From Oceanospirillaceae bacterium (lineage in GTDB: Bacteria; Pseudomonadota; Gammaproteobacteria; Pseudomonadales; Litoribrevibacteraceae): a stretch of 64,000 bases of DNA. The stretch's first letter is position 1; the number at the start of each line of letters is the position of its first letter. The stretch spans positions 62,001-126,000 of the forward strand of contig JADFAD010000007.1 in NCBI GenBank assembly GCA_015665455.1, in the 5' to 3' direction. Position numbers and translations under genes: made by a program. The notes beneath the pieces were generated by a model. That model saw nothing but the letters and a program-made list of their open reading frames with translations, was not told the origin of the DNA and searched no databases. Of this stretch, positions 1-64,000 are shown piece after piece.

Positions 1-824
1 TACTCAGAGTTCGTCCCGCTAAGGTGGCTAAGTTATACCAAAGCATTTGGTTCAAAGATGGCTCTCCTTTGCTGCATTACAGTCGATTGCAGCAAAAATC
101 GCTTTCAGAAGTGTTAGCTGAGCAGGATATACCCGTTGAGCTTGCAATGACCTATGGGCAACCTTCGATGTCTGTAGCTGGAAAGTCCTTAGCTGCTCAA
201 GGCGTCGAACATATCATTGTGCTGCCTTTGTACCCGCAGAACTCAAAAACTTCCACTGGAGCCGCTTTTGATAGCTTGGCAAGGGGCTTATCCAATTGCC
301 CTCATGTGCCAGGCATAACTTGGATCAGTGATTATTATAATCATCCTGGCTTTATTGATGCATTGGCTTCTTCTATTTCTGATTATTGGGAGGAGTTTGG
401 TCGAGGTGATAAACTCTTGATGTCCTTCCATGGCGTTCCGGCTAGATTAGAAGGTTTGGGGGACCCTTATGCAAGACAATGCAGAACTACAGCAGCTTTG
501 GTTGCAGAGAAGTTGAGCTTGAAGGACGGGGAGTGGATTGCTGCATTTCAGTCCCGTTTTGGTAGAGAGGAATGGGTTAAGCCTTATACAGATAAAACCT
601 TAGAGACTTGGGGTGAGAAGGAGTTTGGTCGGGTTGATGTTGTAGCACCAAGTTTTTCTGTTGATTGTTTAGAAACATTAGAAGAAATTCAAATTCAAAA
701 TAAGGAGGCCTATATTGGTGCGGGTGGACGGGAATATCACTATATTCCTGCATTGAATGCTAGTGAAAAGCATATTCAATTTATGAAAACATTAATTATG
801 CAATATAAGCCAGAGTTTCATTAG
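1..824 (+). CDS. hemH: Ferrochelatase, 5' end outside the window
   Basis: Inserts ferrous iron into protoporphyrin IX, the last step of protoheme synthesis, at the inner face of the cytoplasmic membrane. The reading frame is open from the first full codon at base 3, and the residues before the GTG at 24 (RPAKVAKLYQSIW) already match ferrochelatases. That GTG is therefore internal, and roughly 60-70 N-terminal residues lie off the left edge. Seen: the signature SFHGVPARL with the catalytic His, FQSRFGREEWVKPYTD, and DCLETLEEI with the conserved acidic residues, ending in the usual YIPALNA block. Length and motifs fit the bacterial family. No terminator is visible before the next gene 24 bases on, so the two may be co-transcribed. 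Confidence 0.96.
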   Translation, partial: LRVRPAKVAKLYQSIWFKDGSPLLHYSRLQQKSLSEVLAEQDIPVELAMTYGQPSMSVAGKSLAAQGVEHIIVLPLYPQNSKTSTGAAFDSLARGLSNCPHVPGITWISDYYNHPGFIDALASSISDYWEEFGRGDKLLMSFHGVPARLEGLGDPYARQCRTTAALVAEKLSLKDGEWIAAFQSRFGREEWVKPYTDKTLETWGEKEFGRVDVVAPSFSVDCLETLEEIQIQNKEAYIGAGGREYHYIPALNASEKHIQFMKTLIMQYKPEFH

Positions 825-848
825 ATGTTTTTAATGATCGTTGCTTGA

Positions 849-1604
849 ATGTTGAGTTGTATGAAGCTGGTTTGGTGTTCGTTTTTTTTGGCTTTCTGTT
901 TTTCAGAGTCTCTTCTGGCTTCAAGCAATGTTGATAAGTGGACCTTGATTGGTACTGGCTATAAGCCGGGTACAGATCAAGTGTTGTTTTATGAATACAG
1001 TGAGTTTGAGCTCGACAGTTTAGGCTTCATAATTCAACGACGGGTGGAATACCGATTGCCAGATGGTTCGTTGAAAAGCGTTAAAGTCGTTGATTATGAT
1101 GCTGAGCCCGCATGGACGCCCAGTTTTACCTATGAAGATTATCAGCTTAATTCAACCGTAGGCGTGCTTCATGATGGTAATGACGCGAAGTTATTTAGAC
1201 GTTTAGATGATTCCCTACAAGAGCAAGGTATTGAGCTTATTTATGAAAATACTGTTATTGATGCGGGGTTTGATGCTTATATTCAATTCGTTTGGCCCAG
1301 ATTGCTGAACAATGAAGTGGTGGCTTTTGATGTTTTATCGCCATTAAAATTTAGCCGATATGCGTTTGAATTGAAGATGAAAGAGCCGTCTGAGAACCTT
1401 TGTTTTATTGAAATGAGTTTAGACTGGTGGCCTATTAGTTTGTTTATTGATCCGGTTCAGCTCACGTACGATTGTGCAACAAAGAAGTTGCTTCGCTATC
1501 AGGGTTTAACGAACTTGAGAGATTCAGACAATAATCAATACAGGGCGGATATTCATTATCAATGGTTAAAAGAATATCCGCCCTTTAGACTTCCAAGAAA
1601 CTGA
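849..1604 (+). CDS. Unrecognised secreted protein, 251 aa
   Basis: I do not recognise this protein. It starts with a short charged n-region and a hydrophobic stretch ending around LLASS (residues 5-25), which looks like a Sec signal peptide, so a periplasmic location is inferred. The rest is rich in Tyr, Asp and aromatic residues in alternating patterns that suggest beta structure, and no catalytic motif stands out. The start is uncertain: the ATG at 849 and the in-frame ATG at 861 both leave a signal peptide, and neither has a strong Shine-Dalgarno. It lies 24 bases after hemH and its stop is six bases from the end of a convergent small gene. It may be a lineage-specific periplasmic protein. 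Confidence 0.7.
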   Translation: MLSCMKLVWCSFFLAFCFSESLLASSNVDKWTLIGTGYKPGTDQVLFYEYSEFELDSLGFIIQRRVEYRLPDGSLKSVKVVDYDAEPAWTPSFTYEDYQLNSTVGVLHDGNDAKLFRRLDDSLQEQGIELIYENTVIDAGFDAYIQFVWPRLLNNEVVAFDVLSPLKFSRYAFELKMKEPSENLCFIEMSLDWWPISLFIDPVQLTYDCATKKLLRYQGLTNLRDSDNNQYRADIHYQWLKEYPPFRLPRN

Positions 1605-1609
1605 TGCAG

Positions 1610-1849
1610 CTAAACGCCGTCTAAGATTGCAAAAGTAAGAAATAATGATGCAAACCCTAATGCTATAACAGAGCCTAGAGTAGGAACGGTCATCATTGCT
1701 CCGGCAGTGCAAAGCCATAATGCTCTGACCCTACTCTCTCTTTTACGTCGGATGATTACGCGTCTATTTCCGAATGCAACAGGCTCCCATTCGGCATCTA
1801 AAAGGTAGTTTCTTATCATGTAAGTCAACATTAGAATTGATTTACTCAT
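1610..1849 (-). CDS. Small putative membrane protein, 79 aa
   Basis: Unrecognised short protein. The first ~40 residues are hydrophilic and basic (RRVIIRRKRESRVR near residues 28-41). Residues ~44-76 form an almost continuous hydrophobic stretch with a Pro/Gly break in the middle, so one long or two short membrane segments are possible, with the basic half in the cytoplasm. It ends in ILDGV. A weak AGGTG precedes the ATG at 1849. It converges on the secreted-protein gene with only five bases between them. Coding status rests on the sensible topology and its fit into an otherwise empty stretch. Function unknown. Confidence 0.5.
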   Translation of the reverse strand: MSKSILMLTYMIRNYLLDAEWEPVAFGNRRVIIRRKRESRVRALWLCTAGAMMTVPTLGSVIALGFASLFLTFAILDGV

Positions 1850-2058
1850 GGTAGCACCTAGCCAAAATCTATAGTTTTGTATGCGGTTTGGTGTGGCTGA
1901 TAATGTTAATGATTTTCAATTGCCAGCTTATAAAATCTAGTCGTGTATTTTGACTCGTGCTATGTTGTGGATATGTTTGCGGTAAAACTTAAAGATAAAG
2001 CCTTTGTAAGATACTAAATTACTTGCTGTTTTTAACTGTTCAGTTATTGGAAAACTCT

Positions 2059-2439
2059 ATGTCAAAATTAGATGCTTCAAAAACCTTGTTTACTAAAATT
2101 ATAAACCGTGAAATTCCAGCGGACATTATTTACGAGGATGAGCTCGCCCTTGCTTTCAAGGATATAAATCCACAGGCGCCCGTTCATTTTCTGGTCATTC
2201 CAAAGAAACCCATTGCTACAATTAATGATATTCAAGAAGAGGACCGTGAGATCGTCGGTCACTTATATTTAGTGGCTGCGAAAATAGCGAAAGAATTAGG
2301 TTATGCGGATGACGGTTATCGAGCGGTTATGAACTGCAACAGTGATGGCGGACAAACTGTTTATCATATCCACTTGCATGTGTTAGCAGGTAAGGCTCTA
2401 GGTTGGCCTCCTTATACTGATAAGTTAAAGCAAGCGTAA
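2059..2439 (+). CDS. hinT: HIT family nucleotide hydrolase (HinT-like)
   Basis: Histidine-triad protein of the HINT branch, small cytoplasmic enzymes that hydrolyse adenosine phosphoramidates and aminoacyl-adenylates. Seen: FTKIINREIPADIIYEDE at the N-terminus, FKDINPQAPVHFLVIPKK in the middle, and the HIHLHVLAG triad near the C-terminus, in a 126-residue protein of typical length. I chose the ATG at 2059 because MSKLDASKTLFTKI matches the usual N-terminus. A TTG further upstream would add a stretch not found in the family. The gene stands alone, followed by a strong terminator facing the convergent efflux operon. Confidence 0.93.
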   Translation: MSKLDASKTLFTKIINREIPADIIYEDELALAFKDINPQAPVHFLVIPKKPIATINDIQEEDREIVGHLYLVAAKIAKELGYADDGYRAVMNCNSDGGQTVYHIHLHVLAGKALGWPPYTDKLKQA

Positions 2440-2467
2440 TAAGTCAGTCTATTGATAAAGCAGAATG

Positions 2468-2498
2468 AAAAAGGCAGCCATCAATGACTGCCTTTTTT
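2468..2498. terminator. Bidirectional intrinsic terminator between hinT and the RND operon
   Basis: The stem AAAAAGGCAG pairs with CTGCCTTTTT around a 10-base loop, with A and T tracts on the two sides. It can terminate hinT on the plus strand and the RND operon on the minus strand. Confidence 0.85.
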
Positions 2499-2519
2499 GT
2501 GTGGTTTTCTCTTTTCTAA

Positions 2520-5500
2520 TTACAGATCCTTTACTGGCCTGTATTTGACACCGTAGAACAGGGTGTAGAGTACAGGAATAACAATCAGAGTTAAGACCGT
2601 AGCAAAACCAAGCCCAAAAATGATCACCACAGCCATACTTTCAAAGAACGCATCGAACAGTAAGGGAATCATTCCTAGCATGGTTGTGATTGCAGCCATG
2701 CTGACAGGTCGGACACGACTTACTGCTGACATGAACACGGCTTTATAAGGTTCTACTCCGCCGGCGAGCTCCGTATTAATTTGATCGACTAAGACGATGC
2801 CATTTTTAACAATCATTCCCGATAGACTGAGCATGCCTAAGAGCGCCATGAAGCCAAACGACTTGCCTGTAGCAATGAAACCAATCACGATGCCAATGAT
2901 CGCTAACGGTACGCACGCCCATATCACGAGCGGTGTTTTAACTGCGTTAAACAAGAGAACCGTTACGATGAACATCAATAGATAGCCCATAGGCAATGCG
3001 CCGAATAGAGACGCCTTAGCATCGCCCGAGCTTTCATATTCACCGCCCCAAGAGAGGTGATAGCCGGGTGGTAATTCAATGGCTTCAACGTTTGGTCGTA
3101 TTCGGTTGAATACTTGTGCTGCGGTTTCGTCGCCTAAAATGTTGGGGTCGGCTTGAATCGTTAGCGTTCGTTTTCGATCACGGCGATGAATAACCTGATC
3201 TTCCCATTCCGTTTTGAAGTTCGAAACGACTTGCGAGATAGGTACATAGCTGCTGGTGGTCGGGCTCCAAACCTGTAGGTTCGGTAGGCTGTCTATGGTT
3301 TCTCTCTGGTAATCAGGCAGTCGACCTTCAATAGGCAGTAACGTTGTCCCATCACGATATAGGCCCAGTTGGATTCCCTTGAAGCTCATCAGAAGTATGT
3401 TGTCTAAATCTGATTTGCTGATGCCTAATTTCCGAGCACGGACTTCGGAAAATTCAGGACGAATAACCTTTGCTCTATTTCTCCAATCGTGTCGAATATA
3501 GTCGGCTCCAGGGTCTGCAAGCATGACATCTTCGACTTGAACCGCCAGTTTACGTAAAACGTCGGGATCAGGACCTGTTAATCGAGCTTCAATTTTTGCG
3601 TCATCAGAAGGGCCAAGCATGATGCGTTTGAACTTAAGCTTCGCATCAGGGTAATTCTGATCGAAGTAATCTATGAGCTCACCGATGAAGGGCTCAATGT
3701 CTTCCAATTGCTCTGTTCTTACTAATACTTGACCGTAATTGCTGTACTGCTTTTCAGGTGAGTAAGTAAGGATGAAGCGTTGAGCGCCTTTACCAACGGT
3801 GGTGGTGGCATGTTCAACAAAATCGTGACCTAGAATGTGTTTTTCAATTTGCTGCATATCGTAATAAGTATCACGAATGTCAGTGCCTTGAGGTTTCCAG
3901 TAATCGATCAAGAAAATAGGGGTGGTGGAAGGCGGGAAGAATGCTTGCTTTATTCCACTAAAACCATAGATTGCAGCACCTAGCGAAAGCACCAAGAAAA
4001 TCATTGTTAACGCGCGGAATCGCATTGTGAAATCTAATAATGCTTTATACGCATTAAAGAACGCGCCTTTGTACGGATCTTCAGGCTCCTTATTCTCGTC
4101 GTTGGATGATGAACTTTTGGTGTTCTTGAATAAAATGTCTGCTAAGAATGGGGTAATTGTGATCGCTGTAACCCAACTCAAGAACAATGAGATCATTAAT
4201 ACGTAGAACAATGTTCGACAGAATTCGCCTGTAGCATCATCGGAGGTACCAATGGGAGCAAACGCCATAATGGCAATAATTGTTGCGCCTAACAGGGGCC
4301 AGATGGTTTGCTTCACAATGCCTTGGGCAGCTTTAAGAGTGGAGTGCCCTTTTTGACGACCGATGAGTATTCCTTCGGTAACAACAATCGCATTATCAAC
4401 CAGCATACCTAAAGCGATGATCAAGGCGCCTAAGGAAATTCGTTGCAGATCAATAGCAAACATCTTCATGAATAAGAAGGTGCCCAGTACGGTTAAGAAC
4501 AGCACCGTACCTATGAGCAATCCACTTTTGAAACCCATAAAGATCAAAAGCACTGCAATTACGATCAATACCGCTTCTGCTAAGTTGACGACAAAGGCAT
4601 TGATGGACTTAGAGACTTCCTCTGGTTGGAAGTACATGCTATCTACTTCTATGCCTATCGGTCGATATTCTTCAAGCTCGTCGAGCCTGTTGCGAATGTT
4701 CTCACCAATATTTACGACGTTTACGCCAGAAGAGAAAGAGACGCCTACGTTAATTGCAGGCTTCCCGTTGAAGCGAATCAGATTTGTGGGTATTTCTTCA
4801 TAACCTCGCTCAACGGTGGCTACATCGCCGAGGTAAATTAAGTTCTGAGCTCCCCGTTCACTGATGAGTAGGTCTTCAAGTTGTTTGACCGATTCAAATT
4901 CGCCCGTTGGATGAAGCCGAATATTTTCTTGCCCAACGTGTATCGACCCCGCATTAGAAACGGTATTTTGATTACCTATAATGTCATAAAGTCGTTGAAG
5001 TGATATCCCCAAGGACGCCATTTTGTTTTTATCGATGTTTACGAAGACTTTTTCTTGCTGTTCTCCAGCCACAGAGACTTTGCCTACGCCATCCACGAGG
5101 ACAAGTTCTCGTTTTAAGAAATCGACGTAATCCCTGATCTCTTTATGGCTGTAACCATCTCCCGTTACGTTTAGCATGACGCCATAAACATCCCCGAAAT
5201 CATCATTAACCAGAGGCGTTCTCGCACCTGGGGGTAGGTTTCGGCTGTTATCTTTTACTTTTCTTCTGAGTTCATCCCATATTTGAGGGAGTTTAGAAGA
5301 GTCGTAATTATTTTTGATGGTGACGGTTATCTGTGAAAGACCAGGCGTTGAAATGGATGTTATTTCTTTCACGTAGGAAAGCTGCTGAATCGCATTCTCC
5401 ATGACGTAAGTAACTTCTTCTTCAACTTGCTGAGGTGAAGCGCCAGGGTAGCGCGTCACCACAACGGCATCTTTAATGGTAAATTCAGGGTCTTCGAGTC

Positions 5501-5600
5501 GACCTAATTCTTGGAATGAAACGATTCCGCCAATAAGAAGAATTAGGGTGACAAGCCAACTAGTGACCCTATTTTTAATGAAGTATCCAGCTGTGTTCAT
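2520..5600 (-). CDS. RND efflux pump inner-membrane transporter (AcrB/HAE1-like)
   Basis: Proton-driven transporter of the resistance-nodulation-division superfamily. It exports hydrophobic or amphiphilic compounds, with the adaptor encoded just upstream and an outer-membrane channel not present here. The 1026-residue length, N-terminal membrane helix, two large periplasmic loops and two blocks of membrane segments fit the family. Seen: LGMLVDNAIVVTEGI in the fourth membrane segment, with the proton-relay Asp near residue 401 (VDN instead of AcrB's VDD), and SGMIVKNGIVLVDQI with the conserved Lys near residue 932. The GRLEDPEFTIK N-terminal block is typical of a subgroup often annotated TriC/VexH-like. 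The start codon abuts the stop of the adaptor gene, so the two are translationally linked. Substrate unknown. Confidence 0.93.
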   Translation of the reverse strand: MNTAGYFIKNRVTSWLVTLILLIGGIVSFQELGRLEDPEFTIKDAVVVTRYPGASPQQVEEEVTYVMENAIQQLSYVKEITSISTPGLSQITVTIKNNYDSSKLPQIWDELRRKVKDNSRNLPPGARTPLVNDDFGDVYGVMLNVTGDGYSHKEIRDYVDFLKRELVLVDGVGKVSVAGEQQEKVFVNIDKNKMASLGISLQRLYDIIGNQNTVSNAGSIHVGQENIRLHPTGEFESVKQLEDLLISERGAQNLIYLGDVATVERGYEEIPTNLIRFNGKPAINVGVSFSSGVNVVNIGENIRNRLDELEEYRPIGIEVDSMYFQPEEVSKSINAFVVNLAEAVLIVIAVLLIFMGFKSGLLIGTVLFLTVLGTFLFMKMFAIDLQRISLGALIIALGMLVDNAIVVTEGILIGRQKGHSTLKAAQGIVKQTIWPLLGATIIAIMAFAPIGTSDDATGEFCRTLFYVLMISLFLSWVTAITITPFLADILFKNTKSSSSNDENKEPEDPYKGAFFNAYKALLDFTMRFRALTMIFLVLSLGAAIYGFSGIKQAFFPPSTTPIFLIDYWKPQGTDIRDTYYDMQQIEKHILGHDFVEHATTTVGKGAQRFILTYSPEKQYSNYGQVLVRTEQLEDIEPFIGELIDYFDQNYPDAKLKFKRIMLGPSDDAKIEARLTGPDPDVLRKLAVQVEDVMLADPGADYIRHDWRNRAKVIRPEFSEVRARKLGISKSDLDNILLMSFKGIQLGLYRDGTTLLPIEGRLPDYQRETIDSLPNLQVWSPTTSSYVPISQVVSNFKTEWEDQVIHRRDRKRTLTIQADPNILGDETAAQVFNRIRPNVEAIELPPGYHLSWGGEYESSGDAKASLFGALPMGYLLMFIVTVLLFNAVKTPLVIWACVPLAIIGIVIGFIATGKSFGFMALLGMLSLSGMIVKNGIVLVDQINTELAGGVEPYKAVFMSAVSRVRPVSMAAITTMLGMIPLLFDAFFESMAVVIIFGLGFATVLTLIVIPVLYTLFYGVKYRPVKDL

Positions 5601-6692
5601 TTATAGTCCTCGCTCTCTTTCCCACGCACGAATCTTCATTCCTTCGCGAAGATTACTGACACCAGCAGTAACGATGATGTCGCCAGGCACTAAGCCTCCG
5701 AATACTTCGATACCTGCACTGGAGAGCTGGCCTATTTTAATTTCTGATAAATGAACTGTGTAACTCTTTGGATCTACCTTCCAAACATTTCGTACATCAC
5801 TTTCAGCGGTTTGATCATCGCTTGAGAATACTGCGCTGGCAGGAATTTGGTAGTCGGGCGCTGCCGTTGTTGTCATTATTGTCATATCCAAAGCAACGTT
5901 TGCTGTCATACCTGGTAGAACATTAAAATCAGCGGGCATGTCCATCTCTAGCTTCACTTCATAACTCAATGTTTGAGGGTCCGCTTCGGTACTGTGTTCT
6001 TTGTAGTGTGCGAGATATGTACTGCCTGGATTTGAATCAAAAGAAATGGTCGGTTGGTAATCTCGTGCATTGGTATTTAATTGGGCAAGCACGGATTCTG
6101 GTAACTGGAAGCTGATGGTTATGGTGTTTGCAGACTGAAGGTGAAGAATGACCTGCTTAGCTTGAACGTTTTCGTGATTATCTACCAGTGTCTTGGATAT
6201 GATCCCTGCAAAAGGTGCTGTGAGCTTTGTATACGCAAGATCTTGTTTGGCTAGGTCTAGAGCGGACTTGGCTGAAAGGTAACTGGCTTTCTTTTGATCC
6301 ACGGTTGAAACTGCAATCACTTTTTTCTCAAGCATTTTTTTAAAACGCTGATAGTCTATTTTTGCTAGGTCGAATTTCGCCTGACGGTCATCGACTTGCA
6401 ACTGATAATCGGTGGTATCGAGCTGGGCCAGCAGCTGGCCTTTCTCTACTTTTTGCCCTGCTTTGGCAGGGAACTTTCTTAATTCACCTGCTACTCTGAA
6501 ACCTAATATGGACTGATCACTGGCTTCAATCGTGGCAGGAAAATTACGGATAGACGAAGAGTTGGCCTCGCCAAGCAGTAACACTTTGGCCGGTCTTATA
6601 ATTTCTTTGGCTGGTGGAACTTCTTTTTCACATCCAGCGAGTATGAAGGCGGAACTGATTATTAATAAATAACTGAGCGTGTTACGAATCAT
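5601..6692 (-). CDS. RND periplasmic adaptor lipoprotein (HlyD/MFP family)
   Basis: Membrane-fusion subunit linking the RND transporter to an outer-membrane channel. The N-terminus has a signal peptide ending in the lipobox LAGC (Cys at residue 20), so it should be a lipoprotein. After it come the barrel-sandwich half ATIEASDQSILGFRVAGEL, a coiled-coil hairpin (about residues 90-150), the second lipoyl half YTKLTAPFAGIISKTLVDNH, then beta-barrel and membrane-proximal domains. At 363 residues it is normal for the family. It is the first gene of a two-gene operon, and its TAA is directly followed by the transporter's ATG. No regulator gene is adjacent. Confidence 0.92.
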   Translation of the reverse strand: MIRNTLSYLLIISSAFILAGCEKEVPPAKEIIRPAKVLLLGEANSSSIRNFPATIEASDQSILGFRVAGELRKFPAKAGQKVEKGQLLAQLDTTDYQLQVDDRQAKFDLAKIDYQRFKKMLEKKVIAVSTVDQKKASYLSAKSALDLAKQDLAYTKLTAPFAGIISKTLVDNHENVQAKQVILHLQSANTITISFQLPESVLAQLNTNARDYQPTISFDSNPGSTYLAHYKEHSTEADPQTLSYEVKLEMDMPADFNVLPGMTANVALDMTIMTTTAAPDYQIPASAVFSSDDQTAESDVRNVWKVDPKSYTVHLSEIKIGQLSSAGIEVFGGLVPGDIIVTAGVSNLREGMKIRAWERERGL

Positions 6693-6879
6693 GAGGCTTC
6701 TCTTGTTTGCATTCCTTTAGTTCAGAAACTATAGATGAATCTTAGGGATAACTGTACTGAAACTGTCTTACTCTTATTGATCAGTTGCAGGTGTTTGATA
6801 GGAATTGGATTAATAAAGATCTAAAGACTTAGTTGTTTTATTCGATATATAGAGAGTGATATGGAAAAGGCATTTAGGA

Positions 6880-8136
6880 ATGCGTAAGTCAGTGATGTAC
6901 TCTGTTTTTTTACCGATTGTAATACTATGGGGTGCTTGTTTATTTGTACTAACTTTTTTTAGCCTTCAATGGGGCTATGCGTGTGGCTTGTTTGTTATTG
7001 CTGCTTTACTCAGTTGGTTGGTTATTTATAAAGTCGTTTCTTCCCCGATAAGCCAATTAGAGCGATTGTTCGGTGCTCATATCTTTGGCAGTCTTTTCGA
7101 TTTTTCAGCAAAACTCGATGAACAATCCGTCAGTTCTATTTACCGTCATTTAGTCTCTCGAGCGAATACAAAATCGGAAGAAGCCGATATTTTGTTGGCT
7201 GATATTATTCAGTCGGCCGTTCGGCTTCAGCCCATGTCCCAAGAGCTGCATGAAACTTATAGTAATTTGGCTCAAAAGGCTGTGATGCAAGCGAATAATG
7301 GTCACTCTATCAGTGAAGTGGTGCATCGATTACTTGATATCAATGATCAAGTTGGCGGTGATGTAGAAAAGATAATGAAAGATTTACATCTTGGGCAGGA
7401 AATGGCGTCAGAAGCTCAAGGTTCTATTGATAATACGGTTGAAAGCATTAATCAGTTGTCGGATGTCATGGACAATGCAGGCTCTTTAATTGCTAAGCTG
7501 AAACAGCAAGGTGATGGCATTGTTACCATTCTTGATGTGATTAATTCCATTGCAGAACAGACTAACCTATTGGCGTTAAATGCGGCCATTGAAGCGGCTC
7601 GAGCAGGGGAGGCAGGCAGAGGCTTCGCGGTGGTTGCGGATGAAGTAAGAGGGTTAGCTGAACGGACGTACGCTTCAACGGTTGAAGTGAAAGAGATGAT
7701 CGAGGTTATTCAATCCATTACTCAACAAGTTGTGACAAACATGGAAAGCGGTCGGGATATGACGACCAAATCGGTTGAAATGACCATGCAATCCAGAGAT
7801 GAGCTTTACAAAATTACAGGGGTAGTAAATCAAGTCGATTCCGACACGGCTAAAATACAATCGGCGCTTGATCAACAAAAGAGTTTTTCTGAAGAGACTA
7901 ATAGTTCAATCACATCGCTTATTTCTCTGAATTCTGACGCACTGGAAAATACAAAAATGCAGGCGGTTTCTTCTGAAGATTTGATTAACTTAAGCAATCG
8001 TTTAACAGATATGTTGGGTAACTTTGTGGTGTCGGAGCGTGATTACAGCGTTGAGAAGCGCAGCGGTCGAATGAAAAATGTCACAGGGAACTCAGAGGAG
8101 TTAAGCGCGGGTGAGGATGATGTGGAACTGTTTTAG
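6880..8136 (+). CDS. Methyl-accepting chemotaxis protein without a periplasmic sensor domain
   Basis: Chemoreceptor that signals through CheA/CheW to the flagellar or pilus motor. Two hydrophobic segments lie close together in the first ~55 residues with only a short loop between them, so there is no room for a periplasmic ligand domain. The rest is a long cytoplasmic coiled coil with the signalling tip [20 protein letters not shown] near residues 222-245. I see no recognisable HAMP domain. I prefer the ATG at 6880, with GGAAAAGG nine bases upstream, over the GTG at 6856, which has no usable Shine-Dalgarno. The protein ends in an acidic tail without a CheR-docking pentapeptide. Ligand unknown; energy or cytoplasmic-state sensing is possible. 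Confidence 0.9.
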
Positions 8137-8145
8137 TTCCACATC
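8119..8145. terminator. Hairpin spanning the chemoreceptor stop codon
   Basis: GATGTGGAAC (8119-8128) pairs perfectly with GTTCCACATC (8136-8145) around a seven-base loop that includes most of the TAG stop. It sits between convergent genes and probably ends transcription, although the T-rich tail (GTTTGTACTTCT) is imperfect. Confidence 0.45.
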
Positions 8146-8155
8146 GTTTGTACTT

Positions 8156-8710
8156 CTAATTGGGCTTTTTAGGGATGGACAGCTTGGCTTTTCGTATCAT
8201 TCGATCAATGGATTGACCCAGCTCTTTGTGTTCAGCGTCTTGGTTCGTTGCTTTAGTGGAATACGCTAAATTCTCATTCGTTTGATCGTACACATCAATG
8301 GATAACTCGACAGACAGAGACACTTTACTTGTTCCTTCGTTAACTCTCTCCGTGTTGATGCCTTCAGATTTAGAGAAGCTGATGGATGCTTCGGCATTGT
8401 CAGGCTGCTGCGCTACGGTAATAGGAATGATTTTGTACTGGTAGTCGGTATAAAGATCGGTTGGTGGTTTTGCAAGTTGGTAACCCTTCATGCTCATTAA
8501 TCGGTTAACTTCAGCACGGACTTTCTGATCAAGCTGGTATTGAGTGTCCGATACACCAGACGGTTGTTCAATTTCAGGCGACTTCCAAGAATAAGTTGAT
8601 GCCCCCACAAATGCGCCTCTATCAATAAGGTCTGAACTCACACCAAACAGTGAGCACCCTGCTATGGTTAATAAAGTAACGGTTAGAAAAGCCATTCGAA
8701 GCTGTGGCAT
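8156..8710 (-). CDS. DUF4136-type lipoprotein
   Basis: Predicted lipoprotein with signal peptide and lipobox IAGC (Cys at residue 19). The mature part opens with STYSWKSPEIEQ, followed by a helix with KVRAEVNRLMSMKGYQLAKPP and a strand-rich section DLYTDYQYKIIPITV. This layout fits the DUF4136 family (a 'tyr-x-trp' opening, then a 'long helix-KGY' block), whose function is not established. The Ser after Cys suggests the outer membrane. Met1 at 8710 is used, with Met6 as an alternative start. It stands alone, convergent with the chemoreceptor gene. Confidence 0.78.
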   Translation of the reverse strand: MPQLRMAFLTVTLLTIAGCSLFGVSSDLIDRGAFVGASTYSWKSPEIEQPSGVSDTQYQLDQKVRAEVNRLMSMKGYQLAKPPTDLYTDYQYKIIPITVAQQPDNAEASISFSKSEGINTERVNEGTSKVSLSVELSIDVYDQTNENLAYSTKATNQDAEHKELGQSIDRMIRKAKLSIPKKPN

Positions 8711-8844
8711 AGATTATTATTCCCTGTGGATTATTCTAGTTATTACTTATTCTACTGGTAGTTTAAACGAATGGGTAACCTTGAATACGAATAAACCTTT
8801 TATTGTATGAGTGTTATGGTTGTGCGGTATGGCCTCGCGGTATT

Positions 8845-8951
8845 TCAATAGGCTTTCAAAGGTGATGAACAACCTTCGCTTAGATGTCTTGCATGATGCT
8901 CGTTTACTCTAGGGAAGAGACGGACGTCATTCAGATTAAAGGTGAGATTCA
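8845..8951 (-). pseudogene. Possible N-terminal remnant of a LysR-type regulator
   Basis: Reading the minus strand from the ATG at 8951 gives MNLTFNLNDVRLFPRV, which resembles the opening of many LysR regulators (a 'DLRLF' motif starting the helix-turn-helix domain). About 20 more residues follow with weak resemblance (HLSEGCSSPL), then a stop. No substrate-binding part follows. It could be a decayed N-terminus, but the match is short and may be chance. It is worth comparing with the C-terminal LysR remnant at about 13.1-13.3 kb. Confidence 0.3.
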
Positions 8952-8996
8952 TATATCTTGATAACTGTAGTTTCCGTATATCGGTCAGTGGTAGTT

Positions 8997-9899
8997 TTAT
9001 GGGTTTCCATCGCTGGACAATTGAACGAGTTTCTTCCGAATCCACTGGTGCAAAGGGTCGTGTGCAGATCTTTGATGCCATACCGTGATGACTTCAAACC
9101 CAGGAATGTCTTTATCAAGAGTGACTTCTTTGAGATTACGATCAGGCAAAAGCTTAGAAGGGATAAAACCACATAAGTCACTTTCAGCAATAGAGGCCTT
9201 AGCTGCAGAGAAGGTTGGTACCGATAGAACTACATTTCTTGGGTGACCTTGTTGCTCAAACCAATGGTTGGCTGCTCCAGTAAAGTCTCCTCGTGAAGGA
9301 GACACAACCAGTTGAGGGATTTTGGCAATTTGTTCGATGGTCATTGTGCTTTTTACGTGTTGATTTTGCTTAGACGCAACACAGCAATATTGTTCAGAAT
9401 ACAAGGTTTCTACAGGATAGTTTTCAGGTACAAATGCAGGATTACTTAATGCTAAATCGACTTCACCAGTTAATAGCGATGAGGCAAGTTGATCCAGCTC
9501 TAACTTTTTAATGGCAAGCTTTACTTTGGGCGCTTCTTTTCTAAGCACTTTAATTAAGCTTGGAAGTAACACTACTTGTTCCATATCCATTGAACTGATG
9601 GTAAATGTTTTTGTTAATGTCTCTGGATTAAATTCATCAGGAGTTAGCAGGTCTTCCAGTGAATCTAGGATATGTTCTATTTTAGGTTGTAATGATTCTG
9701 CAAACGGTGTCGGAATGACACCATTATTGGTTCGAATAAATAACCGGTCATCGAGCGTGTTTCTTAATTTCTTCAACTGATCACTGACCGCTTGCTGAGT
9801 TACTCCCAATTGATCTGCAACACGAGAGAGGTTTCGCTCTTGTAACAAGCCCTGAAGTACCCGTAATTGCTTGATATCAATCCGATTCAAAGGTTTCAC
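8997..9899 (-). CDS. LysR-type transcriptional regulator
   Basis: DNA-binding regulator with an N-terminal winged helix-turn-helix (about residues 8-66, including SRVADQLGVTQQAVSDQLKK) and a C-terminal substrate-binding domain from about residue 95. At 300 residues it is the standard length. It is transcribed divergently from the iorA/iorB-type genes across a 343-base intergenic region, the classical arrangement for a LysR protein controlling its neighbour in response to the substrate or product, and that role is inferred. The effector is unknown. The ATG at 9899 gives MKPLNRIDIKQLRVLQ, a normal N-terminus. Confidence 0.9.
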   Translation of the reverse strand: MKPLNRIDIKQLRVLQGLLQERNLSRVADQLGVTQQAVSDQLKKLRNTLDDRLFIRTNNGVIPTPFAESLQPKIEHILDSLEDLLTPDEFNPETLTKTFTISSMDMEQVVLLPSLIKVLRKEAPKVKLAIKKLELDQLASSLLTGEVDLALSNPAFVPENYPVETLYSEQYCCVASKQNQHVKSTMTIEQIAKIPQLVVSPSRGDFTGAANHWFEQQGHPRNVVLSVPTFSAAKASIAESDLCGFIPSKLLPDRNLKEVTLDKDIPGFEVITVWHQRSAHDPLHQWIRKKLVQLSSDGNP

Positions 9900-10242
9900 T
9901 TGTATGGCCTACATTCTTTTCTTGTTATTCATTGTATCCGCTGGTCTTTAGAATCACACCTATTAGTTATTCATACGACATGTTGAGCTAAACCTGAATT
10001 TGAACTTATTACATGGACATTGAAGGTCATGCAAGATGGCTTTAGGACGCAGTAATTAGTGGTATATCAGCCCATTCTTTTAGCTTAAAGGGTTCTCCTT
10101 GTGGTGAATGCTTGAATTCAAGGGTCGCTTATTTATTGGCTATCCTGAGACTAGAAGAAATATAGATCTCAGTGTTTGGCAGAAAAAGAACATAACTTAA
10201 GAATTCCCCTCCAGAGGGAACAAGTTTGATTAGGAGAACGCA
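9900..10242. promoter_or_regulatory. Divergent regulatory region between LysR and iorA
   Basis: No gene is apparent in these 343 bases. Two inverted repeats are visible: the 12-bp palindrome CTTGAATTCAAG at 10111-10122, and CCCTC-CA-GAGGG at 10207-10218, about 25 bases before the iorA start. Either could be an operator for the divergent LysR protein. No clear -35/-10 pair was assigned. A good Shine-Dalgarno (TAGGAG) precedes iorA. Confidence 0.4.
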
Positions 10243-10734
10243 ATGATCGAGTTTTATCTCAACGGTGACAAAGTCACTACCGATGCGTCTGATGATACCC
10301 CTTTACTGTGGGTTATCCGGGATGAATTTAATTTAAAAGGCACCAAGTTCGGTTGTGGCATTGCGATGTGTGGCGCGTGTACCGTACACATTGATGGTAA
10401 CGCGATTCGCTCGTGTTCTTATCCCGTAAATTTGGTTAAGAACGCAAAAATAACCACCATTGAAGGGCTGAATAATGAACACCCAATGCAGAAGGCATGG
10501 GTTGAAGAGCAGGTGCCACAGTGTGGTTATTGTCAATCCGGTCAGATCATGCAAGCGGCCACATTACTTAAATACAATCCAAACCCGAGCGACGAAGACA
10601 TCGTCAATCACATGAGTTCCAACCTGTGTCGTTGCATGGCGTACAAGCGTATTCAAAAAGCGGTGAAACGAGCGGCTTCGGATTCAAGCGTAGGCATTTT
10701 CGATCCTAAATCAGACCAGCAGTTGGAGGCATAA
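10243..10734 (+). CDS. iorA: Small [2Fe-2S] subunit of a molybdenum hydroxylase (IorA-like)
   Basis: Iron-sulfur subunit of the xanthine dehydrogenase/isoquinoline 1-oxidoreductase family, passing electrons from the molybdenum site. Seen: an N-terminal plant-ferredoxin-like cluster motif FGCGIAMCGACTVHIDG with a further Cys in RSCSYP, and a C-terminal second cluster domain with CGYCQSGQIM and NLCRCMAY. At 163 residues it has the normal length. A strong TAGGAG lies before the ATG, and the large subunit begins one base after its stop, so the two form one operon. The symbol follows the closest family name; the substrate is not shown by the sequence and could be an aldehyde or N-heterocycle. Confidence 0.9.
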   Translation: MIEFYLNGDKVTTDASDDTPLLWVIRDEFNLKGTKFGCGIAMCGACTVHIDGNAIRSCSYPVNLVKNAKITTIEGLNNEHPMQKAWVEEQVPQCGYCQSGQIMQAATLLKYNPNPSDEDIVNHMSSNLCRCMAYKRIQKAVKRAASDSSVGIFDPKSDQQLEA

Positions 10735-10735
10735 G

Positions 10736-13030
10736 ATGAGATCCATTAAAGCACTTAAACACAAGTCGACGGTCTCTCGTCGTAACTTCCTCATCGGTTC
10801 GGTCAGTGGCTCCGTTATGATGGCTTTTGCTCCTGGCGTCATGGCCTCGACGGCATCCGCCGCCGACTCATTAAAGAATAAAGTGTTTTCACCGACCATT
10901 TGGTTTGAAATTAAGACTACGGGTGAAGTCGTTGTGAACATCGCCAAAGCAGAGATGGGGCAACACGTAGGTACTGCATTGGCTCGAATCGTTGCTGATG
11001 AGTTGGGTGCCGATTGGGATAAAGTAACCATTACTCATGTGGACACGGACCCTAAATGGGGCTTTATGGTCACAGGGGGCTCATGGTCCATTTTTACTTC
11101 CTATAAACCGTTGTCTCAAGCGGGTGCTGCAGGGCGCATTGCGTTAATTGATGCTGCTGCGAAAATAATGAGAGTGTCGCCTGCGGATTGCACGACTGAA
11201 AACGGGTTTGTGATCACACCGAAAGGTAAAGTCAGCTTTGCTGATGTTGTGAAAACCGGGAAGTTCGATCAAACCTTTGATCAGGAAGCGCTGGCTAAGT
11301 TGCCACTGAAATCCAAAGCGAATCACAAACTTATTGGTTCGAACTTCAAAGCCTTGGACATCCCAGCTAAAACCAATGGCACCGCCACGTATGGCATTGA
11401 TGTTGAAATCGATGGCATTGTGTACGCGCGTCCGATTGTGCCGCCCACACGTTACGGCAGCAAAGTAATTAATGTGGATGACTCAAAAGCAAAAGCGCTT
11501 TCAGGGTATTTAGGTTATGAGATTCTGAATGATCCAAGTAATACGCTGGCAGGTTGGGTGTCCGTCATTGCAAAGGATTATCCAACGGCCATCAAAGCCG
11601 TGGATTTAGTGGCTGTTAAGTACCAAGCAGGCCCGACCGATAATGTATCCGAGGCGGATATTTTGGCGGAAGGTGAGCGTCAGGTAAGCGATAGAAACGA
11701 AGGGTATTTATTCATTGATGACGGCGACGTGGATCAAACCAGAAAAACGGCTGAATTCAATATTGATGAAGTGTATAGAACGAATACGGCCCTACACTTC
11801 GCCTTGGAGCCTTTGAATGCGACCGCGCATTTCCAAAATGGCATTTGGCACATACATGGTGGAAATCAGTGGCAATCCTTAACGCTCCCGACCCTTGCGA
11901 AAGCCCTCGGTGTGGACAGTGAAAAGGTCATCATGCACCAATATTATTTAGGTGGGGGTTTTGGTCGCCGTTTATGGGGAGACTACATGGTGCCTGCCGC
12001 GTTAACGGCAAAGCAAATTGGCAAGCCTGTGAAACTTATCTTTACGCGTGAGGATGATTCACGATTTGATCAGGTTCGCTCTGCCTCGGTGTCTCGTTTT
12101 CAAGCGAGCTTCGACAAAAACAACCAGTTTACTGGTCTTGAACATGCCTTTTCTGCAGGTTGGCCTTCATTGGCTATGGCGCCTGGGTTCATGCCGGAAA
12201 GTTTGGATAAGAAAGGCAAGATTGATCCCTTCTCCGCAAGTGGTGCAGACCATTGGTATAGTATGGCGAATCATCGCTCTCGCGCCATTAATAATGACGT
12301 TGCACAAAAGACGTTCTTACCGGGTTGGCTACGTTCGGTAGGTCAGGGGTGGATTGTCTGGGGGCTGGAGTCTTTTGTGGATGAAGTGGCCCATAAAACT
12401 GGCCAGGACCCTATGAATTTCCGATTGTCGATGCTGGATGGCCATGGCAAGCATGCGGGTAAAGCACCAGAGAGCGTTGGTGGTGCTAAACGATTGAGAA
12501 ATGCACTTGAGACGCTGAAATCACGCATTAACTATGGCACTGAACTTCCTGTGGATGAAGGCATTGGTATAGCTGCAACGTCTGGTCAAGAGCGCACTAT
12601 GCCTGCATGGATCGCGACGGCTGCGCACGTTAAAGTTGATCGAAGCACGGGTAAAATTCAAGTTGAAAAAATCACCATGGTTGTGGATGCTGGTGTCATT
12701 GTTCATCCGGATGGGGCATTGGCTCAATTGGAAGGGGGAGCGTTCTGGGGTATGAGCTTGGCGTTGAATGAGTTCACTGAATTTGAAAAGGGCCAAGTGC
12801 GTGATAAGAACCTTAACTCGTATTTACCTTTACGAATGAATGAAATCCCGGAAGTGGATATTCAGTTCATCGAAAGCAGTGAAGTCCCGGTAGGTCTGGG
12901 TGAGCAAGGGGTGATTGGGATTGGCCCTGCAATTGGTAACGCTGTGTATAACGCCGTGGGCGCTCGATTGAGGGACCTGCCAATGAAGCCGCAGCACGTA
13001 CTCGACGCGCTTACTAATAAGGTGGGTTAG
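10736..13030 (+). CDS. iorB: Large molybdopterin-binding subunit of a molybdenum hydroxylase (IorB-like), Tat-exported
   Basis: Catalytic subunit that binds a molybdopterin cofactor and hydroxylates its substrate with water as oxygen donor. The N-terminus carries a twin-arginine motif SRRNFLIG followed by a hydrophobic stretch and ASTASA, so the folded holoenzyme should be exported, carrying the small subunit with it. Seen further on: GGGFGRRLWGDY, FALEPLNATAHF, and GLGEQGVIGIGPAIGNAVYNA with the conserved Glu near the C-terminus that acts as base in this family. The 764-residue length fits single-chain IorB-type proteins. No separate FAD subunit is encoded nearby, so electrons probably go to a cytochrome. 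By eye the two genes look slightly richer in G+C than their neighbours, which may hint at acquisition. Confidence 0.9.
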   Translation: MRSIKALKHKSTVSRRNFLIGSVSGSVMMAFAPGVMASTASAADSLKNKVFSPTIWFEIKTTGEVVVNIAKAEMGQHVGTALARIVADELGADWDKVTITHVDTDPKWGFMVTGGSWSIFTSYKPLSQAGAAGRIALIDAAAKIMRVSPADCTTENGFVITPKGKVSFADVVKTGKFDQTFDQEALAKLPLKSKANHKLIGSNFKALDIPAKTNGTATYGIDVEIDGIVYARPIVPPTRYGSKVINVDDSKAKALSGYLGYEILNDPSNTLAGWVSVIAKDYPTAIKAVDLVAVKYQAGPTDNVSEADILAEGERQVSDRNEGYLFIDDGDVDQTRKTAEFNIDEVYRTNTALHFALEPLNATAHFQNGIWHIHGGNQWQSLTLPTLAKALGVDSEKVIMHQYYLGGGFGRRLWGDYMVPAALTAKQIGKPVKLIFTREDDSRFDQVRSASVSRFQASFDKNNQFTGLEHAFSAGWPSLAMAPGFMPESLDKKGKIDPFSASGADHWYSMANHRSRAINNDVAQKTFLPGWLRSVGQGWIVWGLESFVDEVAHKTGQDPMNFRLSMLDGHGKHAGKAPESVGGAKRLRNALETLKSRINYGTELPVDEGIGIAATSGQERTMPAWIATAAHVKVDRSTGKIQVEKITMVVDAGVIVHPDGALAQLEGGAFWGMSLALNEFTEFEKGQVRDKNLNSYLPLRMNEIPEVDIQFIESSEVPVGLGEQGVIGIGPAIGNAVYNAVGARLRDLPMKPQHVLDALTNKVG

Positions 13031-13044
13031 ACGTAGGTTGTGCA

Positions 13045-13273
13045 TTTGATAGTACTTTGACGATATCTGTGAATGGTGCAGTGATTCAGGCAATGAATCA
13101 CTGTATGTCCCTCTGGGGGGCTGATTGATGCAGACAAACAAGGTTTGGGTATTGGTTGAATTGTTGAACCGGCCGTCATTGATGAATTTAATAATGGTTA
13201 TTTGATTCCTGAACTTAAACTGCATTGGCCTGAATATCGCGGATTGTATTTATACTTCCCACAAAACAGTTAA
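13045..13273 (+). pseudogene. Decayed C-terminal fragment of a LysR-type regulator
   Basis: No intact gene lies here, but conceptual translation shows the end of a LysR substrate-binding domain. Frame 13057-13104 reads LTISVNGAVIQAMNHC. After a frame change, 13130-13273 reads ADKQGLGIG, a TGA where the family has Trp (13157-13159), then IVEPAVIDEFNNG and LHWPEYRGLYLYFPQNS before TAA. The block 'GLGIGW...EYRGLYLYFP' is typical of LysR C-termini. With one frameshift and one nonsense codon, and no N-terminal part upstream because iorB ends at 13030, this is a broken remnant. The remaining bases up to the tRNA (13308-13517) show nothing I can identify. Confidence 0.72.
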
Positions 13274-13285
13274 CGACTTAAACGT

Positions 13286-13307
13286 AATCGGTTATTTCCG
13301 ATTTTTT
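13286..13307 (+). terminator. Weak intrinsic terminator after iorAB and the LysR remnant
   Basis: AATCGG and CCGATT form a six-base stem around TTATTT, followed directly by a T tract. It is short, but it is the first terminator-like structure downstream of iorB. Confidence 0.5.
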
Positions 13308-13517
13308 AAAGGTCAACTTTCATTAGCGTTGAGTAGGAGAGTACAAACTTTGAACGGAGTTAGGTTTGGAGGGGTAAATAAAAAATGAGCTTAATAAACT
13401 GGTGTGTTGCTTGGAATTGGTTTAGTACGGAATGGATGAAATAGGTAGTGAGGGGATAGATCACGACTGAAGAATGAAAGATCATTCTGATATTAAAATA
13501 AAACAGAGTAAGGAAAA

Positions 13518-13594
13518 TGGTGGGCCTGCACGGACTTGAACCGTGGACCTATCGATTATGAGTCGAGTGCTCTAACCAGCTGAGCTACAGGCCC
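13518..13594 (-). tRNA. tRNA with CAU anticodon, probably tRNA-Ile2 (lysidine-modified)
   Basis: A complete 77-base cloverleaf with encoded CCA: acceptor GGGCCTG/CAGGCCC, D-arm GCTC...GAGC, anticodon loop CTCATAA (anticodon at 13558-13560) and T-arm CACGG TTCAAGT CCGTG. A CAU anticodon can mean Met or Ile2. The acceptor pairs C4-G69 and C5-G68, which TilS recognises, and the CGACTCATAATCG stem-loop resemble E. coli ileX and Pseudomonas tRNA-Ile(CAU) rather than elongator tRNA-Met. ileX also lies near rpoD in E. coli. I infer that C34 becomes lysidine and the tRNA reads AUA. Software without a modification model would call it tRNA-Met. Confidence 0.93.
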
Positions 13595-13613
13595 TTCTTC
13601 CTTGGAAGGAAAC

Positions 13614-13648
13614 AGCGCGCATTATACCGATAAGGAATAATGCACGCT
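13614..13648 (-). terminator. Hairpin between rpoD and the tRNA gene
   Basis: On the minus strand AGCGTGCATTAT pairs with ATAATGCGCGCT with one G-T wobble and an 11-base loop, starting 17 bases after the rpoD stop. The following bases are only moderately T-rich, so it may be a terminator or a processing site. Confidence 0.5.
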
Positions 13649-13665
13649 AGTTATTTCGAAAAAAA

Positions 13666-15492
13666 TTATTGCTCGTCGATGAAACCGCGAAGGTGCTCAG
13701 AACGACTTGGGTGGCGAAGCTTACGAAGTGCTTTGGCTTCAATCTGACGAATACGCTCACGTGTTACGTCAAACTGCTTACCTACTTCTTCTAGTGTATG
13801 GTCGGTGTTCATGTTGATACCGAAGCGCATACGTAGAACTTTCGCTTCACGGGCCGTTAGGCCTGCAAGAACTTCTTTGGTTGCTTCAGATAGACCTTCA
13901 CCCGTTGCCGAATCGACAGGGGAGTGAATGTTGATATCTTCAATGAAGTCGCCTAGGTGTGAATCTTCATCATCACCAACAGGGGTTTCCATTGAGATAG
14001 GTTCTTTAGCAATCTTTAATACTTTACGAACCTTGTCTTCTGGCATTTCCATGCGTTCTGCCAATTCTTCAGGTGTGGCTTCTCGGCCCATTTCCTGAAG
14101 CATTTGACGAGAAATACGGTTCAGCTTATTGATGGTCTCTATCATGTGAACAGGGATACGAATAGTACGTGCCTGATCAGCAATTGAGCGAGTTATCGCC
14201 TGGCGAATCCACCATGTTGCATAAGTTGAGAACTTATAACCACGGCGATATTCGAACTTATCAACCGCTTTCATTAGACCGATGTTACCTTCTTGGATCA
14301 AATCCAAGAACTGTAGGCCTCGGTTTGTGTATTTCTTAGCAATAGAGATTACAAGACGAAGGTTTGCTTCAACCATTTCTTTCTTCGCACGGCGGGCCTT
14401 CGCTTCACCGATGGACATGCGACGGTTGATTTCTTTAATCTCAGGGATCGCAAGCATTTTGTTTTCTTCGATCTCTTTTAGCTTGCGCTGACCGCGAACA
14501 ATTTCAATGCGGAATGCTTCAAGCATTTGAGAGTATGGCTCGCCTGCATCAATATGGCTCTGGATCCAGTCAAGGTTGACTTCGTTACCAGGGAATTCTT
14601 TGATGAAGGTTTTTCTAGGCATTTTGGATTTACGGATACACAGTTCCATAATCGCTTTTTCTTGCCTACGAATGTTTTCTAGCGTGCCACGAACCGTATC
14701 GATACCAAACTCGTAATATTTTGGCGTCAATTTGATTGGAGCAAATAACAAGCTTGTTTGGTGCAGCTCTTCACTGGCCTCTTTGCTGGTACGACCTTTT
14801 GTTTCACACAGCTGTAGGTATTTTTCCCATGATGCAGCGATTTCACCAAATCGAATCTTGGCTTCTTCTGGATCGGGACCTTTTACTGCGTCTTCGTCGT
14901 CATCATCGTCATCGTCGTTATTATCGGAGTCTTTAGCTTCAGGACTGTTACTTGCGACGGCAATGGGTTCGTTATCTGCAGTAGGGTCTATGTACCCACT
15001 GAAGATATCACTGATCCGGCCTTCTTCGCTTTCTGAAGCTTCGATAAAGTCAGTGAGAATTCTTTGTACTACGCCAGGGAAATAGGCGATAGATGACATG
15101 GTTTCACGCAGGCCTTCTTCAATACGCTTAGCGATAACAATTTCGCCTTCACGTGTAAGAAGTTCTACGGTACCCATTTCACGCATGTACATACGGACGG
15201 GATCAGTAGTTCGCGTCCCATCACTTTCTACGGCGGCGAGTGCGGCTGCAGCTTCTTCAGCGGCGGCGTCATCAGGGGATGCGTCTCCCATCATTAGGGT
15301 ATCTGCATCTGGAGCGGTCTCAACAACGTTGATACCCATGTCATTAATCATTCGGATGATATCTTCGACCTGATCTGGATCAGAAATATCTTCAGGCAAG
15401 TGATCATTAACTTCTGAATAAGTTAAGTAACCTTGCTCTTTACCGCGTGTAATTAGTTCTTTTAAACTCGATGATTGGGCTTTGTCGGACAT
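13666..15492 (-). CDS. rpoD: RNA polymerase primary sigma factor RpoD (sigma-70)
   Basis: Housekeeping sigma factor that directs core RNA polymerase to -35/-10 promoters. The 608-residue protein has the N-terminal region 1.1, region 1.2 ([20 protein letters not shown]), a non-conserved acidic insert with a run of Asp near residues 190-200, region 2 with [20 protein letters not shown] and [13 protein letters not shown], region 3, and the region 4 helix-turn-helix [17 protein letters not shown]. Length matches E. coli RpoD (613). It is the last gene of the macromolecular synthesis operon, 217 bases downstream of dnaG, a gap wide enough for its own promoters as in relatives. Confidence 0.98.
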
Positions 15493-15709
15493 ATCCTGCC
15501 TGTAAAGAAAGCGATGTAGATGGAGAACACGAAAGCGTTAAATTATAGCACTAAAATTGTATTTGTTCCATAAAGTAACGTCATATCGCCATATATTCTG
15601 TTTGAATTCTGTTCTATTTTTACTTTTGTGCAACCAAAGTGTTAAGCCATGCTTTCTATATGGTTACCTTTTCTTTTTTTTAAAGGGGGTGCAGCTATTT
15701 AGTTTCGTC

Positions 15710-17650
15710 TTACGGTTTGTCTGCGTTCTTTTGTTCTTGTTGGTTCTGGAAGAATAGACGTATTTCTTCGTCTGTGGCTGTTTTATTTGTAATTTTTTCT
15801 TTCAGCTCAAGGAGTTTTTTGTCTCGTTGGCCTTTTATTAGGTGGTTTATGATGTCGTTGAGGCGGCCAGAGAGGTGAATATTATCCAATAGAAGAGGTT
15901 GATTGAGTGCGGTTTGTAAGACACTGAAAAGGGGGGTGTCTTGAAAATACCCTAAAAGCTGAGCGGTGGATTTATGATTAGTATTTGATTTTAGGTGGCT
16001 TATGAGATCCATAAGCGCCTTTTCATGTGTGTTTTTTGGGTCGAGCTTAAGGAGTTCGTCAGACAAATCACCGGACAGTTTTGGATCGTGTAATAAAATT
16101 CTGATGGCTTCTAAGGCGTGCTTGTTGGCATCGCTTGTATTACTCGATTGGGTATATGCGCTTTCTTCATAGTGGTTGTGCGAGATGCTTTCATAGCCTG
16201 AGTCAAATTGCTCTGGGTAATTTGGATATGAGTCAGAGTTGTCTTGTATGATATTTGGCGCGTTATTGCGAGCGTAGCTTGGGGTTGAGCGCTCGCTTTG
16301 GTTTTTCTTTTGTGGTGCTTGAATTTTAGTGCTTTTCTTTTGGTTTTGTTGCTTTAGTAGTGTTTCTTCATTGAGGCCTGTTTTTCTGGCAAGCTCTTTT
16401 GTTAGCAGGTTGCGTAAGAATTCCCCTGGGACTTGTTTGATTAATGGGGTGAGTTCTTTGGCCAGTTTGGCTTTGCCTTCAAGGCTATTGCTGTCTGAAT
16501 CATGAAGGTTAAACAGGTATTGATCGACCGTTAATGCAGTTTTTAGTGCGTCTTCAAATGCCTTTTTTCCACCTTTGGTCACAACGGTGTCGGGATCTTC
16601 ACCTTCGTCTAGGAATAGGAACTTTACTTCTCTGCCATCAATTAATTGAGATAACGATAATTCAAGGGCTTTCTTTGCTGCTTTTTGGCCCGCATTGTCG
16701 CCATCAAAACAGAAAACTAATTGAGATGTTTGTTTAAAAAGCAGTTTGACGTGTTCTTCGGTGAGGGCGGTTCCTAAACTGGCTACAGCATTGTTAAGCC
16801 CATATTGAGCGAGAGCAATAACATCCATGTAGCCTTCTACAATGATGAGGCTCTTTGGGTGTCTTGTTGCTTTTCGTGCTTGGTAGAGGCCGTAGAGAAC
16901 TTGGCTTTTATTAAATATAGGCGTTTCTGGTGAGTTCAGGTATTTGGGCTTATCATCGCCCAGTACTCGCCCGCCAAAGGCGATGGTTTTGCCGTTGTTG
17001 TCTAAAATAGGGAACATGATTCGATCGCGGAAGCGGTCGTAGAACTGATCTTTTCCTTGCTCTTTTTCAATGAGCATACCGGCTTTGTTCAGCAGCTTTC
17101 GAGCGTCCGTATCGGTGCCTAATTCTTTTAAGAGGTTGTCCCAACCGGCTGGAATGTAGCCAATTTGAAATGCTTTTGCGATTTGCCCTGTCATACCTCG
17201 GCCTTTGAGGTATTGAACTGCTTTTTGCTTACTTGCGTGATGACGAAGCTGTTGTTGGAAAAATACGCTGGATTTCTCCATGATGTCTTGAAGCTGTAGC
17301 TTTTCTTTTTTCTTCTGGTTGTATTCTTCTTTGTTGTATTGGCTGTTCTCTTCTCGTGGTACTTCGAGGCCAATACCAGATGCCAATGTTTCTATGGCTT
17401 CGACAAAATCAAGGCGGTCGTGTTCGATTAGAAATGTGAGAGCATTACCGCTGGCACCGCAACCAAAGCAGTGATATAGCTGTTTGCTGTCGCTGACACT
17501 AAAAGACGGGGTCTTTTCATTGTGAAAAGGGCATAGGCCAGTGTGGTTGCTGCCGGACTTTTTGAGCTTAATTCGGTTTCCAATAAGCTCGACCAGGTCG
17601 GTTTTGGCGACGACGTCGTCAATGAATTGCTCTGGTATGCGTCCGGCCAT
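15710..17650 (-). CDS. dnaG: DNA primase
   Basis: Synthesises RNA primers for chromosome replication. Seen: the CHC2 zinc-binding domain with Cys40, His43, Cys61 and Cys64 (CPFHNEKTPSF, HCFGCGASG), the catalytic core with the TOPRIM motif IVEGYMDVIAL and the metal-binding CFDGDNAGQKAA and EGEDPDT, a Gln/Ser-rich linker (about residues 420-500), and a C-terminal helicase-binding domain. The 646-residue length is usual. It lies between yqeY and rpoD on the same strand. The linker is low in complexity and poorly conserved, as normal for this family. Confidence 0.97.
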   Translation of the reverse strand: MAGRIPEQFIDDVVAKTDLVELIGNRIKLKKSGSNHTGLCPFHNEKTPSFSVSDSKQLYHCFGCGASGNALTFLIEHDRLDFVEAIETLASGIGLEVPREENSQYNKEEYNQKKKEKLQLQDIMEKSSVFFQQQLRHHASKQKAVQYLKGRGMTGQIAKAFQIGYIPAGWDNLLKELGTDTDARKLLNKAGMLIEKEQGKDQFYDRFRDRIMFPILDNNGKTIAFGGRVLGDDKPKYLNSPETPIFNKSQVLYGLYQARKATRHPKSLIIVEGYMDVIALAQYGLNNAVASLGTALTEEHVKLLFKQTSQLVFCFDGDNAGQKAAKKALELSLSQLIDGREVKFLFLDEGEDPDTVVTKGGKKAFEDALKTALTVDQYLFNLHDSDSNSLEGKAKLAKELTPLIKQVPGEFLRNLLTKELARKTGLNEETLLKQQNQKKSTKIQAPQKKNQSERSTPSYARNNAPNIIQDNSDSYPNYPEQFDSGYESISHNHYEESAYTQSSNTSDANKHALEAIRILLHDPKLSGDLSDELLKLDPKNTHEKALMDLISHLKSNTNHKSTAQLLGYFQDTPLFSVLQTALNQPLLLDNIHLSGRLNDIINHLIKGQRDKKLLELKEKITNKTATDEEIRLFFQNQQEQKNADKP

Positions 17651-17681
17651 ACTGATTCTAATTCCAATCAGTTAAATAGGA

Positions 17682-18146
17682 TTATTGTAGTGCTTCCTTA
17701 ACAAGCTTGCTGACTTGGCCCATATCGGCTTTGCCAATAACTTGTGGCTTAATGACACCCATTAATTTACCCATGTCTTGCATGCCTGCAGCACCCGTTT
17801 GTTCTTTGGCGGTTGCAATCAGGCTTGTGATTTCTTCTTCTGAAAGTTGGGCAGGAAGGAATTCAGATAAAATACCCACTTCAAGAACTTCTTGATCGTA
17901 AAGGTCTTGGCGGTCAGCTTCTTTGTATTGGCTGGCTGCGTCTTTACGTTGTTTGATCATTTTATCAATTACGGCGATTACTCGAGCATCATCAATGATT
18001 GCGTCACGCTCTAGACCTTCGTCTACACGAATTTGTTTCAGTGCAGCTTGTGCTGTACGTAGTGTAGTAAGACGAGGCTTGTCTTTGCTGCGCATTGCAT
18101 CTTTTACTGCACTCTTGATTTGAACTTCCAGTAATTCACCTGACAT
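17682..18146 (-). CDS. yqeY: GatB/YqeY domain protein
   Basis: Small helical protein related to the tail domain of the GatB amidotransferase subunit. It is widespread between rpsU and dnaG in Gammaproteobacteria and its precise role is not settled, although tRNA-related binding is assumed. Seen: RLTTLRTAQAALKQIRVDEG, MIKQRKDAASQYKEADRQDL and the C-terminal MGKLMGVIKPQVIGKADMGQVSKLV split into conserved blocks. I start at the ATG at 18146 (MSGELLEVQI), which has GGAG seven bases upstream. The longer upstream frame would run through the rpsU terminator and adds a non-family extension. Confidence 0.93.
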   Translation of the reverse strand: MSGELLEVQIKSAVKDAMRSKDKPRLTTLRTAQAALKQIRVDEGLERDAIIDDARVIAVIDKMIKQRKDAASQYKEADRQDLYDQEVLEVGILSEFLPAQLSEEEITSLIATAKEQTGAAGMQDMGKLMGVIKPQVIGKADMGQVSKLVKEALQ

Positions 18147-18204
18147 GATGATCTCCGTTGAGTGTTTATTGTATATGCGGGAATAATTTACTAGCCCAGA
18201 AACA

Positions 18205-18231
18205 ACAAAAGAAGCCATAGGCTTCTTTTGT
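18205..18231 (-). terminator. Attenuating hairpin between rpsU and yqeY
   Basis: A perfect 12-bp stem, ACAAAAGAAGCC with GGCTTCTTTTGT, and a three-base loop lie just after rpsU. On the minus strand it is followed by a T-rich tail (TTTTGTTGTTT). It probably stops part of the transcription so that S21 mRNA exceeds dnaG/rpoD mRNA, as the internal terminator of the E. coli operon does. Confidence 0.75.
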
Positions 18232-18257
18232 ACTGGTCACTTCGACTAAATTCAGTC

Positions 18258-18473
18258 TTAGTACAGACGCTCGAAACGTTTTGTTTCGCGCTGAACTTTT
18301 TTCGCGTGACGCTTAACTGCTGCAGCTAGTTTGCGCTTGCGAACTGCTGTAGGCTTTTCATAGTATTCACGACGACGTACTTCAGAAAGAACGCCTGCTT
18401 TTTCGCAAGAGCGCTTGAAGCGACGTAGTGCGATATCAAATGGCTCGTTTTCTTTAACTTTTACAGCTGGCAT
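18258..18473 (-). CDS. rpsU: 30S ribosomal protein S21
   Basis: Small basic ribosomal protein needed for initiation on natural mRNAs and first gene of the macromolecular synthesis operon. The 71-residue sequence [20 protein letters not shown] and the Arg/Lys-rich C-terminus are nearly those of E. coli S21. The ATG at 18473 gives the conserved MPAVKV start; an in-frame TTG directly before it would add one residue and is not used. A hairpin follows the gene. Confidence 0.97.
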
Positions 18474-18755
18474 CAATAATTACCTATTGTCATGTGACCA
18501 GTTTTAGACACTTAAATTAATAATAAAATAAGTACTGTCTATTCGTAAGGCCGCATATTCTAAATCCGTTCTATGAAAAAGTAAATATCTATTTACTCAT
18601 CTTTTTAGGTGGATATATCGCTTATCAAAGATACGATGTCTAAGCTGTCCAATGTGAACAATACACATTAAACTAGCCACCTTTTTTATTTGATCCTTAT
18701 CTTGATCACTCATAGCTTTTAGTAAGCAGGCTGATCAATGCGGCTGGAGTATATT

Positions 18756-19784
18756 ATGTTAGTGCTTGGAATTGAAACTTCTTGTGATGAAACGGGCGTT
18801 GCTTTGTATTGTTCGCAAAGAGGGTTGATTGCAGATGCGCTTTACAGTCAGATTGATATGCACAATGAATATGGCGGTGTTGTGCCTGAGCTTGCTTCTC
18901 GTGACCACGTTAAAAAGTTACTGCCTCTTATTCAGGCTGTATTGGATGAAGCGGCATTAACAAGTGAGGACGTTGATGCAGTAGCGTTCACCAAGGGACC
19001 AGGCCTAGTTGGGGCGCTGATGGTTGGGACCATGACCGCTCGTGCGATTGCATTTGCATGGGGGGTACCTGCTTTGGGGGTTCACCATATGGAAGGGCAT
19101 CTTCTTGCTCCTATGTTAGAAGAACAGCCCCCTGAATTTCCTTTTGTTGCTTTGCTTGTTTCTGGCGGTCATACCCAATTAGTTCAAGTTGATGGCATTG
19201 GTCAGTACCAATTGCTTGGTGAGTCGTTAGATGATGCAGCAGGAGAGGCGTTTGATAAGGCGGCTAAAATGATGAACTTGCCTTATCCAGGTGGCCCTCA
19301 CATTGCGCGCATTGCTAAGCAGGGTACAGAAGGGCGTTTTAAGTTTCCTAGACCGATGGTTGATCGCCCAGGCTTGGATTTCAGTTTCAGTGGTTTGAAG
19401 ACTTACACGTTGAATACCGTCTTAGGGATTGAAAAAGCTCAAGAGCAGCTATCGGATCAAGACAAAGCAGATATTGCTTTTGCGTTTCAAGAAGCAGTGG
19501 TAGATACGTTAGCTATCAAGTGTCGTAGAGCATTAGAGCAAACCGGATTGAAGCAGCTTGTTATGGCTGGCGGTGTTTCTGCAAACGTACGATTAAGAGA
19601 GAAATTAGAACAAAGTTTAGCGAAAGTAGGTGGTAAAGTTTTTTACGCTCGCCCTGAGTTCTGCACAGATAATGGGGCGATGATTGCTTACGCTGGATGT
19701 CAACGATTGAAGGCGGGGCAATGTGATGATTTGGCCGTTAAGCCGGTGGCTCGCTGGCCATTAACTGAGTTGCCATCAATTTAA
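18756..19784 (+). CDS. tsaD: tRNA N6-adenosine threonylcarbamoyltransferase TsaD
   Basis: Transfers the threonylcarbamoyl group to A37 of tRNAs reading ANN codons (t6A), acting with TsaB, TsaE and TsaC products. Seen: [15 protein letters not shown] at the N-terminus, the metal-binding [12 protein letters not shown], the ATP-site [18 protein letters not shown] and the late metal Asp in [13 protein letters not shown]. At 342 residues the length is normal. I choose the ATG at 18756, which follows GGAG with six-base spacing and gives the family start MLVLGIETS; an upstream ATG at 18738 adds six residues. It is divergent from rpsU, and its stop overlaps the end of convergent plsY by four bases. 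Confidence 0.96.
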
Positions 19785-20377
19785 TAGTTGTCTTTTTCTG
19801 GCTTGTTATTGATTAAATTACGTACATTCTCTCTGTGAGAGAGCAGTAAGGTTAAGCTACAGATGCCCCAAATTAGCAGTTGGTCATTGTCATACCCGTA
19901 GGCGATAACGGGCGCGATTAGAGCACATATCAAGGCAGAATACGCAGACACTCGGGTGATGATAAACGCGAGAATCCAGCAACTTAATGTTAGCAAGGCT
20001 AGGATTGGGGAAAGCGCTAGCATGGTACCTAATATAGTGGCGACGCCTTTTCCCCCTTTGAAACCAAAGAACACTGGGTAAATGTGGCCAACTATGACTG
20101 CAAATGTAATGGTGGCAAGGTGGGTTGGGTTTGAGCCTAGAAATTGTTGGTAAAGCTTTATTGCAAGGAAGCCCTTAAACACATCCCCTGCTAGGGTGAT
20201 TAAAGCGATAGGCCAGCCATGTAGACGCATCATATTTGTTGCGCCAGCATTTCCTGAACCGAGCTTTCTAGGATCTTTTAGGTTTTGAATCTTGCTGATG
20301 ATCATAGCAGTCGGCATTGAACCTAAAAGGTAAGCCAGAAATGCAGCAAGGAATAATTGAATTAAGGGTAATTCCAT
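19781..20377 (-). CDS. plsY: Glycerol-3-phosphate acyltransferase PlsY
   Basis: Inner-membrane enzyme that transfers the acyl group from acyl-phosphate to glycerol-3-phosphate, the first step of phospholipid synthesis together with PlsX. Five hydrophobic segments and the three family motifs are visible: [14 protein letters not shown] near the start, [12 protein letters not shown] and [18 protein letters not shown]. At 198 residues it has the normal length. Convergent with tsaD, with overlapping stop codons. It starts divergently from folB, a neighbourhood shared by many Gammaproteobacteria. Confidence 0.95.
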
Positions 20378-20504
20378 TATTGTAATTTAATTGTCTGGTT
20401 GGAGTGTAAAAGAGATCATACTCTGATTGTGTCAAAGAGTCTTGAAAGTGAATTGGGCTTTACTTGGGGCTTATGAATCTAAATATCATTATTTTGAGAG
20501 CGAT

Positions 20505-20852
20505 ATGGATAAAGTTTTTATTAGTGGTTTGAAAGTGCAAGCTGTTATCGGTGTGTATGGTTGGGAAAGAGAACACGCTCAACCCTTGATTTTTGATATT
20601 ACGATGGCCAGTGACTTAAAACTGGCAGGGCAAAGTGATGATTTAGATGATGCAATAAACTATGCCGCAGTGAGTGAAGATATTATTTCGCTAACAAAAG
20701 CACTGCAGCCTAAGCTGATAGAGCGTTTGGCAGATGAGGTTGCGTCTATGGTCTTATCTAAGTACGGCCCGAAAGAAGTGACAGTCAAAATATCTAAGCC
20801 CGACGCTGTACCTGCAGCGGGTTGTGTGGGTGTTGAAATAACTCGTTCTTAG
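20505..20852 (+). CDS. folB: Dihydroneopterin aldolase FolB
   Basis: Cleaves 7,8-dihydroneopterin to 6-hydroxymethyldihydropterin and glycolaldehyde in folate synthesis. Seen: MDKVFISGLKVQAVIGVYGWERE with the substrate-binding Glu, the central NYAAVSEDI, ERLADEVA and the C-terminal VTVKISKPDA with the catalytic Lys. The 115-residue length matches the family. The ATG at 20505 with GAGAG upstream gives the standard N-terminus, and the longer upstream reading frame has no family match. Probably co-transcribed with folK, which supplies the next step. Confidence 0.94.
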   Translation: MDKVFISGLKVQAVIGVYGWEREHAQPLIFDITMASDLKLAGQSDDLDDAINYAAVSEDIISLTKALQPKLIERLADEVASMVLSKYGPKEVTVKISKPDAVPAAGCVGVEITRS

Positions 20853-20924
20853 TTTTTATTTTTCGGTTTTTATTGTGGATTTTATTGTATTGTTTGATGC
20901 GATCGTAGGAAGAAAGGAACGTTA

Positions 20925-21443
20925 ATGGCTTCTGTATTTGTAAGTATTGGGACAAACATTCACCGTTATTTCCATGTTAAGGCGGCGTTGGATCATTTGT
21001 CTGAAACGTTTGGGGCTTTGGATATATCAAACGTTTATGAAAGTGAAGCCGTTGGATTTGAAGGAGATCATTTCTTGAATCTGGTTGCTCGCTTTGATAC
21101 TGATATGGAGGTAGGTCGTTTATCTCGCTGGTTGAAAGTCTTGGAAGACCAATACGGTCGTTGCCGTAACGTTGAGAAATTCAGTGCTAGAACGCTGGAT
21201 ATAGACATATTAACTTACGATCATTTAATGGGAGACATCGAGGGCGTCGAGTTGCCGCGAGATGAAATCCCTAAAAATGCGTTTGTGTTATTACCTCTTT
21301 CGGAGATTGCAGGCGATGAGATGCACCCTGCTTATGATTGTAATTACCGCGATATGTGGTTGAGTTACGATTCAAGTTCTCAAAAGCTCTGGTCTGTAGA
21401 TTTTGAATGGCAGGGGAAAACTATCTCCAGCGCTGAGAAGTAG
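20925..21443 (+). CDS. folK: 6-hydroxymethyldihydropterin pyrophosphokinase FolK
   Basis: Transfers pyrophosphate from ATP to 6-hydroxymethyl-7,8-dihydropterin, giving the substrate of dihydropteroate synthase. Seen: VFVSIGTNIHRYFHVKAAL at the N-terminus, SNVYESEAVGF, the ATP/Mg site ARTLDIDILTYD, and LPRDEIPKNAFVLLPLSEI. At 172 residues it is slightly longer than the minimal enzyme (about 159). An AGGAAAGGA-like Shine-Dalgarno stands before the ATG. It follows folB by 72 bases and converges with the pteridine reductase gene. Confidence 0.93.
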   Translation: MASVFVSIGTNIHRYFHVKAALDHLSETFGALDISNVYESEAVGFEGDHFLNLVARFDTDMEVGRLSRWLKVLEDQYGRCRNVEKFSARTLDIDILTYDHLMGDIEGVELPRDEIPKNAFVLLPLSEIAGDEMHPAYDCNYRDMWLSYDSSSQKLWSVDFEWQGKTISSAEK

Positions 21444-21470
21444 TTCTTAGTTGTTCAAAGTGCCGGCTTT

Positions 21471-22220
21471 TTAGCTGTAGAGGGTTCTACCCCCGTCCAC
21501 AGAAATGATTTGACCCGTAATATATTCAGGTCCTGTCGCTAAAAATAATGCCGTTTCTGCGATATCCGCTGCATTGCCCAGCTTGTTGGCGGGTATTTTG
21601 TCTAACGTATCTTTTTTGTACTCTTCGCTGATTTCATTGCTTTGACTGGGCCATAAGATGGCGCCTGGGGCGATTCCGTTGACTCGAACGTTAGGTGCGA
21701 GTTCTTTTGCCAAACTCATCGTCATCATTTGATTGGCGGCTTTGGCCATACAATAGATCGTATGATCTTTAAGAGGCCTTTGAGCATGAATATCAACAAG
21801 ATTGATGACGCAGCCTGTTTTTGTCCGTTGAGAGGTTGTCAGTAGTGGTAATAGCGCTTGGGTTAAAAACAATGGTGCTTTTGCATTGCTGGTGAATAGA
21901 TCGTCCCAATGTTCTTTGTTGAATTCTTTGATCGGTGTCGGGTAAAAGCTGGACGCGTTATTAATCAGAACGGATAGATTATCCGTGATACTAAGCACTT
22001 GGGCTTTAATGCTAGCAGTGTCTGATAGATCTCCTTGGCATAAGAAGGCCGATTGTTTTCTGATGTCGTTGAATTCTTCCGATAACTTAATGGCAGAATC
22101 CTGTGATTGAAAGTAATGGATGATGACGTTATAGCCCGCCTTATGAAATGTTCGTGCTAGGCAAGCTCCAACTCGTTGAGCTGCACCCGTGATTAAAACG
22201 GTATCGGGTTGATGCGCCAT
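21471..22220 (-). CDS. folM: Pteridine reductase-type short-chain dehydrogenase (FolM-like)
   Basis: NADPH-dependent reductase of dihydropterins, probably making tetrahydromonapterin or assisting dihydrofolate reduction. The cofactor motif is TGAAQRVG (residues 11-18), the Arg-containing version typical of pteridine reductases instead of the usual TGxxxGxG. The active site reads Asp143, Tyr156, Lys160 (NLVDIHAQRPLKDHTIYCMAK is split by exactly 13 and 4 residues), the same spacing as Asp181/Tyr194/Lys198 of Leishmania PTR1, with Asp replacing the Ser of ordinary family members. The C-terminus DGGRTLYS is standard. Its place beside folB-folK supports a pterin role. Confidence 0.85.
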   Translation of the reverse strand: MAHQPDTVLITGAAQRVGACLARTFHKAGYNVIIHYFQSQDSAIKLSEEFNDIRKQSAFLCQGDLSDTASIKAQVLSITDNLSVLINNASSFYPTPIKEFNKEHWDDLFTSNAKAPLFLTQALLPLLTTSQRTKTGCVINLVDIHAQRPLKDHTIYCMAKAANQMMTMSLAKELAPNVRVNGIAPGAILWPSQSNEISEEYKKDTLDKIPANKLGNAADIAETALFLATGPEYITGQIISVDGGRTLYS

Positions 22221-22275
22221 GATTGCTTAATCCTTTGAGTCTTTAGAAAACAGTATTAGAGATTCTCCTGTTTAC

Positions 22276-22353
22276 ACTTTATTAAGTAAAGTTCTTCTTA
22301 AATACCCTTTCAAATTCATAAGCTTGACTATACTTGATTGCATTGGTTGTAAC
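22276..22353 (+). promoter_or_regulatory. Candidate promoter and inverted repeat upstream of aceE
   Basis: TTGACT at 22324-22329 and TGTAAC at 22348-22353, 18 bases apart, resemble a sigma-70 promoter. Just upstream, ACTTTA-TTAAG-TAAAGT (22276-22292) is a 17-base inverted repeat that could be an operator. It does not resemble the E. coli PdhR box. Confidence 0.35.
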
Positions 22354-22401
22354 TCTGAGTTGCATTTGCTTAGGAATTCATAGGATTGAGATGGAGACAG
22401 A

Positions 22402-25056
22402 ATGAGTCAGCATGATATTGACCCTACGGAAACGGAAGAATGGTTAGCGGCTTTTCAATCAATTATTCAACATAGAGGAAAGCAACGCGCTCAATTTATT
22501 TTAGATCGGTTGGTTAATAAAGCAGGTCAGCTGGGGGCAATGAGTCCCTATTCGTTAACAACCCCATATCGCAATTCTATTCCTAAAGAAGCAGAGGCGC
22601 CTTACCCTGGTGATGTGTTTATGGAGCGGCGCATCCGGTCGATCATTCGATGGAATGCTCTGGCCATGGTGATGCGTGCGAATAAAGAATCTTCTGATAT
22701 TGGTGGGCATATTGCGAGTTTTTCATCCAGTGCCACTTTATATGATGTGGGTTTTAACCACTTCTTTCGATCCCCAACGGAAGAGCATGGCGGGGATCTT
22801 GTTTATATTCAGGGGCACAGTTCGCCTGGGGTGTATGCCCGATCGTTTCTTGAAGGGCGTTTTTCTGAAGAACGCTTAAATAATTTTCGTAGAGAAGTGG
22901 ATGGCGAGGGGTTGTCTTCGTATCCGCATCCTTGGTTGATGCCTGACTACTGGCAGTTTCCTACCGTTTCAATGGGGCTAGGGCCTCTTCAAGCCATTTA
23001 TCAAGCGCACTTTATGAAATACCTCGGAAATCGAGGCTTGGTGGATGTTAAGGATCGTAAGGTTTGGGCGTACATAGGCGATGGCGAGACCGATGAGCCA
23101 GAGACGCTAGGTGCCATTGCGCTTGCGGGCCGAGAGAAGTTAGATAATTTAGTGTTTGTGGTGAACTGTAATTTGCAGCGGCTTGATGGCCCCGTTCGCG
23201 GCAACGGCAAGATTATTCAAGAACTTGAAGGACAGTTCAGAGGCGCAGGCTGGAACGTCATTAAAGTGGTGTGGGGTCGCCATTGGGATCCACTCCTTGA
23301 AAATGATAAAGATGGCATCCTTGAGCAACGAATGAATGAGGTGGTTGATGGTGAATATCAAAACTATAAGACAAAGGGGGGCGCGTATACTCGTGAACAT
23401 TTCTTTGGCGCTTATCCTGAGTTATTAGAGTTGGTTAAAGGCTACAGCGATGAGCAGCTTTATCAATTAAATAGAGGGGGGCATGACCCGTATAAAATTT
23501 ATGCGGCGTATGCGGCAGCAGCTTCCCATAAAGGCCAGCCAACCATTATCTTAGCCAAGACGGTAAAAGGCTACGGTATGGGGCAGGCAGGTGAAGCGCA
23601 AAACCAGACCCATTCAGTGAAAAAACTGGAAATGGAATCTTTGAAGGGGTTCAGAGATAAGTTTGATATTCCTGTTTCTGACGAGCAATTGGAATCGCTT
23701 CCATATTACCGTCCGGATCCAGAATCGTCTGAAATGCGTTATATGAAACAGCAAAGAGATAAGCTTGGTGGGCCGTATCCGGTTCGTAGAGCTTCTTCAG
23801 ACGCATTAAAGGTTCCAACGTTAAAAGAGTTGGAAAACCATTTAAAAGGTTCCGGCCAGCGAGAAATATCAACAACGATGGCGTTTGTTCGCTTGTTGTC
23901 GACTCTTGTTAAGGATAAAGCAATTGGTGAGCGTGTTGTGCCTATTGTGCCTGACGAAGCGCGAACTTTTGGTATGGAGGGGATGTTCCGTCAACTAGGC
24001 ATTTATTCGGCGGTGGGTCAACTGTATGAACCGCACGATTCAGGTCAATTAATGTATTACAAGGAAGACATTAAAGGGCGAATATTAGAGGAAGGAATTA
24101 ACGAAGCGGGGGCAATGGCAGCGTGGATTGCCGCAGCAACGTCGTATAGTAACAACGGCTTTCCGATGATTCCGTTTTATATTTACTATTCCATGTTTGG
24201 ATTTCAACGGATTGGTGATCTTGCGTGGGCAGCAGGGGACATTCAGGCTCGGGGCTTTTTGCTTGGAGGCACAGCAGGGCGAACGACGTTAAATGGCGAA
24301 GGCTTACAGCACCAAGACGGTCATTCGCACATACTGGCTTCGACTATCCCAAATTGCCGTGCTTATGACCCTGCTTATGGGTATGAACTAGCAACAATTG
24401 TTCAGAAAGGTCTGCAAGAAATGTATGTAGACCAGAAGAATGTTTATTACTACATCACGTTAATGAATGAAAATTATGTTCATCCTGATATGCCGGAAGG
24501 TATTGAGGAGGGCATCATTAAAGGGATGTATTTGTTAAAAGAAGATACTACGAATAGGAAAGTTAGAGCGCAACTATTAGGCAGTGGAACCATTCTTCGT
24601 GAAGTTGAGGCCGCTGCTGAAATTCTCTCTGAGCAATTTGATGTGGCTTGCGATGTTTGGAGTGTTACGAGTTTTAATGAACTTGGTCGTGATGTTCAGT
24701 CCACGGATCGTTGGAATATGTTGCATGCGAACGAGAAATCGCATTTGTCTTACATTCGAGAATGTTTGCAGAATCGAGGGCAAGTGGCTGTTGCTGCCAC
24801 GGATTACATGAAAATGTATGCGGATCAGGTTCGTAAAGACGTTCCGATGGAATATACCGTATTGGGTACCGATGGTTTTGGTCGCAGTGACACCCGGAAG
24901 AAATTACGTCATTTCTTTGAAGTGGACCGCTTTTATGTCTGTATTGGTGTGCTACATGCACTTTGTCAGCAAGGGTTGGTTGAAGCGAGCGTGGTTAAAA
25001 AGGCGCAAGAAGAATTCAATATTGATGCAGATAAGATTGATCCGATGCTTCTGTAG
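22402..25056 (+). CDS. aceE: Pyruvate dehydrogenase E1 component
   Basis: Thiamine diphosphate-dependent E1 of the pyruvate dehydrogenase complex. It decarboxylates pyruvate and reductively acetylates the lipoyl groups of AceF. This is the homodimeric 884-residue form found in Gammaproteobacteria. Seen: the ThDP/Mg motif beginning GDGETDEPETLG and ending VVNCNLQRLDG, SHSKAQ-like loop residues around KTVKGYGMGQAGE, and the C-terminal TDGFGRSDTRKKLRHFFEVD. GGAGAC lies before the ATG. aceF follows after 95 bases. No lpd (E3) gene lies in the operon. Confidence 0.97.
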   Translation: MSQHDIDPTETEEWLAAFQSIIQHRGKQRAQFILDRLVNKAGQLGAMSPYSLTTPYRNSIPKEAEAPYPGDVFMERRIRSIIRWNALAMVMRANKESSDIGGHIASFSSSATLYDVGFNHFFRSPTEEHGGDLVYIQGHSSPGVYARSFLEGRFSEERLNNFRREVDGEGLSSYPHPWLMPDYWQFPTVSMGLGPLQAIYQAHFMKYLGNRGLVDVKDRKVWAYIGDGETDEPETLGAIALAGREKLDNLVFVVNCNLQRLDGPVRGNGKIIQELEGQFRGAGWNVIKVVWGRHWDPLLENDKDGILEQRMNEVVDGEYQNYKTKGGAYTREHFFGAYPELLELVKGYSDEQLYQLNRGGHDPYKIYAAYAAAASHKGQPTIILAKTVKGYGMGQAGEAQNQTHSVKKLEMESLKGFRDKFDIPVSDEQLESLPYYRPDPESSEMRYMKQQRDKLGGPYPVRRASSDALKVPTLKELENHLKGSGQREISTTMAFVRLLSTLVKDKAIGERVVPIVPDEARTFGMEGMFRQLGIYSAVGQLYEPHDSGQLMYYKEDIKGRILEEGINEAGAMAAWIAAATSYSNNGFPMIPFYIYYSMFGFQRIGDLAWAAGDIQARGFLLGGTAGRTTLNGEGLQHQDGHSHILASTIPNCRAYDPAYGYELATIVQKGLQEMYVDQKNVYYYITLMNENYVHPDMPEGIEEGIIKGMYLLKEDTTNRKVRAQLLGSGTILREVEAAAEILSEQFDVACDVWSVTSFNELGRDVQSTDRWNMLHANEKSHLSYIRECLQNRGQVAVAATDYMKMYADQVRKDVPMEYTVLGTDGFGRSDTRKKLRHFFEVDRFYVCIGVLHALCQQGLVEASVVKKAQEEFNIDADKIDPMLL

Positions 25057-25151
25057 TTATGTCTGACGTACTAAATAGCCATTAGTAAGTCGCATGGCTT
25101 TGGAATGTGAATGTGGATATGTGACGATTTGTATCAGAGGAATTGATTGTG

Positions 25152-26804
25152 ATGGATGAGATCAAAATACCCGATTTAGGCGGTTTCCAGGATATTGAAA
25201 TCATAGAAATGCCTGTTGCTGAAGGTGATTCTGTTGAGGTAGACGATGCTCTATTGGTGTTGGAGACAGACAAGGCAACGATGGAAATTCCAGCGCCTGT
25301 TGCAGGAGTTGTGAACAAATTTAGTGTTAAGGTTGGTGATAAAGTAAATGAAGGTGATGTTTTTGCGTTAATGACCTCTTCTGCTCCTAGTGAGGAGGTA
25401 ATACAAGAAAATAACGATGACTTACCTATCGCTGCATTAGAGCCTCTTCAGCATGTGACTGATGAGATTGAGGATAAGCCGGCAAAAGAGCAGTCCGTTA
25501 AAGAGCAGGCTGTGATAGTTCCTGATATCGGCGGTTCGACAGATGTGTCTGTGATTGAGGTATCTGTCGAGGTTGGCCAGTCGATTGATTTAGAAGACAC
25601 CATAGTTGTTTTGGAAACGGATAAGGCCACTATGGAGCTGCCAGCTCCGGTTGCCGGCGTTATTCAATTAATCACCACGAAAGTGGGTGATAAAGTGAAT
25701 GAAGGTGACCAAATTGCAGTGATTCAATCCAATGCCGCAGACGAAGCTAAAGAATTGAATCAATCTCCAAAGGATGTGGAAGAAAAGGTTAAAGTTCAAT
25801 CAGTTGGCGCCGATAGCTCTATAGACACGCAGACACGCCCGTCGAGTACGGAGCAGGGTTCCTTAAAAATAGGCGAATCTAAAGTAAGTTCTAGCGTGTA
25901 CGCTGGGCCGGCTGTCAGAAAACTGGCTCGTGAATTTGGGGTGTCAATGGATGATGTGCTTAAACTCACGGGATCTTCAGGGCCAAAAGGGCGTATATTA
26001 CAAGAAGATATTCAGAATTATGTTAAGCGTCGATTAAGTGATTCTGAAAGTACAAAGGGTTCTTCCGGTATGGGCATTGAGCCGATTCCTGAAGTAGACT
26101 TTAGCCGGTTTGGTAATGTACGGCGGGAGTCTCTAACCCGAATTCAGAAGATAAGTTCTCAGCATTTACATCGGTGCTGGGTGAATGTACCGCACGTTAC
26201 TCAGTTTGACGAAATTGATATCACGGAATTAGAGGCGTTTAGGAAAGGGGTAAATAAAGAAGGGACGTATGATGTGAAATTAACTCTGATTCCGTTCTTG
26301 ATTAAAGCTGTGCAGAAGGTTTTGAGTGAAATGCCACGCTTTAATGCCTCTTTAGCCCCTGAAGGTGATGCAATTATTGTTAAAGAGTATTACCACATAG
26401 GGGTAGCGGTAGACACTGAGCAGGGGTTAATGGTACCGGTTGTCAAAGATGTGGATACAAAAAGTATATTGAATATTGCAGCCGATTGTATGCAATATGC
26501 ACTACAAGCAAGAGATGGGAAGCTAAGACCGGACGCATTACAAGGGAGTTGTTTTTCAATATCGAGCTTAGGGGGAATTGGAGGAACGCAGTTTACTCCA
26601 ATAGTAAATGCACCTGAAGTTGCGATATTGGGGGTTTCTAAGGCATCAATAAAGCCAGTTTGGATTGGTGAACAATGGAAACCTAGATTAATTTTGCCAG
26701 TGGCTTTGTCTTATGATCATCGGGTCATTGATGGGGTTTTGGCTGCAAAGTTTACAACAAGAATTAAGCAGTTGCTCGAAGACAGTAGGCATTTGCTTTT
26801 ATAA
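25152..26804 (+). CDS. aceF: Dihydrolipoamide acetyltransferase (pyruvate dehydrogenase E2)
   Basis: Core of the pyruvate dehydrogenase complex, which transfers acetyl from lipoyl groups to CoA. Two lipoyl domains are visible with the modified lysines in LETDKATME at Lys41 and Lys158, separated by acidic, Glu/Lys-rich linkers. A peripheral E1/E3-binding domain follows (AGPAVRKLAREFGVS...GRILQEDI), then the catalytic domain ending in ALSYDHRVIDGVLAAKF with the active-site His. At 550 residues it has two lipoyl domains against three in E. coli. I choose the ATG at 25152, nine bases after AGAGGAA; a GTG at 25149 and a TTG at 25143 are also in frame. Confidence 0.96.
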   Translation: MDEIKIPDLGGFQDIEIIEMPVAEGDSVEVDDALLVLETDKATMEIPAPVAGVVNKFSVKVGDKVNEGDVFALMTSSAPSEEVIQENNDDLPIAALEPLQHVTDEIEDKPAKEQSVKEQAVIVPDIGGSTDVSVIEVSVEVGQSIDLEDTIVVLETDKATMELPAPVAGVIQLITTKVGDKVNEGDQIAVIQSNAADEAKELNQSPKDVEEKVKVQSVGADSSIDTQTRPSSTEQGSLKIGESKVSSSVYAGPAVRKLAREFGVSMDDVLKLTGSSGPKGRILQEDIQNYVKRRLSDSESTKGSSGMGIEPIPEVDFSRFGNVRRESLTRIQKISSQHLHRCWVNVPHVTQFDEIDITELEAFRKGVNKEGTYDVKLTLIPFLIKAVQKVLSEMPRFNASLAPEGDAIIVKEYYHIGVAVDTEQGLMVPVVKDVDTKSILNIAADCMQYALQARDGKLRPDALQGSCFSISSLGGIGGTQFTPIVNAPEVAILGVSKASIKPVWIGEQWKPRLILPVALSYDHRVIDGVLAAKFTTRIKQLLEDSRHLLL

Positions 26805-26832
26805 AGCCTTTATTTAAGAAGTTGGTGTATTT

Positions 26833-28866
26833 ATGAAGCTGATAATTCGTCCTTTCGTCAAGTTGATGAATCAACTGAATTACGCGTATAAATTCAGTTT
26901 GATCAACGTGATGTTTTTGCTCCCTTTATTAGGGCTGAGCTATGGTTTGGTTGAGGAGTTAGAGGCGGATATAGCAGCGACAGAAAGTCAGCTAGAAGGC
27001 GTTGCGATCTTAAAAGATACATTTCGTGCTTTGGAGCGTTCAGCTGAGTACCGCGACTTAAAAGCCACGTATGTTTATAAAGGCAATGAAGAAATGCGAG
27101 GTCAACTTGCTCAAGCGGAAGGCAATGTTGAAGAGGCATTAACCAAACTGGCGGGTTGGCAGCCTGCTTGGGATACAGAAGGTCGTTTAGCCCGTCAGAT
27201 GGAATTGGCCTACGAGAGCTGGGAAAAACTCAAGGCAGATGATACTCGTGATTATTATGTGGATGAGCAAGTTAAACGTTATCAGGATATGCTGAATCCT
27301 TTAATTCGTATGTTGAAAACAACGACTCGAGCTTCAGGGTTAGCTCAAGCACCTGATTCCGCTATTTTAAGTCTGCAAGAATTACTGGTTCGTTTATATC
27401 CTGAGTTTTCCCCACTTGTTGCTAAAATTAGGGCAACAGGGATGGTTGCGTTTAATGCTGGTTTTATGGATTCAGGAACGTCAGATTCACTTAATGATGC
27501 TTATGATGGATTTTTAGATGCCTTAGGGCGTTTTGAAAAAGACATGTCGGAACTAATGGAAGAAGACACTCGATTAGCGAGACCGATGGAGGAGCCTGTT
27601 GCGGGTCTTATGACGAAGATGAACGATATGATGGCCTATCTTGATGATAACCTCATATCAGCGGTGCAACTTAATTCAACTTGGGATAAGTATTATCAAG
27701 ATAGTTCTGCTTATGTGAGCGAACTATTTACGGTTATGAATGGAACGGTAGCGCCACTTATGGTAATGATTTTAGAGGATCGTTTAGAAGAGCAAAGCGG
27801 TACGCTGCGAGTTTTCTTAATCTCTATTACGGTTCTGTTGACGGTTGTTTTATTGATGTTCTTAGCTTTCTACGTGTCGGTGAATGATACCATTACGAGT
27901 TTCCGTGATTCTGCTACCAAAGTATCTAATGGCGATATGAAAGTTCGTATGAGTCTGCATACGCGGGATGAAATGGGGCACCTTACAACAGAGTTCAATA
28001 CTATGGTGCAGCGTATTCATGATTTAATCCAGGCGGTTAGCATGACTGCTGTAGAGGTGGATACGCAATCCAGTAAGCTAGAATCTATTTCGTCGAAAAG
28101 TCGTGATTCGGTTGACCGACAAATGCAAGAGACAGAGCAGGTAACCGTTGCTGTAAATGAAATGACAGCCCAAGTTCAGCAGGTTGAAGAAAACGCCACT
28201 CACGCGACCCAAGAAGCTGAAAAGGCAAAGAAAGAAGCCTCTTTGGGGACAGAGCAAGTTGATGCAGCGCTTAAGAATATTGATATTCTTGCTTCGGAGA
28301 TTGAGAACTCAGTATCAGTAATTAATCGCGTGGCAAAAGACAGCGCGAACATCAGTCAGGTGTTGGATGTTATTAAGGGCATTGCGGAGCAAACTAACTT
28401 GCTTGCCTTGAATGCTGCGATTGAGGCAGCGCGTGCGGGTGAACAGGGTCGAGGTTTTGCGGTCGTTGCGGATGAGGTTCGTACTTTGGCTCAGCGAACA
28501 CAATCTTCGACAGAAGAAATTGAAGAAATGATTTCCCGTCTTCAGTCTGGTGTAAAGGATGCCGTTAAGGCGATGGAAGTGAGTCACGACCGAGCGTCTC
28601 AAACGGTTGATGAGTCGGGCAAGGTAGGAGATGTATTGGCGAACATCAGTAGCCTGATTGAAACGATTACGGCAATGAATCAACAGATTGCAATTGCTTG
28701 CAGTGAGCAAACCAATGTAGTGGTTGAAATTGATCGTAACATTAACTCAATTTCAGACCTGAGCCAGGAGACCTCGGGTGATGCTGAGAGTACAGCACGA
28801 GCCAGTGGAGAAATGGCACAGCTAACGCATTCGCTACAAGAATTGATCAGCGCCTTTAAAGTTTAA
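26833..28866 (+). CDS. Methyl-accepting chemotaxis protein with a large periplasmic domain
   Basis: Transmembrane chemoreceptor of 677 residues. A first membrane segment (about residues 21-40) is followed by a ~285-residue periplasmic domain that is mostly helical, then a second membrane segment (about 327-349), a HAMP domain (about 350-400, with [20 protein letters not shown]) and the cytoplasmic signalling coiled coil with [21 protein letters not shown] near residue 515. No C-terminal CheR-docking motif. It begins 28 bases after aceF and a strong terminator follows it, so it is probably transcribed with aceE-aceF. The ligand is unknown; a link to pyruvate or central metabolism is suggested only by position. 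Confidence 0.93.
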
Positions 28867-28887
28867 GTCAATCATGATCAGAGAATC

Positions 28888-28916
28888 AAAAAAGCCAGCT
28901 CAATGCTGGCTTTTTT
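28888..28916. terminator. Bidirectional intrinsic terminator after the aceEF-chemoreceptor unit
   Basis: AAAAAAGCCAGC pairs with GCTGGCTTTTTT around TCAAT. It ends the plus-strand unit and can also serve the convergent pil operon. Confidence 0.9.
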
Positions 28917-28954
28917 GTGTTTGTTGATTTACTTCTTAGTTTAATCAATCGCTT

Positions 28955-29803
28955 TTAAAGAGAAGATAAGTACCATTGGTTAACATCTGGTCCCCACAAG
29001 AAAGCAATTAAACCAGCAATGGCTAGACTTGGCCCAAAAGGAAAAGGCTTACTTTCTCCTGATTTAAACATTTGAGTTAGACCAAACACGAGGCCTACTA
29101 CTGAAGAGATGATGAGTATCTGTGGGAGCATGACCCAACCACACCAAGCACCAAGCGCAGCCAGAAGTTTAAAGTCTCCGTAGCCCATACCTTCCTTACC
29201 TGTGGTAAGTTTAAACAACCAATAGATAGACCAGAGGGATAAATATCCAAAAACAGCGCCATAAAGCGCGTTTGTTAAATCAGTATATAAACCCATTGAA
29301 TTCGCTATTAGGCCTAACCAGAGTAGAGGTAGGGTTATGTTATCGGGAAGAAGTTGTTCATCCATATCGATAAAGAAAAGAGCAATCAACATCCAAATGA
29401 ACACTAACGAAATGGCGCCAGCAAGCGTCGGTTGGAAATGATAAATCATTACACCAGATAGGATGCCGGTAAGTAATTCAATCGAAGGGTATCTGGCCGA
29501 TATGTGTGTTTTACAATTGCTGCATTTTCCCCTAAGAAATATATAACTAAGTACAGGAATGTTTTCCCATGGGCGGATTTTGTGCTCACACTTTGGGCAC
29601 GTGGAGGCAGGTACGACCAAATTAAAAGGAGGGCTCTCTGAATCATTTTGTTCTAACTCAAGAAAGTCGGTGCACTCTGTCTTCCATTGGCGTTTTAACA
29701 TGACGGGAATTCGGTAGATGACTACATTTAGAAAACTACCAACTAATAAACCTAAAATCACAGAAAAGGCGAGCAGTTGCTCGCCTGGAATATTGAGTAC
29801 CAT
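28955..29803 (-). CDS. pilD: Prepilin leader peptidase/N-methyltransferase PilD
   Basis: Inner-membrane aspartic protease that cleaves prepilins before Phe and methylates the new N-terminus; it also serves type II secretion pseudopilins. Seen: an N-terminal cytoplasmic zinc region with two CxxC pairs (CPKCEHKIRPW and KCSNCKTH), the first catalytic Asp in FFIDMDEQLLPD and the second in GMGYGDFKLLAALGAW. About eight membrane segments, 282 residues. It is the last gene of pilA-pilB-pilC-pilD, 11 bases after pilC. Confidence 0.96.
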   Translation of the reverse strand: MVLNIPGEQLLAFSVILGLLVGSFLNVVIYRIPVMLKRQWKTECTDFLELEQNDSESPPFNLVVPASTCPKCEHKIRPWENIPVLSYIFLRGKCSNCKTHISARYPSIELLTGILSGVMIYHFQPTLAGAISLVFIWMLIALFFIDMDEQLLPDNITLPLLWLGLIANSMGLYTDLTNALYGAVFGYLSLWSIYWLFKLTTGKEGMGYGDFKLLAALGAWCGWVMLPQILIISSVVGLVFGLTQMFKSGESKPFPFGPSLAIAGLIAFLWGPDVNQWYLSSL

Positions 29804-29814
29804 TGAAAATCCTT

Positions 29815-31038
29815 TTAACCGATGGTTTTTCCTAATTGGAAAATAGGTAGGTACATAGCAATGATTAACCCGCCAACAAGCACACCTAGAACAGACATTA
29901 TGATGGGTTCCATGAGACTTGTAAGGCCGTCTACTGCGTTATCTACTTCAGCTTCGTAATGTGTAGCAACTTTATCAAGCATTTCATCCAGAGCACCCGA
30001 TTCTTCACCGATAGCGACCATCTGTAAGCACATTGGTGGGAATAATCCAGATTGTTTCATAGAATAGTTAAGCTGGGTTCCAGAAGAAACTTCCTCTTTA
30101 ATTTGTTTAATTGCATTCATGAATACAATATTCCCTGCTGCTCCGGATACTGAATCCAGGGCTTCAACTAGGGGGACACCCGCAGCAAAGGTTGTTGAGA
30201 GGGTTCTGCAATATCTTGCGACGGATGAATCGTAAGTTATTTTTCCTACTACGGGAGCTTTTAATAGCACTCTGTCGAGATTGTTTCTCGCTTTCTCAGA
30301 CCTTTTGAGTAACTGTGATGTTGAATAACCGAATGCAATGATTCCAAGTAGTATGATAAACCACCAAGCCTGCATAAACTCTGAAAGACGAATAACCATT
30401 TGGGTAAATGCGGGAAGTTCAGCCCCGAATCCGGCAAACACTGATTCAAACTGAGGAACCACTTTAATTAGTAGTATGCCTGTTACTATCGCCGCTATGA
30501 TCAGTACGGCAATTGGATAGTTTAAGGCTTTTTTAAGTTTGGCTTTTAGTGCTTCTGTTTTTTCTTTATAGGTGGCGATTCTGTCCAGCATTGTTTCGAG
30601 GGCACCTGATTGCTCTCCTGATTCAACTAGGCTGCAAAATAGATCATCAAAGTATAAAGGGTGTTGTTTAATTGCATAAGCGAAACTGCTCCCTCCTTCG
30701 ACTTCGAGCTTTATCTTTTGGACAAGTTCTTTCATATTTGCATTGGCTAGGCCTTCAGACACAATTTCAAATGATTGAACCAAAGGAACACCTGCTTTCA
30801 TCATTACGGCCAGTTGGCGCGTAAAGATTGAAATGTCCATTGGTTTGATAGCCTTACCTTTGTTGCCAAATAAAGCAGCTCTTTCTTGTGCTACTTTGGT
30901 CGGGTTTATTCCTTGAGAGCGCAGTTGAGTTTTAACTAAAGCGCTTGAGAGGGCGGACATCTCTCCTTTTTTTACTTTCCCTGATCTATCTTTACCTTCC
31001 CAGATAAACTTTTTCTTTTCTTTTTGATTTGACGCCAT
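29815..31038 (-). CDS. pilC: Type IV pilus inner-membrane platform protein PilC
   Basis: Polytopic GspF-family protein that anchors the assembly and retraction motors to the inner membrane. Seen: a short N-terminal cytoplasmic domain (FIWEGKDRSGKVKKGEM), two homologous GspF domains (about residues 70-195 and 275-395, each with the FxRQLAxxMxAGVPLVxx-type opening: FTRQLAVMMKAGVPLVQS and YCRTLSTTFAAGVPLVEA), and three membrane segments. Length 407 is normal. It lies between pilB (41 bases) and pilD (11 bases) in one operon. Confidence 0.96.
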   Translation of the reverse strand: MASNQKEKKKFIWEGKDRSGKVKKGEMSALSSALVKTQLRSQGINPTKVAQERAALFGNKGKAIKPMDISIFTRQLAVMMKAGVPLVQSFEIVSEGLANANMKELVQKIKLEVEGGSSFAYAIKQHPLYFDDLFCSLVESGEQSGALETMLDRIATYKEKTEALKAKLKKALNYPIAVLIIAAIVTGILLIKVVPQFESVFAGFGAELPAFTQMVIRLSEFMQAWWFIILLGIIAFGYSTSQLLKRSEKARNNLDRVLLKAPVVGKITYDSSVARYCRTLSTTFAAGVPLVEALDSVSGAAGNIVFMNAIKQIKEEVSSGTQLNYSMKQSGLFPPMCLQMVAIGEESGALDEMLDKVATHYEAEVDNAVDGLTSLMEPIIMSVLGVLVGGLIIAMYLPIFQLGKTIG

Positions 31039-31079
31039 AATTTTTCTCGTTTAATCGTTATTAGTCGATTAAGGAATAT

Positions 31080-32789
31080 TTAATGTGAAGAAGTCACCCT
31101 GTTGGCTTCTTCTAGACTAGTTACGCCTTGCATTACTTTTTTTAAGCTGGAGCGACGTAAATCATCAAACCCTTCCTTTTTACAGGCTTCGGCAATTTCA
31201 ATGGAGTTTCCTCCTTCCATGATGATTTTTGCAATCTTGGGTGTTATTTTGACTACTTCGTAGATGCCTACACGGCCTTTATATCCTTTATTGCAGCTGT
31301 CACATCCGACTGGATGAAATATTTTGAATTCTGTGGAAATGTCTTCCTCGGTATAGCCTTCTTCAATCAATGCTTCTTTGGGAACATCAATGACTGTCTT
31401 GCAGTTTGAGCATAAACGTCTTCCAAGACGTTGAGCAATGATTAGATTAACTGACGTGGCGAGGTTAAATGCAGGAACCCCCATGTTAATCATACGAGTT
31501 AATGTCTCTGGTGCACTGTTTGTATGAAGGGTAGACATTACCATATGACCAGTTTGAGCTGCTTTAATGGATATTTCGGCTGTTTCTAAATCTCGTATTT
31601 CACCTACCATGATAATATCAGGGTCTTGGCGAAGGAAAGAGCGTAATGCTTCAGCAAAGCCTAAGCCAACTTTATTGTTAACATTACATTGGTTTATGCC
31701 TTCGAGGTTAATTTCAACAGGGTCTTCTGCGGTTGATATATTTCGCTCGTCAGTATTAAGAATATTGAGACCAGTATAGAGTGATACAGTCTTGCCTGAT
31801 CCTGTGGGACCAGTAACTAGAATCATACCCTGAGGTTGTTCGAGAGCACTCATAAACATTTCTTTTTGTTCTTCTTCATAACCTAGTGCATCAATGCCCA
31901 TCTTGGCAGAACTGGAGTCTAGAATTCGAAGAACAAGCTTTTCGCCAAACAAACAGGGTAACGTATTAACACGGAAATCAATGGACTTAGTTTTTGATAT
32001 CTTTAATTTTATTCGACCGTCTTGGGGGACTCGTCGTTCGGCGATGTCCATTTTAGACATTACTTTTAAACGTGCAGAAATCTTGGCGGCAATTTGATTT
32101 GGTGGAGAAGACACTTCGTGAAGTACACCGTCGGTTCTGAATCGTACCCTGTAGCGTTTTTCGTAAGGCTCGAAGTGAAGGTCAGAAGCCCCCGTTTTGA
32201 TTGCCATCAGTAGCATTTTATTTATGTACTTAACTACAGGCGCATCATCTGCTTCAGCTTGAGTTACGTCTTGCTCTTCTTCGTCTTCAGCGACTTCTAA
32301 ATCGCCAAACTCTTCGTCATCATCACCTAGCATGATGCTAGAGGCATCACTGGAATTGAGGAAATTCTCAATTGATTTTTTTAATATATCAGGCTCTATT
32401 AGAATTGGGTCGATATTTAGCCCTGTGTTGAACTTAATTTCATCTATAGAGTGGGTGTTTGTTGGGTCAGAGATTCCAACAAACAAAGTGTTGCCCCGTT
32501 TCATTAAGGGAAGAGCTAAGTGTTTTTGAATTAATTCTGGTTTGACTAGGTCTTTGGGTATGTGCTCAATATTGTACGATGAGAAGTCCATGATCGGGAG
32601 GCCAAATTCTTCGCCTGCTGCAACGGTTATATCTTTAGCTTGGGCTAAGTTGTTTTGACAAAGGTAGCTTATTAACGAAACCCCTTGATTGGTTGCAGAC
32701 TTACTGGCTTCTATCGCTATTTCTTCAGAAATAACTCCGTCATCGGAAAGTCGACGGGCTAGACCGGACAACCTTGTTTCGTTATTCAT
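31080..32789 (-). CDS. pilB: Type IV pilus assembly ATPase PilB
   Basis: Hexameric cytoplasmic ATPase that powers pilus extension. Seen: an N-terminal MshEN-like domain, linker, then Walker A GPTGSGKTVSLYTG, the Asp box, Walker B with DPDIIMVGEIRD, the His box region, and a tetracysteine zinc site (LCSNCK and GCDSCNKG). I start at the ATG at 32789, preceded by GGGGA at about six bases, giving 569 residues; an in-frame TTG at 32801 overlaps that Shine-Dalgarno. Upstream lies the PilE-like pilin gene and downstream pilC. Confidence 0.96.
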   Translation of the reverse strand: MNNETRLSGLARRLSDDGVISEEIAIEASKSATNQGVSLISYLCQNNLAQAKDITVAAGEEFGLPIMDFSSYNIEHIPKDLVKPELIQKHLALPLMKRGNTLFVGISDPTNTHSIDEIKFNTGLNIDPILIEPDILKKSIENFLNSSDASSIMLGDDDEEFGDLEVAEDEEEQDVTQAEADDAPVVKYINKMLLMAIKTGASDLHFEPYEKRYRVRFRTDGVLHEVSSPPNQIAAKISARLKVMSKMDIAERRVPQDGRIKLKISKTKSIDFRVNTLPCLFGEKLVLRILDSSSAKMGIDALGYEEEQKEMFMSALEQPQGMILVTGPTGSGKTVSLYTGLNILNTDERNISTAEDPVEINLEGINQCNVNNKVGLGFAEALRSFLRQDPDIIMVGEIRDLETAEISIKAAQTGHMVMSTLHTNSAPETLTRMINMGVPAFNLATSVNLIIAQRLGRRLCSNCKTVIDVPKEALIEEGYTEEDISTEFKIFHPVGCDSCNKGYKGRVGIYEVVKITPKIAKIIMEGGNSIEIAEACKKEGFDDLRRSSLKKVMQGVTSLEEANRVTSSH

Positions 32790-32902
32790 TACTATCCCCA
32801 ATTAATAAAGCTATCAGGAATTTATAGCACAAGAATAGCTTTTAAGTCAGTGTTTTACTTGTATTTTATGGAAACAAGAGCTGCAGTTAGAGAAATTTAA
32901 TG

Positions 32903-33286
32903 CTAATTCTTTTCGTATGTCTCGACGACCGAACTATCGGAGGAAAGTGTTACTGTAATTTTGTAGCAGTCTGTAATGGATCCTCCTGAGCAAGCAGCTA
33001 CTTCGTACTTGTATGCATCAGCATTATTGCCCTCAGGCTTAAATCCAAGAGTGGTATCCAAGGCTCCACCACTTCCACCAGTCATGGTTCCTGCAACGTA
33101 TGTACTATTATTTAGATAATATGCTTCTTCAAAAAGCTTGAGGGTTTCTAGGTTGTTTCCTGCAACTTTTGTTTGCCCTGATCGGACATAGCCATTGTAT
33201 GCTGGTAGGGCGACAGATACCAGAATACCTATAATTGCCACGACGATCATTAGTTCGATCAAAGTAAAACCAGTATTTCTGTTCAT
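32903..33286 (-). CDS. Type IV pilin, PilE-like, with a C-terminal disulfide loop
   Basis: Prepilin with a short leader MNRNTG cleaved before [17 protein letters not shown], Glu5 present, then a variable head with [18 protein letters not shown]. Two Cys ([11 protein letters not shown]) form the expected C-terminal disulfide loop. At 127 residues it is short, closer to PilE-like or minor pilins than to the major subunit. It lies between the other pilin and pilB, with AAGGG before the ATG. A hairpin separates it from the upstream pilin gene, so its expression may be lower. Confidence 0.9.
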
Positions 33287-33328
33287 GCTCTTACCCTTAA
33301 TGTCATGTGGTAATTATAGGTTTAAACG

Positions 33329-33354
33329 CAAGAAACTCCATTTGGAGTTTCTTG
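33329..33354 (-). terminator. Hairpin between the two pilin genes
   Basis: A perfect 12-bp inverted repeat, CAAGAAACTCCA and TGGAGTTTCTTG around TT, stands 26 bases after the first pilin's stop. It probably terminates most pilin mRNA or stabilises its 3' end, letting limited read-through reach the second pilin and pilBCD. Confidence 0.7.
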
Positions 33355-33380
33355 TGAGCCAACTCTTAATTAGCTTGGAC

Positions 33381-33803
33381 TTAATTAACAGTAGTAAATG
33401 TAACCGCTGTTAATACGTTACCATCAGCATCAGTACCACTGATGGTCATTGCTGCACCTAGGGTAACTAAATCAGCTGTTAGACCTACGATACCAACTTG
33501 GCCTGTATCAGCAGCAACAGCAGCAGTGTTTTTAAATGCAGGGAGTGCTGGGTTGGCTACTGCTAGTTTATTACCTTCATTTAAAGTGTTGATGATATTT
33601 ACGCTTGTTCCACCACCAGCAACTTTAGCACTTTCGTTTTTAACTAAGCGCATTGCAACTTCCATATTGCCTTCAACTGCTTCAAGGCGAGAAGATGTGA
33701 TGTAGCCGTTGTACGCAGGAATTGCAACGGCAGCAAGAATACCGATGATAGCAACAACGATCATTAGTTCGATTAATGTAAAACCTTTTTGTACTTGTTT
33801 CAT
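33381..33803 (-). CDS. pilA: Type IV major pilin PilA-like, cysteine-free
   Basis: Prepilin with leader MKQVQKG cleaved before [20 protein letters not shown], and the pilin alpha-helix with Glu5, continuing in [20 protein letters not shown]. The C-terminal head (residues ~60-140) is rich in Ala, Gly, Thr and Val and has no cysteine, so the usual disulfide-bounded loop is absent. Its place as first gene after a sigma-54-like promoter and before a strong hairpin suggests it is the major subunit. 140 residues. A GGGGA Shine-Dalgarno precedes the ATG. Confidence 0.9.
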
Positions 33804-33858
33804 TTTATTCCCCTTTGGGTTTTGTAATGTATATGTCCGCTTTGGATGAAGTATATTT

Positions 33859-33874
33859 TGCGATTATGATGCCG
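33859..33874 (-). promoter_or_regulatory. Candidate sigma-54 promoter of pilA
   Basis: The minus strand reads CGGCATCATAATCGCA, with the GG and GC of the -24/-12 elements ten bases apart, close to TGGCAC-N5-TTGCA. It ends about 55 bases before the pilA ATG. Sigma-54 with PilR drives pilA in Pseudomonas; here that is inferred. Confidence 0.5.
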
Positions 33875-33972
33875 TTTTTTATTTTTTTATATAAAACAAT
33901 GGTTTGTTTGATGTTTGTGTCTGGTTGTATTCTGTCTTTAATTTATTTAGTGACAAAAAACGTCACATTGTG

Positions 33973-34710
33973 CTAATTTTTTTCTATGAAATCGATTGGT
34001 GTGTAGGATGCGTCTAAGATAAGGATGCCTGTAGAAAAACTACCTTTATAGCGTGCAAAGGTTAGTTTATTTTGGTTGTTATTTGTTGATTGCCAATGTC
34101 GTATTTTTCTTAGATCTTCATCGTTACCACTGTTAATTAGATTAACGATGGTTATAGGCGTTTCTCTAAAGTTTTTTAGAAGCTTTAGTTGAGTGTGCTC
34201 TTGAATGCCATGGTATGTTGCTACTATAGACTCTGTATTGCTGTCGTAATCATTCTTATTGGGGCGTTGACTATGCAGTACTGATGGTGTGTTTTTAGTG
34301 TCTAGATCATAAAACACATTAGGAGAGATGTTTTGTTTTTGTGCATCAATTAACTTAATTGGATAAAAAGTCTCTTTATGCTCTAGGTAGCTAATGGCAA
34401 TAACTTGAGCCTGGTAGGCTTGATTAACCCCCCAACTTAAGGCTGATATTTGTACAATTGCTATGAACGATAGATCAAAAATAAGCTCTTTTCTTTTTTT
34501 ATCAGGGGAAAAGATCAAGAAAGTTAAGCATGGTCCTAATACAATATCGACAAATAGAACAATTTCTAATGCTTGCCAGCCTCCTTCTGCGCTAAACAGT
34601 GGAGAAGGAAACCATTGTGTTAACATAAAGAAAAGAATGATTGAAAACGCGAGTAAGCTAAGAGAGGTGTGAATTACAGCTGCTTTTATTCTTGCATTTA
34701 AATGTTTCAT
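33973..34710 (-). CDS. TfpX/TfpZ-like type IV pilin accessory protein
   Basis: Three hydrophobic segments (about residues 9-31, 45-68 and 76-98) include the characteristic ALEIVLFVDIVLGPCLTFLI and SALSWGV blocks seen in TfpX/TfpZ pilin accessory proteins, which are encoded beside pilA and help pilin assembly or stability in Pseudomonas. The remaining ~145 residues are a soluble, probably periplasmic domain. It is on the same strand upstream of pilA, with the pilA promoter in the 169 bases between them, and 35 bases after nadC. The family assignment comes from recalled motif resemblance; partner specificity to the adjacent pilin is inferred. Confidence 0.78.
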   Translation of the reverse strand: MKHLNARIKAAVIHTSLSLLAFSIILFFMLTQWFPSPLFSAEGGWQALEIVLFVDIVLGPCLTFLIFSPDKKRKELIFDLSFIAIVQISALSWGVNQAYQAQVIAISYLEHKETFYPIKLIDAQKQNISPNVFYDLDTKNTPSVLHSQRPNKNDYDSNTESIVATYHGIQEHTQLKLLKNFRETPITIVNLINSGNDEDLRKIRHWQSTNNNQNKLTFARYKGSFSTGILILDASYTPIDFIEKN

Positions 34711-34745
34711 CTTGTCTAGTATATCCCTCGGTGTTTATGAAGTAG

Positions 34746-35606
34746 TTAAAGCTCAACAAACCGCATAGATAGGTCTAACGCTTTAACATCTTTGGTTAGT
34801 GCACCTATAGAGATAAAGTCCACACCGGTTTCTGCTTTACCTCGTAAGGTATCTTTAGTGATACCACCTGAGGCTTCGAGTTTAGCGTTTCCATTGTTGT
34901 GTGCTTTATTGACTGCGACGGCTTTAACTAAGTTCTCATTGCTAAAGTTATCCAACATAATGATATCTGCATTGGCAGTTAATGCTTGATTAAGTTCATC
35001 AAAGCTTTCGACTTCCACTTCAACGGGTTTACCAGGTGCTATCTGTTGTGCTTGTTTCACAGCTTGGTGTATTCCGCCTGCGGCGCTGATGTGATTCTCC
35101 TTAATTAGAAACGCATCGAATAAACCGATTCTGTGGTTGTCGCTGCCGCCGATTTTTACTGCGTATTTTTGAGCAAGCCTTAACCCTGGTAGCGTTTTTC
35201 TAGTATCTAGGATGGTGACATTTGTGCCTTTTACGATATCCGCATATTCACTTGCTAGGGTGGCTGTTGCAGATAAGGTCTGTAAAAAGTTAAGCGCACA
35301 ACGTTCACCCGTAAGGAGGGAGCGAGCAGACCCTTTTAATTCAAATAACACGTCGTTAGGGCTGAGTTGGTCACCATCTTGTTTGTGCCAAAGAACTTCT
35401 ACTTCTGGGTCGAATTGTTTGAATACTTCATTAACCCAAGCTTGGCCGCACAAAATACCTGCTTCACGAGTAATTATTCTAGCGTGACCTTGTTTGCTTT
35501 CGGGTATTAATAATGCGGTTATGTCTCCGTCACCAACATCTTCTTGTAGGGCTTGTTTAACGCTGTGTTGAATGTTGTTAAGTAGGGCGTCGGAGATAGT
35601 CGTCAT
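34746..35606 (-). CDS. nadC: Nicotinate-nucleotide pyrophosphorylase (quinolinate phosphoribosyltransferase)
   Basis: Converts quinolinate and PRPP to nicotinate mononucleotide with loss of CO2 in de novo NAD synthesis. Seen: [17 protein letters not shown] at the N-terminus, [36 protein letters not shown], the [15 protein letters not shown] block and [22 protein letters not shown] start at the ATG at 35606 (MTTISDALL), giving 286 residues, the usual size; an upstream extension has no family support. Divergent from the DUF1631 gene and beside pilA, the same order as in Pseudomonas. Confidence 0.95.
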
Positions 35607-35781
35607 AAAATTGTAACTCGTTGCATTATTGGTGAATTTACGGCCGCTATTGTAATAGGTTTGGTTGTCTCTCGTAACCGTCAATTTTTAATCGTAAAGA
35701 TACGTAAAAACGTGACGTAAATCTGAATTATTGGAGTATCTTAGTATTAAACTATGAATTAAATAAAAGCAGTACTTTAGT

Positions 35782-35800
35782 TTTAACCCTACAGGTTAAA
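35782..35800. promoter_or_regulatory. Inverted repeat in the leader of the DUF1631 gene
   Basis: TTTAACC-CTACA-GGTTAAA lies about 25 bases before the ATG at 35826. It could be an operator or a small mRNA hairpin. Upstream, TTGGAG and TATGAA (16-base spacing, about 35734-35761) are a possible promoter. Confidence 0.3.
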
Positions 35801-35825
35801 CAAAATTAGCATCGGAGATATCTCA

Positions 35826-38084
35826 ATGGGCCCTCAGAAAAAAGTGGTTTCAATCAGTTCGGGCACGCCGCTACAGTCTAAGAGATTGTCTGTACCTGTT
35901 AAGGCTTTCTGTGATCTGGCAGAAAAGGAACTAAAGCTTTTACTGCGAGCAATGTTTGATAGTGCTGATGACACCTTATTTAAGTTGTCGGATAAAGCGT
36001 CTTCTAATGAACAGCAAGAACGTTATTTTAACGCAATGCGTGCCGTTCGTTTACAGCGTCGTCAAATGGAAACGAAATTCTTTGAAGGATTTAAAGGCTC
36101 CATTGATGATATGTCGGAAGGCATTGAGCTTTCGGCTCGTCAGGCAGATAAGGTATCTACCGAGAGTTTGTCTTTGGTTCAAAATGATGAACTGGAAGAA
36201 CGAGTGGCGTTGGAAACGATGTCCAACAAAACAACAACTCTAAATAAAACATCATTAAGTTATTTGAACCAGCGTTTGGCGTACCTGTTATCAAAAGATG
36301 ATTTGAGCGATGCAGATAACCCTATTGCGCCTATCAACTTGTGTGACTACTTTGCTGATGCCTTAGATTTATTAGATTTAGACATTGAAGCGCGATTGTT
36401 GGTGTATAAACTGTATGATCAATTTGTTTTAAGCAAACTGTCTGATCTCTACGAGCAAATTGATAAATTGTTAGTTACACACGGTGCATTACCGGATTTA
36501 GGTAGAAAGCAGCAATCTGAAGCTGTTTCATCCGGAGTGAAGAATGGAAGTTCGTCGGAAATAGGACAGGTAAGCGCAGGCGGTAGTCTTTCTCAAGGCG
36601 ATTTAAAGCCGATCTTTCGGTCATTGCAAAAGTTATTAACTCAGGTTCAAGGGGTGAGCAGCGATATTATGGTTGCAGCTCCGTCATATCAGGGGCCGAC
36701 GCAGCCCACGACTCAACTTTGCCAAACATTATCGGATTTTAACGTGCCTTCTGAAGCAGAGGGTAATGAGTTGCAGGCATGGATGCAGTTTGATGTTCGA
36801 GAGCATGTGAGAGGCGCGCTTCAGGCTTCGGCGCCTTCTGGACGCCCGCTGCCAATGAGCCGTAAGGACAGTGATGCAATTAACCTTGTTGCGATGTTGT
36901 TCGAATTTATATTGGAAGATCGGAATATCATTCCTTCCATTCGAGCGATGCTAGCGCGCTTGCAGTTACCTTTGGTTAAGTTAGCGCTTCAAGATCAACG
37001 TTTTTTTGATCAGAAGTCGCATCCAGCAAGAAGTTTATTGAATGCGCTTGCTTCAGCAGCGGTTGGGTTTAATTCTCAAACGGATCGTTTTCAAGAACGT
37101 TTAAACTTTAAAATTGAAGAAGTTGTAACGCGTATTTGCACTGAGTTTGAGGAGAATATTGATTTATTCGACTTATTGAGTGCTGATTTTCAAGTCTTTC
37201 AAGAGAAAGAAAGTCGTCGAGTAAATTTAGTGACGCAGCGTTTGCAAGATGCGGAAGAGGGTAAGGCTAAAACTGAAAATGCACGGGAGTGGGTGAAGTC
37301 AGCGTTAAATACCGTAACGGAACCTTATCGTCCTTTGCCTGAGTTTGTTGATACTTTACTTTCGGAAGCTTGGAGCAAAGTTTTATTCTTACACGCCCTT
37401 AAGTCAGGTAATAATAGTGAAGAATGGAACGGTTCTGTGTTTGCAATCGAGCAACTCTTATGGACGGTAGCAGGGGAGCACTCGAGAAGTACTCGACCTG
37501 TACTGCTTAAAGTTATCCCGATGGTTCAAAAGAAAGTTCGTAAGGGCTTAACGGATGTTTCTTTTAATCCTTATGACAGCAGCCGCCTCTTAAAAGAACT
37601 AGAGACTCTTCAGATTAATATGTTGAAGGAAGCCAGTACGAGAGAGGGAACACCTGAACAGGCTGAAGAATCTAAAAACTGGTTAGTGAAGATGAACTCT
37701 CCAGCAGAGAAGCTTCGTGAATCGGATGAAGATTTATCACCGACTGAAACGATGGTGGCTATAGACCAAGTCTTAACTCAACAGAATCAGGACTCGGACG
37801 ATGAATCGTTAACTGAGCACTTATCGAAAGTGGATGAGCTCGGGAATGGCAGTTGGTTTAAGTTATCAAAAGACGATGGTGAGGTGCGCTGTAAATTAGC
37901 GGCAGCATTGCCTAAGTTGAATAAGTACATTTTTGTAAATCATGCAGGTATCAAGGTTCATGAGTGTTGTCGTGTAGAGTTTGCAAAGATGCTGCAGTCT
38001 GGTCGTATATGCTTGATTGATAATGGTGCTGTGTTTGATCGGGCACTGAAGGCAGTTGTTCAAAACTTAAGAAAACCAGGCTAG
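35826..38084 (+). CDS. DUF1631 family protein
   Basis: Large cytoplasmic, mostly helical protein of 752 residues, matching DUF1631 by its N-terminal block (FCDLAEKELKLLLRAMFDSADDTLF, split over helices), the central LVAMLFEFILEDRNIIPSIRAM region, and the C-terminal GSWFKLSKDDGEVRCKLA followed by LINDN-like GRICLIDNGAVFDRAL. The last ~90 residues look like a small beta-rich domain reminiscent of PilZ-type modules, but I see no RxxxR c-di-GMP motif. Homologues lie between nadC and ampD in Pseudomonas. Some databases call them thymidine phosphorylase, which the sequence does not support. GGAG precedes the ATG. Function unknown. Confidence 0.85.
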   Translation: MGPQKKVVSISSGTPLQSKRLSVPVKAFCDLAEKELKLLLRAMFDSADDTLFKLSDKASSNEQQERYFNAMRAVRLQRRQMETKFFEGFKGSIDDMSEGIELSARQADKVSTESLSLVQNDELEERVALETMSNKTTTLNKTSLSYLNQRLAYLLSKDDLSDADNPIAPINLCDYFADALDLLDLDIEARLLVYKLYDQFVLSKLSDLYEQIDKLLVTHGALPDLGRKQQSEAVSSGVKNGSSSEIGQVSAGGSLSQGDLKPIFRSLQKLLTQVQGVSSDIMVAAPSYQGPTQPTTQLCQTLSDFNVPSEAEGNELQAWMQFDVREHVRGALQASAPSGRPLPMSRKDSDAINLVAMLFEFILEDRNIIPSIRAMLARLQLPLVKLALQDQRFFDQKSHPARSLLNALASAAVGFNSQTDRFQERLNFKIEEVVTRICTEFEENIDLFDLLSADFQVFQEKESRRVNLVTQRLQDAEEGKAKTENAREWVKSALNTVTEPYRPLPEFVDTLLSEAWSKVLFLHALKSGNNSEEWNGSVFAIEQLLWTVAGEHSRSTRPVLLKVIPMVQKKVRKGLTDVSFNPYDSSRLLKELETLQINMLKEASTREGTPEQAEESKNWLVKMNSPAEKLRESDEDLSPTETMVAIDQVLTQQNQDSDDESLTEHLSKVDELGNGSWFKLSKDDGEVRCKLAAALPKLNKYIFVNHAGIKVHECCRVEFAKMLQSGRICLIDNGAVFDRALKAVVQNLRKPG

Positions 38085-38162
38085 GCAATGATCTAAAATG
38101 GATGTTACTCTCTCAAAGGACATTGTTAAGAACTTATTAATGGTTTTTGAGACGTAATATTT

Positions 38163-38714
38163 ATGAGTTTTACTAACGGTTGGTGGGAACACGCGCGATG
38201 CGTTCCCTCTCCGAACTTTAATGATCGTCCATCCGGTCGTGATCCATCTTTATTGGTTATCCACAACATTAGCTTACCGCCCGGTGAATTTGGTGGAAAT
38301 CAGGTCGAACGCTTCTTCTTGAATAAATTAGACACAGATGAACATCCTTTCTTTAGAGAAATTGAAGGCGTGACTGTTTCTGCGCATTTCTTTATTCGTC
38401 GTACAGGTGAAGTCATTCAATTTGTGTCCGTAGATCAGCGCGCTTGGCATGCGGGCGTGTCTGAATTTCAAGGTGAAGAAAGCTGTAATGATTTTTCTCT
38501 CGGTATTGAAATGGAGGGTACGGATGAAATTCCGTATGAAACGCTTCAATACCAATCTTTGGTTGGTTTAACTAAAGATTTAATGGTGAAATACCCTGAC
38601 ATTATATCGAATAGAATAACAGGGCACAGTGATATAGCTCCGGGCAGGAAGACGGACCCAGGCCCTGCATTTGATTGGACTCGATACCTATCATCTTTAA
38701 ACGAACCCGAATAG
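38163..38714 (+). CDS. ampD: 1,6-anhydro-N-acetylmuramyl-L-alanine amidase AmpD
   Basis: Cytoplasmic zinc amidase that removes the peptide from anhydromuropeptides during peptidoglycan recycling; its loss induces chromosomal ampC where present. Seen: the zinc His34 in LLVIHNISLPPGEFGG, the second His and Asp in GHSDIAPGRKTDPG, and the substrate-binding YQSLVGLTKDL region. At 183 residues it has standard length. ampE, the usual downstream partner, is absent; cca converges after three bases. amgK-murU further along the window act later in the same recycling route. Confidence 0.96.
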   Translation: MSFTNGWWEHARCVPSPNFNDRPSGRDPSLLVIHNISLPPGEFGGNQVERFFLNKLDTDEHPFFREIEGVTVSAHFFIRRTGEVIQFVSVDQRAWHAGVSEFQGEESCNDFSLGIEMEGTDEIPYETLQYQSLVGLTKDLMVKYPDIISNRITGHSDIAPGRKTDPGPAFDWTRYLSSLNEPE

Positions 38715-38717
38715 GGG

Positions 38718-39947
38718 TTAGCTATTAATGGTTGCTTTTAAGTCCGTTAATAATTTAATTCTTCGCTTGTTTTGTTCCTCTCTAATTGCAGCCCCTTTGA
38801 ACCCTGATTTTGCTAATTCACCTGCATTAACAGTGAGACAGACTTGATGGGCCTTTCTTAAATAATCCGCTTGTGGATAAGGCCGGGTTTCATACCCTGT
38901 TCGGCCCAAGGCATCTGCTTGGCAACTGAGAAGAAATTGGTCGAAACGTTCGGGCTTTCGCCAGCAGTCCAGCTTGTTCAACAGTTTTAAAATTGTTGAT
39001 GGTTTTAAGTCAAAGGCAGTGTGGCATTGAGTATGGAGTTCACATACCAAAAGCGCTAACTCTTTGGGCTTGTTGGGTACCTTTAGACGCGTACACAGTT
39101 CCGCAACGAGTTGAATTCCTTTGAATTCATGCCCAATGTGACGAGGTAGGATGTCTTCTGGTGTTACGCCTTTACCTAAATCGTGCGTTAAAGCTGCAAA
39201 TCGGACTTCTATGGCGTCAGATAATAGTGATGCTTGTTCCAACACCATCAGTGTATGTATGCCTGTATCCACTTCTGGGTGATATTCTTTTCGCTGGGGA
39301 ACGCCAAACAGTTTACTTATCTCAGGGAAGATAACTTCTAGAGCGTTGCATTGTTGAAGTACATCAAAATAAATATGCGGTGATGTTTCAGTTAATGCTC
39401 TTTCTGTTTCTTTCCAGACCCGTTCAGGCGTTAGATACTTTAACTCATTGGAGTCAGCTAACTCTTTCATTAATAGAAGCGTTTCAGGTGCAACCTTGAA
39501 ACCTATGTGATGAAAGCGCGCGGCAAACCGAGCGACTCGGAGTACTCTTAAAGGATCTTCAATGAACGCATCTGAAACATGACGAAGCAGCTTCAATTGA
39601 ATGTCTCTTTGTCCGGAATAAGGATCAATAATGTGACCTGAACTGTCTTGTGCCATTGCATTGATGGTGAGGTCTCGGCGCAACAAGTCTTCTTCTAATG
39701 TTACGTCTGGGGAGAATTGACATTCAAAGCCTTGATAGCCGTGGCCCTGTTTCCGTTCTTTACGAGCAAGCGCGTGTTCTTCTTGGGTCTTTGGGTGTAA
39801 AAATACAGGGAAATCTTTACCGACGGATCGAAAACCTTGTGCTTCCATTTGCTCTAGCGTAGCGCCGACTACGACCCAATCATGGTCATAGACCTTAAGA
39901 TTTAATAGCTTATCTCGTACGGCCCCGCCGACTAAATACGTTTTCAA
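38718..39947 (-). CDS. cca: CCA-adding tRNA nucleotidyltransferase (multifunctional, HD domain)
   Basis: Adds or repairs the 3' CCA of tRNAs. Class II nucleotidyltransferase with YLVGGAVRDKLL, the catalytic DHDWVVVGAT, the RRDLTINAMA motif and the ERVWKETERAL region. The C-terminal half carries an HD phosphohydrolase domain (IHTLMVLEQASLL and THDLGKG), found in the longer gammaproteobacterial enzymes, which also have 2'-phosphatase and 2',3'-cyclic phosphodiesterase activity. 409 residues, close to E. coli (412). It is transcribed towards ampD and divergently from the small lipoprotein gene. Confidence 0.96.
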   Translation of the reverse strand: MKTYLVGGAVRDKLLNLKVYDHDWVVVGATLEQMEAQGFRSVGKDFPVFLHPKTQEEHALARKERKQGHGYQGFECQFSPDVTLEEDLLRRDLTINAMAQDSSGHIIDPYSGQRDIQLKLLRHVSDAFIEDPLRVLRVARFAARFHHIGFKVAPETLLLMKELADSNELKYLTPERVWKETERALTETSPHIYFDVLQQCNALEVIFPEISKLFGVPQRKEYHPEVDTGIHTLMVLEQASLLSDAIEVRFAALTHDLGKGVTPEDILPRHIGHEFKGIQLVAELCTRLKVPNKPKELALLVCELHTQCHTAFDLKPSTILKLLNKLDCWRKPERFDQFLLSCQADALGRTGYETRPYPQADYLRKAHQVCLTVNAGELAKSGFKGAAIREEQNKRRIKLLTDLKATINS

Positions 39948-40005
39948 TTTTGGCCTCTATAGTTAAACACTGGGTTGCCGATAAAATCTCAAAGGAGAGT
40001 TTTCA

Positions 40006-40197
40006 ATGAAAAAGCTTAAATTGGTGTTCTTGAGATCGTTAATGATTCTCGTTGCTTCGGTCGCTTTGGGTGGCTGTTCTGTTTTACAGCCGATATTAGG
40101 CGAATCATATGAATTCACTGATGCCGATGATTATCCGTTAGCGGCGTCCCAATCAATTCGTCATTGTATTATACAACCTTGTGCAAATTACTATTAA
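40006..40197 (+). CDS. Small lipoprotein, 63 aa
   Basis: Short predicted lipoprotein: basic n-region KKLKLVFLR, hydrophobic core, lipobox LGGC (Cys at residue 24) followed by Ser, so outer-membrane sorting is likely. The mature part is about 40 residues, acidic in the middle (EFTDADDYP) and with two further Cys near the end (HCIIQPCANYY). A very good AAGGAGAG lies before the ATG. It is the first of four consecutive plus-strand genes, two of which are flgP- and flgT-like. Not recognised; a structural role at the outer membrane is a guess from position. Confidence 0.7.
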   Translation: MKKLKLVFLRSLMILVASVALGGCSVLQPILGESYEFTDADDYPLAASQSIRHCIIQPCANYY

Positions 40198-40345
40198 TTT
40201 TTGTTTTATATAGGGGCTTATTTTTACGAGAGAGTTTTACGGAAGAGGCATCTTCATCCTTGATTCTCTTAAGTTTTCAACGCGTTTACGCGTTCTTACA
40301 ATGTCATACCAAAAAGAACTCAAGCTTTGGCTTTTGTAGTCGATA

Positions 40346-40367
40346 ATTTGTGTAGAAAAACACAAAT
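40346..40367 (+). promoter_or_regulatory. Leader hairpin before the His/Cys-rich lipoprotein gene
   Basis: ATTTGTGT pairs perfectly with ACACAAAT around a six-base A-rich loop, 18 bases before the ATG at 40386 and just upstream of its AAGG. It may be an operator or an mRNA structure affecting translation. Confidence 0.35.
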
Positions 40368-40385
40368 ATCCCAAGGTCGAAGCTC

Positions 40386-40865
40386 ATGAAATTGCAAATG
40401 TTATTGATTGCTGCCTCTATTGGTTTAGCGGGTTGCGAGGTTCATCATATTCATCACTTTAATAAGGATGATCTAACTGGATGTAATTGTAATACTGCGG
40501 ATGTTGTCGGTATGCAATCCAGCGGTTATAAGTTGCCTCTTAATTACGGTGATGATGTAAAAGTATTGCCGCCCATCTATCAGCCGATCCATCCATACTC
40601 TATGCAAGGAATGCGGCCTCAGGCGCCACCTCAAGTAAAAATGCCGGAGTATTATAAATTGACGCCAGTTGAACCGAATCAAAAACAGAGTGCGCCACCT
40701 GCTCAGGCTCCTATGTCTTATTCACCTTATTATCAGCAGCCGATACAGCCCGTGCAGCAGCCTGTTATGCCGATTCAGATGTCTTCAAACTCTTCAAAAG
40801 AGAGTGACAGTAATATTCGAACGTACCTGTTTCAACCGGCGGGTGGTGTTGTTTACCAATATTAA
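40386..40865 (+). CDS. His/Cys- and Pro/Gln-rich lipoprotein, 159 aa
   Basis: Predicted lipoprotein with lipobox LAGC (Cys at residue 17). Directly after the lipidated Cys comes VHHIHHF, and then TGCNCNTADVV, so four His and two Cys sit within the first 20 mature residues and could bind a metal. The rest is rich in Pro, Gln, Tyr and Met (YYQQPIQPVQQPVMPIQM) and is probably extended or disordered, ending YLFQPAGGVVYQY. I know no family with this pattern. It lies 143 bases upstream of the flgP-like gene on the same strand, in the place where Vibrio has flgO, but it does not look like FlgO. Confidence 0.75.
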   Translation: MKLQMLLIAASIGLAGCEVHHIHHFNKDDLTGCNCNTADVVGMQSSGYKLPLNYGDDVKVLPPIYQPIHPYSMQGMRPQAPPQVKMPEYYKLTPVEPNQKQSAPPAQAPMSYSPYYQQPIQPVQQPVMPIQMSSNSSKESDSNIRTYLFQPAGGVVYQY

Positions 40866-40902
40866 GTTTAACTTTAAGCTCGACCTATTTGTGTTTATAG
40901 GG

Positions 40903-40930
40903 TGCCTCTGTTCAGAGGCATCTTCCGTTT
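40903..40930 (+). terminator. Probable terminator after the His/Cys-rich lipoprotein gene
   Basis: TGCCTCTG pairs with CAGAGGCA around TT, followed by TCTTCCGTTT. The tail is only moderately T-rich. Confidence 0.5.
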
Positions 40931-40940
40931 AGTGCTAACT

Positions 40941-40956
40941 TGGCACACTATTTGAT
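40941..40956 (+). promoter_or_regulatory. Candidate sigma-54 promoter of the flgP-like gene
   Basis: TGGCACACTATTTGAT matches the -24 element TGGCAC exactly and the -12 element TTGCA as TTGAT, with correct N5 spacing. It ends about 52 bases before the ATG at 41009. Sigma-54 control of flagellar ring genes is known in Vibrio; here it is inferred. Confidence 0.5.
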
Positions 40957-41008
40957 CAACTTCTTGGCAAAGTCATAAAAAGCGGCAAAAAATTGTCAGA
41001 GGTCTGTT

Positions 41009-41620
41009 ATGAAGATTTCAAAACTCGCTCAAGGCGTGTCAGTGGCGGTAATTACACTGTCTATTTCTGCATGCTCAAACCATCACTTTCTTCAAGGAGG
41101 TGCTGAAGCTAAAAAAGTAGAAACTCAGGTTCAACCTGTAGTGCAATATATGGATCGTCCAGCTAACTCTCAACCTCAGGTGATTCGAGTTAAAGGCTAC
41201 GGTACGATTCAGAAAAAATCGAATTTTAATGCGGCTCAACAGCATTTGATGGGCATGCGCGCGTCTAAGCTTGATGCTTATCGTGCCATGGCTGAACGTG
41301 TATACGGTACGGCACTGGAAGGTGGATCAAGCATTGAAAATTTGATCATGCAAGACGACCGTTTCAAAACATTCGTTGATGCATTTGTTCATGGCGCAAA
41401 AGTAGTCACCAGTGAAAAGAAGAAAGACGGCATTTATGAAACCGTTCTGGAAATGACCCTCGATAAAGAGTTTTTTGTGTGTTTGTCTGATGTAAATTAT
41501 TTAACGGCGAATACAGACTGTCGTTCACCTCTGCCACCTCAAACACAGGGTCGTTCGAATTATTATCAGCAGAGTAAGCACATTCGAGCGGGTCAAAAGC
41601 GCAGTTACTTTTTAGATTAA
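41009..41620 (+). CDS. flgP: LPP20-family lipoprotein, FlgP-like
   Basis: Predicted outer-membrane lipoprotein with lipobox ending ISAC (Cys at residue 22). The mature domain has VIRVKGYGTI, then MRASKLDAYRAMAERVYGTA and GSSIENLIMQDDRF, the pattern of the LPP20 family to which Vibrio FlgP belongs. FlgP forms part of the outer ring around the flagellar basal body. The C-terminal ~40 residues are specific to this protein and hydrophilic. AGAGG precedes the ATG. It is followed after 106 bases by an flgT-like gene, which strongly supports the flagellar assignment. Confidence 0.82.
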   Translation: MKISKLAQGVSVAVITLSISACSNHHFLQGGAEAKKVETQVQPVVQYMDRPANSQPQVIRVKGYGTIQKKSNFNAAQQHLMGMRASKLDAYRAMAERVYGTALEGGSSIENLIMQDDRFKTFVDAFVHGAKVVTSEKKKDGIYETVLEMTLDKEFFVCLSDVNYLTANTDCRSPLPPQTQGRSNYYQQSKHIRAGQKRSYFLD

Positions 41621-41676
41621 ACAGAGAGGTTACCAATTTAGGTTCTCTTTTGATTACGTGTTGGAATTGCGGTTAT

Positions 41677-41698
41677 TTAGGTTCTTTAGGGAACCTAA
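41677..41698 (+). promoter_or_regulatory. Hairpin in the flgP-flgT gap
   Basis: TTAGGTTC pairs with GAACCTAA around a six-base loop, 28 bases before the flgT ATG. It has no T tract, so an attenuator, processing site or operator is as likely as a terminator. Confidence 0.3.
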
Positions 41699-41726
41699 TC
41701 AGAATATCTTCTAGAGTGGGTGGGTT

Positions 41727-42938
41727 ATGTTGCGTGCATTTAAAGTGATTCGCATTTTCTTGGTGTCTGTGATGGTTGTGCTTTCAACGATAAGTTGGGC
41801 CAAGACGGTTACAGGAACCGGTCACGCCAAAGTTGGCGGTGATATGGAGAACGCGAGAGATCTCGCATACCGAAGAGCTTTAAGAGATGCAACACTTCAG
41901 GCTAATGTACGGGTGACAAGTACTGAAGTCGCAAATAACGGATATATCACACATGATAATTTACGAATGCAGTCTCATGCCGAGTTTGGTGAAGTAGAGA
42001 TTGTTTCTGAATCGGTGAATGATAATGTCGTTACTCTGAAAGTGCGCGCCGAAGTGGCACAAGCACCGTTTTGCACACCAAGCAAATCTCAGAATTATAA
42101 CAAACGTATCGCGGTGCTTGGCTTTAGTCGTGAGAAAATGGATGACTCGACACTGGGTGGGTTGGATGCAATTGAGCGCGAGTTTCCTCAGCGTGTTGCA
42201 TTGACTATGAGTTCCTATGGTGGATTGCGTGTTCAACCTGCAACGCACATCGGTTTATACCCTGATGTTACGAACGCGCCAAGTAGAACAATGCCTGATT
42301 ATACGGTTGCTGAGTTATCCCGAATTGGACGTGACTTGGGTGTTCAGTATGTGATTTCTGGTGTAATTCGAGACATGAGTCATAAGGGAGAATATAAGCG
42401 GGAGGAATTGTTAATTCAGCCTTTGCTTGATCTATTGAATGAACCAGAGCCATTAAATCGTCGCATGACTGTTGATGTCTATGTTTATGAAGCCTACAGC
42501 GGTGCCTTGGTTCATCGTTCTGCTTATTCTGAAGAAGGCGCTTGGACTGACAGTGAGTTTTCTAAGGCGGGGTTTGGTAGTCAAAAGTTCTGGTCGACGG
42601 ATTATGGGGTTGCTGTAGAGCGTGTTATTCAAAACGTCAGCGAAGACATGGCAATGTTAATGAATTGCCAACCTTTCATGGCTGAAATACTTCAGGCGGA
42701 AGGCCAACAACTTCGTATTAATGCAGGTGCGCTGGACGGTTTAAGACCTGGGGATACATTGACGGTATATCGAACTCGTGAACATTATGAACATCCTCTT
42801 CGAGTCGATGCTTCTATGAATCGAGTACAAACGACCGTTAAAGTGAGCCAAGTGCAGCCGCATTTTGCGTTTGCGGAAATAACGGGCTCCATTCCTGTCA
42901 TGCAAGTTCAAATGAGGGATCTCGTGGTTGCTTGGTGA
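41727..42938 (+). CDS. flgT: Flagellar assembly protein FlgT-like (H-ring component)
   Basis: Periplasmic protein with a signal peptide ending at SWAK (about residue 25). The N-terminal domain has VTGTGHAKVGGDMENARDLA and AYRRALRDATLQ, as in FlgT. The middle domain contains KRIAVLGFSRE and YVISGVIRDMS with a TolB-N-like fold expected. The C-terminal domain has INAGALDGLRPGDTLTVYR. In Vibrio FlgT builds the H-ring that stabilises the sodium-driven motor; the same role is inferred here. 403 residues. It is the last gene of the cluster, followed by a strong terminator. The other flagellar genes are not in this window. Confidence 0.85.
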   Translation: MLRAFKVIRIFLVSVMVVLSTISWAKTVTGTGHAKVGGDMENARDLAYRRALRDATLQANVRVTSTEVANNGYITHDNLRMQSHAEFGEVEIVSESVNDNVVTLKVRAEVAQAPFCTPSKSQNYNKRIAVLGFSREKMDDSTLGGLDAIEREFPQRVALTMSSYGGLRVQPATHIGLYPDVTNAPSRTMPDYTVAELSRIGRDLGVQYVISGVIRDMSHKGEYKREELLIQPLLDLLNEPEPLNRRMTVDVYVYEAYSGALVHRSAYSEEGAWTDSEFSKAGFGSQKFWSTDYGVAVERVIQNVSEDMAMLMNCQPFMAEILQAEGQQLRINAGALDGLRPGDTLTVYRTREHYEHPLRVDASMNRVQTTVKVSQVQPHFAFAEITGSIPVMQVQMRDLVVAW

Positions 42939-42959
42939 TGCTCTAACGTCGAAATGATC

Positions 42960-42997
42960 AAAAAGCCATTATTTGAAACTCAAATAATGGCTTTTTT
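42960..42997 (+). terminator. Intrinsic terminator after flgT
   Basis: A 17-bp perfect stem, AAAAAGCCATTATTTGA with its complement, around a three-base loop and ending in a run of T. Strong. Confidence 0.92.
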
Positions 42998-43107
42998 ATG
43001 GGGGAAGGGTTATAGCGGTGTAAAACTAAGTTGTTTAGATTGGCGCAGGAAGATCAGATATTTATGCTAAACTACCCCCAATTTAAAAAGACTGACGGAT
43101 TTTTGAC

Positions 43108-44751
43108 ATGCAGGAATATGAAATAACGGACGTTTCAACGTCGCCTTTTAAGGATCAAAAGCCAGGAACTTCTGGGTTAAGAAAGACGGTAGATATTTTT
43201 AAACAACCTAATTACTTGGAAAACTTTGTACAGAGTTTTTTGAATGTGGTTAAGGGTGATGCGCCCCAGCTTATTGTTGTGGGGGGAGATGGTCGTTACT
43301 TCAATCTTGAAGCCATCCAAACCATTATCCGTATCGCTGTTGCGAATGAAATTCCTCAGTTGTTAATTGCTAAAGGCGGGATATTATCAACCCCTGCCGC
43401 TTCTCATTGGATTAGGAAATACCAGGCGGATGCAGGTATTGTTCTCTCCGCCAGCCATAACCCAGCGGGCGAAAATGGCGATTTTGGGATTAAATTTAAT
43501 GGCGCTAATGGTGCTCCTGCTCCTGAATCATTAACCTCTGCCGTGTTTGAAGAGACGATAAAAATAACTTCTTACTTGTCTGCCGAAATAGACGCAGTTG
43601 ATCTTTCAGAAGTTCAGGATATTCAATTAAATAAGACCCAATTGATTATCCGTGATGGGGTGGTTGATTACGTTCATCATATGGCGAGTCTGTTTAATTT
43701 CGATGAGTTAACGAAAGGCTTTGAGTCGGGTAAATTGAGCGTGTTGTTTGATGCCATGCATGCTGTAACAGGCCCTTACGCTCGCCAGCTGTTGGTTGAT
43801 GTATTAGGTGCCGACGCATCGTGTCTTTTAAATGCAGAGCCGAAGCTAGATTTTGGCGGCGGTCATCCTGATCCTAACTTAGTTCATGCGGCAGAGTTAG
43901 TTGAAAGAATGTCCGCTGATAATGCACCTGTGTTAGGTGCTGCGTCGGATGGTGACGGCGATCGAAATATTATTCTGGGTAAAAACCAATTTGTTTCGCC
44001 GAGTGATAGCTTAGCCGTTATTCTTGAGCATCATAGGTTGTTACCTCAATTTGAAGATGGAATTTCTGGGGTAGCTCGATCGATGCCGACCAGCACTGCG
44101 GTTGACCGCGTTGCTGAAGCCTTAGGAATTGATTGTTACGAAACCCCTACGGGCTGGAAGTTCTTTGGTAACCTTCTTGATGATGAGCGGATACAGCTTT
44201 GTGGTGAAGAATCCTTTGGAACGGGTTCAGATCATGTTCGTGAAAAAGATGGTTTATGGGCTGTGTTAGCGTGGTTAACTATTGTTAGTTCATTGAATCA
44301 ACCGGTTGCTGATATCTTAGCTAATCACTGGAAACGTTTCGGACGTTCTTATTATTGCAGATATGATTTTGAAGGCATCGAAACTGCTAAAGCGGATGAC
44401 TTGATGGCCACTTTAAATGGTGGCTTGAAAGCGTTGCCGGGGCAAGCGTTTGGTGAATATACAGTAGATCGAGCGGATAATTTTGCTTATTCAGACCCTG
44501 TTGATGGCAGTGTGAGTAAGAATCAAGGCGTACGAGTTTATTTCACTGATGGCTCAAGAGTGGTATTCCGATTGTCTGGAACAGGGACGGTAGGTGCTAC
44601 TTTGAGAGTGTATCTCGAACAGTATGTGAACGTTGATGGCGAATTGGCCAGTGATTCAATAGAGGTGACAAAGTCTTTGGCTCAAGTAGCCCTAGATATT
44701 GCAAAAGTTGAAGAAAAATCGGGTAGAAGAGAGCCTGATGTAATCACTTAA
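43108..44751 (+). CDS. pgm: Phosphoglucomutase (alpha-D-glucose phosphate-specific)
   Basis: Interconverts glucose 1-phosphate and glucose 6-phosphate for UDP-glucose and polysaccharide synthesis. Seen: PGTSGLRKTV near the start, the active-site phosphoserine in VLSASHNPAGENGDFG, the metal loop DGDGDRNI, the sugar-binding GEESFGTGSDH and the phosphate-binding RLSGTGTVGATLRVY at the C-terminus. The 547-residue protein with an N-terminus starting EITDVSTSPFKDQKPGTSG belongs to the longer branch also found in eukaryotes and agrobacteria. Monocistronic, bracketed by two strong terminators. Confidence 0.95.
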   Translation: MQEYEITDVSTSPFKDQKPGTSGLRKTVDIFKQPNYLENFVQSFLNVVKGDAPQLIVVGGDGRYFNLEAIQTIIRIAVANEIPQLLIAKGGILSTPAASHWIRKYQADAGIVLSASHNPAGENGDFGIKFNGANGAPAPESLTSAVFEETIKITSYLSAEIDAVDLSEVQDIQLNKTQLIIRDGVVDYVHHMASLFNFDELTKGFESGKLSVLFDAMHAVTGPYARQLLVDVLGADASCLLNAEPKLDFGGGHPDPNLVHAAELVERMSADNAPVLGAASDGDGDRNIILGKNQFVSPSDSLAVILEHHRLLPQFEDGISGVARSMPTSTAVDRVAEALGIDCYETPTGWKFFGNLLDDERIQLCGEESFGTGSDHVREKDGLWAVLAWLTIVSSLNQPVADILANHWKRFGRSYYCRYDFEGIETAKADDLMATLNGGLKALPGQAFGEYTVDRADNFAYSDPVDGSVSKNQGVRVYFTDGSRVVFRLSGTGTVGATLRVYLEQYVNVDGELASDSIEVTKSLAQVALDIAKVEEKSGRREPDVIT

Positions 44752-44774
44752 TAGGGTCTACACTTATAGAAATG

Positions 44775-44807
44775 AAAGGCGATGAGGTAATACTCATCGC
44801 CTTTTTT
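44775..44807. terminator. Intrinsic terminator after pgm
   Basis: AAAGGCGATGAG pairs with CTCATCGCCTTT around GTAATA and ends in a T run. It also lies just downstream of the convergent glpE. Confidence 0.92.
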
Positions 44808-44831
44808 GTATGGGGTCGTTGAAACTTAGTA

Positions 44832-45149
44832 TTAGTCGCTTGAAACATGTTTGGGAAATAACACTCGCCAGTGCTCAAAGCCTCCATCCATGCTGTAGCT
44901 TTGTTCGAAGCCTTGCTCGCTTAAATATGATGCGGCGGATTGACTGGAATTTCCATGATAGCAATAGACGATTAACGGTTTAGACATATCAGCGGAACTG
45001 ATTAACTCACCTACGGTGTTATTATCTAAAAGTGTTGCTTGCGGGATGTGTGAGAGGTTGAAACTGCCAGGGTCCCGAATATCAACAACACGAGCGTTTT
45101 CGGTGTCCATGAGTTGTTTTGCTTTTTCTGGTGAAATTCGCTCGTACAT
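44832..45149 (-). CDS. glpE: Thiosulfate sulfurtransferase GlpE (single-domain rhodanese)
   Basis: Small rhodanese that transfers sulfane sulfur from thiosulfate to acceptors such as cyanide or thioredoxin. At 105 residues it matches E. coli GlpE. Seen: the rhodanese opening ARVVDIRDPGSFNLSHIPQA and the active-site loop CYHGNSS with Cys63. It follows apaH on the same strand after 43 bases and may be co-transcribed with the lptD-apaH operon, an arrangement also seen in Pseudomonas. Confidence 0.93.
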   Translation of the reverse strand: MYERISPEKAKQLMDTENARVVDIRDPGSFNLSHIPQATLLDNNTVGELISSADMSKPLIVYCYHGNSSQSAASYLSEQGFEQSYSMDGGFEHWRVLFPKHVSSD

Positions 45150-45192
45150 GATGCTCTACTCCATACCCACTTCTGTTGTGGTTTAAATTTAA

Positions 45193-46014
45193 TCAGTTGA
45201 TAGACTTATGAGAAGGGCAGCCTAAGCTGAACATCTCTTGATCTTCCAGTCTCATGGCGGTTAATGATCCACCCCATACGCAACCCGTATCTAACCCGAA
45301 AACGGTGTTTGATTCTGTATTGCCTTGCAATGCAGCCCAGTGACCAAAAACAATACGGTTGTCTTTCATTTTAGCTTGTTTAAAGGAAAACCATGGTTGG
45401 AAGCCGTCAGGCCAATTGCTAACAGTTTCCTTCGTACTAAACTCAAGCTTGCCCTGAGCATCACAGAACCGCATGCGCGTTAGGTAATTAGTGATCACCC
45501 GAAGTCGTTCTACGCCTTCAAGGTCTGAGCTCCATACATTGGGCGTGTCACCATACATATGGTCGAAAAAGTGCTGTCGATCAGGGCTTTGTATAAGATC
45601 TTCAACTTGCTTGCTGTATTTAAGCGCGCTTTTCAAAGACCAGATGGGCGGAATGCCTGCGTGGACCATCGTGTAATTCAAAATAGGGCAATGATGGATG
45701 AGCGGTTGTTGACAAATCCAGTTGATGAGCTCTTCTCTATCAGGGGCTTCTAAGACATCTTTAATAGAGCCTTTGGCCTTCTTGATTCCGTGGTGGCACG
45801 CGGCTAAATGCAAATCATGATTGCCAAGTACAGTGATGGCAGAGTCACCTAAGGATTTAATAAATCGAAGCGTCTCTAAAGATTTGGGCCCTCGGTTGAC
45901 CAAATCCCCTGCGAGCCAGAGAGTATCTTTCTTTGGGTTAAAGTTAATGACTTCTAGAAGCGCTTGAAGTTCATCAAAACAACCTTGGATGTCTCCAATT
46001 GCGTATGTGCTCAT
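45193..46014 (-). CDS. apaH: Symmetrical diadenosine tetraphosphatase ApaH
   Basis: Hydrolyses Ap4A to two ADP and removes Np4 caps from RNA. Metallophosphatase motifs are in order: GDIQGCFDELQALL, GDLVNRGPKSLE, LGNHDLHLAA, and a later MVHAGIPPIW. 273 residues, normal length. It is the last member of the lptD-surA-pdxA-ksgA-apaG-apaH cluster, 11 bases after apaG. Confidence 0.96.
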   Translation of the reverse strand: MSTYAIGDIQGCFDELQALLEVINFNPKKDTLWLAGDLVNRGPKSLETLRFIKSLGDSAITVLGNHDLHLAACHHGIKKAKGSIKDVLEAPDREELINWICQQPLIHHCPILNYTMVHAGIPPIWSLKSALKYSKQVEDLIQSPDRQHFFDHMYGDTPNVWSSDLEGVERLRVITNYLTRMRFCDAQGKLEFSTKETVSNWPDGFQPWFSFKQAKMKDNRIVFGHWAALQGNTESNTVFGLDTGCVWGGSLTAMRLEDQEMFSLGCPSHKSIN

Positions 46015-46025
46015 GACTATAGTAT

Positions 46026-46439
46026 TTAGTGAATGATGGATGGATTTGCAAGACGGAAAGGATCAATGCTGACATTAAACTGTTCGCCTGAATTTTTCTT
46101 CATGACATAATGCCCTTGCATACTCCCAACTGGCGTAGCGATGGCTGTACCGCTGGTATAAGTAAAATGTTGGCCTGGTTCGAGAATCGGTTGCTTGCCA
46201 ACCACGCCTTCGCCTTCAATTTCGTGCACATGTTCATTCGCATCAGTAATGCGCCAGTATCTGGACAAGAGTTGTGATGATTCAGCCCCTTGGTTTTTAA
46301 TGGTTATCGTGTAGGAGAACACAAAACGCTGTTTGGCAGGTTCTGAACGCTCAGGGAGGTATTCAGAGTCCACCCAGATTTCAAGCCCACTTTCGGCATC
46401 AACATTGTTAGCATCTAGCTTCTTGTTTGTGTTCTTCAT
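46026..46439 (-). CDS. apaG: ApaG domain protein
   Basis: Small fibronectin-III-like beta-sandwich protein of unclear biochemical role, conserved beside apaH. Seen: RFVFSYTITIKNQGAESSQLLSRYW with the following ITDANGxxxEVEGEGVVG-type block (here ITDANEHVHEIEGEGVVG) and SMQGHYVM near the end. At 137 residues it has about 10 extra N-terminal residues relative to E. coli (125). Its ATG overlaps the TGA of ksgA as ATGA, so translation is coupled. Confidence 0.94.
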   Translation of the reverse strand: MKNTNKKLDANNVDAESGLEIWVDSEYLPERSEPAKQRFVFSYTITIKNQGAESSQLLSRYWRITDANEHVHEIEGEGVVGKQPILEPGQHFTYTSGTAIATPVGSMQGHYVMKKNSGEQFNVSIDPFRLANPSIIH

Positions 46440-47224
46440 GAGACTGAATCACTAATTTTTACATATTGTTCGACGCTTAATGTTTCGGGGCGTGCAGACG
46501 GATCAATGCCTAACGCTTCAAGCTGCTCGCTACTAACGGTGCCTTTTAATGTATTTCGTAATGTCTTTCTGCGCATGCTGAAAGCCTGTCTCACTACTTT
46601 TTCAAGTACTTTCACATCTTTTGCCGGGAAGGGCAGTTCAGTGTAAGGGACCATTCGTACAACTGCAGAATCAACTTTTGGCACTGGATGAAACGATCCA
46701 GGTTTGACGATAAACAACGGTTGTACAGCGCAATAGTATTGAACCATGATGCTTAATCGACCGTAGTTTTTCTCGCGTGGGCTTGCTCCAAGTCGGTTGA
46801 CGACTTCCTTTTGAAGCATAAAGTGCATGTCTGTGATGTCTTTATGGTATGTCAAAAGGTGGAAGATAAGTGGCGTGGAAATATTGTAGGGTAAGTTACC
46901 TACAATCTTTAGCGGTTCGTCTTGAATCAGCTGACGGAAATCGAACTTTAACGCATCGCCTTGATGAATGTTAAAACCTTCGTAATGATTGAACTTCGAT
47001 TCAAGAATAGGGATTAAATCGCGATCAAGTTCCACGACATTCAAGTGGCCTTCGGTTGCCTTAAGAACCCCTTCGGTAATTGCCCCTTGGCCAGGGCCAA
47101 TTTCTACTATGTTATGACCAGGTTTGGCAGACACAGCGGCTAGGATATTGTCGATGACGTGATGGTCATGTAAAAAATTTTGACCAAAGCGCTTACGGGC
47201 ACGATGTTGATGTTCTGACGACAT
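46436..47224 (-). CDS. rsmA: 16S rRNA dimethyladenosine transferase KsgA/RsmA
   Basis: Dimethylates A1518 and A1519 of 16S rRNA late in 30S assembly, using S-adenosylmethionine. Seen: KRFGQNFLHDHHVI, the SAM loop VEIGPGQGAITEG, VELDRDLIPIL, the catalytic VGNLPYNISTPLIF, and KVDSAVVRM. 262 residues, normal length. It follows pdxA by 48 bases and overlaps apaG. Confidence 0.97.
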   Translation of the reverse strand: MSSEHQHRARKRFGQNFLHDHHVIDNILAAVSAKPGHNIVEIGPGQGAITEGVLKATEGHLNVVELDRDLIPILESKFNHYEGFNIHQGDALKFDFRQLIQDEPLKIVGNLPYNISTPLIFHLLTYHKDITDMHFMLQKEVVNRLGASPREKNYGRLSIMVQYYCAVQPLFIVKPGSFHPVPKVDSAVVRMVPYTELPFPAKDVKVLEKVVRQAFSMRRKTLRNTLKGTVSSEQLEALGIDPSARPETLSVEQYVKISDSVS

Positions 47225-47272
47225 GAAAAAATCCTAAGTGCAAAAAATGAGTTAGAAAAATACGTGGTTTGT

Positions 47273-48241
47273 TTATTTAGACGAGGTTACTTGTCGTCGA
47301 GCAATGGCCATTTTATATCCGTAATCAATGGCGGTCAGCAGGCTGCCATTGTCGGCGACTCCTTTCCCTGCTAAGTCTAGTGCAGTTCCGTGATCAACGG
47401 AGGTTCTTATGATGGGTAGACCAAGTGTGATGTTGGCGGCGTTACCAAACCCTTTGTACTTTAATACTGGCAGGCCTTGATCGTGATACATGGCAAGAAC
47501 GGCATCGGCATGACTTAAATATTTGTCTGTGAACAAGGTGTCTGCAGGTAAAGGGCCTGTTAACTTGATGCCCGATTGTCTTAGTTTTTCGAGAGTAGGC
47601 TCAATAACTTCGATTTCTTCATGGCCCATATGTCCACTTTCACCTGCATGCGGGTTTAAGCCACATACGTAGATATGAGGCTCATGAATACCAAAGAAAT
47701 TTTGAAGATCACTGTTTGTGATGGTTATTATTTCAGTCAGAAGCTCAGGGGTGATTTGATCAGCAACCTTTCTCAGAGGGAGATGCGTTGTTGCTAATGT
47801 CACCTTTAAGCCTTCTGTTGCGAGCATCATTACAACTTTTTTGCTGTTGGTCAGCTCTTCTAGGAATTCAGTATGGCCAGAAAATTCAATTCCGGCATCA
47901 TTAATGACACTTTTCTGAACAGGGGCTGTGACCATGCCATCGTAGGCACCATCCAAGCAGCCATTGGCCGCATGTTTCAACGTAGATAATACATAGTGGG
48001 CATTATCTACGTTAAGTGTTCCATGGCTTGCGGCCTGTTTAAGAGGGATATGATGAACGTTAAGACGCCCAGAATACCGCTCTAAGTTGAGTTCGGTTTG
48101 CTGTGATAGCCAGTTTTTATCACCAATAAGTGTAATGGTGAGTTCAGGATACTTCTCAAATAATTCTGAAAATGGGAGCTGGGCGGATAACTCAGGGCCA
48201 ATGCCTGCTGGTTCGCCAGTGGTTATTGCAAGGTTAATCAT
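47273..48241 (-). CDS. pdxA: 4-hydroxythreonine-4-phosphate dehydrogenase PdxA
   Basis: NAD-dependent oxidation of 4-phosphohydroxy-threonine in pyridoxal phosphate synthesis. Seen: [15 protein letters not shown], the substrate/metal His region [27 protein letters not shown] and the C-terminal [16 protein letters not shown] with a metal-binding His. 322 residues, standard length. It lies between surA (14 bases) and rsmA in the same operon. Confidence 0.96.
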
Positions 48242-48255
48242 CCGCTTTAGCCGCC

Positions 48256-49554
48256 TTATAACTTAATTTCAGTGTATGCATCGTCTTTCAGTTCTTGAAG
48301 CCAGTTTTGCAACTCATCTTGGAACTTACGTTTTCTTAAGTAGTTTTTGGCAATCGCTTTTTGGTATTGAGACGCCATGTTTTCATCTTTGCGTCCTAAT
48401 ACTTGAAGAATGTGCCAGCCGAACTGACTTTCAAAGGGTTTACTTATTTCATCGATTTCAGTGTTGTTCATTGTGCGAGCGAAACTTGGAACAAGTTCTT
48501 CTCCACTCATCCAGCCCAGATCGCCACCGTTGACGGCGGAACCGGTGTCGTCTGTTTTCGATCGAGCTAAATCCGCAAAGTCAGCACCGTCTAGTATTTG
48601 CTTATAGATATCTTCGGCAACCATATACGCTTGGTTTGAATCTCGAATGATATTGGGCTTAATTAGGATATGGCGAACGTGAGTTTTATGAATAATGAAG
48701 TTATCACCGCCACGTTTATCGATTAGCTTCAAAACATGGAAACCGATGTCACTTTTGATTAGCTCACTGAACTCACCTTTCTTCATGTTCGAAAGTGGCT
48801 CATCAAACAAACTAGGTATGTTTTGTATTTTGGCCCAGTCAGTTTTGCCTGCTTGGTATTGGCTAAATTGTTTGGTCGCTTTTTTAAAGTCGTTACCTTC
48901 TTTTTTCCAGTAGGCTAGGACTTTAAGCGCTTCTTTTCTCTTTTCTGCAACGACTTCAGGCGCTGCTCGAGATGATACAGGGACCGTGATGTGAGCAATT
49001 TGGTATTCAGGAGAGATTTTCTCTTTACCTTCATCGGAAGCCAAAAATGCTTTCACTTCTTGATCTGTAATTTTGATTCGTCGGTTTACTTGATTTTGAC
49101 GAACTCGAGAAATGATCATCTCTCGTTTGATTTGGGCGCGAGCGCTGCTGTAGTTTGTGCCTTCTTCTTCAAGCGCGGCTTTGAATTGTTCAAGCGTCAT
49201 ACCGCTCTTCTGAGCAATGTTTGATACGGATTGATTTAATTCTTGGTCGCTAATTCGAATGCCTGCGCGTTGAGCCAGCTGTATTTGCAGTTCTTCCACA
49301 ACAAGCTGTTCAATGACTTGCTGAGTCAAAACGTGTTCTGGTGGTAATGGTCGGCCTGAATCTAGAATTTGGAGTTTGACGACTTCAATTCGTTCTGCGA
49401 CTTCACTTTCCATGATGATATCGTCGTTGATCTGTGCAGCAACCCGGTCCAATGCTTGTTTTGCCGACCATGCTGGTGCAGAGATTAAACCGCAGAATAA
49501 AAATGATGCGATTAATCTCTTTTTAACGGGTGAAGAAATAAATTTAGTAATCAT
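48256..49554 (-). CDS. surA: Periplasmic chaperone/peptidyl-prolyl isomerase SurA
   Basis: Chaperone for outer-membrane beta-barrel proteins, including the LptD encoded just upstream. Seen: a signal peptide (about residues 1-30, ending PAWSA), the N-terminal chaperone domain beginning [18 protein letters not shown], and two parvulin domains (about residues 165-270 and 280-380, the second with [15 protein letters not shown] and [11 protein letters not shown]). I start at the ATG at 49554, which overlaps the lptD end by 11 bases and gives 432 residues; an upstream in-frame start at 49581 would add nine residues before the signal peptide. Confidence 0.95.
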
Positions 49555-52087
49555 AAATTGTCCGTTGGTTAATACCTTCAATCAGTTCAGTCAGTAGCTC
49601 GTCGTTAGAACCTCCAAAGCCTGAAAGACCTTTGAGTTCTATCATCAAGAAAATTCCGCTATCGAACTCATCTCGTTGTTCAGGAATTCCATTTCTAATG
49701 AGTTCTTCGGTATCGCCTGTATAAAAACGACGGTAAACCAGAGAGGTTCTCCAGCAGCAACTGTTGTATTCAAAGCCGTTTAACATGTCAGATGTACGGT
49801 CTAGAGTTAAGTCGTACTCCCAACGGTGAAGCAGTCGCCAAAAAGGTGAGACTTGCCAAACACCAGAAAATTCCAAAAATTCTTCTCGGGCGGCCAAACC
49901 GTCTTTCTTTTCGTTATACCTTAATGTGGCTACGTGTTCTGTGCCTGGTCTCCATAATATCGCATGACTGCTACGTTCAGTTTGATTAAGTCGATCACTC
50001 CATTCAAAATCAAATTGATACGCCCATGCCTCAAACGGGTTGTATCGCACTTCACCAATGTAATTAGACACGTCGTAATCGTTGTCGGTGTTTTTCTTAA
50101 CTTCATCGTGGTTATTGGTTAAATCCACTTTCCTGTCTTTCAGATATAAAATGGTACCGGCTTTAGCAACCAATGATTGATACCCATTTTCATCAATAAA
50201 GCGAGAAGTTAATCCCAAACCAACTTGTGATGTGTCACCGATTCGGTCACCGCCAGAAAATCGATTAGGTTCGAAGATTTGGCTGTATGTTAAGTCCGCT
50301 GCACTGGCATCAAAAATGGGCACATCACCTTGATCTTGGTAGGGAATGTAAGCGTACATAAATTGGGGTTCAAGTGTTTGGGTCATTGAACGACCCAACA
50401 TATCGAACGGTCTTTCTAGAAAAATACCACCCGCTAAGTGTGCGGAAGGTAGAGTGATGTCTTTTTCAGAGTTAAAGCGGTCTTCATTGAAGCCATTGAG
50501 TGTGTATTGCTTGTTATAAACGGTCACTCCGGGTGTTAGATAACCCCACGTTTTGCGTTTATCATAGTTAATGGTTGCTTCAGAGCTTGTTCTAAACGCG
50601 GAACCAACGGTCGTTGCCTGTTGGCCTGCAGTAAGATCTTCATTGGCTGCTGCTCGGTCAAAGTACGTTGCGTTGACTTCAAAAGAGGGTTGCCAAGCAC
50701 CAAATTCGTACCAGCTGCCTGAAAGTAATAAATCGGGCAGTTGTTTGTATTGATCGGATGCTACTTCGTCTTCATCGGTAATTTGGTAACTTCGGAATTG
50801 CCCTGCAAAGGCTAGGTTCTCGCCAGCCCAACTGGTTTTGAATATTTGATCGACAGTGCCATCCACCGATTTAGATAAGATTCCGTCGAAGTCGCCTTTG
50901 TAATCATCATCACTTACTCGGTTGTAATCAACTTCTGTTTTCCAGTCCTCAATTTTTCCTAAGTGATCGAAGTGCAGTGACCATCGATCTTCACCCGTCG
51001 ATTCGCCAGTGATTTCACGTTCATCTTGTTCAGGGTAGTCATCGTCGTCGCCAAGATAACCACCGTTTAATTTATTCATGCTCCAGTCATTGAGGTAGCG
51101 GAATTCGCCTTCCAGCATCGCGCCACGTTTTTCGAAGTACCTAGGGGTTAATGTTGCGTCAAAGTTTGGCGCTAAATTAATGTAGAAAGGTGTGGAAAGG
51201 GAGCTTTCGCCTTGGCTAGCCTCAAAAGAGGGCATTAAGAAACCCGTCTTGCGACGGTCATCGATGGGGAAGTTCATCCAAGGAATGTACATAACAGGAA
51301 CATCTTGGACTTTTAACTTAATATGAGAGGCTTCCCCCCATCCCTCAGTGAAATCAAGTTCAATGTCTTGGGCTTCCATTTTCCAAGCATTGCTGGATGG
51401 TTCACAAAAAGTGATGTAACCACTTTCAAGTTCGACATATTGAGAATCGTCTAAGAAATCAAAATCAATTTTATTCGATTGACCTCTTAAATGCGCATCA
51501 GCGACAGAAAATAATGCGTTATTGATTGTTCCGCTTTCATTTAACAAATCCACATCGGCTTGGTCTCCGAGCATTTTGAGACCTGAATTGTCGATTAACA
51601 CATTTCCAAATAAAGAAGCTTGGCTGGTGGTTTTGTTGTAGCAGGCATAATCCGATGTCGATTGATTTTTTTCTTGGGTGATGACGACGTTGCCGCCAAA
51701 CTGGCTGGTGTTGTCTTTGGTCGAGCCAGTTGCCCTATTTGCTTCAATTGCAATCGGTGCGTCTTTAGATACTTTTTCTTGCAGTCCTCGGCCGATGTAG
51801 AAACCGTCACAACGTGCTGATGCTTTCTTCTTTAGATCGTCAGGCAAATCTTCTTTTTTAACCCATCCAAGCTTATCGGCATAGCTGAGGATGTCAGAGT
51901 AATCCTGTGGAGAGAGATCTTTTTGTGGTGTGCAGAAGGTGTTGTCGTCGGCCTTTATGATGGTGCTGTATGAGAACAAAAGACTCGCTAGGGTTATTAA
52001 TAACCCATTGTTTGATCTATAGTTTCTAGCATGACGAGATGCTGGCTTGGTTGTGCAATGATGTTTTCGGTAAGTTCGAATCTTCAT
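49544..52087 (-). CDS. lptD: LPS assembly outer-membrane protein LptD
   Basis: Outer-membrane beta-barrel that with LptE inserts lipopolysaccharide into the outer leaflet. Seen: a long basic n-region then a hydrophobic signal (about residues 27-46), an N-terminal OstA/jellyroll domain (GGNVVITQEKN), conserved WxxxxxDIELDF-type and PWMNFPIDDRRKTGFLMP blocks, and a ~600-residue strand-rich barrel. Cysteines occur early (TFCTP, ARCDGF) and as a pair late (NSCCWRTSLVYRR), consistent with the interdomain disulfides needed for function. 847 residues, between E. coli (784) and Pseudomonas. First gene of the operon, divergent from amgK. Confidence 0.96.
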   Translation of the reverse strand: MKIRTYRKHHCTTKPASRHARNYRSNNGLLITLASLLFSYSTIIKADDNTFCTPQKDLSPQDYSDILSYADKLGWVKKEDLPDDLKKKASARCDGFYIGRGLQEKVSKDAPIAIEANRATGSTKDNTSQFGGNVVITQEKNQSTSDYACYNKTTSQASLFGNVLIDNSGLKMLGDQADVDLLNESGTINNALFSVADAHLRGQSNKIDFDFLDDSQYVELESGYITFCEPSSNAWKMEAQDIELDFTEGWGEASHIKLKVQDVPVMYIPWMNFPIDDRRKTGFLMPSFEASQGESSLSTPFYINLAPNFDATLTPRYFEKRGAMLEGEFRYLNDWSMNKLNGGYLGDDDDYPEQDEREITGESTGEDRWSLHFDHLGKIEDWKTEVDYNRVSDDDYKGDFDGILSKSVDGTVDQIFKTSWAGENLAFAGQFRSYQITDEDEVASDQYKQLPDLLLSGSWYEFGAWQPSFEVNATYFDRAAANEDLTAGQQATTVGSAFRTSSEATINYDKRKTWGYLTPGVTVYNKQYTLNGFNEDRFNSEKDITLPSAHLAGGIFLERPFDMLGRSMTQTLEPQFMYAYIPYQDQGDVPIFDASAADLTYSQIFEPNRFSGGDRIGDTSQVGLGLTSRFIDENGYQSLVAKAGTILYLKDRKVDLTNNHDEVKKNTDNDYDVSNYIGEVRYNPFEAWAYQFDFEWSDRLNQTERSSHAILWRPGTEHVATLRYNEKKDGLAAREEFLEFSGVWQVSPFWRLLHRWEYDLTLDRTSDMLNGFEYNSCCWRTSLVYRRFYTGDTEELIRNGIPEQRDEFDSGIFLMIELKGLSGFGGSNDELLTELIEGINQRTIYDY

Positions 52088-52253
52088 ATAAACGATGATA
52101 AGGTTAAGTGAATGGCCAGCATGGAGAATGTTTGGTGTGAGATTCTATACTGATTTACTTCAGGCTCCAATTCGCAGAGTAGATTATTTTGGATTTATTC
52201 TCTTTTGAATCTTGAATATTTAAGCGTACCTAAACAATAAAGGGGTTATCTGG

Positions 52254-53288
52254 ATGCTAACACAAGACGCTTTGAACTGGTTGGAGCAAAGCCTTGCTTA
52301 TTTGTCTGTAAAAGGTGAACCAAGTGTTGAATCGGTTGAGGGCGATGCCAGCAGTCGCGCATATTTTCGTGTGCATCTGGGCAGTAGAAGTTTTATCTTT
52401 TGTGTGAGTTCAGGCATTGAAAGTAATGAGCGATTTCGGCAGGTGTCTGCAGCGCTTGAACAGGTTGGTGTTATGGCGCCTTTGGTTTTCGCGTTTGAAG
52501 ACGAAAAAGGTTATATGCTGATGTCGGATATGGGGAACACACTTCTTAGCGACGTGTATAAAATGAACACCCATCGACAACCCGTCGCTATTATTCATCG
52601 AGCGTTGACGGACTTACTTAGGTTGGCTCAGATCCCTGATCCTCTCTTGCCGCTTACTGGATCTTATAACAACCAGCTGCTCTCACGGGATTTTGGATTG
52701 TTTGAAGAGTGGTTATTGAAGACATTCCTTGAGCTTGATCTGTCGGATGTACAAAGTAAATTACTGATCGAGCTTTCAACGTTTCTTTCTAAGGGGTTTG
52801 AAGAGCAGCCTCAAGTGTGGGTTCATCGAGACTTTCATTGCAGAAACTTAATGCTAACGGATGACGATGTGGCCATGATTGATTTTCAAGATATGGTGAA
52901 AGGCCCTGTTTGTTATGACTTAGCTTCAATCGTATTCGATGCGTATTGGCAGTTAACTCATGATCAACAGATGTCTTTGATTAAGGACTATTATCAGCAG
53001 CTACAACAAGCTGAGATATTATCGGTTGATATCGATATTGACGCATTTCAACGTTGGGTTTCTATAACAGCGATGCAGCGCTTATTAAAAATTTTAGGGA
53101 TATTCTGTCGTTTAACCATAAGAGATGGGAAGGCACAGTATTTATCAGATCTTCCTTTGGTTATGAAGCACGTTGATGATCTAGTTAACCATGATTCAGC
53201 GCTTTGGCCTGAAGGTTTCTCTGTCTTTTGGTCGCACACGATTAAACCGGCATTGGAGAAAAAGCTGTTAGATGAACGATGTAAGTAA
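52254..53288 (+). CDS. amgK: N-acetylmuramate/N-acetylglucosamine kinase AmgK
   Basis: Aminoglycoside-phosphotransferase-fold kinase that phosphorylates the anomeric carbon of MurNAc and GlcNAc in the recycling route that bypasses MurA and so gives intrinsic fosfomycin tolerance in Pseudomonas. Seen: VEGDASSRAYFRV at the N-terminus, the catalytic loop WVHRDFHCRNLML and the metal motif MIDFQDMVKGPVCYDLAS. 344 residues. It is divergent from lptD and overlaps murU by 17 bases, the same order as in Pseudomonas, which supports the specific call over a generic phosphotransferase. Confidence 0.93.
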   Translation: MLTQDALNWLEQSLAYLSVKGEPSVESVEGDASSRAYFRVHLGSRSFIFCVSSGIESNERFRQVSAALEQVGVMAPLVFAFEDEKGYMLMSDMGNTLLSDVYKMNTHRQPVAIIHRALTDLLRLAQIPDPLLPLTGSYNNQLLSRDFGLFEEWLLKTFLELDLSDVQSKLLIELSTFLSKGFEEQPQVWVHRDFHCRNLMLTDDDVAMIDFQDMVKGPVCYDLASIVFDAYWQLTHDQQMSLIKDYYQQLQQAEILSVDIDIDAFQRWVSITAMQRLLKILGIFCRLTIRDGKAQYLSDLPLVMKHVDDLVNHDSALWPEGFSVFWSHTIKPALEKKLLDERCK

Positions 53289-54000
53289 AAAAGCGAGAGA
53301 ATTCAGTGTAACCGCAATGATTTTGGCTGCGGGCAAAGGAACTCGAATGAGACCTTTAACTGATCGTTGTCCAAAACCATTGTTGCCCGTCGCAGGAACG
53401 CCACTCATTGAACGTCACCTTCAAAAGCTGAAAGTCGCGGGTGTGAAACATGTGGTTATAAATTGCTCCTACTTAGCTGATGAAATCTTTAAGTATTTCG
53501 ATCAAAGAGACGACGATGGCCTGGCTATTGAGCTTATAAGTGAAGGTGAAGAGCCCTTTGAAACCGCAGGAGGAATTGCTAATGCACTCGACGCGTTAGG
53601 GGATATGCCCTTTCTCGTTATTAATGGTGATGTTTGGTGTGAGATAGATTACAACGACTTGGTGAATAGAGCTCGTTCATTGACAGAATCAAACAGTGAC
53701 GGAGAGCTTATATTAGTGGAAAACCCTTCTCATAATTTAAAGGGGGACTTTTCTGTATGCTCTGACTCTGGGAATGTATTGAATCGGAGTATACCGGGGC
53801 CTACGTTTACGTTCAGCGGGTTGAGTATTTTTAAACCTGAGTTATTTCATTCATTAACAAATGCATCAGGCGCTTTGGGACCTTTCTTACGCCAATGGTC
53901 TGATGAATATCGGTTATCTGCCTCTCTGTTTTCGGGCTACTGGCTCGATGTGGGGACACCGGAAAGGCTGGCTGAACTGGAACTGCGAATACGTGGCTAG
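53272..54000 (+). CDS. murU: N-acetylmuramate-1-phosphate uridylyltransferase MurU
   Basis: Nucleotidyltransferase making UDP-MurNAc from MurNAc-1-phosphate, directly after AmgK in peptidoglycan recycling. Seen: AMILAAGKGTRMRPLTDRCP, then KPLLPVAGTPLIERHL, ETAGGIANAL, LVINGDVWCEID and YWLDVGTPERLAEL. The start is uncertain. The ATG at 53272 overlaps amgK and gives 242 residues, while the in-frame ATG at 53317 would start directly at MILAAGKG, as in most homologues. The overlap favours coupled translation. Confidence 0.92.
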   Translation: MNDVSKKAREFSVTAMILAAGKGTRMRPLTDRCPKPLLPVAGTPLIERHLQKLKVAGVKHVVINCSYLADEIFKYFDQRDDDGLAIELISEGEEPFETAGGIANALDALGDMPFLVINGDVWCEIDYNDLVNRARSLTESNSDGELILVENPSHNLKGDFSVCSDSGNVLNRSIPGPTFTFSGLSIFKPELFHSLTNASGALGPFLRQWSDEYRLSASLFSGYWLDVGTPERLAELELRIRG

Positions 54001-54062
54001 TGGGCTTTTATATCTTTGATTTCTGATGCTCTTTGGTGAATGGTCCGTAATAGGAAAAATGC

Positions 54063-54872
54063 ATGGTAAAGTGGCTAGGGTTATTGATAGGAGGTTTATT
54101 AGGGAGTGTCGTAGGTGGCTCTTTAGAGGGTTTCGTAGATATTATTGCGTTTGTCTTACTTTCTCTTGCTGGTTACCTGTTGGGTACTTGGTTGGAGTTT
54201 CAATCGCATCCTTTAACTCGTCATAGGCATCGCTTTAACCAAGACAGTGAAGCATTTCGCCATTTGTTGCATCAATCTACATTCCTCATGATGGGGTACC
54301 TAGCTAAAGCAGACGGAACCGTCAGTAAGAAAGAGATCGAGGCAGCAGAAGCTATTTTCGACTCGTTTAAGCTGAACGAAGTGGCTCGTAAGGAAGCGAT
54401 TCGTTTATTCTCAGAAGGTAAAAATACCGACTTTGACTTAAATACGATTCTTGAACCTTTGTCTTCTGTTGCTAGAAATTATAACGGCCTTATTCGAGTG
54501 TTTTTGGAAATACAGGCTCGGATGGTGATTGCTGAGGGGGGGTTAAACGAGGCGACCCGAAAGCCGTTTTTTATGATTGCAAGGCGCTTAGGGTTTTCGG
54601 ATCAAGCAGCGGGCAATATTATACGCCAAGTTAGAGCGAGATCAGTCACCCCAGCATCCATTAAAATGGACGACGCGTATTCATTATTGGATGTCTCTGA
54701 ACGTTGCAGTGATAAGGAACTGAAATTGGCTTATCGGCGAGCCATGTCAGAGCACCATCCAGACAAATTACATAAAGACGGCGCGACGGATAACATGATT
54801 CAAGCGGCCACTGAACAGACCCAAGCTATACAGCATGCCTATCGGTCGATTAAGAAAAAACGCCAAGGTTAG
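54063..54872 (+). CDS. djlA: Membrane-anchored DnaJ-like co-chaperone DjlA
   Basis: Inner-membrane J-protein that stimulates DnaK at the membrane. Seen: an N-terminal Gly-rich transmembrane segment (residues ~5-40, with GGLLGSVVGGSLEGF), a TerB-like helical domain (about 70-180, with FLMMGYLAKADGTVSKKEIEAAE split over it), and a C-terminal J domain with YSLLDVSERCSDKELKLAYR and the HPD motif in SEHHPDKLHKDG. 269 residues, close to E. coli (271). AGGAAAA precedes the ATG. It ends 11 bases from the convergent DUF3530 gene. Confidence 0.95.
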   Translation: MVKWLGLLIGGLLGSVVGGSLEGFVDIIAFVLLSLAGYLLGTWLEFQSHPLTRHRHRFNQDSEAFRHLLHQSTFLMMGYLAKADGTVSKKEIEAAEAIFDSFKLNEVARKEAIRLFSEGKNTDFDLNTILEPLSSVARNYNGLIRVFLEIQARMVIAEGGLNEATRKPFFMIARRLGFSDQAAGNIIRQVRARSVTPASIKMDDAYSLLDVSERCSDKELKLAYRRAMSEHHPDKLHKDGATDNMIQAATEQTQAIQHAYRSIKKKRQG

Positions 54873-54883
54873 TTGGTGTTTAC

Positions 54884-56032
54884 TTACTGCGTTGGCTGTT
54901 CTTCACCAGGTGCGTTCTGTGCGAGCCATCCTCGAATGCGTTTAACTATCCTGTTGTGATTTACTTCCGAGTTTGACGTTGCCCGTGTGAAAAGCTGTTG
55001 GTAAGCCTTGAGCTGCTTCCTGTTAGCTGTGTTTCTTCGCTCTTTTGCTTGTTTTTTAGTGAATGAGTTTTGGGTACTTACAATGTCTAAAATAGGAACG
55101 TCTATGAATTTCTCCAACCGAGTGTTTATGTAGTTTTTATCTTGTTCAACGGGAGGGAGTTTTGGGTCTATCACAACAAGGGTGAACATTTCAGGGTTGG
55201 AGGAGGACTCTAGGTAACTGATTGCCCAGCTTGCTCCCACTCCGTGACCTACTAAGATAATATTAAGTTGGCCTCGAGAAATTAGTTCTTGAACGGATGC
55301 TTCAATGCGAGTCATGGTTCTTTCTTGAGCTGAAACGGTATTGGAAGGCTCATTTTTCGCCTGAGCTGTTTCTGGTTCTTCTTGCGTATCTGAGGCTGAC
55401 GTTTCTTCGTTGGATTCCGTTTCTAAGCTTTCTTCGTCAGATGATTCGCTTTCAGTGTCTGGATCAGTTTCTTCTTCGGTCGAGTTTTCATCTTCTGCTG
55501 GTGAATTGAGTGTGAAGTCTGCCGGGTAAGGTGGCCATTTTCTCGAAGGTAAGGGCGTTGTTTCTGGTTCCGGGAGTGAAATGGCGAGGGTATTCCAACC
55601 GTAGTCAGGGAGCCTCTTACGCAAAGGCGCTGTGAAATACTGGTTGTTGGGCCCCAGTCCTGAATCATGAATGATTAGGACACCGCCTAGAGGTTGAGCC
55701 GTATTTTGTTCGGAGAATAAACCAATAAACTCTTCGTCACCTGCGTTTAAAGTAATGACATCTCTTTCATCGACTTCTTTGAGTAATAACGAGGATTTAT
55801 TTTTCTCTGTTTGAGCTTTGGGGCGATCAAGTTCTTTCCAATCTTTAATGGTTAGAGTGATTTTTGAATCGGTTGCCTCTGATTCTTCGTCCTCAGACGT
55901 TTGTTCTTCTGTTTCGGATTCTTCGGGTGTTTGTTCGGTCTCTTCCTCGGCCAATAAATGTGCAGGGAACAGCATCGATGTGCTTAGCATCGCACAAAGA
56001 CATAAGTTATGAAGGAATATGCGTAATTTCAT
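54884..56032 (-). CDS. DUF3530 family secreted protein with acidic low-complexity segments
   Basis: Exported protein with a signal peptide (ending near HLLAEEE, residue ~28) followed by a Glu/Thr/Ser-rich acidic stretch. The folded part resembles an alpha/beta-hydrolase of the DUF3530 type: VLIIHDSGLGPNN, PLRKRLPDYGWNTLAISLP and ILVGHGVGASWAISYLE. The nucleophile elbow reads GHGVG with Gly where a hydrolase has Ser, so it is probably not a serine hydrolase. A second, very acidic insert of about 60 residues (Glu/Ser/Asp/Thr) splits the domain near residues 185-240. Function unknown. It stands alone, convergent with djlA and divergent from rpe. Confidence 0.8.
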   Translation of the reverse strand: MKLRIFLHNLCLCAMLSTSMLFPAHLLAEEETEQTPEESETEEQTSEDEESEATDSKITLTIKDWKELDRPKAQTEKNKSSLLLKEVDERDVITLNAGDEEFIGLFSEQNTAQPLGGVLIIHDSGLGPNNQYFTAPLRKRLPDYGWNTLAISLPEPETTPLPSRKWPPYPADFTLNSPAEDENSTEEETDPDTESESSDEESLETESNEETSASDTQEEPETAQAKNEPSNTVSAQERTMTRIEASVQELISRGQLNIILVGHGVGASWAISYLESSSNPEMFTLVVIDPKLPPVEQDKNYINTRLEKFIDVPILDIVSTQNSFTKKQAKERRNTANRKQLKAYQQLFTRATSNSEVNHNRIVKRIRGWLAQNAPGEEQPTQ

Positions 56033-56177
56033 AGTTTGTTTTTTTGACGAATTATTTGAATATTAAGGTTTATACAAGAATTAGACCGCTTTAATACAAT
56101 AATGATTCTTTTAAAGCTGAAAGCAATGGGGTAGTAAGGTAAAATGCGCGGATTAAATTCTCTAATGAGGTTATATC

Positions 56178-56861
56178 ATGAAGTCTTTTAAGATTGCTCC
56201 GTCTATTCTTTCAGCGGATTTTGCTCGCTTAGGTGCTGATGTAGATGCAGTTCTTGAAGCCGGTGCTGATATCGTTCATTTTGACGTAATGGATAATCAT
56301 TATGTTCCTAATCTAACCATTGGGCCTATGGTCTGTAAAGCGCTCCGTGATTATGGTGTGACGGCACCCATTGATGTACACCTGATGGTTAAGCCTGTGG
56401 ATCGTATTATTGGTGACTTTATTGAAGCGGGAGCCTCATATATTACGTTCCATCCCGAAGGTTCTGAGCACGTAGATCGTTCATTGCAGATTATTAAAGA
56501 CGCAGGTTGTAAAGCGGGCCTAGTGTTTAACCCTGCCACGCCACTTCACCATATGGACTATGTAATGGATAAACTGGACATGGTGTTGTTAATGTCTGTG
56601 AATCCTGGTTTTGGTGGCCAAAAATTCATCCCCGGGACTTTAGATAAATTACGAGAAGCTCGACAGAAGATCGACGCTTCAGGTTTGGATATTCGTTTAG
56701 AGATTGATGGTGGTGTGAATACCAAAAATATCCGTGAGATTGCCGCTGCAGGTGCAGATACTTTTGTTGCCGGGTCGGCAATCTTTGGCGCAGATAATTA
56801 CAAGTCTGTAATTGATACTATGAGAAACGAGTTAGCAAAAGCCAATGCAACAATTGCCTAA
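56178..56861 (+). CDS. rpe: Ribulose-phosphate 3-epimerase
   Basis: Interconverts ribulose 5-phosphate and xylulose 5-phosphate in the pentose phosphate pathway. TIM-barrel enzyme with [31 protein letters not shown] (metal His/Asp), [22 protein letters not shown] and [11 protein letters not shown]. 227 residues, standard. GAGG precedes the ATG. It overlaps gph by 17 bases, the usual rpe-gph pair. Confidence 0.97.
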
Positions 56862-57561
56862 AGCTGTCTTATTTGATCTTGATGGTACTTTGATTGATAG
56901 CGCATCAGACCTTACGGTAGCCGTTGATCGAATGCTGTCGGAGCTTTCATTACCGAAAGCAGGCTTTGAACGCGTATCAAGCTGGATTGGTAATGGTGCG
57001 CAGAAGTTAATTGAGCGCGCGTTGACGTTTGCTGTTTCAGAGTCTTCTGCTTCTGGTTCTTCCAAGGACTTATATTTGGAAGCCAGATCTATTTTTGATC
57101 GAGTTTACAGTGAGTGTTGCGCCCGTGCGACAGGGCTATACCCAGGTGCTGAAGAGTTGCTTTTATGGTGTCGGGAAGTGGATTTACCATTAGCGCTGAT
57201 AACCAATAAACCAGAGCAGTTTACTCATCAAATCTTATCGTCTCTTTCCTTGGCTCAGTATTTTCAGGTGGTTGTGGGCGGCGATACGTTGGAGGAGCGA
57301 AAGCCTTCATCGTTACCTCTTACATTCAGTGCAAATCAGCTGGGTGTGGATTTAGATGATTGTTGGATGGTCGGTGATTCTCGATCTGATGTGGTTGCCG
57401 GACGAAGTGCCGGCTGTTCCGTTATAGGCATGACTTATGGCTATAATCATGGACGATCTGTTGCTGAAGAGAATCCTGATTTTGTGTGTGATTCTCTGAA
57501 TATTCTTCTCGACAGACTTAAACGCCTGCATTCTGAGCAACGTCAGGAAATAAGCGCTTGA
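56845..57561 (+). CDS. gph: Phosphoglycolate phosphatase Gph
   Basis: HAD-superfamily phosphatase that removes 2-phosphoglycolate formed during DNA repair and oxygen-damage metabolism. Motif I is [15 protein letters not shown], motif [13 protein letters not shown], the Lys region [10 protein letters not shown], and motif [19 protein letters not shown]. 238 residues. Translationally coupled to rpe. In several relatives trpE follows here; in this window trpG follows instead after 28 bases. Confidence 0.94.
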
Positions 57562-57589
57562 TAAGTGTCATAAACGCTAGGAATTTATC

Positions 57590-58168
57590 GTGTTAGTAAT
57601 GATCGATAATTATGATTCATTCACGTATAACGTTGTTCAGTATCTAGGCGAACTCGGAGCTGATGTTAGGGTGTTTCGAAATGATGAAATTACTGTTTCT
57701 GATATAAAAGCAATGAAGCCTGATCAATTGGTGATTTCACCAGGGCCATGTACTCCGAATGAAGCGGGCATTTCTGTTGAGGCTATCCAGTCTTTTGCTG
57801 GTAAATTACCTATATTAGGTATTTGCTTAGGGCATCAAAGTATCGCTCAAGCGTTTGGAGGGAATATCGTCCGAGCGGGGCAGGTAATGCATGGTAAAAC
57901 ATCTTTTGTGCATCATCTGGATTCAGGTGTGTTCTCCGAATTGAAACAACCTTTCGAGGCAACTCGGTACCATTCGTTAGTAATTGATCAAAAGACGATC
58001 CCTGAATGCTTGGAAATAACCGCTTGGACTGAGAAGCCGGACGGACGAATGGATGAAATAATGGGTGTTCGCCATAAAACACTTGCGATCGAAGGCGTTC
58101 AGTTTCATCCTGAATCTATCTTGACTGAGCATGGTCATGACATTCTTAAGAATTTTTTAACCCAATAA
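57590..58168 (+). CDS. trpG: Anthranilate synthase glutamine amidotransferase subunit TrpG
   Basis: Supplies ammonia from glutamine to anthranilate synthase TrpE, and often also to PabB. Class I amidotransferase with [20 protein letters not shown], oxyanion [11 protein letters not shown], the catalytic Cys in [15 protein letters not shown] and the His-Glu pair in [10 protein letters not shown]. It starts with GTG at 57590, seven bases after AGGAA, giving MLVMIDNYD as in homologues. 192 residues. First of trpG-trpD-trpC; trpE is not adjacent. Confidence 0.95.
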
Positions 58169-58208
58169 TAGAAAACTCGATAATATTAGGAAATATAGAG
58201 GGATCGAA

Positions 58209-59240
58209 ATGAACATACAACAGGCGCTATCTAAGGTAGTAGATAAAGAAAACTTATCCACAGAAGAAATGAAGTCTGTAATGACTCAGGTGATGACTGG
58301 CGAAGCGACTGAAGCTCAAATTGGCGCATTGTTGATGGGACTTCGTATGAAAGGCGAGACCATTGATGAGATTACAGGGGCTGCAATGGTCATGCGCGAG
58401 TTGGCGTCGGGTGTTCAGGTCTCCGGTGATCATATGGTCGATACTTGCGGTACAGGTGGTGACGGTTCAAACCTATTTAACGTGTCGACTGCTTCGTCTT
58501 TTGTTGTTGCCGCTGCTGGTGGTCAAGTTGCCAAGCATGGTAATCGCAGCGTTTCAAGCAGCACAGGCAGTGCGGATGTTTTAGAAGCAGCCGGTGTTAA
58601 TCTACAAATTACACCAGAGCAGGTAGGGCGTGCGGTTGAAGAAATTGGCGTCGGTTTTATGTTTGCGCCTGCTCATCATGGTGCCATGAAACATGCCATT
58701 GGCCCTCGTAAACAAATGGCCATGCGAACTATCTTTAATATGTTGGGTCCACTGACCAATCCTGCAGGTGTTAAAAACCAGGTTATTGGTGTCTTTAATA
58801 AAGCACTGTGTCGTCCATTGGCTGAAGTATTAAACAAGCTTGGAAGTGAGCATGTGCTTATTGTTCATTCTGACGACGGCTTGGATGAGATATCAATTGC
58901 AACGAATACGTCTGTTGCTGAACTTTATAATGGTGAGATTAAAGAGTACACAATCAGTCCTGAAGAGTTAGGAATCGACCGACAATCGCTTGAAGGATTA
59001 TCAGTTGAGTCTGCAGATCAAAGTTTGACTCTCATTATGGATGCCTTAGGGAAACGCGAAACAGAAGCTGGCAATAAAGCGGCTGATATCATTGCTTTGA
59101 ATGCAGGTGCTGCAATTTATGCTGCCAACATTGCAATTACTTTAAAGCAGGGTGTTGAGATGGCTCAAGATGCTATTTATAGCGGTCTTGCGAAAGAAAA
59201 AATAAATGAATTGGTAAGTTTCACCGAAGCATTGGTGTAG
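58209..59240 (+). CDS. trpD: Anthranilate phosphoribosyltransferase TrpD
   Basis: Joins anthranilate to PRPP, the second step of tryptophan synthesis. Seen: [20 protein letters not shown], the PRPP/anthranilate-binding [38 protein letters not shown] and [17 protein letters not shown]. 343 residues, standard single-function enzyme. GAGGGATCG precedes the ATG, 40 bases after trpG and 49 bases before trpC. Confidence 0.97.
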
Positions 59241-59289
59241 TAAGTTAACTTATCCATTTTGAATGTATTGAAGTAGAGATTGAGTTGAA

Positions 59290-60084
59290 ATGAGTACACC
59301 TACTATTCTGACCAAGATTGTTGGTCGAAAACATGAGGAAATTGCAGCACGCTCCGCGAAGGTTTCGTTGGCCGAGTTGAAGAATAAAGCAAAAGACGTT
59401 GGTTCAGCCAGGGGTTTTGTTGCTGCAATAGAGAAAAAGATTGCTGCTGGGCAATCTGCTGTGATTGCTGAAATTAAAAAAGCGTCGCCAAGTAAAGGTG
59501 TACTTAGAGAGAACTTCAATCCTGCTGAGATTGCTCAAAGTTACGAACGCGCTGGTGCGGCTTGTATGTCGGTTCTTACGGATGCTGACTTTTTTCAAGG
59601 CCATGAAGATTATCTTCAGCAAGCAAGATCAGCGTGTAAGTTGCCAGCGATACGTAAAGATTTCTTGGTGGATGAATATCAAATCTACGAAGCAAAAGCC
59701 ATTGGGGCCGATTGCATTCTATTAATTGTTGCTTGTTTGTCGCGGCAGCAGTTGGCTGACTTAACCGGGTTAAGTCAAGAGTTAGGCATGGATGTATTGA
59801 TTGAAGTTCATGATGGCGCTGAGCTTGATGTTGCGCTCACGGTGGATAACCCTCTTGTCGGTATTAATAATCGTAATTTACATACCTTTGAAGTGGCGCT
59901 TGAAAATACATATCAATTACTAGATCGAATTCCGGATGAACGGATTGTTGTGACGGAAAGCGGTATTCACGTTGTTCAGGATGTAGCGGATATGCGCGAA
60001 CATGATGTAAATGCGTTTCTTGTGGGAGAGGCATTTATGCGTGCAGAAAATCCGGGCGATGAGTTGTCTAAGCTTTTTAGTTAG
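59290..60084 (+). CDS. trpC: Indole-3-glycerol phosphate synthase TrpC
   Basis: Cyclises carboxyphenylamino-deoxyribulose phosphate to indole-3-glycerol phosphate. Monofunctional 264-residue TIM barrel without the TrpF domain fused in E. coli. Seen: [19 protein letters not shown] with catalytic Glu/Lys, [45 protein letters not shown] and VTESGI. Last gene of the trpGDC unit, followed by a strong terminator. Confidence 0.96.
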
Positions 60085-60173
60085 ATATTTAGAATAATGA
60101 GTAGTCTGGTAAGCTGATGCACGAGTAGATTGAAAATCTTATTTGTTGATAATTACCATTTTCTACAAAATAT

Positions 60174-60212
60174 AAAAAAGGCTCTCATTGGTTGTCAATG
60201 AGAGCCTTTTTT
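60174..60212. terminator. Bidirectional terminator between trpC and crp
   Basis: A 17-bp stem with half AAAAAAGGCTCTCATTG, loop GTTGT and a T run. It can serve both trpC and the convergent crp. Confidence 0.93.
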
Positions 60213-60229
60213 ATGGGTGGGGGAAAGAA

Positions 60230-60868
60230 CTAACGCGTTCCGTACACCACCATTGTTTTTCCTTTGACCGATACAAGGCCTTGTTCTTCAAGTGTTTTAA
60301 GTACTCTACCGACCATTTCTCGTGAACAGCCAACAATACGGCCTATTTCTTGACGTGTTATTTTTATTTGCATTCCGTCGGGATGTGTCATTGCATCGGG
60401 TTCTTTCGTCAGCTCTAAAAGTGTGCGGGCAACGCGGCCAGTAACGTCTAGGAAGGCTAAGTCGCCTACTTTTCGCGTGGTTGCTCTTAGTCTGCTGGCC
60501 ATTTGAGTACCGAGCATATAAAGAATCTCTGGCGAACTTTGAGTGAATTCTCGAAATTTACTGTAGCCAATTTCAGCCACTTCACATTCATTCTTTGCTT
60601 TAATCCACGCGCTTCGTGTTTCTTCTTGATCGAAAAGCCCCATTTCTCCGAAAAAATCACCGGCATTTAAATAAGCCATGATCATTTCTCGACCATCATC
60701 ATCTTCAATGATTACTGCGACAGAACCTTTGACGATATAATAGAGAGAGTCACATTCATCACCTGCATAGATGATGGTACTTTTACTTGGGTATTTTCTA
60801 CGGTGGCATTGAGCAATAAATGCGTCAAGGTGCTTATTAGTTTCCACTGGCTTGATAATGCTTGTCAT
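60230..60868 (-). CDS. crp: cAMP-responsive global regulator, CRP/Vfr type
   Basis: Cyclic-AMP receptor protein controlling carbon use and, as Vfr in Pseudomonas, pili and virulence. Seen: the cyclic-nucleotide domain with [18 protein letters not shown], the phosphate-binding [19 protein letters not shown], a dimerisation helix, and the C-terminal helix-turn-helix [21 protein letters not shown]. The protein is closer to Vfr than to E. coli CRP in [12 protein letters not shown] and TMVVYGTR. I start at the ATG at 60868, giving 212 residues; an in-frame TTG two codons earlier is less likely. The OsmC gene upstream is divergent, as crp-yhfA in E. coli. Confidence 0.95.
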
Positions 60869-61176
60869 AGGCAAAACCCGAATAATCCCTTTAAAAGTTA
60901 TAAATTGCTATTCAATTAACATATGTAATTTGGGTACTTGGATAGATATAGGTCATAATTATGTGTGAGTTATTATTACACATACTTATCTAGGATAGAC
61001 CGATCTAAACCATTTTTCCTCTAATTTCCATTTGTTAGGCTGGTTATTGCCAGCTTCTTATGCAATAAGATTGCTACTCCAATGATATTAAAGAAATTTG
61101 TAAAATATTTTGAATAGTTTTGCAAAGAATGTGATCCAGTTACAATGTTCGACAAGTTAATAAAAAAGGTGTTGAA
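60869..61176. promoter_or_regulatory. Divergent crp/osmC-like intergenic region
   Basis: No gene is apparent in these ~308 A+T-rich bases. A 25-base inverted repeat with arms TATGTGT (60960-60966) and ACACATA (60978-60984) lies near the centre. Its 11-base spacer is longer than the six of a standard CRP site. A good AAAAAGGTG precedes the OsmC start. Confidence 0.35.
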
Positions 61177-61596
61177 ATGAAAGCGCGTATTAAGTGGGTA
61201 GAAAATGTAAGTTTCCTTGGTGAATCTGGATCTGGCCATACGGTTGTGATGGATGGACCGGAAGATCATGGTGGTAGAAACATTGGGATAAGGCCCATGG
61301 AGACATTGCTGATTGGTATGGGTGGTTGTGCTTCATTCGATGTGATCAGTATTTTGAAAAAGTCTCGCCAGGACATTACTGACTGTGTGGCTGATATCGA
61401 AGCTGAACGTTCTGATGAAGTTCCTGCGGTATTCACTAAAATTCATCTGCACTTTAAAGTTTCGGGTAATAAGTTAAAAGAAACCCAAGTGAAAAGAGCT
61501 GTCGAACTATCTGCTGAAAAATATTGCTCTGCTTCAATTATGTTAACTAAAGCGGGTGTCGACATTACACACAGCTATGAAATGATCGAGGCATGA
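61177..61596 (+). CDS. OsmC family protein (YhfA-like)
   Basis: OsmC/Ohr-fold protein of 139 residues. Seen: the first conserved Cys in IGMGGCASFDVISIL and the second in AEKYCSASIMLTKAG, the pair that forms the thiol peroxidase site in this superfamily. The opening MKARIKWVENVSFLGESGSGH is of the YhfA branch, which sits beside crp in E. coli as here. Peroxide or sulfur-related activity is expected but unproven for YhfA proteins. Shine-Dalgarno AAGGTG before the ATG. The VOC gene starts one base after its stop. Confidence 0.9.
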   Translation: MKARIKWVENVSFLGESGSGHTVVMDGPEDHGGRNIGIRPMETLLIGMGGCASFDVISILKKSRQDITDCVADIEAERSDEVPAVFTKIHLHFKVSGNKLKETQVKRAVELSAEKYCSASIMLTKAGVDITHSYEMIEA

Positions 61597-61597
61597 T

Positions 61598-61999
61598 ATG
61601 TCTGTGAAACGACCTTCACGACAAGCAGGATTAAGACATGTAGCTCTTTTTAGTAATAAATTTGAAGAGAGCTTGGTCTTTTATACTGACTTGCTTGGTA
61701 TGGAAATTGAGTGGCAACCTGACTCTGATAATGTTTACTTGAGCTCGGGGAATGACAATTTAGCGCTGCATCGCGCACAAGAGCCATCGGCGATGTCAGG
61801 CCAACGGTTGGATCATATCGGGTTCATTCTTGACGATATGGATGATGTTGATAAGTGGTATGAGTTCTTTATCGAGAATGGAGTGAAAGCCCAAAGTAAG
61901 CCGAGAACTCACCGAGACGGTGCTCGCAGTTTCTATTGTTTAGATCCTGACGGTGTTACCGTTCAAATGATATATCACCCGCCTATCTCAAAAAACTAG
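61598..61999 (+). CDS. VOC superfamily (glyoxalase/dioxygenase-like) protein
   Basis: Single-domain vicinal-oxygen-chelate protein of 133 residues with two beta-alpha-beta-beta-beta units. Candidate metal ligands are His in LRHVALFSNK, His in LDHIGFILDD and Glu/Asp near the end of FYCLDPDGVTVQMIYH. The family includes glyoxalase I, fosfomycin resistance enzymes and extradiol dioxygenases; the sequence does not decide which. It is co-transcribed with the OsmC gene (one-base gap, GAGG inside the OsmC end), suggesting a joint role in detoxification or thiol chemistry. Confidence 0.85.
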   Translation: MSVKRPSRQAGLRHVALFSNKFEESLVFYTDLLGMEIEWQPDSDNVYLSSGNDNLALHRAQEPSAMSGQRLDHIGFILDDMDDVDKWYEFFIENGVKAQSKPRTHRDGARSFYCLDPDGVTVQMIYHPPISKN

Positions 62000-62017
62000 G
62001 TCTCACTTTCTTAATGG

Positions 62018-62069
62018 CTGATATATTTCAGTCATTTTGATAACATAGTTGATATATCAACTATGTTAT
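62018..62069. promoter_or_regulatory. Perfect 30-bp palindrome with a related upstream half-site, before the DUF4442 gene
   Basis: 62040-62069 is an uninterrupted 30-bp palindrome with half-site ATAACATAGTTGATA. It ends one base before the GAGG Shine-Dalgarno (62071-62074). At 62018-62031 CTGATATATTTCAG is an imperfect palindrome sharing the core TGATATAT; the two centres are 30 bp apart. This looks like a repressor operator pair, or a hairpin masking the ribosome binding site. Confidence 0.6.
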
Positions 62070-62079
62070 TGAGGTAAGC

Positions 62080-62538
62080 ATGTTCCAAACCTTGGCTAAA
62101 AAACCAGAGTGGTTTCGACGATTTGTAAATATCTGGCCGCCGTTTATGGGGGCTGGAATTCATTTGGAGGAAGTGGCGTCAGATTTCACGTATGCAACGG
62201 TTGCTATGAAGCTGAAGCTGACGAACAAAAACTACGTTGGTGTTCACTTTGGTGGTTCTTTGTATTCCATGGCGGATCCATTTTTTATGTTGTTGATTAT
62301 GAATCGGCTAGGTAAGGATTATATCGTTTGGGATAAGTCAGCAGAGATTGATTTTAAGAAACCGGGTAAAGGTATCGTAAGGGCTCGTTTTGAAGCTACT
62401 GATCATATGTTGGATGATATTCGCCAAAAGACAGCTGCAGGAGAGAAATACCTACCCGTGTATTCTGTTGATATCGTTGATGAAGAGGGCGATGTGGTCG
62501 CGACAGTCAAGAAAACCTTGTATATAAAGAAGAAATAA
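62080..62538 (+). CDS. DUF4442 hotdog-fold protein
   Basis: Thioesterase-like hotdog protein of 152 residues. Seen: NIWPPFMGAGIHLEEV, MKLKLTNKNYVGVHFGGSLY with the central-helix block YSMADPFFMLLIMNRLG, and WDKSAEIDFKKPGKG, the typical DUF4442 layout. Members are thought to act on acyl-CoA or related thioesters, without proven substrates. It starts 80 bases after the VOC gene, with a palindromic site directly at its ribosome binding site, and ends at a strong terminator, so it probably has its own control. Confidence 0.85.
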   Translation: MFQTLAKKPEWFRRFVNIWPPFMGAGIHLEEVASDFTYATVAMKLKLTNKNYVGVHFGGSLYSMADPFFMLLIMNRLGKDYIVWDKSAEIDFKKPGKGIVRARFEATDHMLDDIRQKTAAGEKYLPVYSVDIVDEEGDVVATVKKTLYIKKK

Positions 62539-62557
62539 AGAGTAGCTGTGAACGATT

Positions 62558-62589
62558 AAAAAGCCCGAGTAATAACTCGGGCTTTTTTT
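62558..62589. terminator. Bidirectional terminator between the DUF4442 gene and ettA
   Basis: AAAAAGCCCGAGT pairs with ACTCGGGCTTTTT around AATA, with a seven-T tail on the plus strand. Confidence 0.93.
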
Positions 62590-62598
62590 GGCTTGAAA

Positions 62599-64000
62599 TT
62601 AAGCAAGCTTTTTATGTCTTACTCGTTTTGGTGTGGCGGCTTCTTCACCAACACGCGCTTTATAGTCTTTTTCGTATTCCGTGTAGTTACCTTCAAAGAA
62701 GGTGATGTTTGATTCGTCTTCGTAAGCAAGAATGTGTGTTGCAATACGATCTAGGAACCAGCGATCATGCGAAATAACGATGGCACAACCAGGGAAGTCC
62801 AGAAGGGCTTCTTCTAGAGCTCGTAATGTTTCAACGTCCAAATCGTTGGATGGCTCATCCAGCAGTAATACGTTTGCGCCTTGCTTCAGGGTGTTCGCAA
62901 GGTGAAGTCGACCGCGTTCACCACCGGAAAGATCTCCAACGCGTTTCTGCTGATCGGACCCTTTGAAGTTAAAACGACTGACGTATGAACGAGATTGAAC
63001 TTCGTAGCCATTGATGTTGATGATGTCTGAACCACCAGATAATTCTTCCCAGACCGTTTTATTGTTGTCTAAGTTGGCACGGCTTTGATCAACAAAAGCC
63101 ATTTTAACTGACTCACCTACTTCAATCGCGCCGCTATCTGGTTGTTCTGTGCCAGAGATCATTCGAAATAGTGTGGATTTACCTGCGCCGTTACCACCAA
63201 TGACACCTACAATAGCGCCTTGTGGGATACTGAAGCTTAAATCATCAATCAGTACTCGATCACCAAATCCTTTGGATACATTTTTAAAATCTAATACTTT
63301 ATCGCCTAGGCGAGGCCCTGGTGGAATATAAATTTCGTTGGTTTCACTGCGCTTTTGGAAGTCCTGAGAGTTCATTTCTTCAAAGCGAGCCATACGGGCT
63401 TTACTTTTAGATTGGCGGCCTTTTGCATTGGAGCGAACCCATTCAAGTTCGTGCTTAATGGCTTTCTCTCGCGACGCTTGCTGCTTTTCTTCTGAGGCTA
63501 AACGTTGTTCTTTACTTTCTAGCCAAGCAGAGTAATTGCCTTCGAACGGAATTCCTCGGCCTCGATCCAGTTCCAGAATCCAGCCTGCGGCATTGTCTAA
63601 GAAGTAGCGATCGTGGGTGACGGCCACAACGGTGCCTTGGAATTCACACAAGAAGTTTTCTAGCCATGCAACGGATTCAGCATCCAAGTGGTTGGTTGGT
63701 TCGTCCAATAGCAACATGTCTGGGCTGGAAAGCAGTAGTCGACATAACGCGACTCGACGTTTTTCACCGCCTGACAAATTACCTACAGTGGCATCCCATT
63801 CTGGTAATCGTAGCGCGTCAGCCGCAACTTCTAATTTGCGCTCTATGTTGTGAGCATCGGAAGCTTGGATGATATTTTCAAGCTTGGCTTGTTCTGCTGC
63901 TAGAGCATCAAAGTCTGCTTCTGGCTCTGCGTATGCAGCATAAACTTCTTCAAGACGAGTTTGGGCAGACTTTATATGGTCTAGCGCTTCTTCAACGCAT
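62599..64000 (-). CDS. ettA: Energy-dependent translational throttle protein EttA, 5' end outside the window
   Basis: ABC-F ATPase that binds the ribosomal E site and gates the first peptide bond according to ATP/ADP ratio. The frame is open to the right edge; the part seen holds the first signature NLSGGEKRRVALCRLL with LLLDEPTNHLD, the P-site tether region rich in Lys/Arg (GRQSKSKARMARFEE), the second Walker A GVIGGNGAGKSTLFRM, second signature GDLSGGERGRLHLANTL and Walker B LLLDEPSNDLD. The first Walker A and about 90 residues lie beyond the edge. The motifs and the LDEPSNDLDVETLRALEEAL block are those of EttA rather than other ABC-F members. Confidence 0.95.
   Translation of the reverse strand, partial: CVEEALDHIKSAQTRLEEVYAAYAEPEADFDALAAEQAKLENIIQASDAHNIERKLEVAADALRLPEWDATVGNLSGGEKRRVALCRLLLSSPDMLLLDEPTNHLDAESVAWLENFLCEFQGTVVAVTHDRYFLDNAAGWILELDRGRGIPFEGNYSAWLESKEQRLASEEKQQASREKAIKHELEWVRSNAKGRQSKSKARMARFEEMNSQDFQKRSETNEIYIPPGPRLGDKVLDFKNVSKGFGDRVLIDDLSFSIPQGAIVGVIGGNGAGKSTLFRMISGTEQPDSGAIEVGESVKMAFVDQSRANLDNNKTVWEELSGGSDIININGYEVQSRSYVSRFNFKGSDQQKRVGDLSGGERGRLHLANTLKQGANVLLLDEPSNDLDVETLRALEEALLDFPGCAIVISHDRWFLDRIATHILAYEDESNITFFEGNYTEYEKDYKARVGEEAATPKRVRHKKLA

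Follow-up and report, generated by a model that had tools for sequence, protein, structure and literature searches.

What does a perfect palindrome of 30 bp do directly in front of a ribosome binding site? The question arose in the 64,000-nucleotide stretch of DNA analyzed here (the window), in which an earlier note had pointed to such a sequence upstream of a DUF4442 gene. The note offered 2 explanations: a dimeric repressor that binds the palindrome together with a second, related one nearby, or an RNA hairpin that hides the start region. Our analysis suggests that the palindrome very probably serves as the operator for a dimeric regulator whose regulon is small and conserved. A regulator site is the most likely reading because a shorter core of the palindrome precedes the same 6 genes in 2 related bacteria.

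The palindrome is perfect, unusually long, and present once

The sequence ATAACATAGTTGATATATCAACTATGTTAT is identical to its own reverse complement across all 30 bases. As described in the earlier note, it ends 1 base before the Shine-Dalgarno-like GAGG, which is followed after 5 bases by the ATG of the DUF4442 gene (Table 1). Matches of the encoded protein to hotdog families of NCBIfam were weak and below the cut-off.

Palindromes rich in A and T are commoner than others, which would favor chance as an explanation; a chance palindrome or a recent duplication without function is nevertheless very improbable. The analytic expectation for a perfect 30-bp palindrome is 7e-5 per 64 kb, or 0.005 per genome, and the longest arm in 100 first-order Markov sequences of the same length as the window was 12, versus 15 here. 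By both controls, the dyad symmetry exceeds chance, and the length is as unusual as had been claimed. The runner-up among the perfect palindromes of the window has 16 bp (GGGTTATTAATAACCC, 51991-52006). Elsewhere in the window, positions 47979-48013 hold a 12-bp inverted repeat, AACGTAGATAAT...ATTATCTACGTT, with a loop of 11 bases.

The full palindrome occurs once in its own genome (G000) when up to 3 mismatches are allowed. The same search with its 14-bp center returned 410 places, versus 171 for the backward control, and is uninformative because the center is too short.

Table 1. Features of the locus and matched core sites in the source genome (G000) and the comparison genome (G001).
Feature	Position, or distance of site center from start	Strand	Basis and remarks
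Perfect 30-bp palindrome (proposed operator)	62040..62069	no strand	Symmetry; kept in G001; single copy
18-bp core TAGTTGATATATCAACTA common to other sites	62046..62063	no strand	Alignment with other sites
Imperfect dyad CTGATATATTTCAG	62018..62031	no strand	Not kept in G001; probably outside the proposed operator
Possible -35 CTGATA	62018..62023	+	Putative, 4/6; TTAACA at the same spacing in G001
Possible extended -10 TGA + TAACAT, overlapping the left arm	62038..62046	+	Putative, 4/6; TGA + TAATAT in G001
Shine-Dalgarno-like GAGG	62071..62074	+	Read from the sequence
DUF4442 gene (hotdog-fold, thioesterase-like), 152 aa, proposed target	62080..62538	+	Pfam PF14539, E=1e-22
Pair: DUF4442 (gene behind the palindrome)	25 bp from start codon		75% identity
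Pair: MoxR-like ATPase, divergent pyridoxal-phosphate enzyme	37 bp (G000)		93% and 79% identity; Pfam
Pair: fadB-like gene, divergent gene without family	~310 bp		95% and 69% identity
Pair: lysR gene	66-69 bp		66% identity
Pair: tetR, divergent nitroreductase	105-184 bp (tetR, counted from the first start in frame), 55-83 bp (nitroreductase)		76% and 75% identity
Pair: second DUF4442, divergent lysR	68 bp		84% and 89% identity; Pfam

The palindrome is kept in a second genus

The family is represented by 2 genomes, G000 and a genome of another genus (G001), so that conservation rests on one comparison. In G001, the palindrome is found at the matching position before the matching DUF4442 gene, as GTCATTTTGATAATATAGTTGATATATCAATTATATTTAGAGG. 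The upstream neighbors differ, with a glyoxalase-type gene in G000 and a response-regulator/kinase gene in G001, so the palindrome has been kept despite a diverged upstream region, which argues against chance. Compared with G000, one pair of the arms is changed on both sides (C-G to T-A), one has become G-T (G-U in RNA), and the 2 outermost pairs are lost. The earlier note had taken loss of the palindrome from a related genome that keeps the gene, combined with a lack of other genomic copies, as a sign of chance or recent duplication; G001 has the opposite arrangement.

More distant homologues lend some support to chance. Upstream of 109 further DUF4442 homologues, including the paralogue in the own genome, the palindrome was lost or never present, and TTGATATATCAA occurred in 0/109, the best being 5 mismatches from the core. 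The set behind these counts (111 rows, each with the 200 bp ahead of the match and 30 more) includes some remote matches, and the match often begins after the real start codon.

A shorter core precedes the same genes in both genomes

The core was written as the 18-mer TAGTTGAYATRTCAACTA, with the sites at DUF4442 genes and at tetR as templates. When 3 mismatches or fewer were accepted, this pattern had 16 places in G000 and 11 in G001, versus 6 in each genome for the backward control. The exact core TTGAYATRTCAA occurs at 10 places in G000 and 5 in G001, and its backward control at none in either genome.

The flanking frames of all 16 and 11 places, and of the 6 and 6 control places, were compared by pairwise BLASTP. 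In 6 pairs of places the flanking genes matched, with 65-95% identity over the target genes (Table 1); the 6 x 6 comparison of control places yielded no such pair. Matching was pairwise and not genome-wide reciprocal, and genome searches agree for DUF4442 and tetR. Assuming 3500-4300 genes, ~0.1 matched pairs are expected by chance. Four of the 6 pairs had no part in writing the pattern, and counting these only, the probability of at least 4 is ~2e-6 to 4e-6 under the same assumed gene numbers. Matched sites in this number, against none in the backward control, are hard to reconcile with a chance palindrome.

Outside any open reading frame of at least 80 aa lie 10/16 places in G000 and 6/11 in G001 (control: 0/6 and 2/6); for 2 more in G001, the only covering frame is that of the target, extended upstream. 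Since 6/16 places in G000 do lie inside genes, as do at least 3/10 of those with the exact core, single core matches are not all operators.

Across the 12 sites of the 6 pairs, once aligned, half-site spacing is constant, with TTGATA and TATCAA abutting (0 bp), although the 2 sites of the second DUF4442 gene have no good right half. On each side, TTGA and the A adjacent to the axis carry the most information, along with a T 9 positions out and an A 12 positions out. At the second DUF4442|lysR locus (L191, L194), the weak core lies at the same distance, 68 bp, in both genomes.

Two further pairs, linked through LysR paralogues of low identity (29% and 22%), were left out of the 6. Some gene names were weighed as well: a porin-looking gene (by eye) at one G001 site and the long gene opposite fadB had no Pfam match, and an RND-type name for the gene behind lysR, a partial frame, was dropped for the same reason.

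Among 194 genomes of the order, matches to the core with at most 1 mismatch were confined to 5: the 2 genomes of the family (2 and 3 places), and G046, G086, and G152 with one place each. The contexts in G046 and G086, read by eye, were unrelated genes.

The site fits a DNA operator better than an RNA hairpin

A putative promoter overlaps the left arm of the palindrome. It would consist of CTGATA-17-TAACAT, with TG before the -10 and 8/12 matches, and its G001 counterpart, TTAACA-17-TAATAT, also carries TG before the -10. With 8/12 it stays below the threshold of the promoter scan, and the scan did not report it. Transcription from it would start near the axis of the palindrome.

We propose a homodimeric helix-turn-helix protein as the binder of the core TAG-TTGAY-AT-RTCAA-CTA. 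The bound protein would most likely act as a repressor of the DUF4442 gene, since its site extends over the probable end of the promoter and over the leader, up to 1 base before the Shine-Dalgarno. Weaker cores at the second DUF4442 gene, the MoxR-like ATPase gene, the fadB-like beta-oxidation gene, lysR, and tetR|nitroreductase would be bound by this protein as well. The arms may be longer at the DUF4442 gene because the site is stronger there or because the promoter overlaps it. The position of the fadB site, ~310 bp upstream, is unlike simple promoter blocking.

The repressor of the earlier note had been pictured on 2 sites. The idea of a dimeric repressor is largely supported, both by the other copies of the core and by conservation in the relative. 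The second element, CTGATATATTTCAG, is indeed present; its reverse complement is CTGAAATATATCAG, however, which makes it an imperfect dyad, and comparison of the 2 upstream regions showed that it is missing from the matching place in G001. Action through paired sites is not supported for these 2 reasons. A further copy of the decamer TGATATATCA lies at 61968-61977, inside the final part of the glyoxalase-type gene upstream.

The hairpin, the note's other explanation, would form beside the Shine-Dalgarno in the mRNA and could there limit or time translation of the DUF4442 gene or make the message more stable at its 5' end. None of 200 shuffles folded as well as the 111-nt leader (z -4.17), the hairpin alone reaches -15.0 kcal/mol in G000, and the arms of the 2 sequences available show one double change (C-G to T-A) and one G-U. 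The fold, however, is no independent evidence, because any perfect palindrome in DNA necessarily yields RNA that folds. In G001, where the outer 2 pairs are lost, the hairpin alone weakens to -7.6 kcal/mol. The long arms are confined to the DUF4442 gene, the other targets sharing the 18-bp core only, and the folded leaders of the moxR-like gene (both genomes), the second DUF4442 gene (both), and lysR (G000) contain no such hairpin. Core sites also stand between divergent genes and as far as ~310 bp away from the gene, and if the proposed promoter is right, the right arm alone would be transcribed. A function as an RNA hairpin is improbable on these grounds; the core without long arms at other targets and the weaker G001 hairpin favor the DNA operator.

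A HapR-type protein is a lead for the regulator

No regulator gene is adjacent to the palindrome itself, as the earlier note had remarked and as a chance origin would allow. Candidates are encoded at other loci that carry copies of the core: tetR and 2 lysR genes lie beside core sites in both genomes, a MarR-like gene lies near a weak core site in G000, and a frame that looks lexA-like by eye lies close to a site in G001.

The TetR protein has HapR as its best solved match (E=8e-38). It scored 132 and 140 bits against the HapR equivalog model NCBIfam NF040929, below the cut-off of 350. From these scores, it is a HapR/LuxR-type relative rather than an equivalog. Its recognition helix reads SVPTVFNYF, versus SVATVFNYF in HapR, and the proline is shared by the distant homologue at L208.

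We tentatively regard this protein as the leading candidate regulator. The core between tetR and the nitroreductase gene is perfect in G001 and matched in G000 at 3 mismatches. The protein is 76-79% identical between the 2 core-bearing genomes, and at most 45% identical to its matches in 7 other genomes of the order. HapR-type homologues were found in 9/194 genomes of the order (E<=1e-10) and 3/369 of the class (E<=1e-30), the own genome included in both counts. Near those outside the family no core was found, at up to 5 mismatches in the 7 order genomes, except for a 4-mismatch place ~2 kb downstream in L158.

It is nonetheless more likely than not that the operator belongs to another regulator, be it a LysR beside the sites, the MarR-like protein, or one encoded at a distance, with tetR|nitroreductase merely a target. 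The LuxR-type consensus is TTGATA/TATCAA, and the half-sites at the core lie 4 bp closer than in the LuxR/HapR pattern. Two of the 3 distant, class-level HapR-type homologues (L207, L208) have 11/12 matches to TTGATA-N4-TATCAA upstream, and the third 8/12. In G000, a LuxR-type match of 10/12 lies between the core and tetR, the best in G001 being 9/12. Genes for LysR proteins flank 2/6 pairs. Finally, the operator of TroR, a DtxR-type protein of Treponema, carries TTTTGATATATCAAAA directly before the Shine-Dalgarno (PMC2628430), and other families can therefore use this core. As the half-site spacing and the dyads of the distant homologues argue against it, the TetR protein is a lead and not a result.

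Dyads of the LuxR type upstream of HapR-type tetR genes were CTGATAGTTCTATCAA, and TTGATACATTAATCAA and TTGATATCAATGTCAA (L207/G312, L208/G283). Those of L207 and L208 lie ~90-270 bp before the gene, in genomes far from this family, which suggests that these genes may be autoregulated with Vibrio-type spacing. Another conserved dyad, AAACTCATACTATTGTATAAGTTT and AAACTAATACTATTGTATAAGTTT, lies ~100-130 bp before HapR-type genes in 2 genomes of another family (L161, L162).

A more speculative and rather unlikely reading is the following: a HapR/LuxR-type TetR protein outside Vibrio may have shifted from TTGATA-N4-TATCAA to the abutting TTGATATATCAA, and may in this family control, besides its own gene, a new regulon made up of the thioesterase-like DUF4442 genes, fadB, the MoxR-like ATPase gene, the nitroreductase gene, and lysR, with the 30-bp palindrome as its strongest site. 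Binding by the HapR-type protein would mean that a regulator class of the quorum-sensing type had changed its half-site spacing.

Relation to known regulatory systems

The uncharacterized DUF4442 family gains a regulatory context, with 2 of its genes and a fadB-like gene sharing one motif, and an unnamed regulon becomes directly testable. Judged from sequence comparison, the palindrome would be a conserved operator, ordinary in kind, of a small and apparently undescribed regulon. In the open-licence literature, searched with 4 letter variants and TTGATATATCAA, we found the exact core letters for one regulator, TroR, and no report of the motif in a gammaproteobacterium.

Fatty-acid metabolism is a theme shared with the PsrA, FadR, and FadP regulons, as the proposed targets include a fadB-like gene and 2 thioesterase-like DUF4442 genes. 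The operators of PsrA, FadR, and FadP have other half-sites. PsrA and FadP are TetR-type fatty-acid regulators of Proteobacteria (PMC5343134). The TroR operator, that of a metal repressor, resembles the site at the DUF4442 gene in holding the TTGATATATCAA core within an 18-bp dyad (PMC2628430). It differs in its flanks (TTT/AAA versus TAG/CTA here), in its target, metal transport, and in its host, a spirochaete.

LuxR, HapR, SmcR, and OpaR, the TetR-type quorum-sensing masters of Vibrio, use a dyad of the same TTGATA-type half-site with A/T flanks. A V. cholerae HapR ChIP-seq site starts tagttgata, the half-site of the palindrome (PMC10328515). The LuxR operator has 21 bp, with critical G5, A6, A8, T15, and A17 and ~4 bp between half-sites (PMC2628434). 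The core sites share with these operators the TTGATA half-site with its A/T flank, and one of them lies beside a gene for a HapR-class protein; they differ in that TTGATA and TATCAA, separated by ~4 bp in the LuxR/HapR-type operators of 21-22 bp, directly adjoin each other here.
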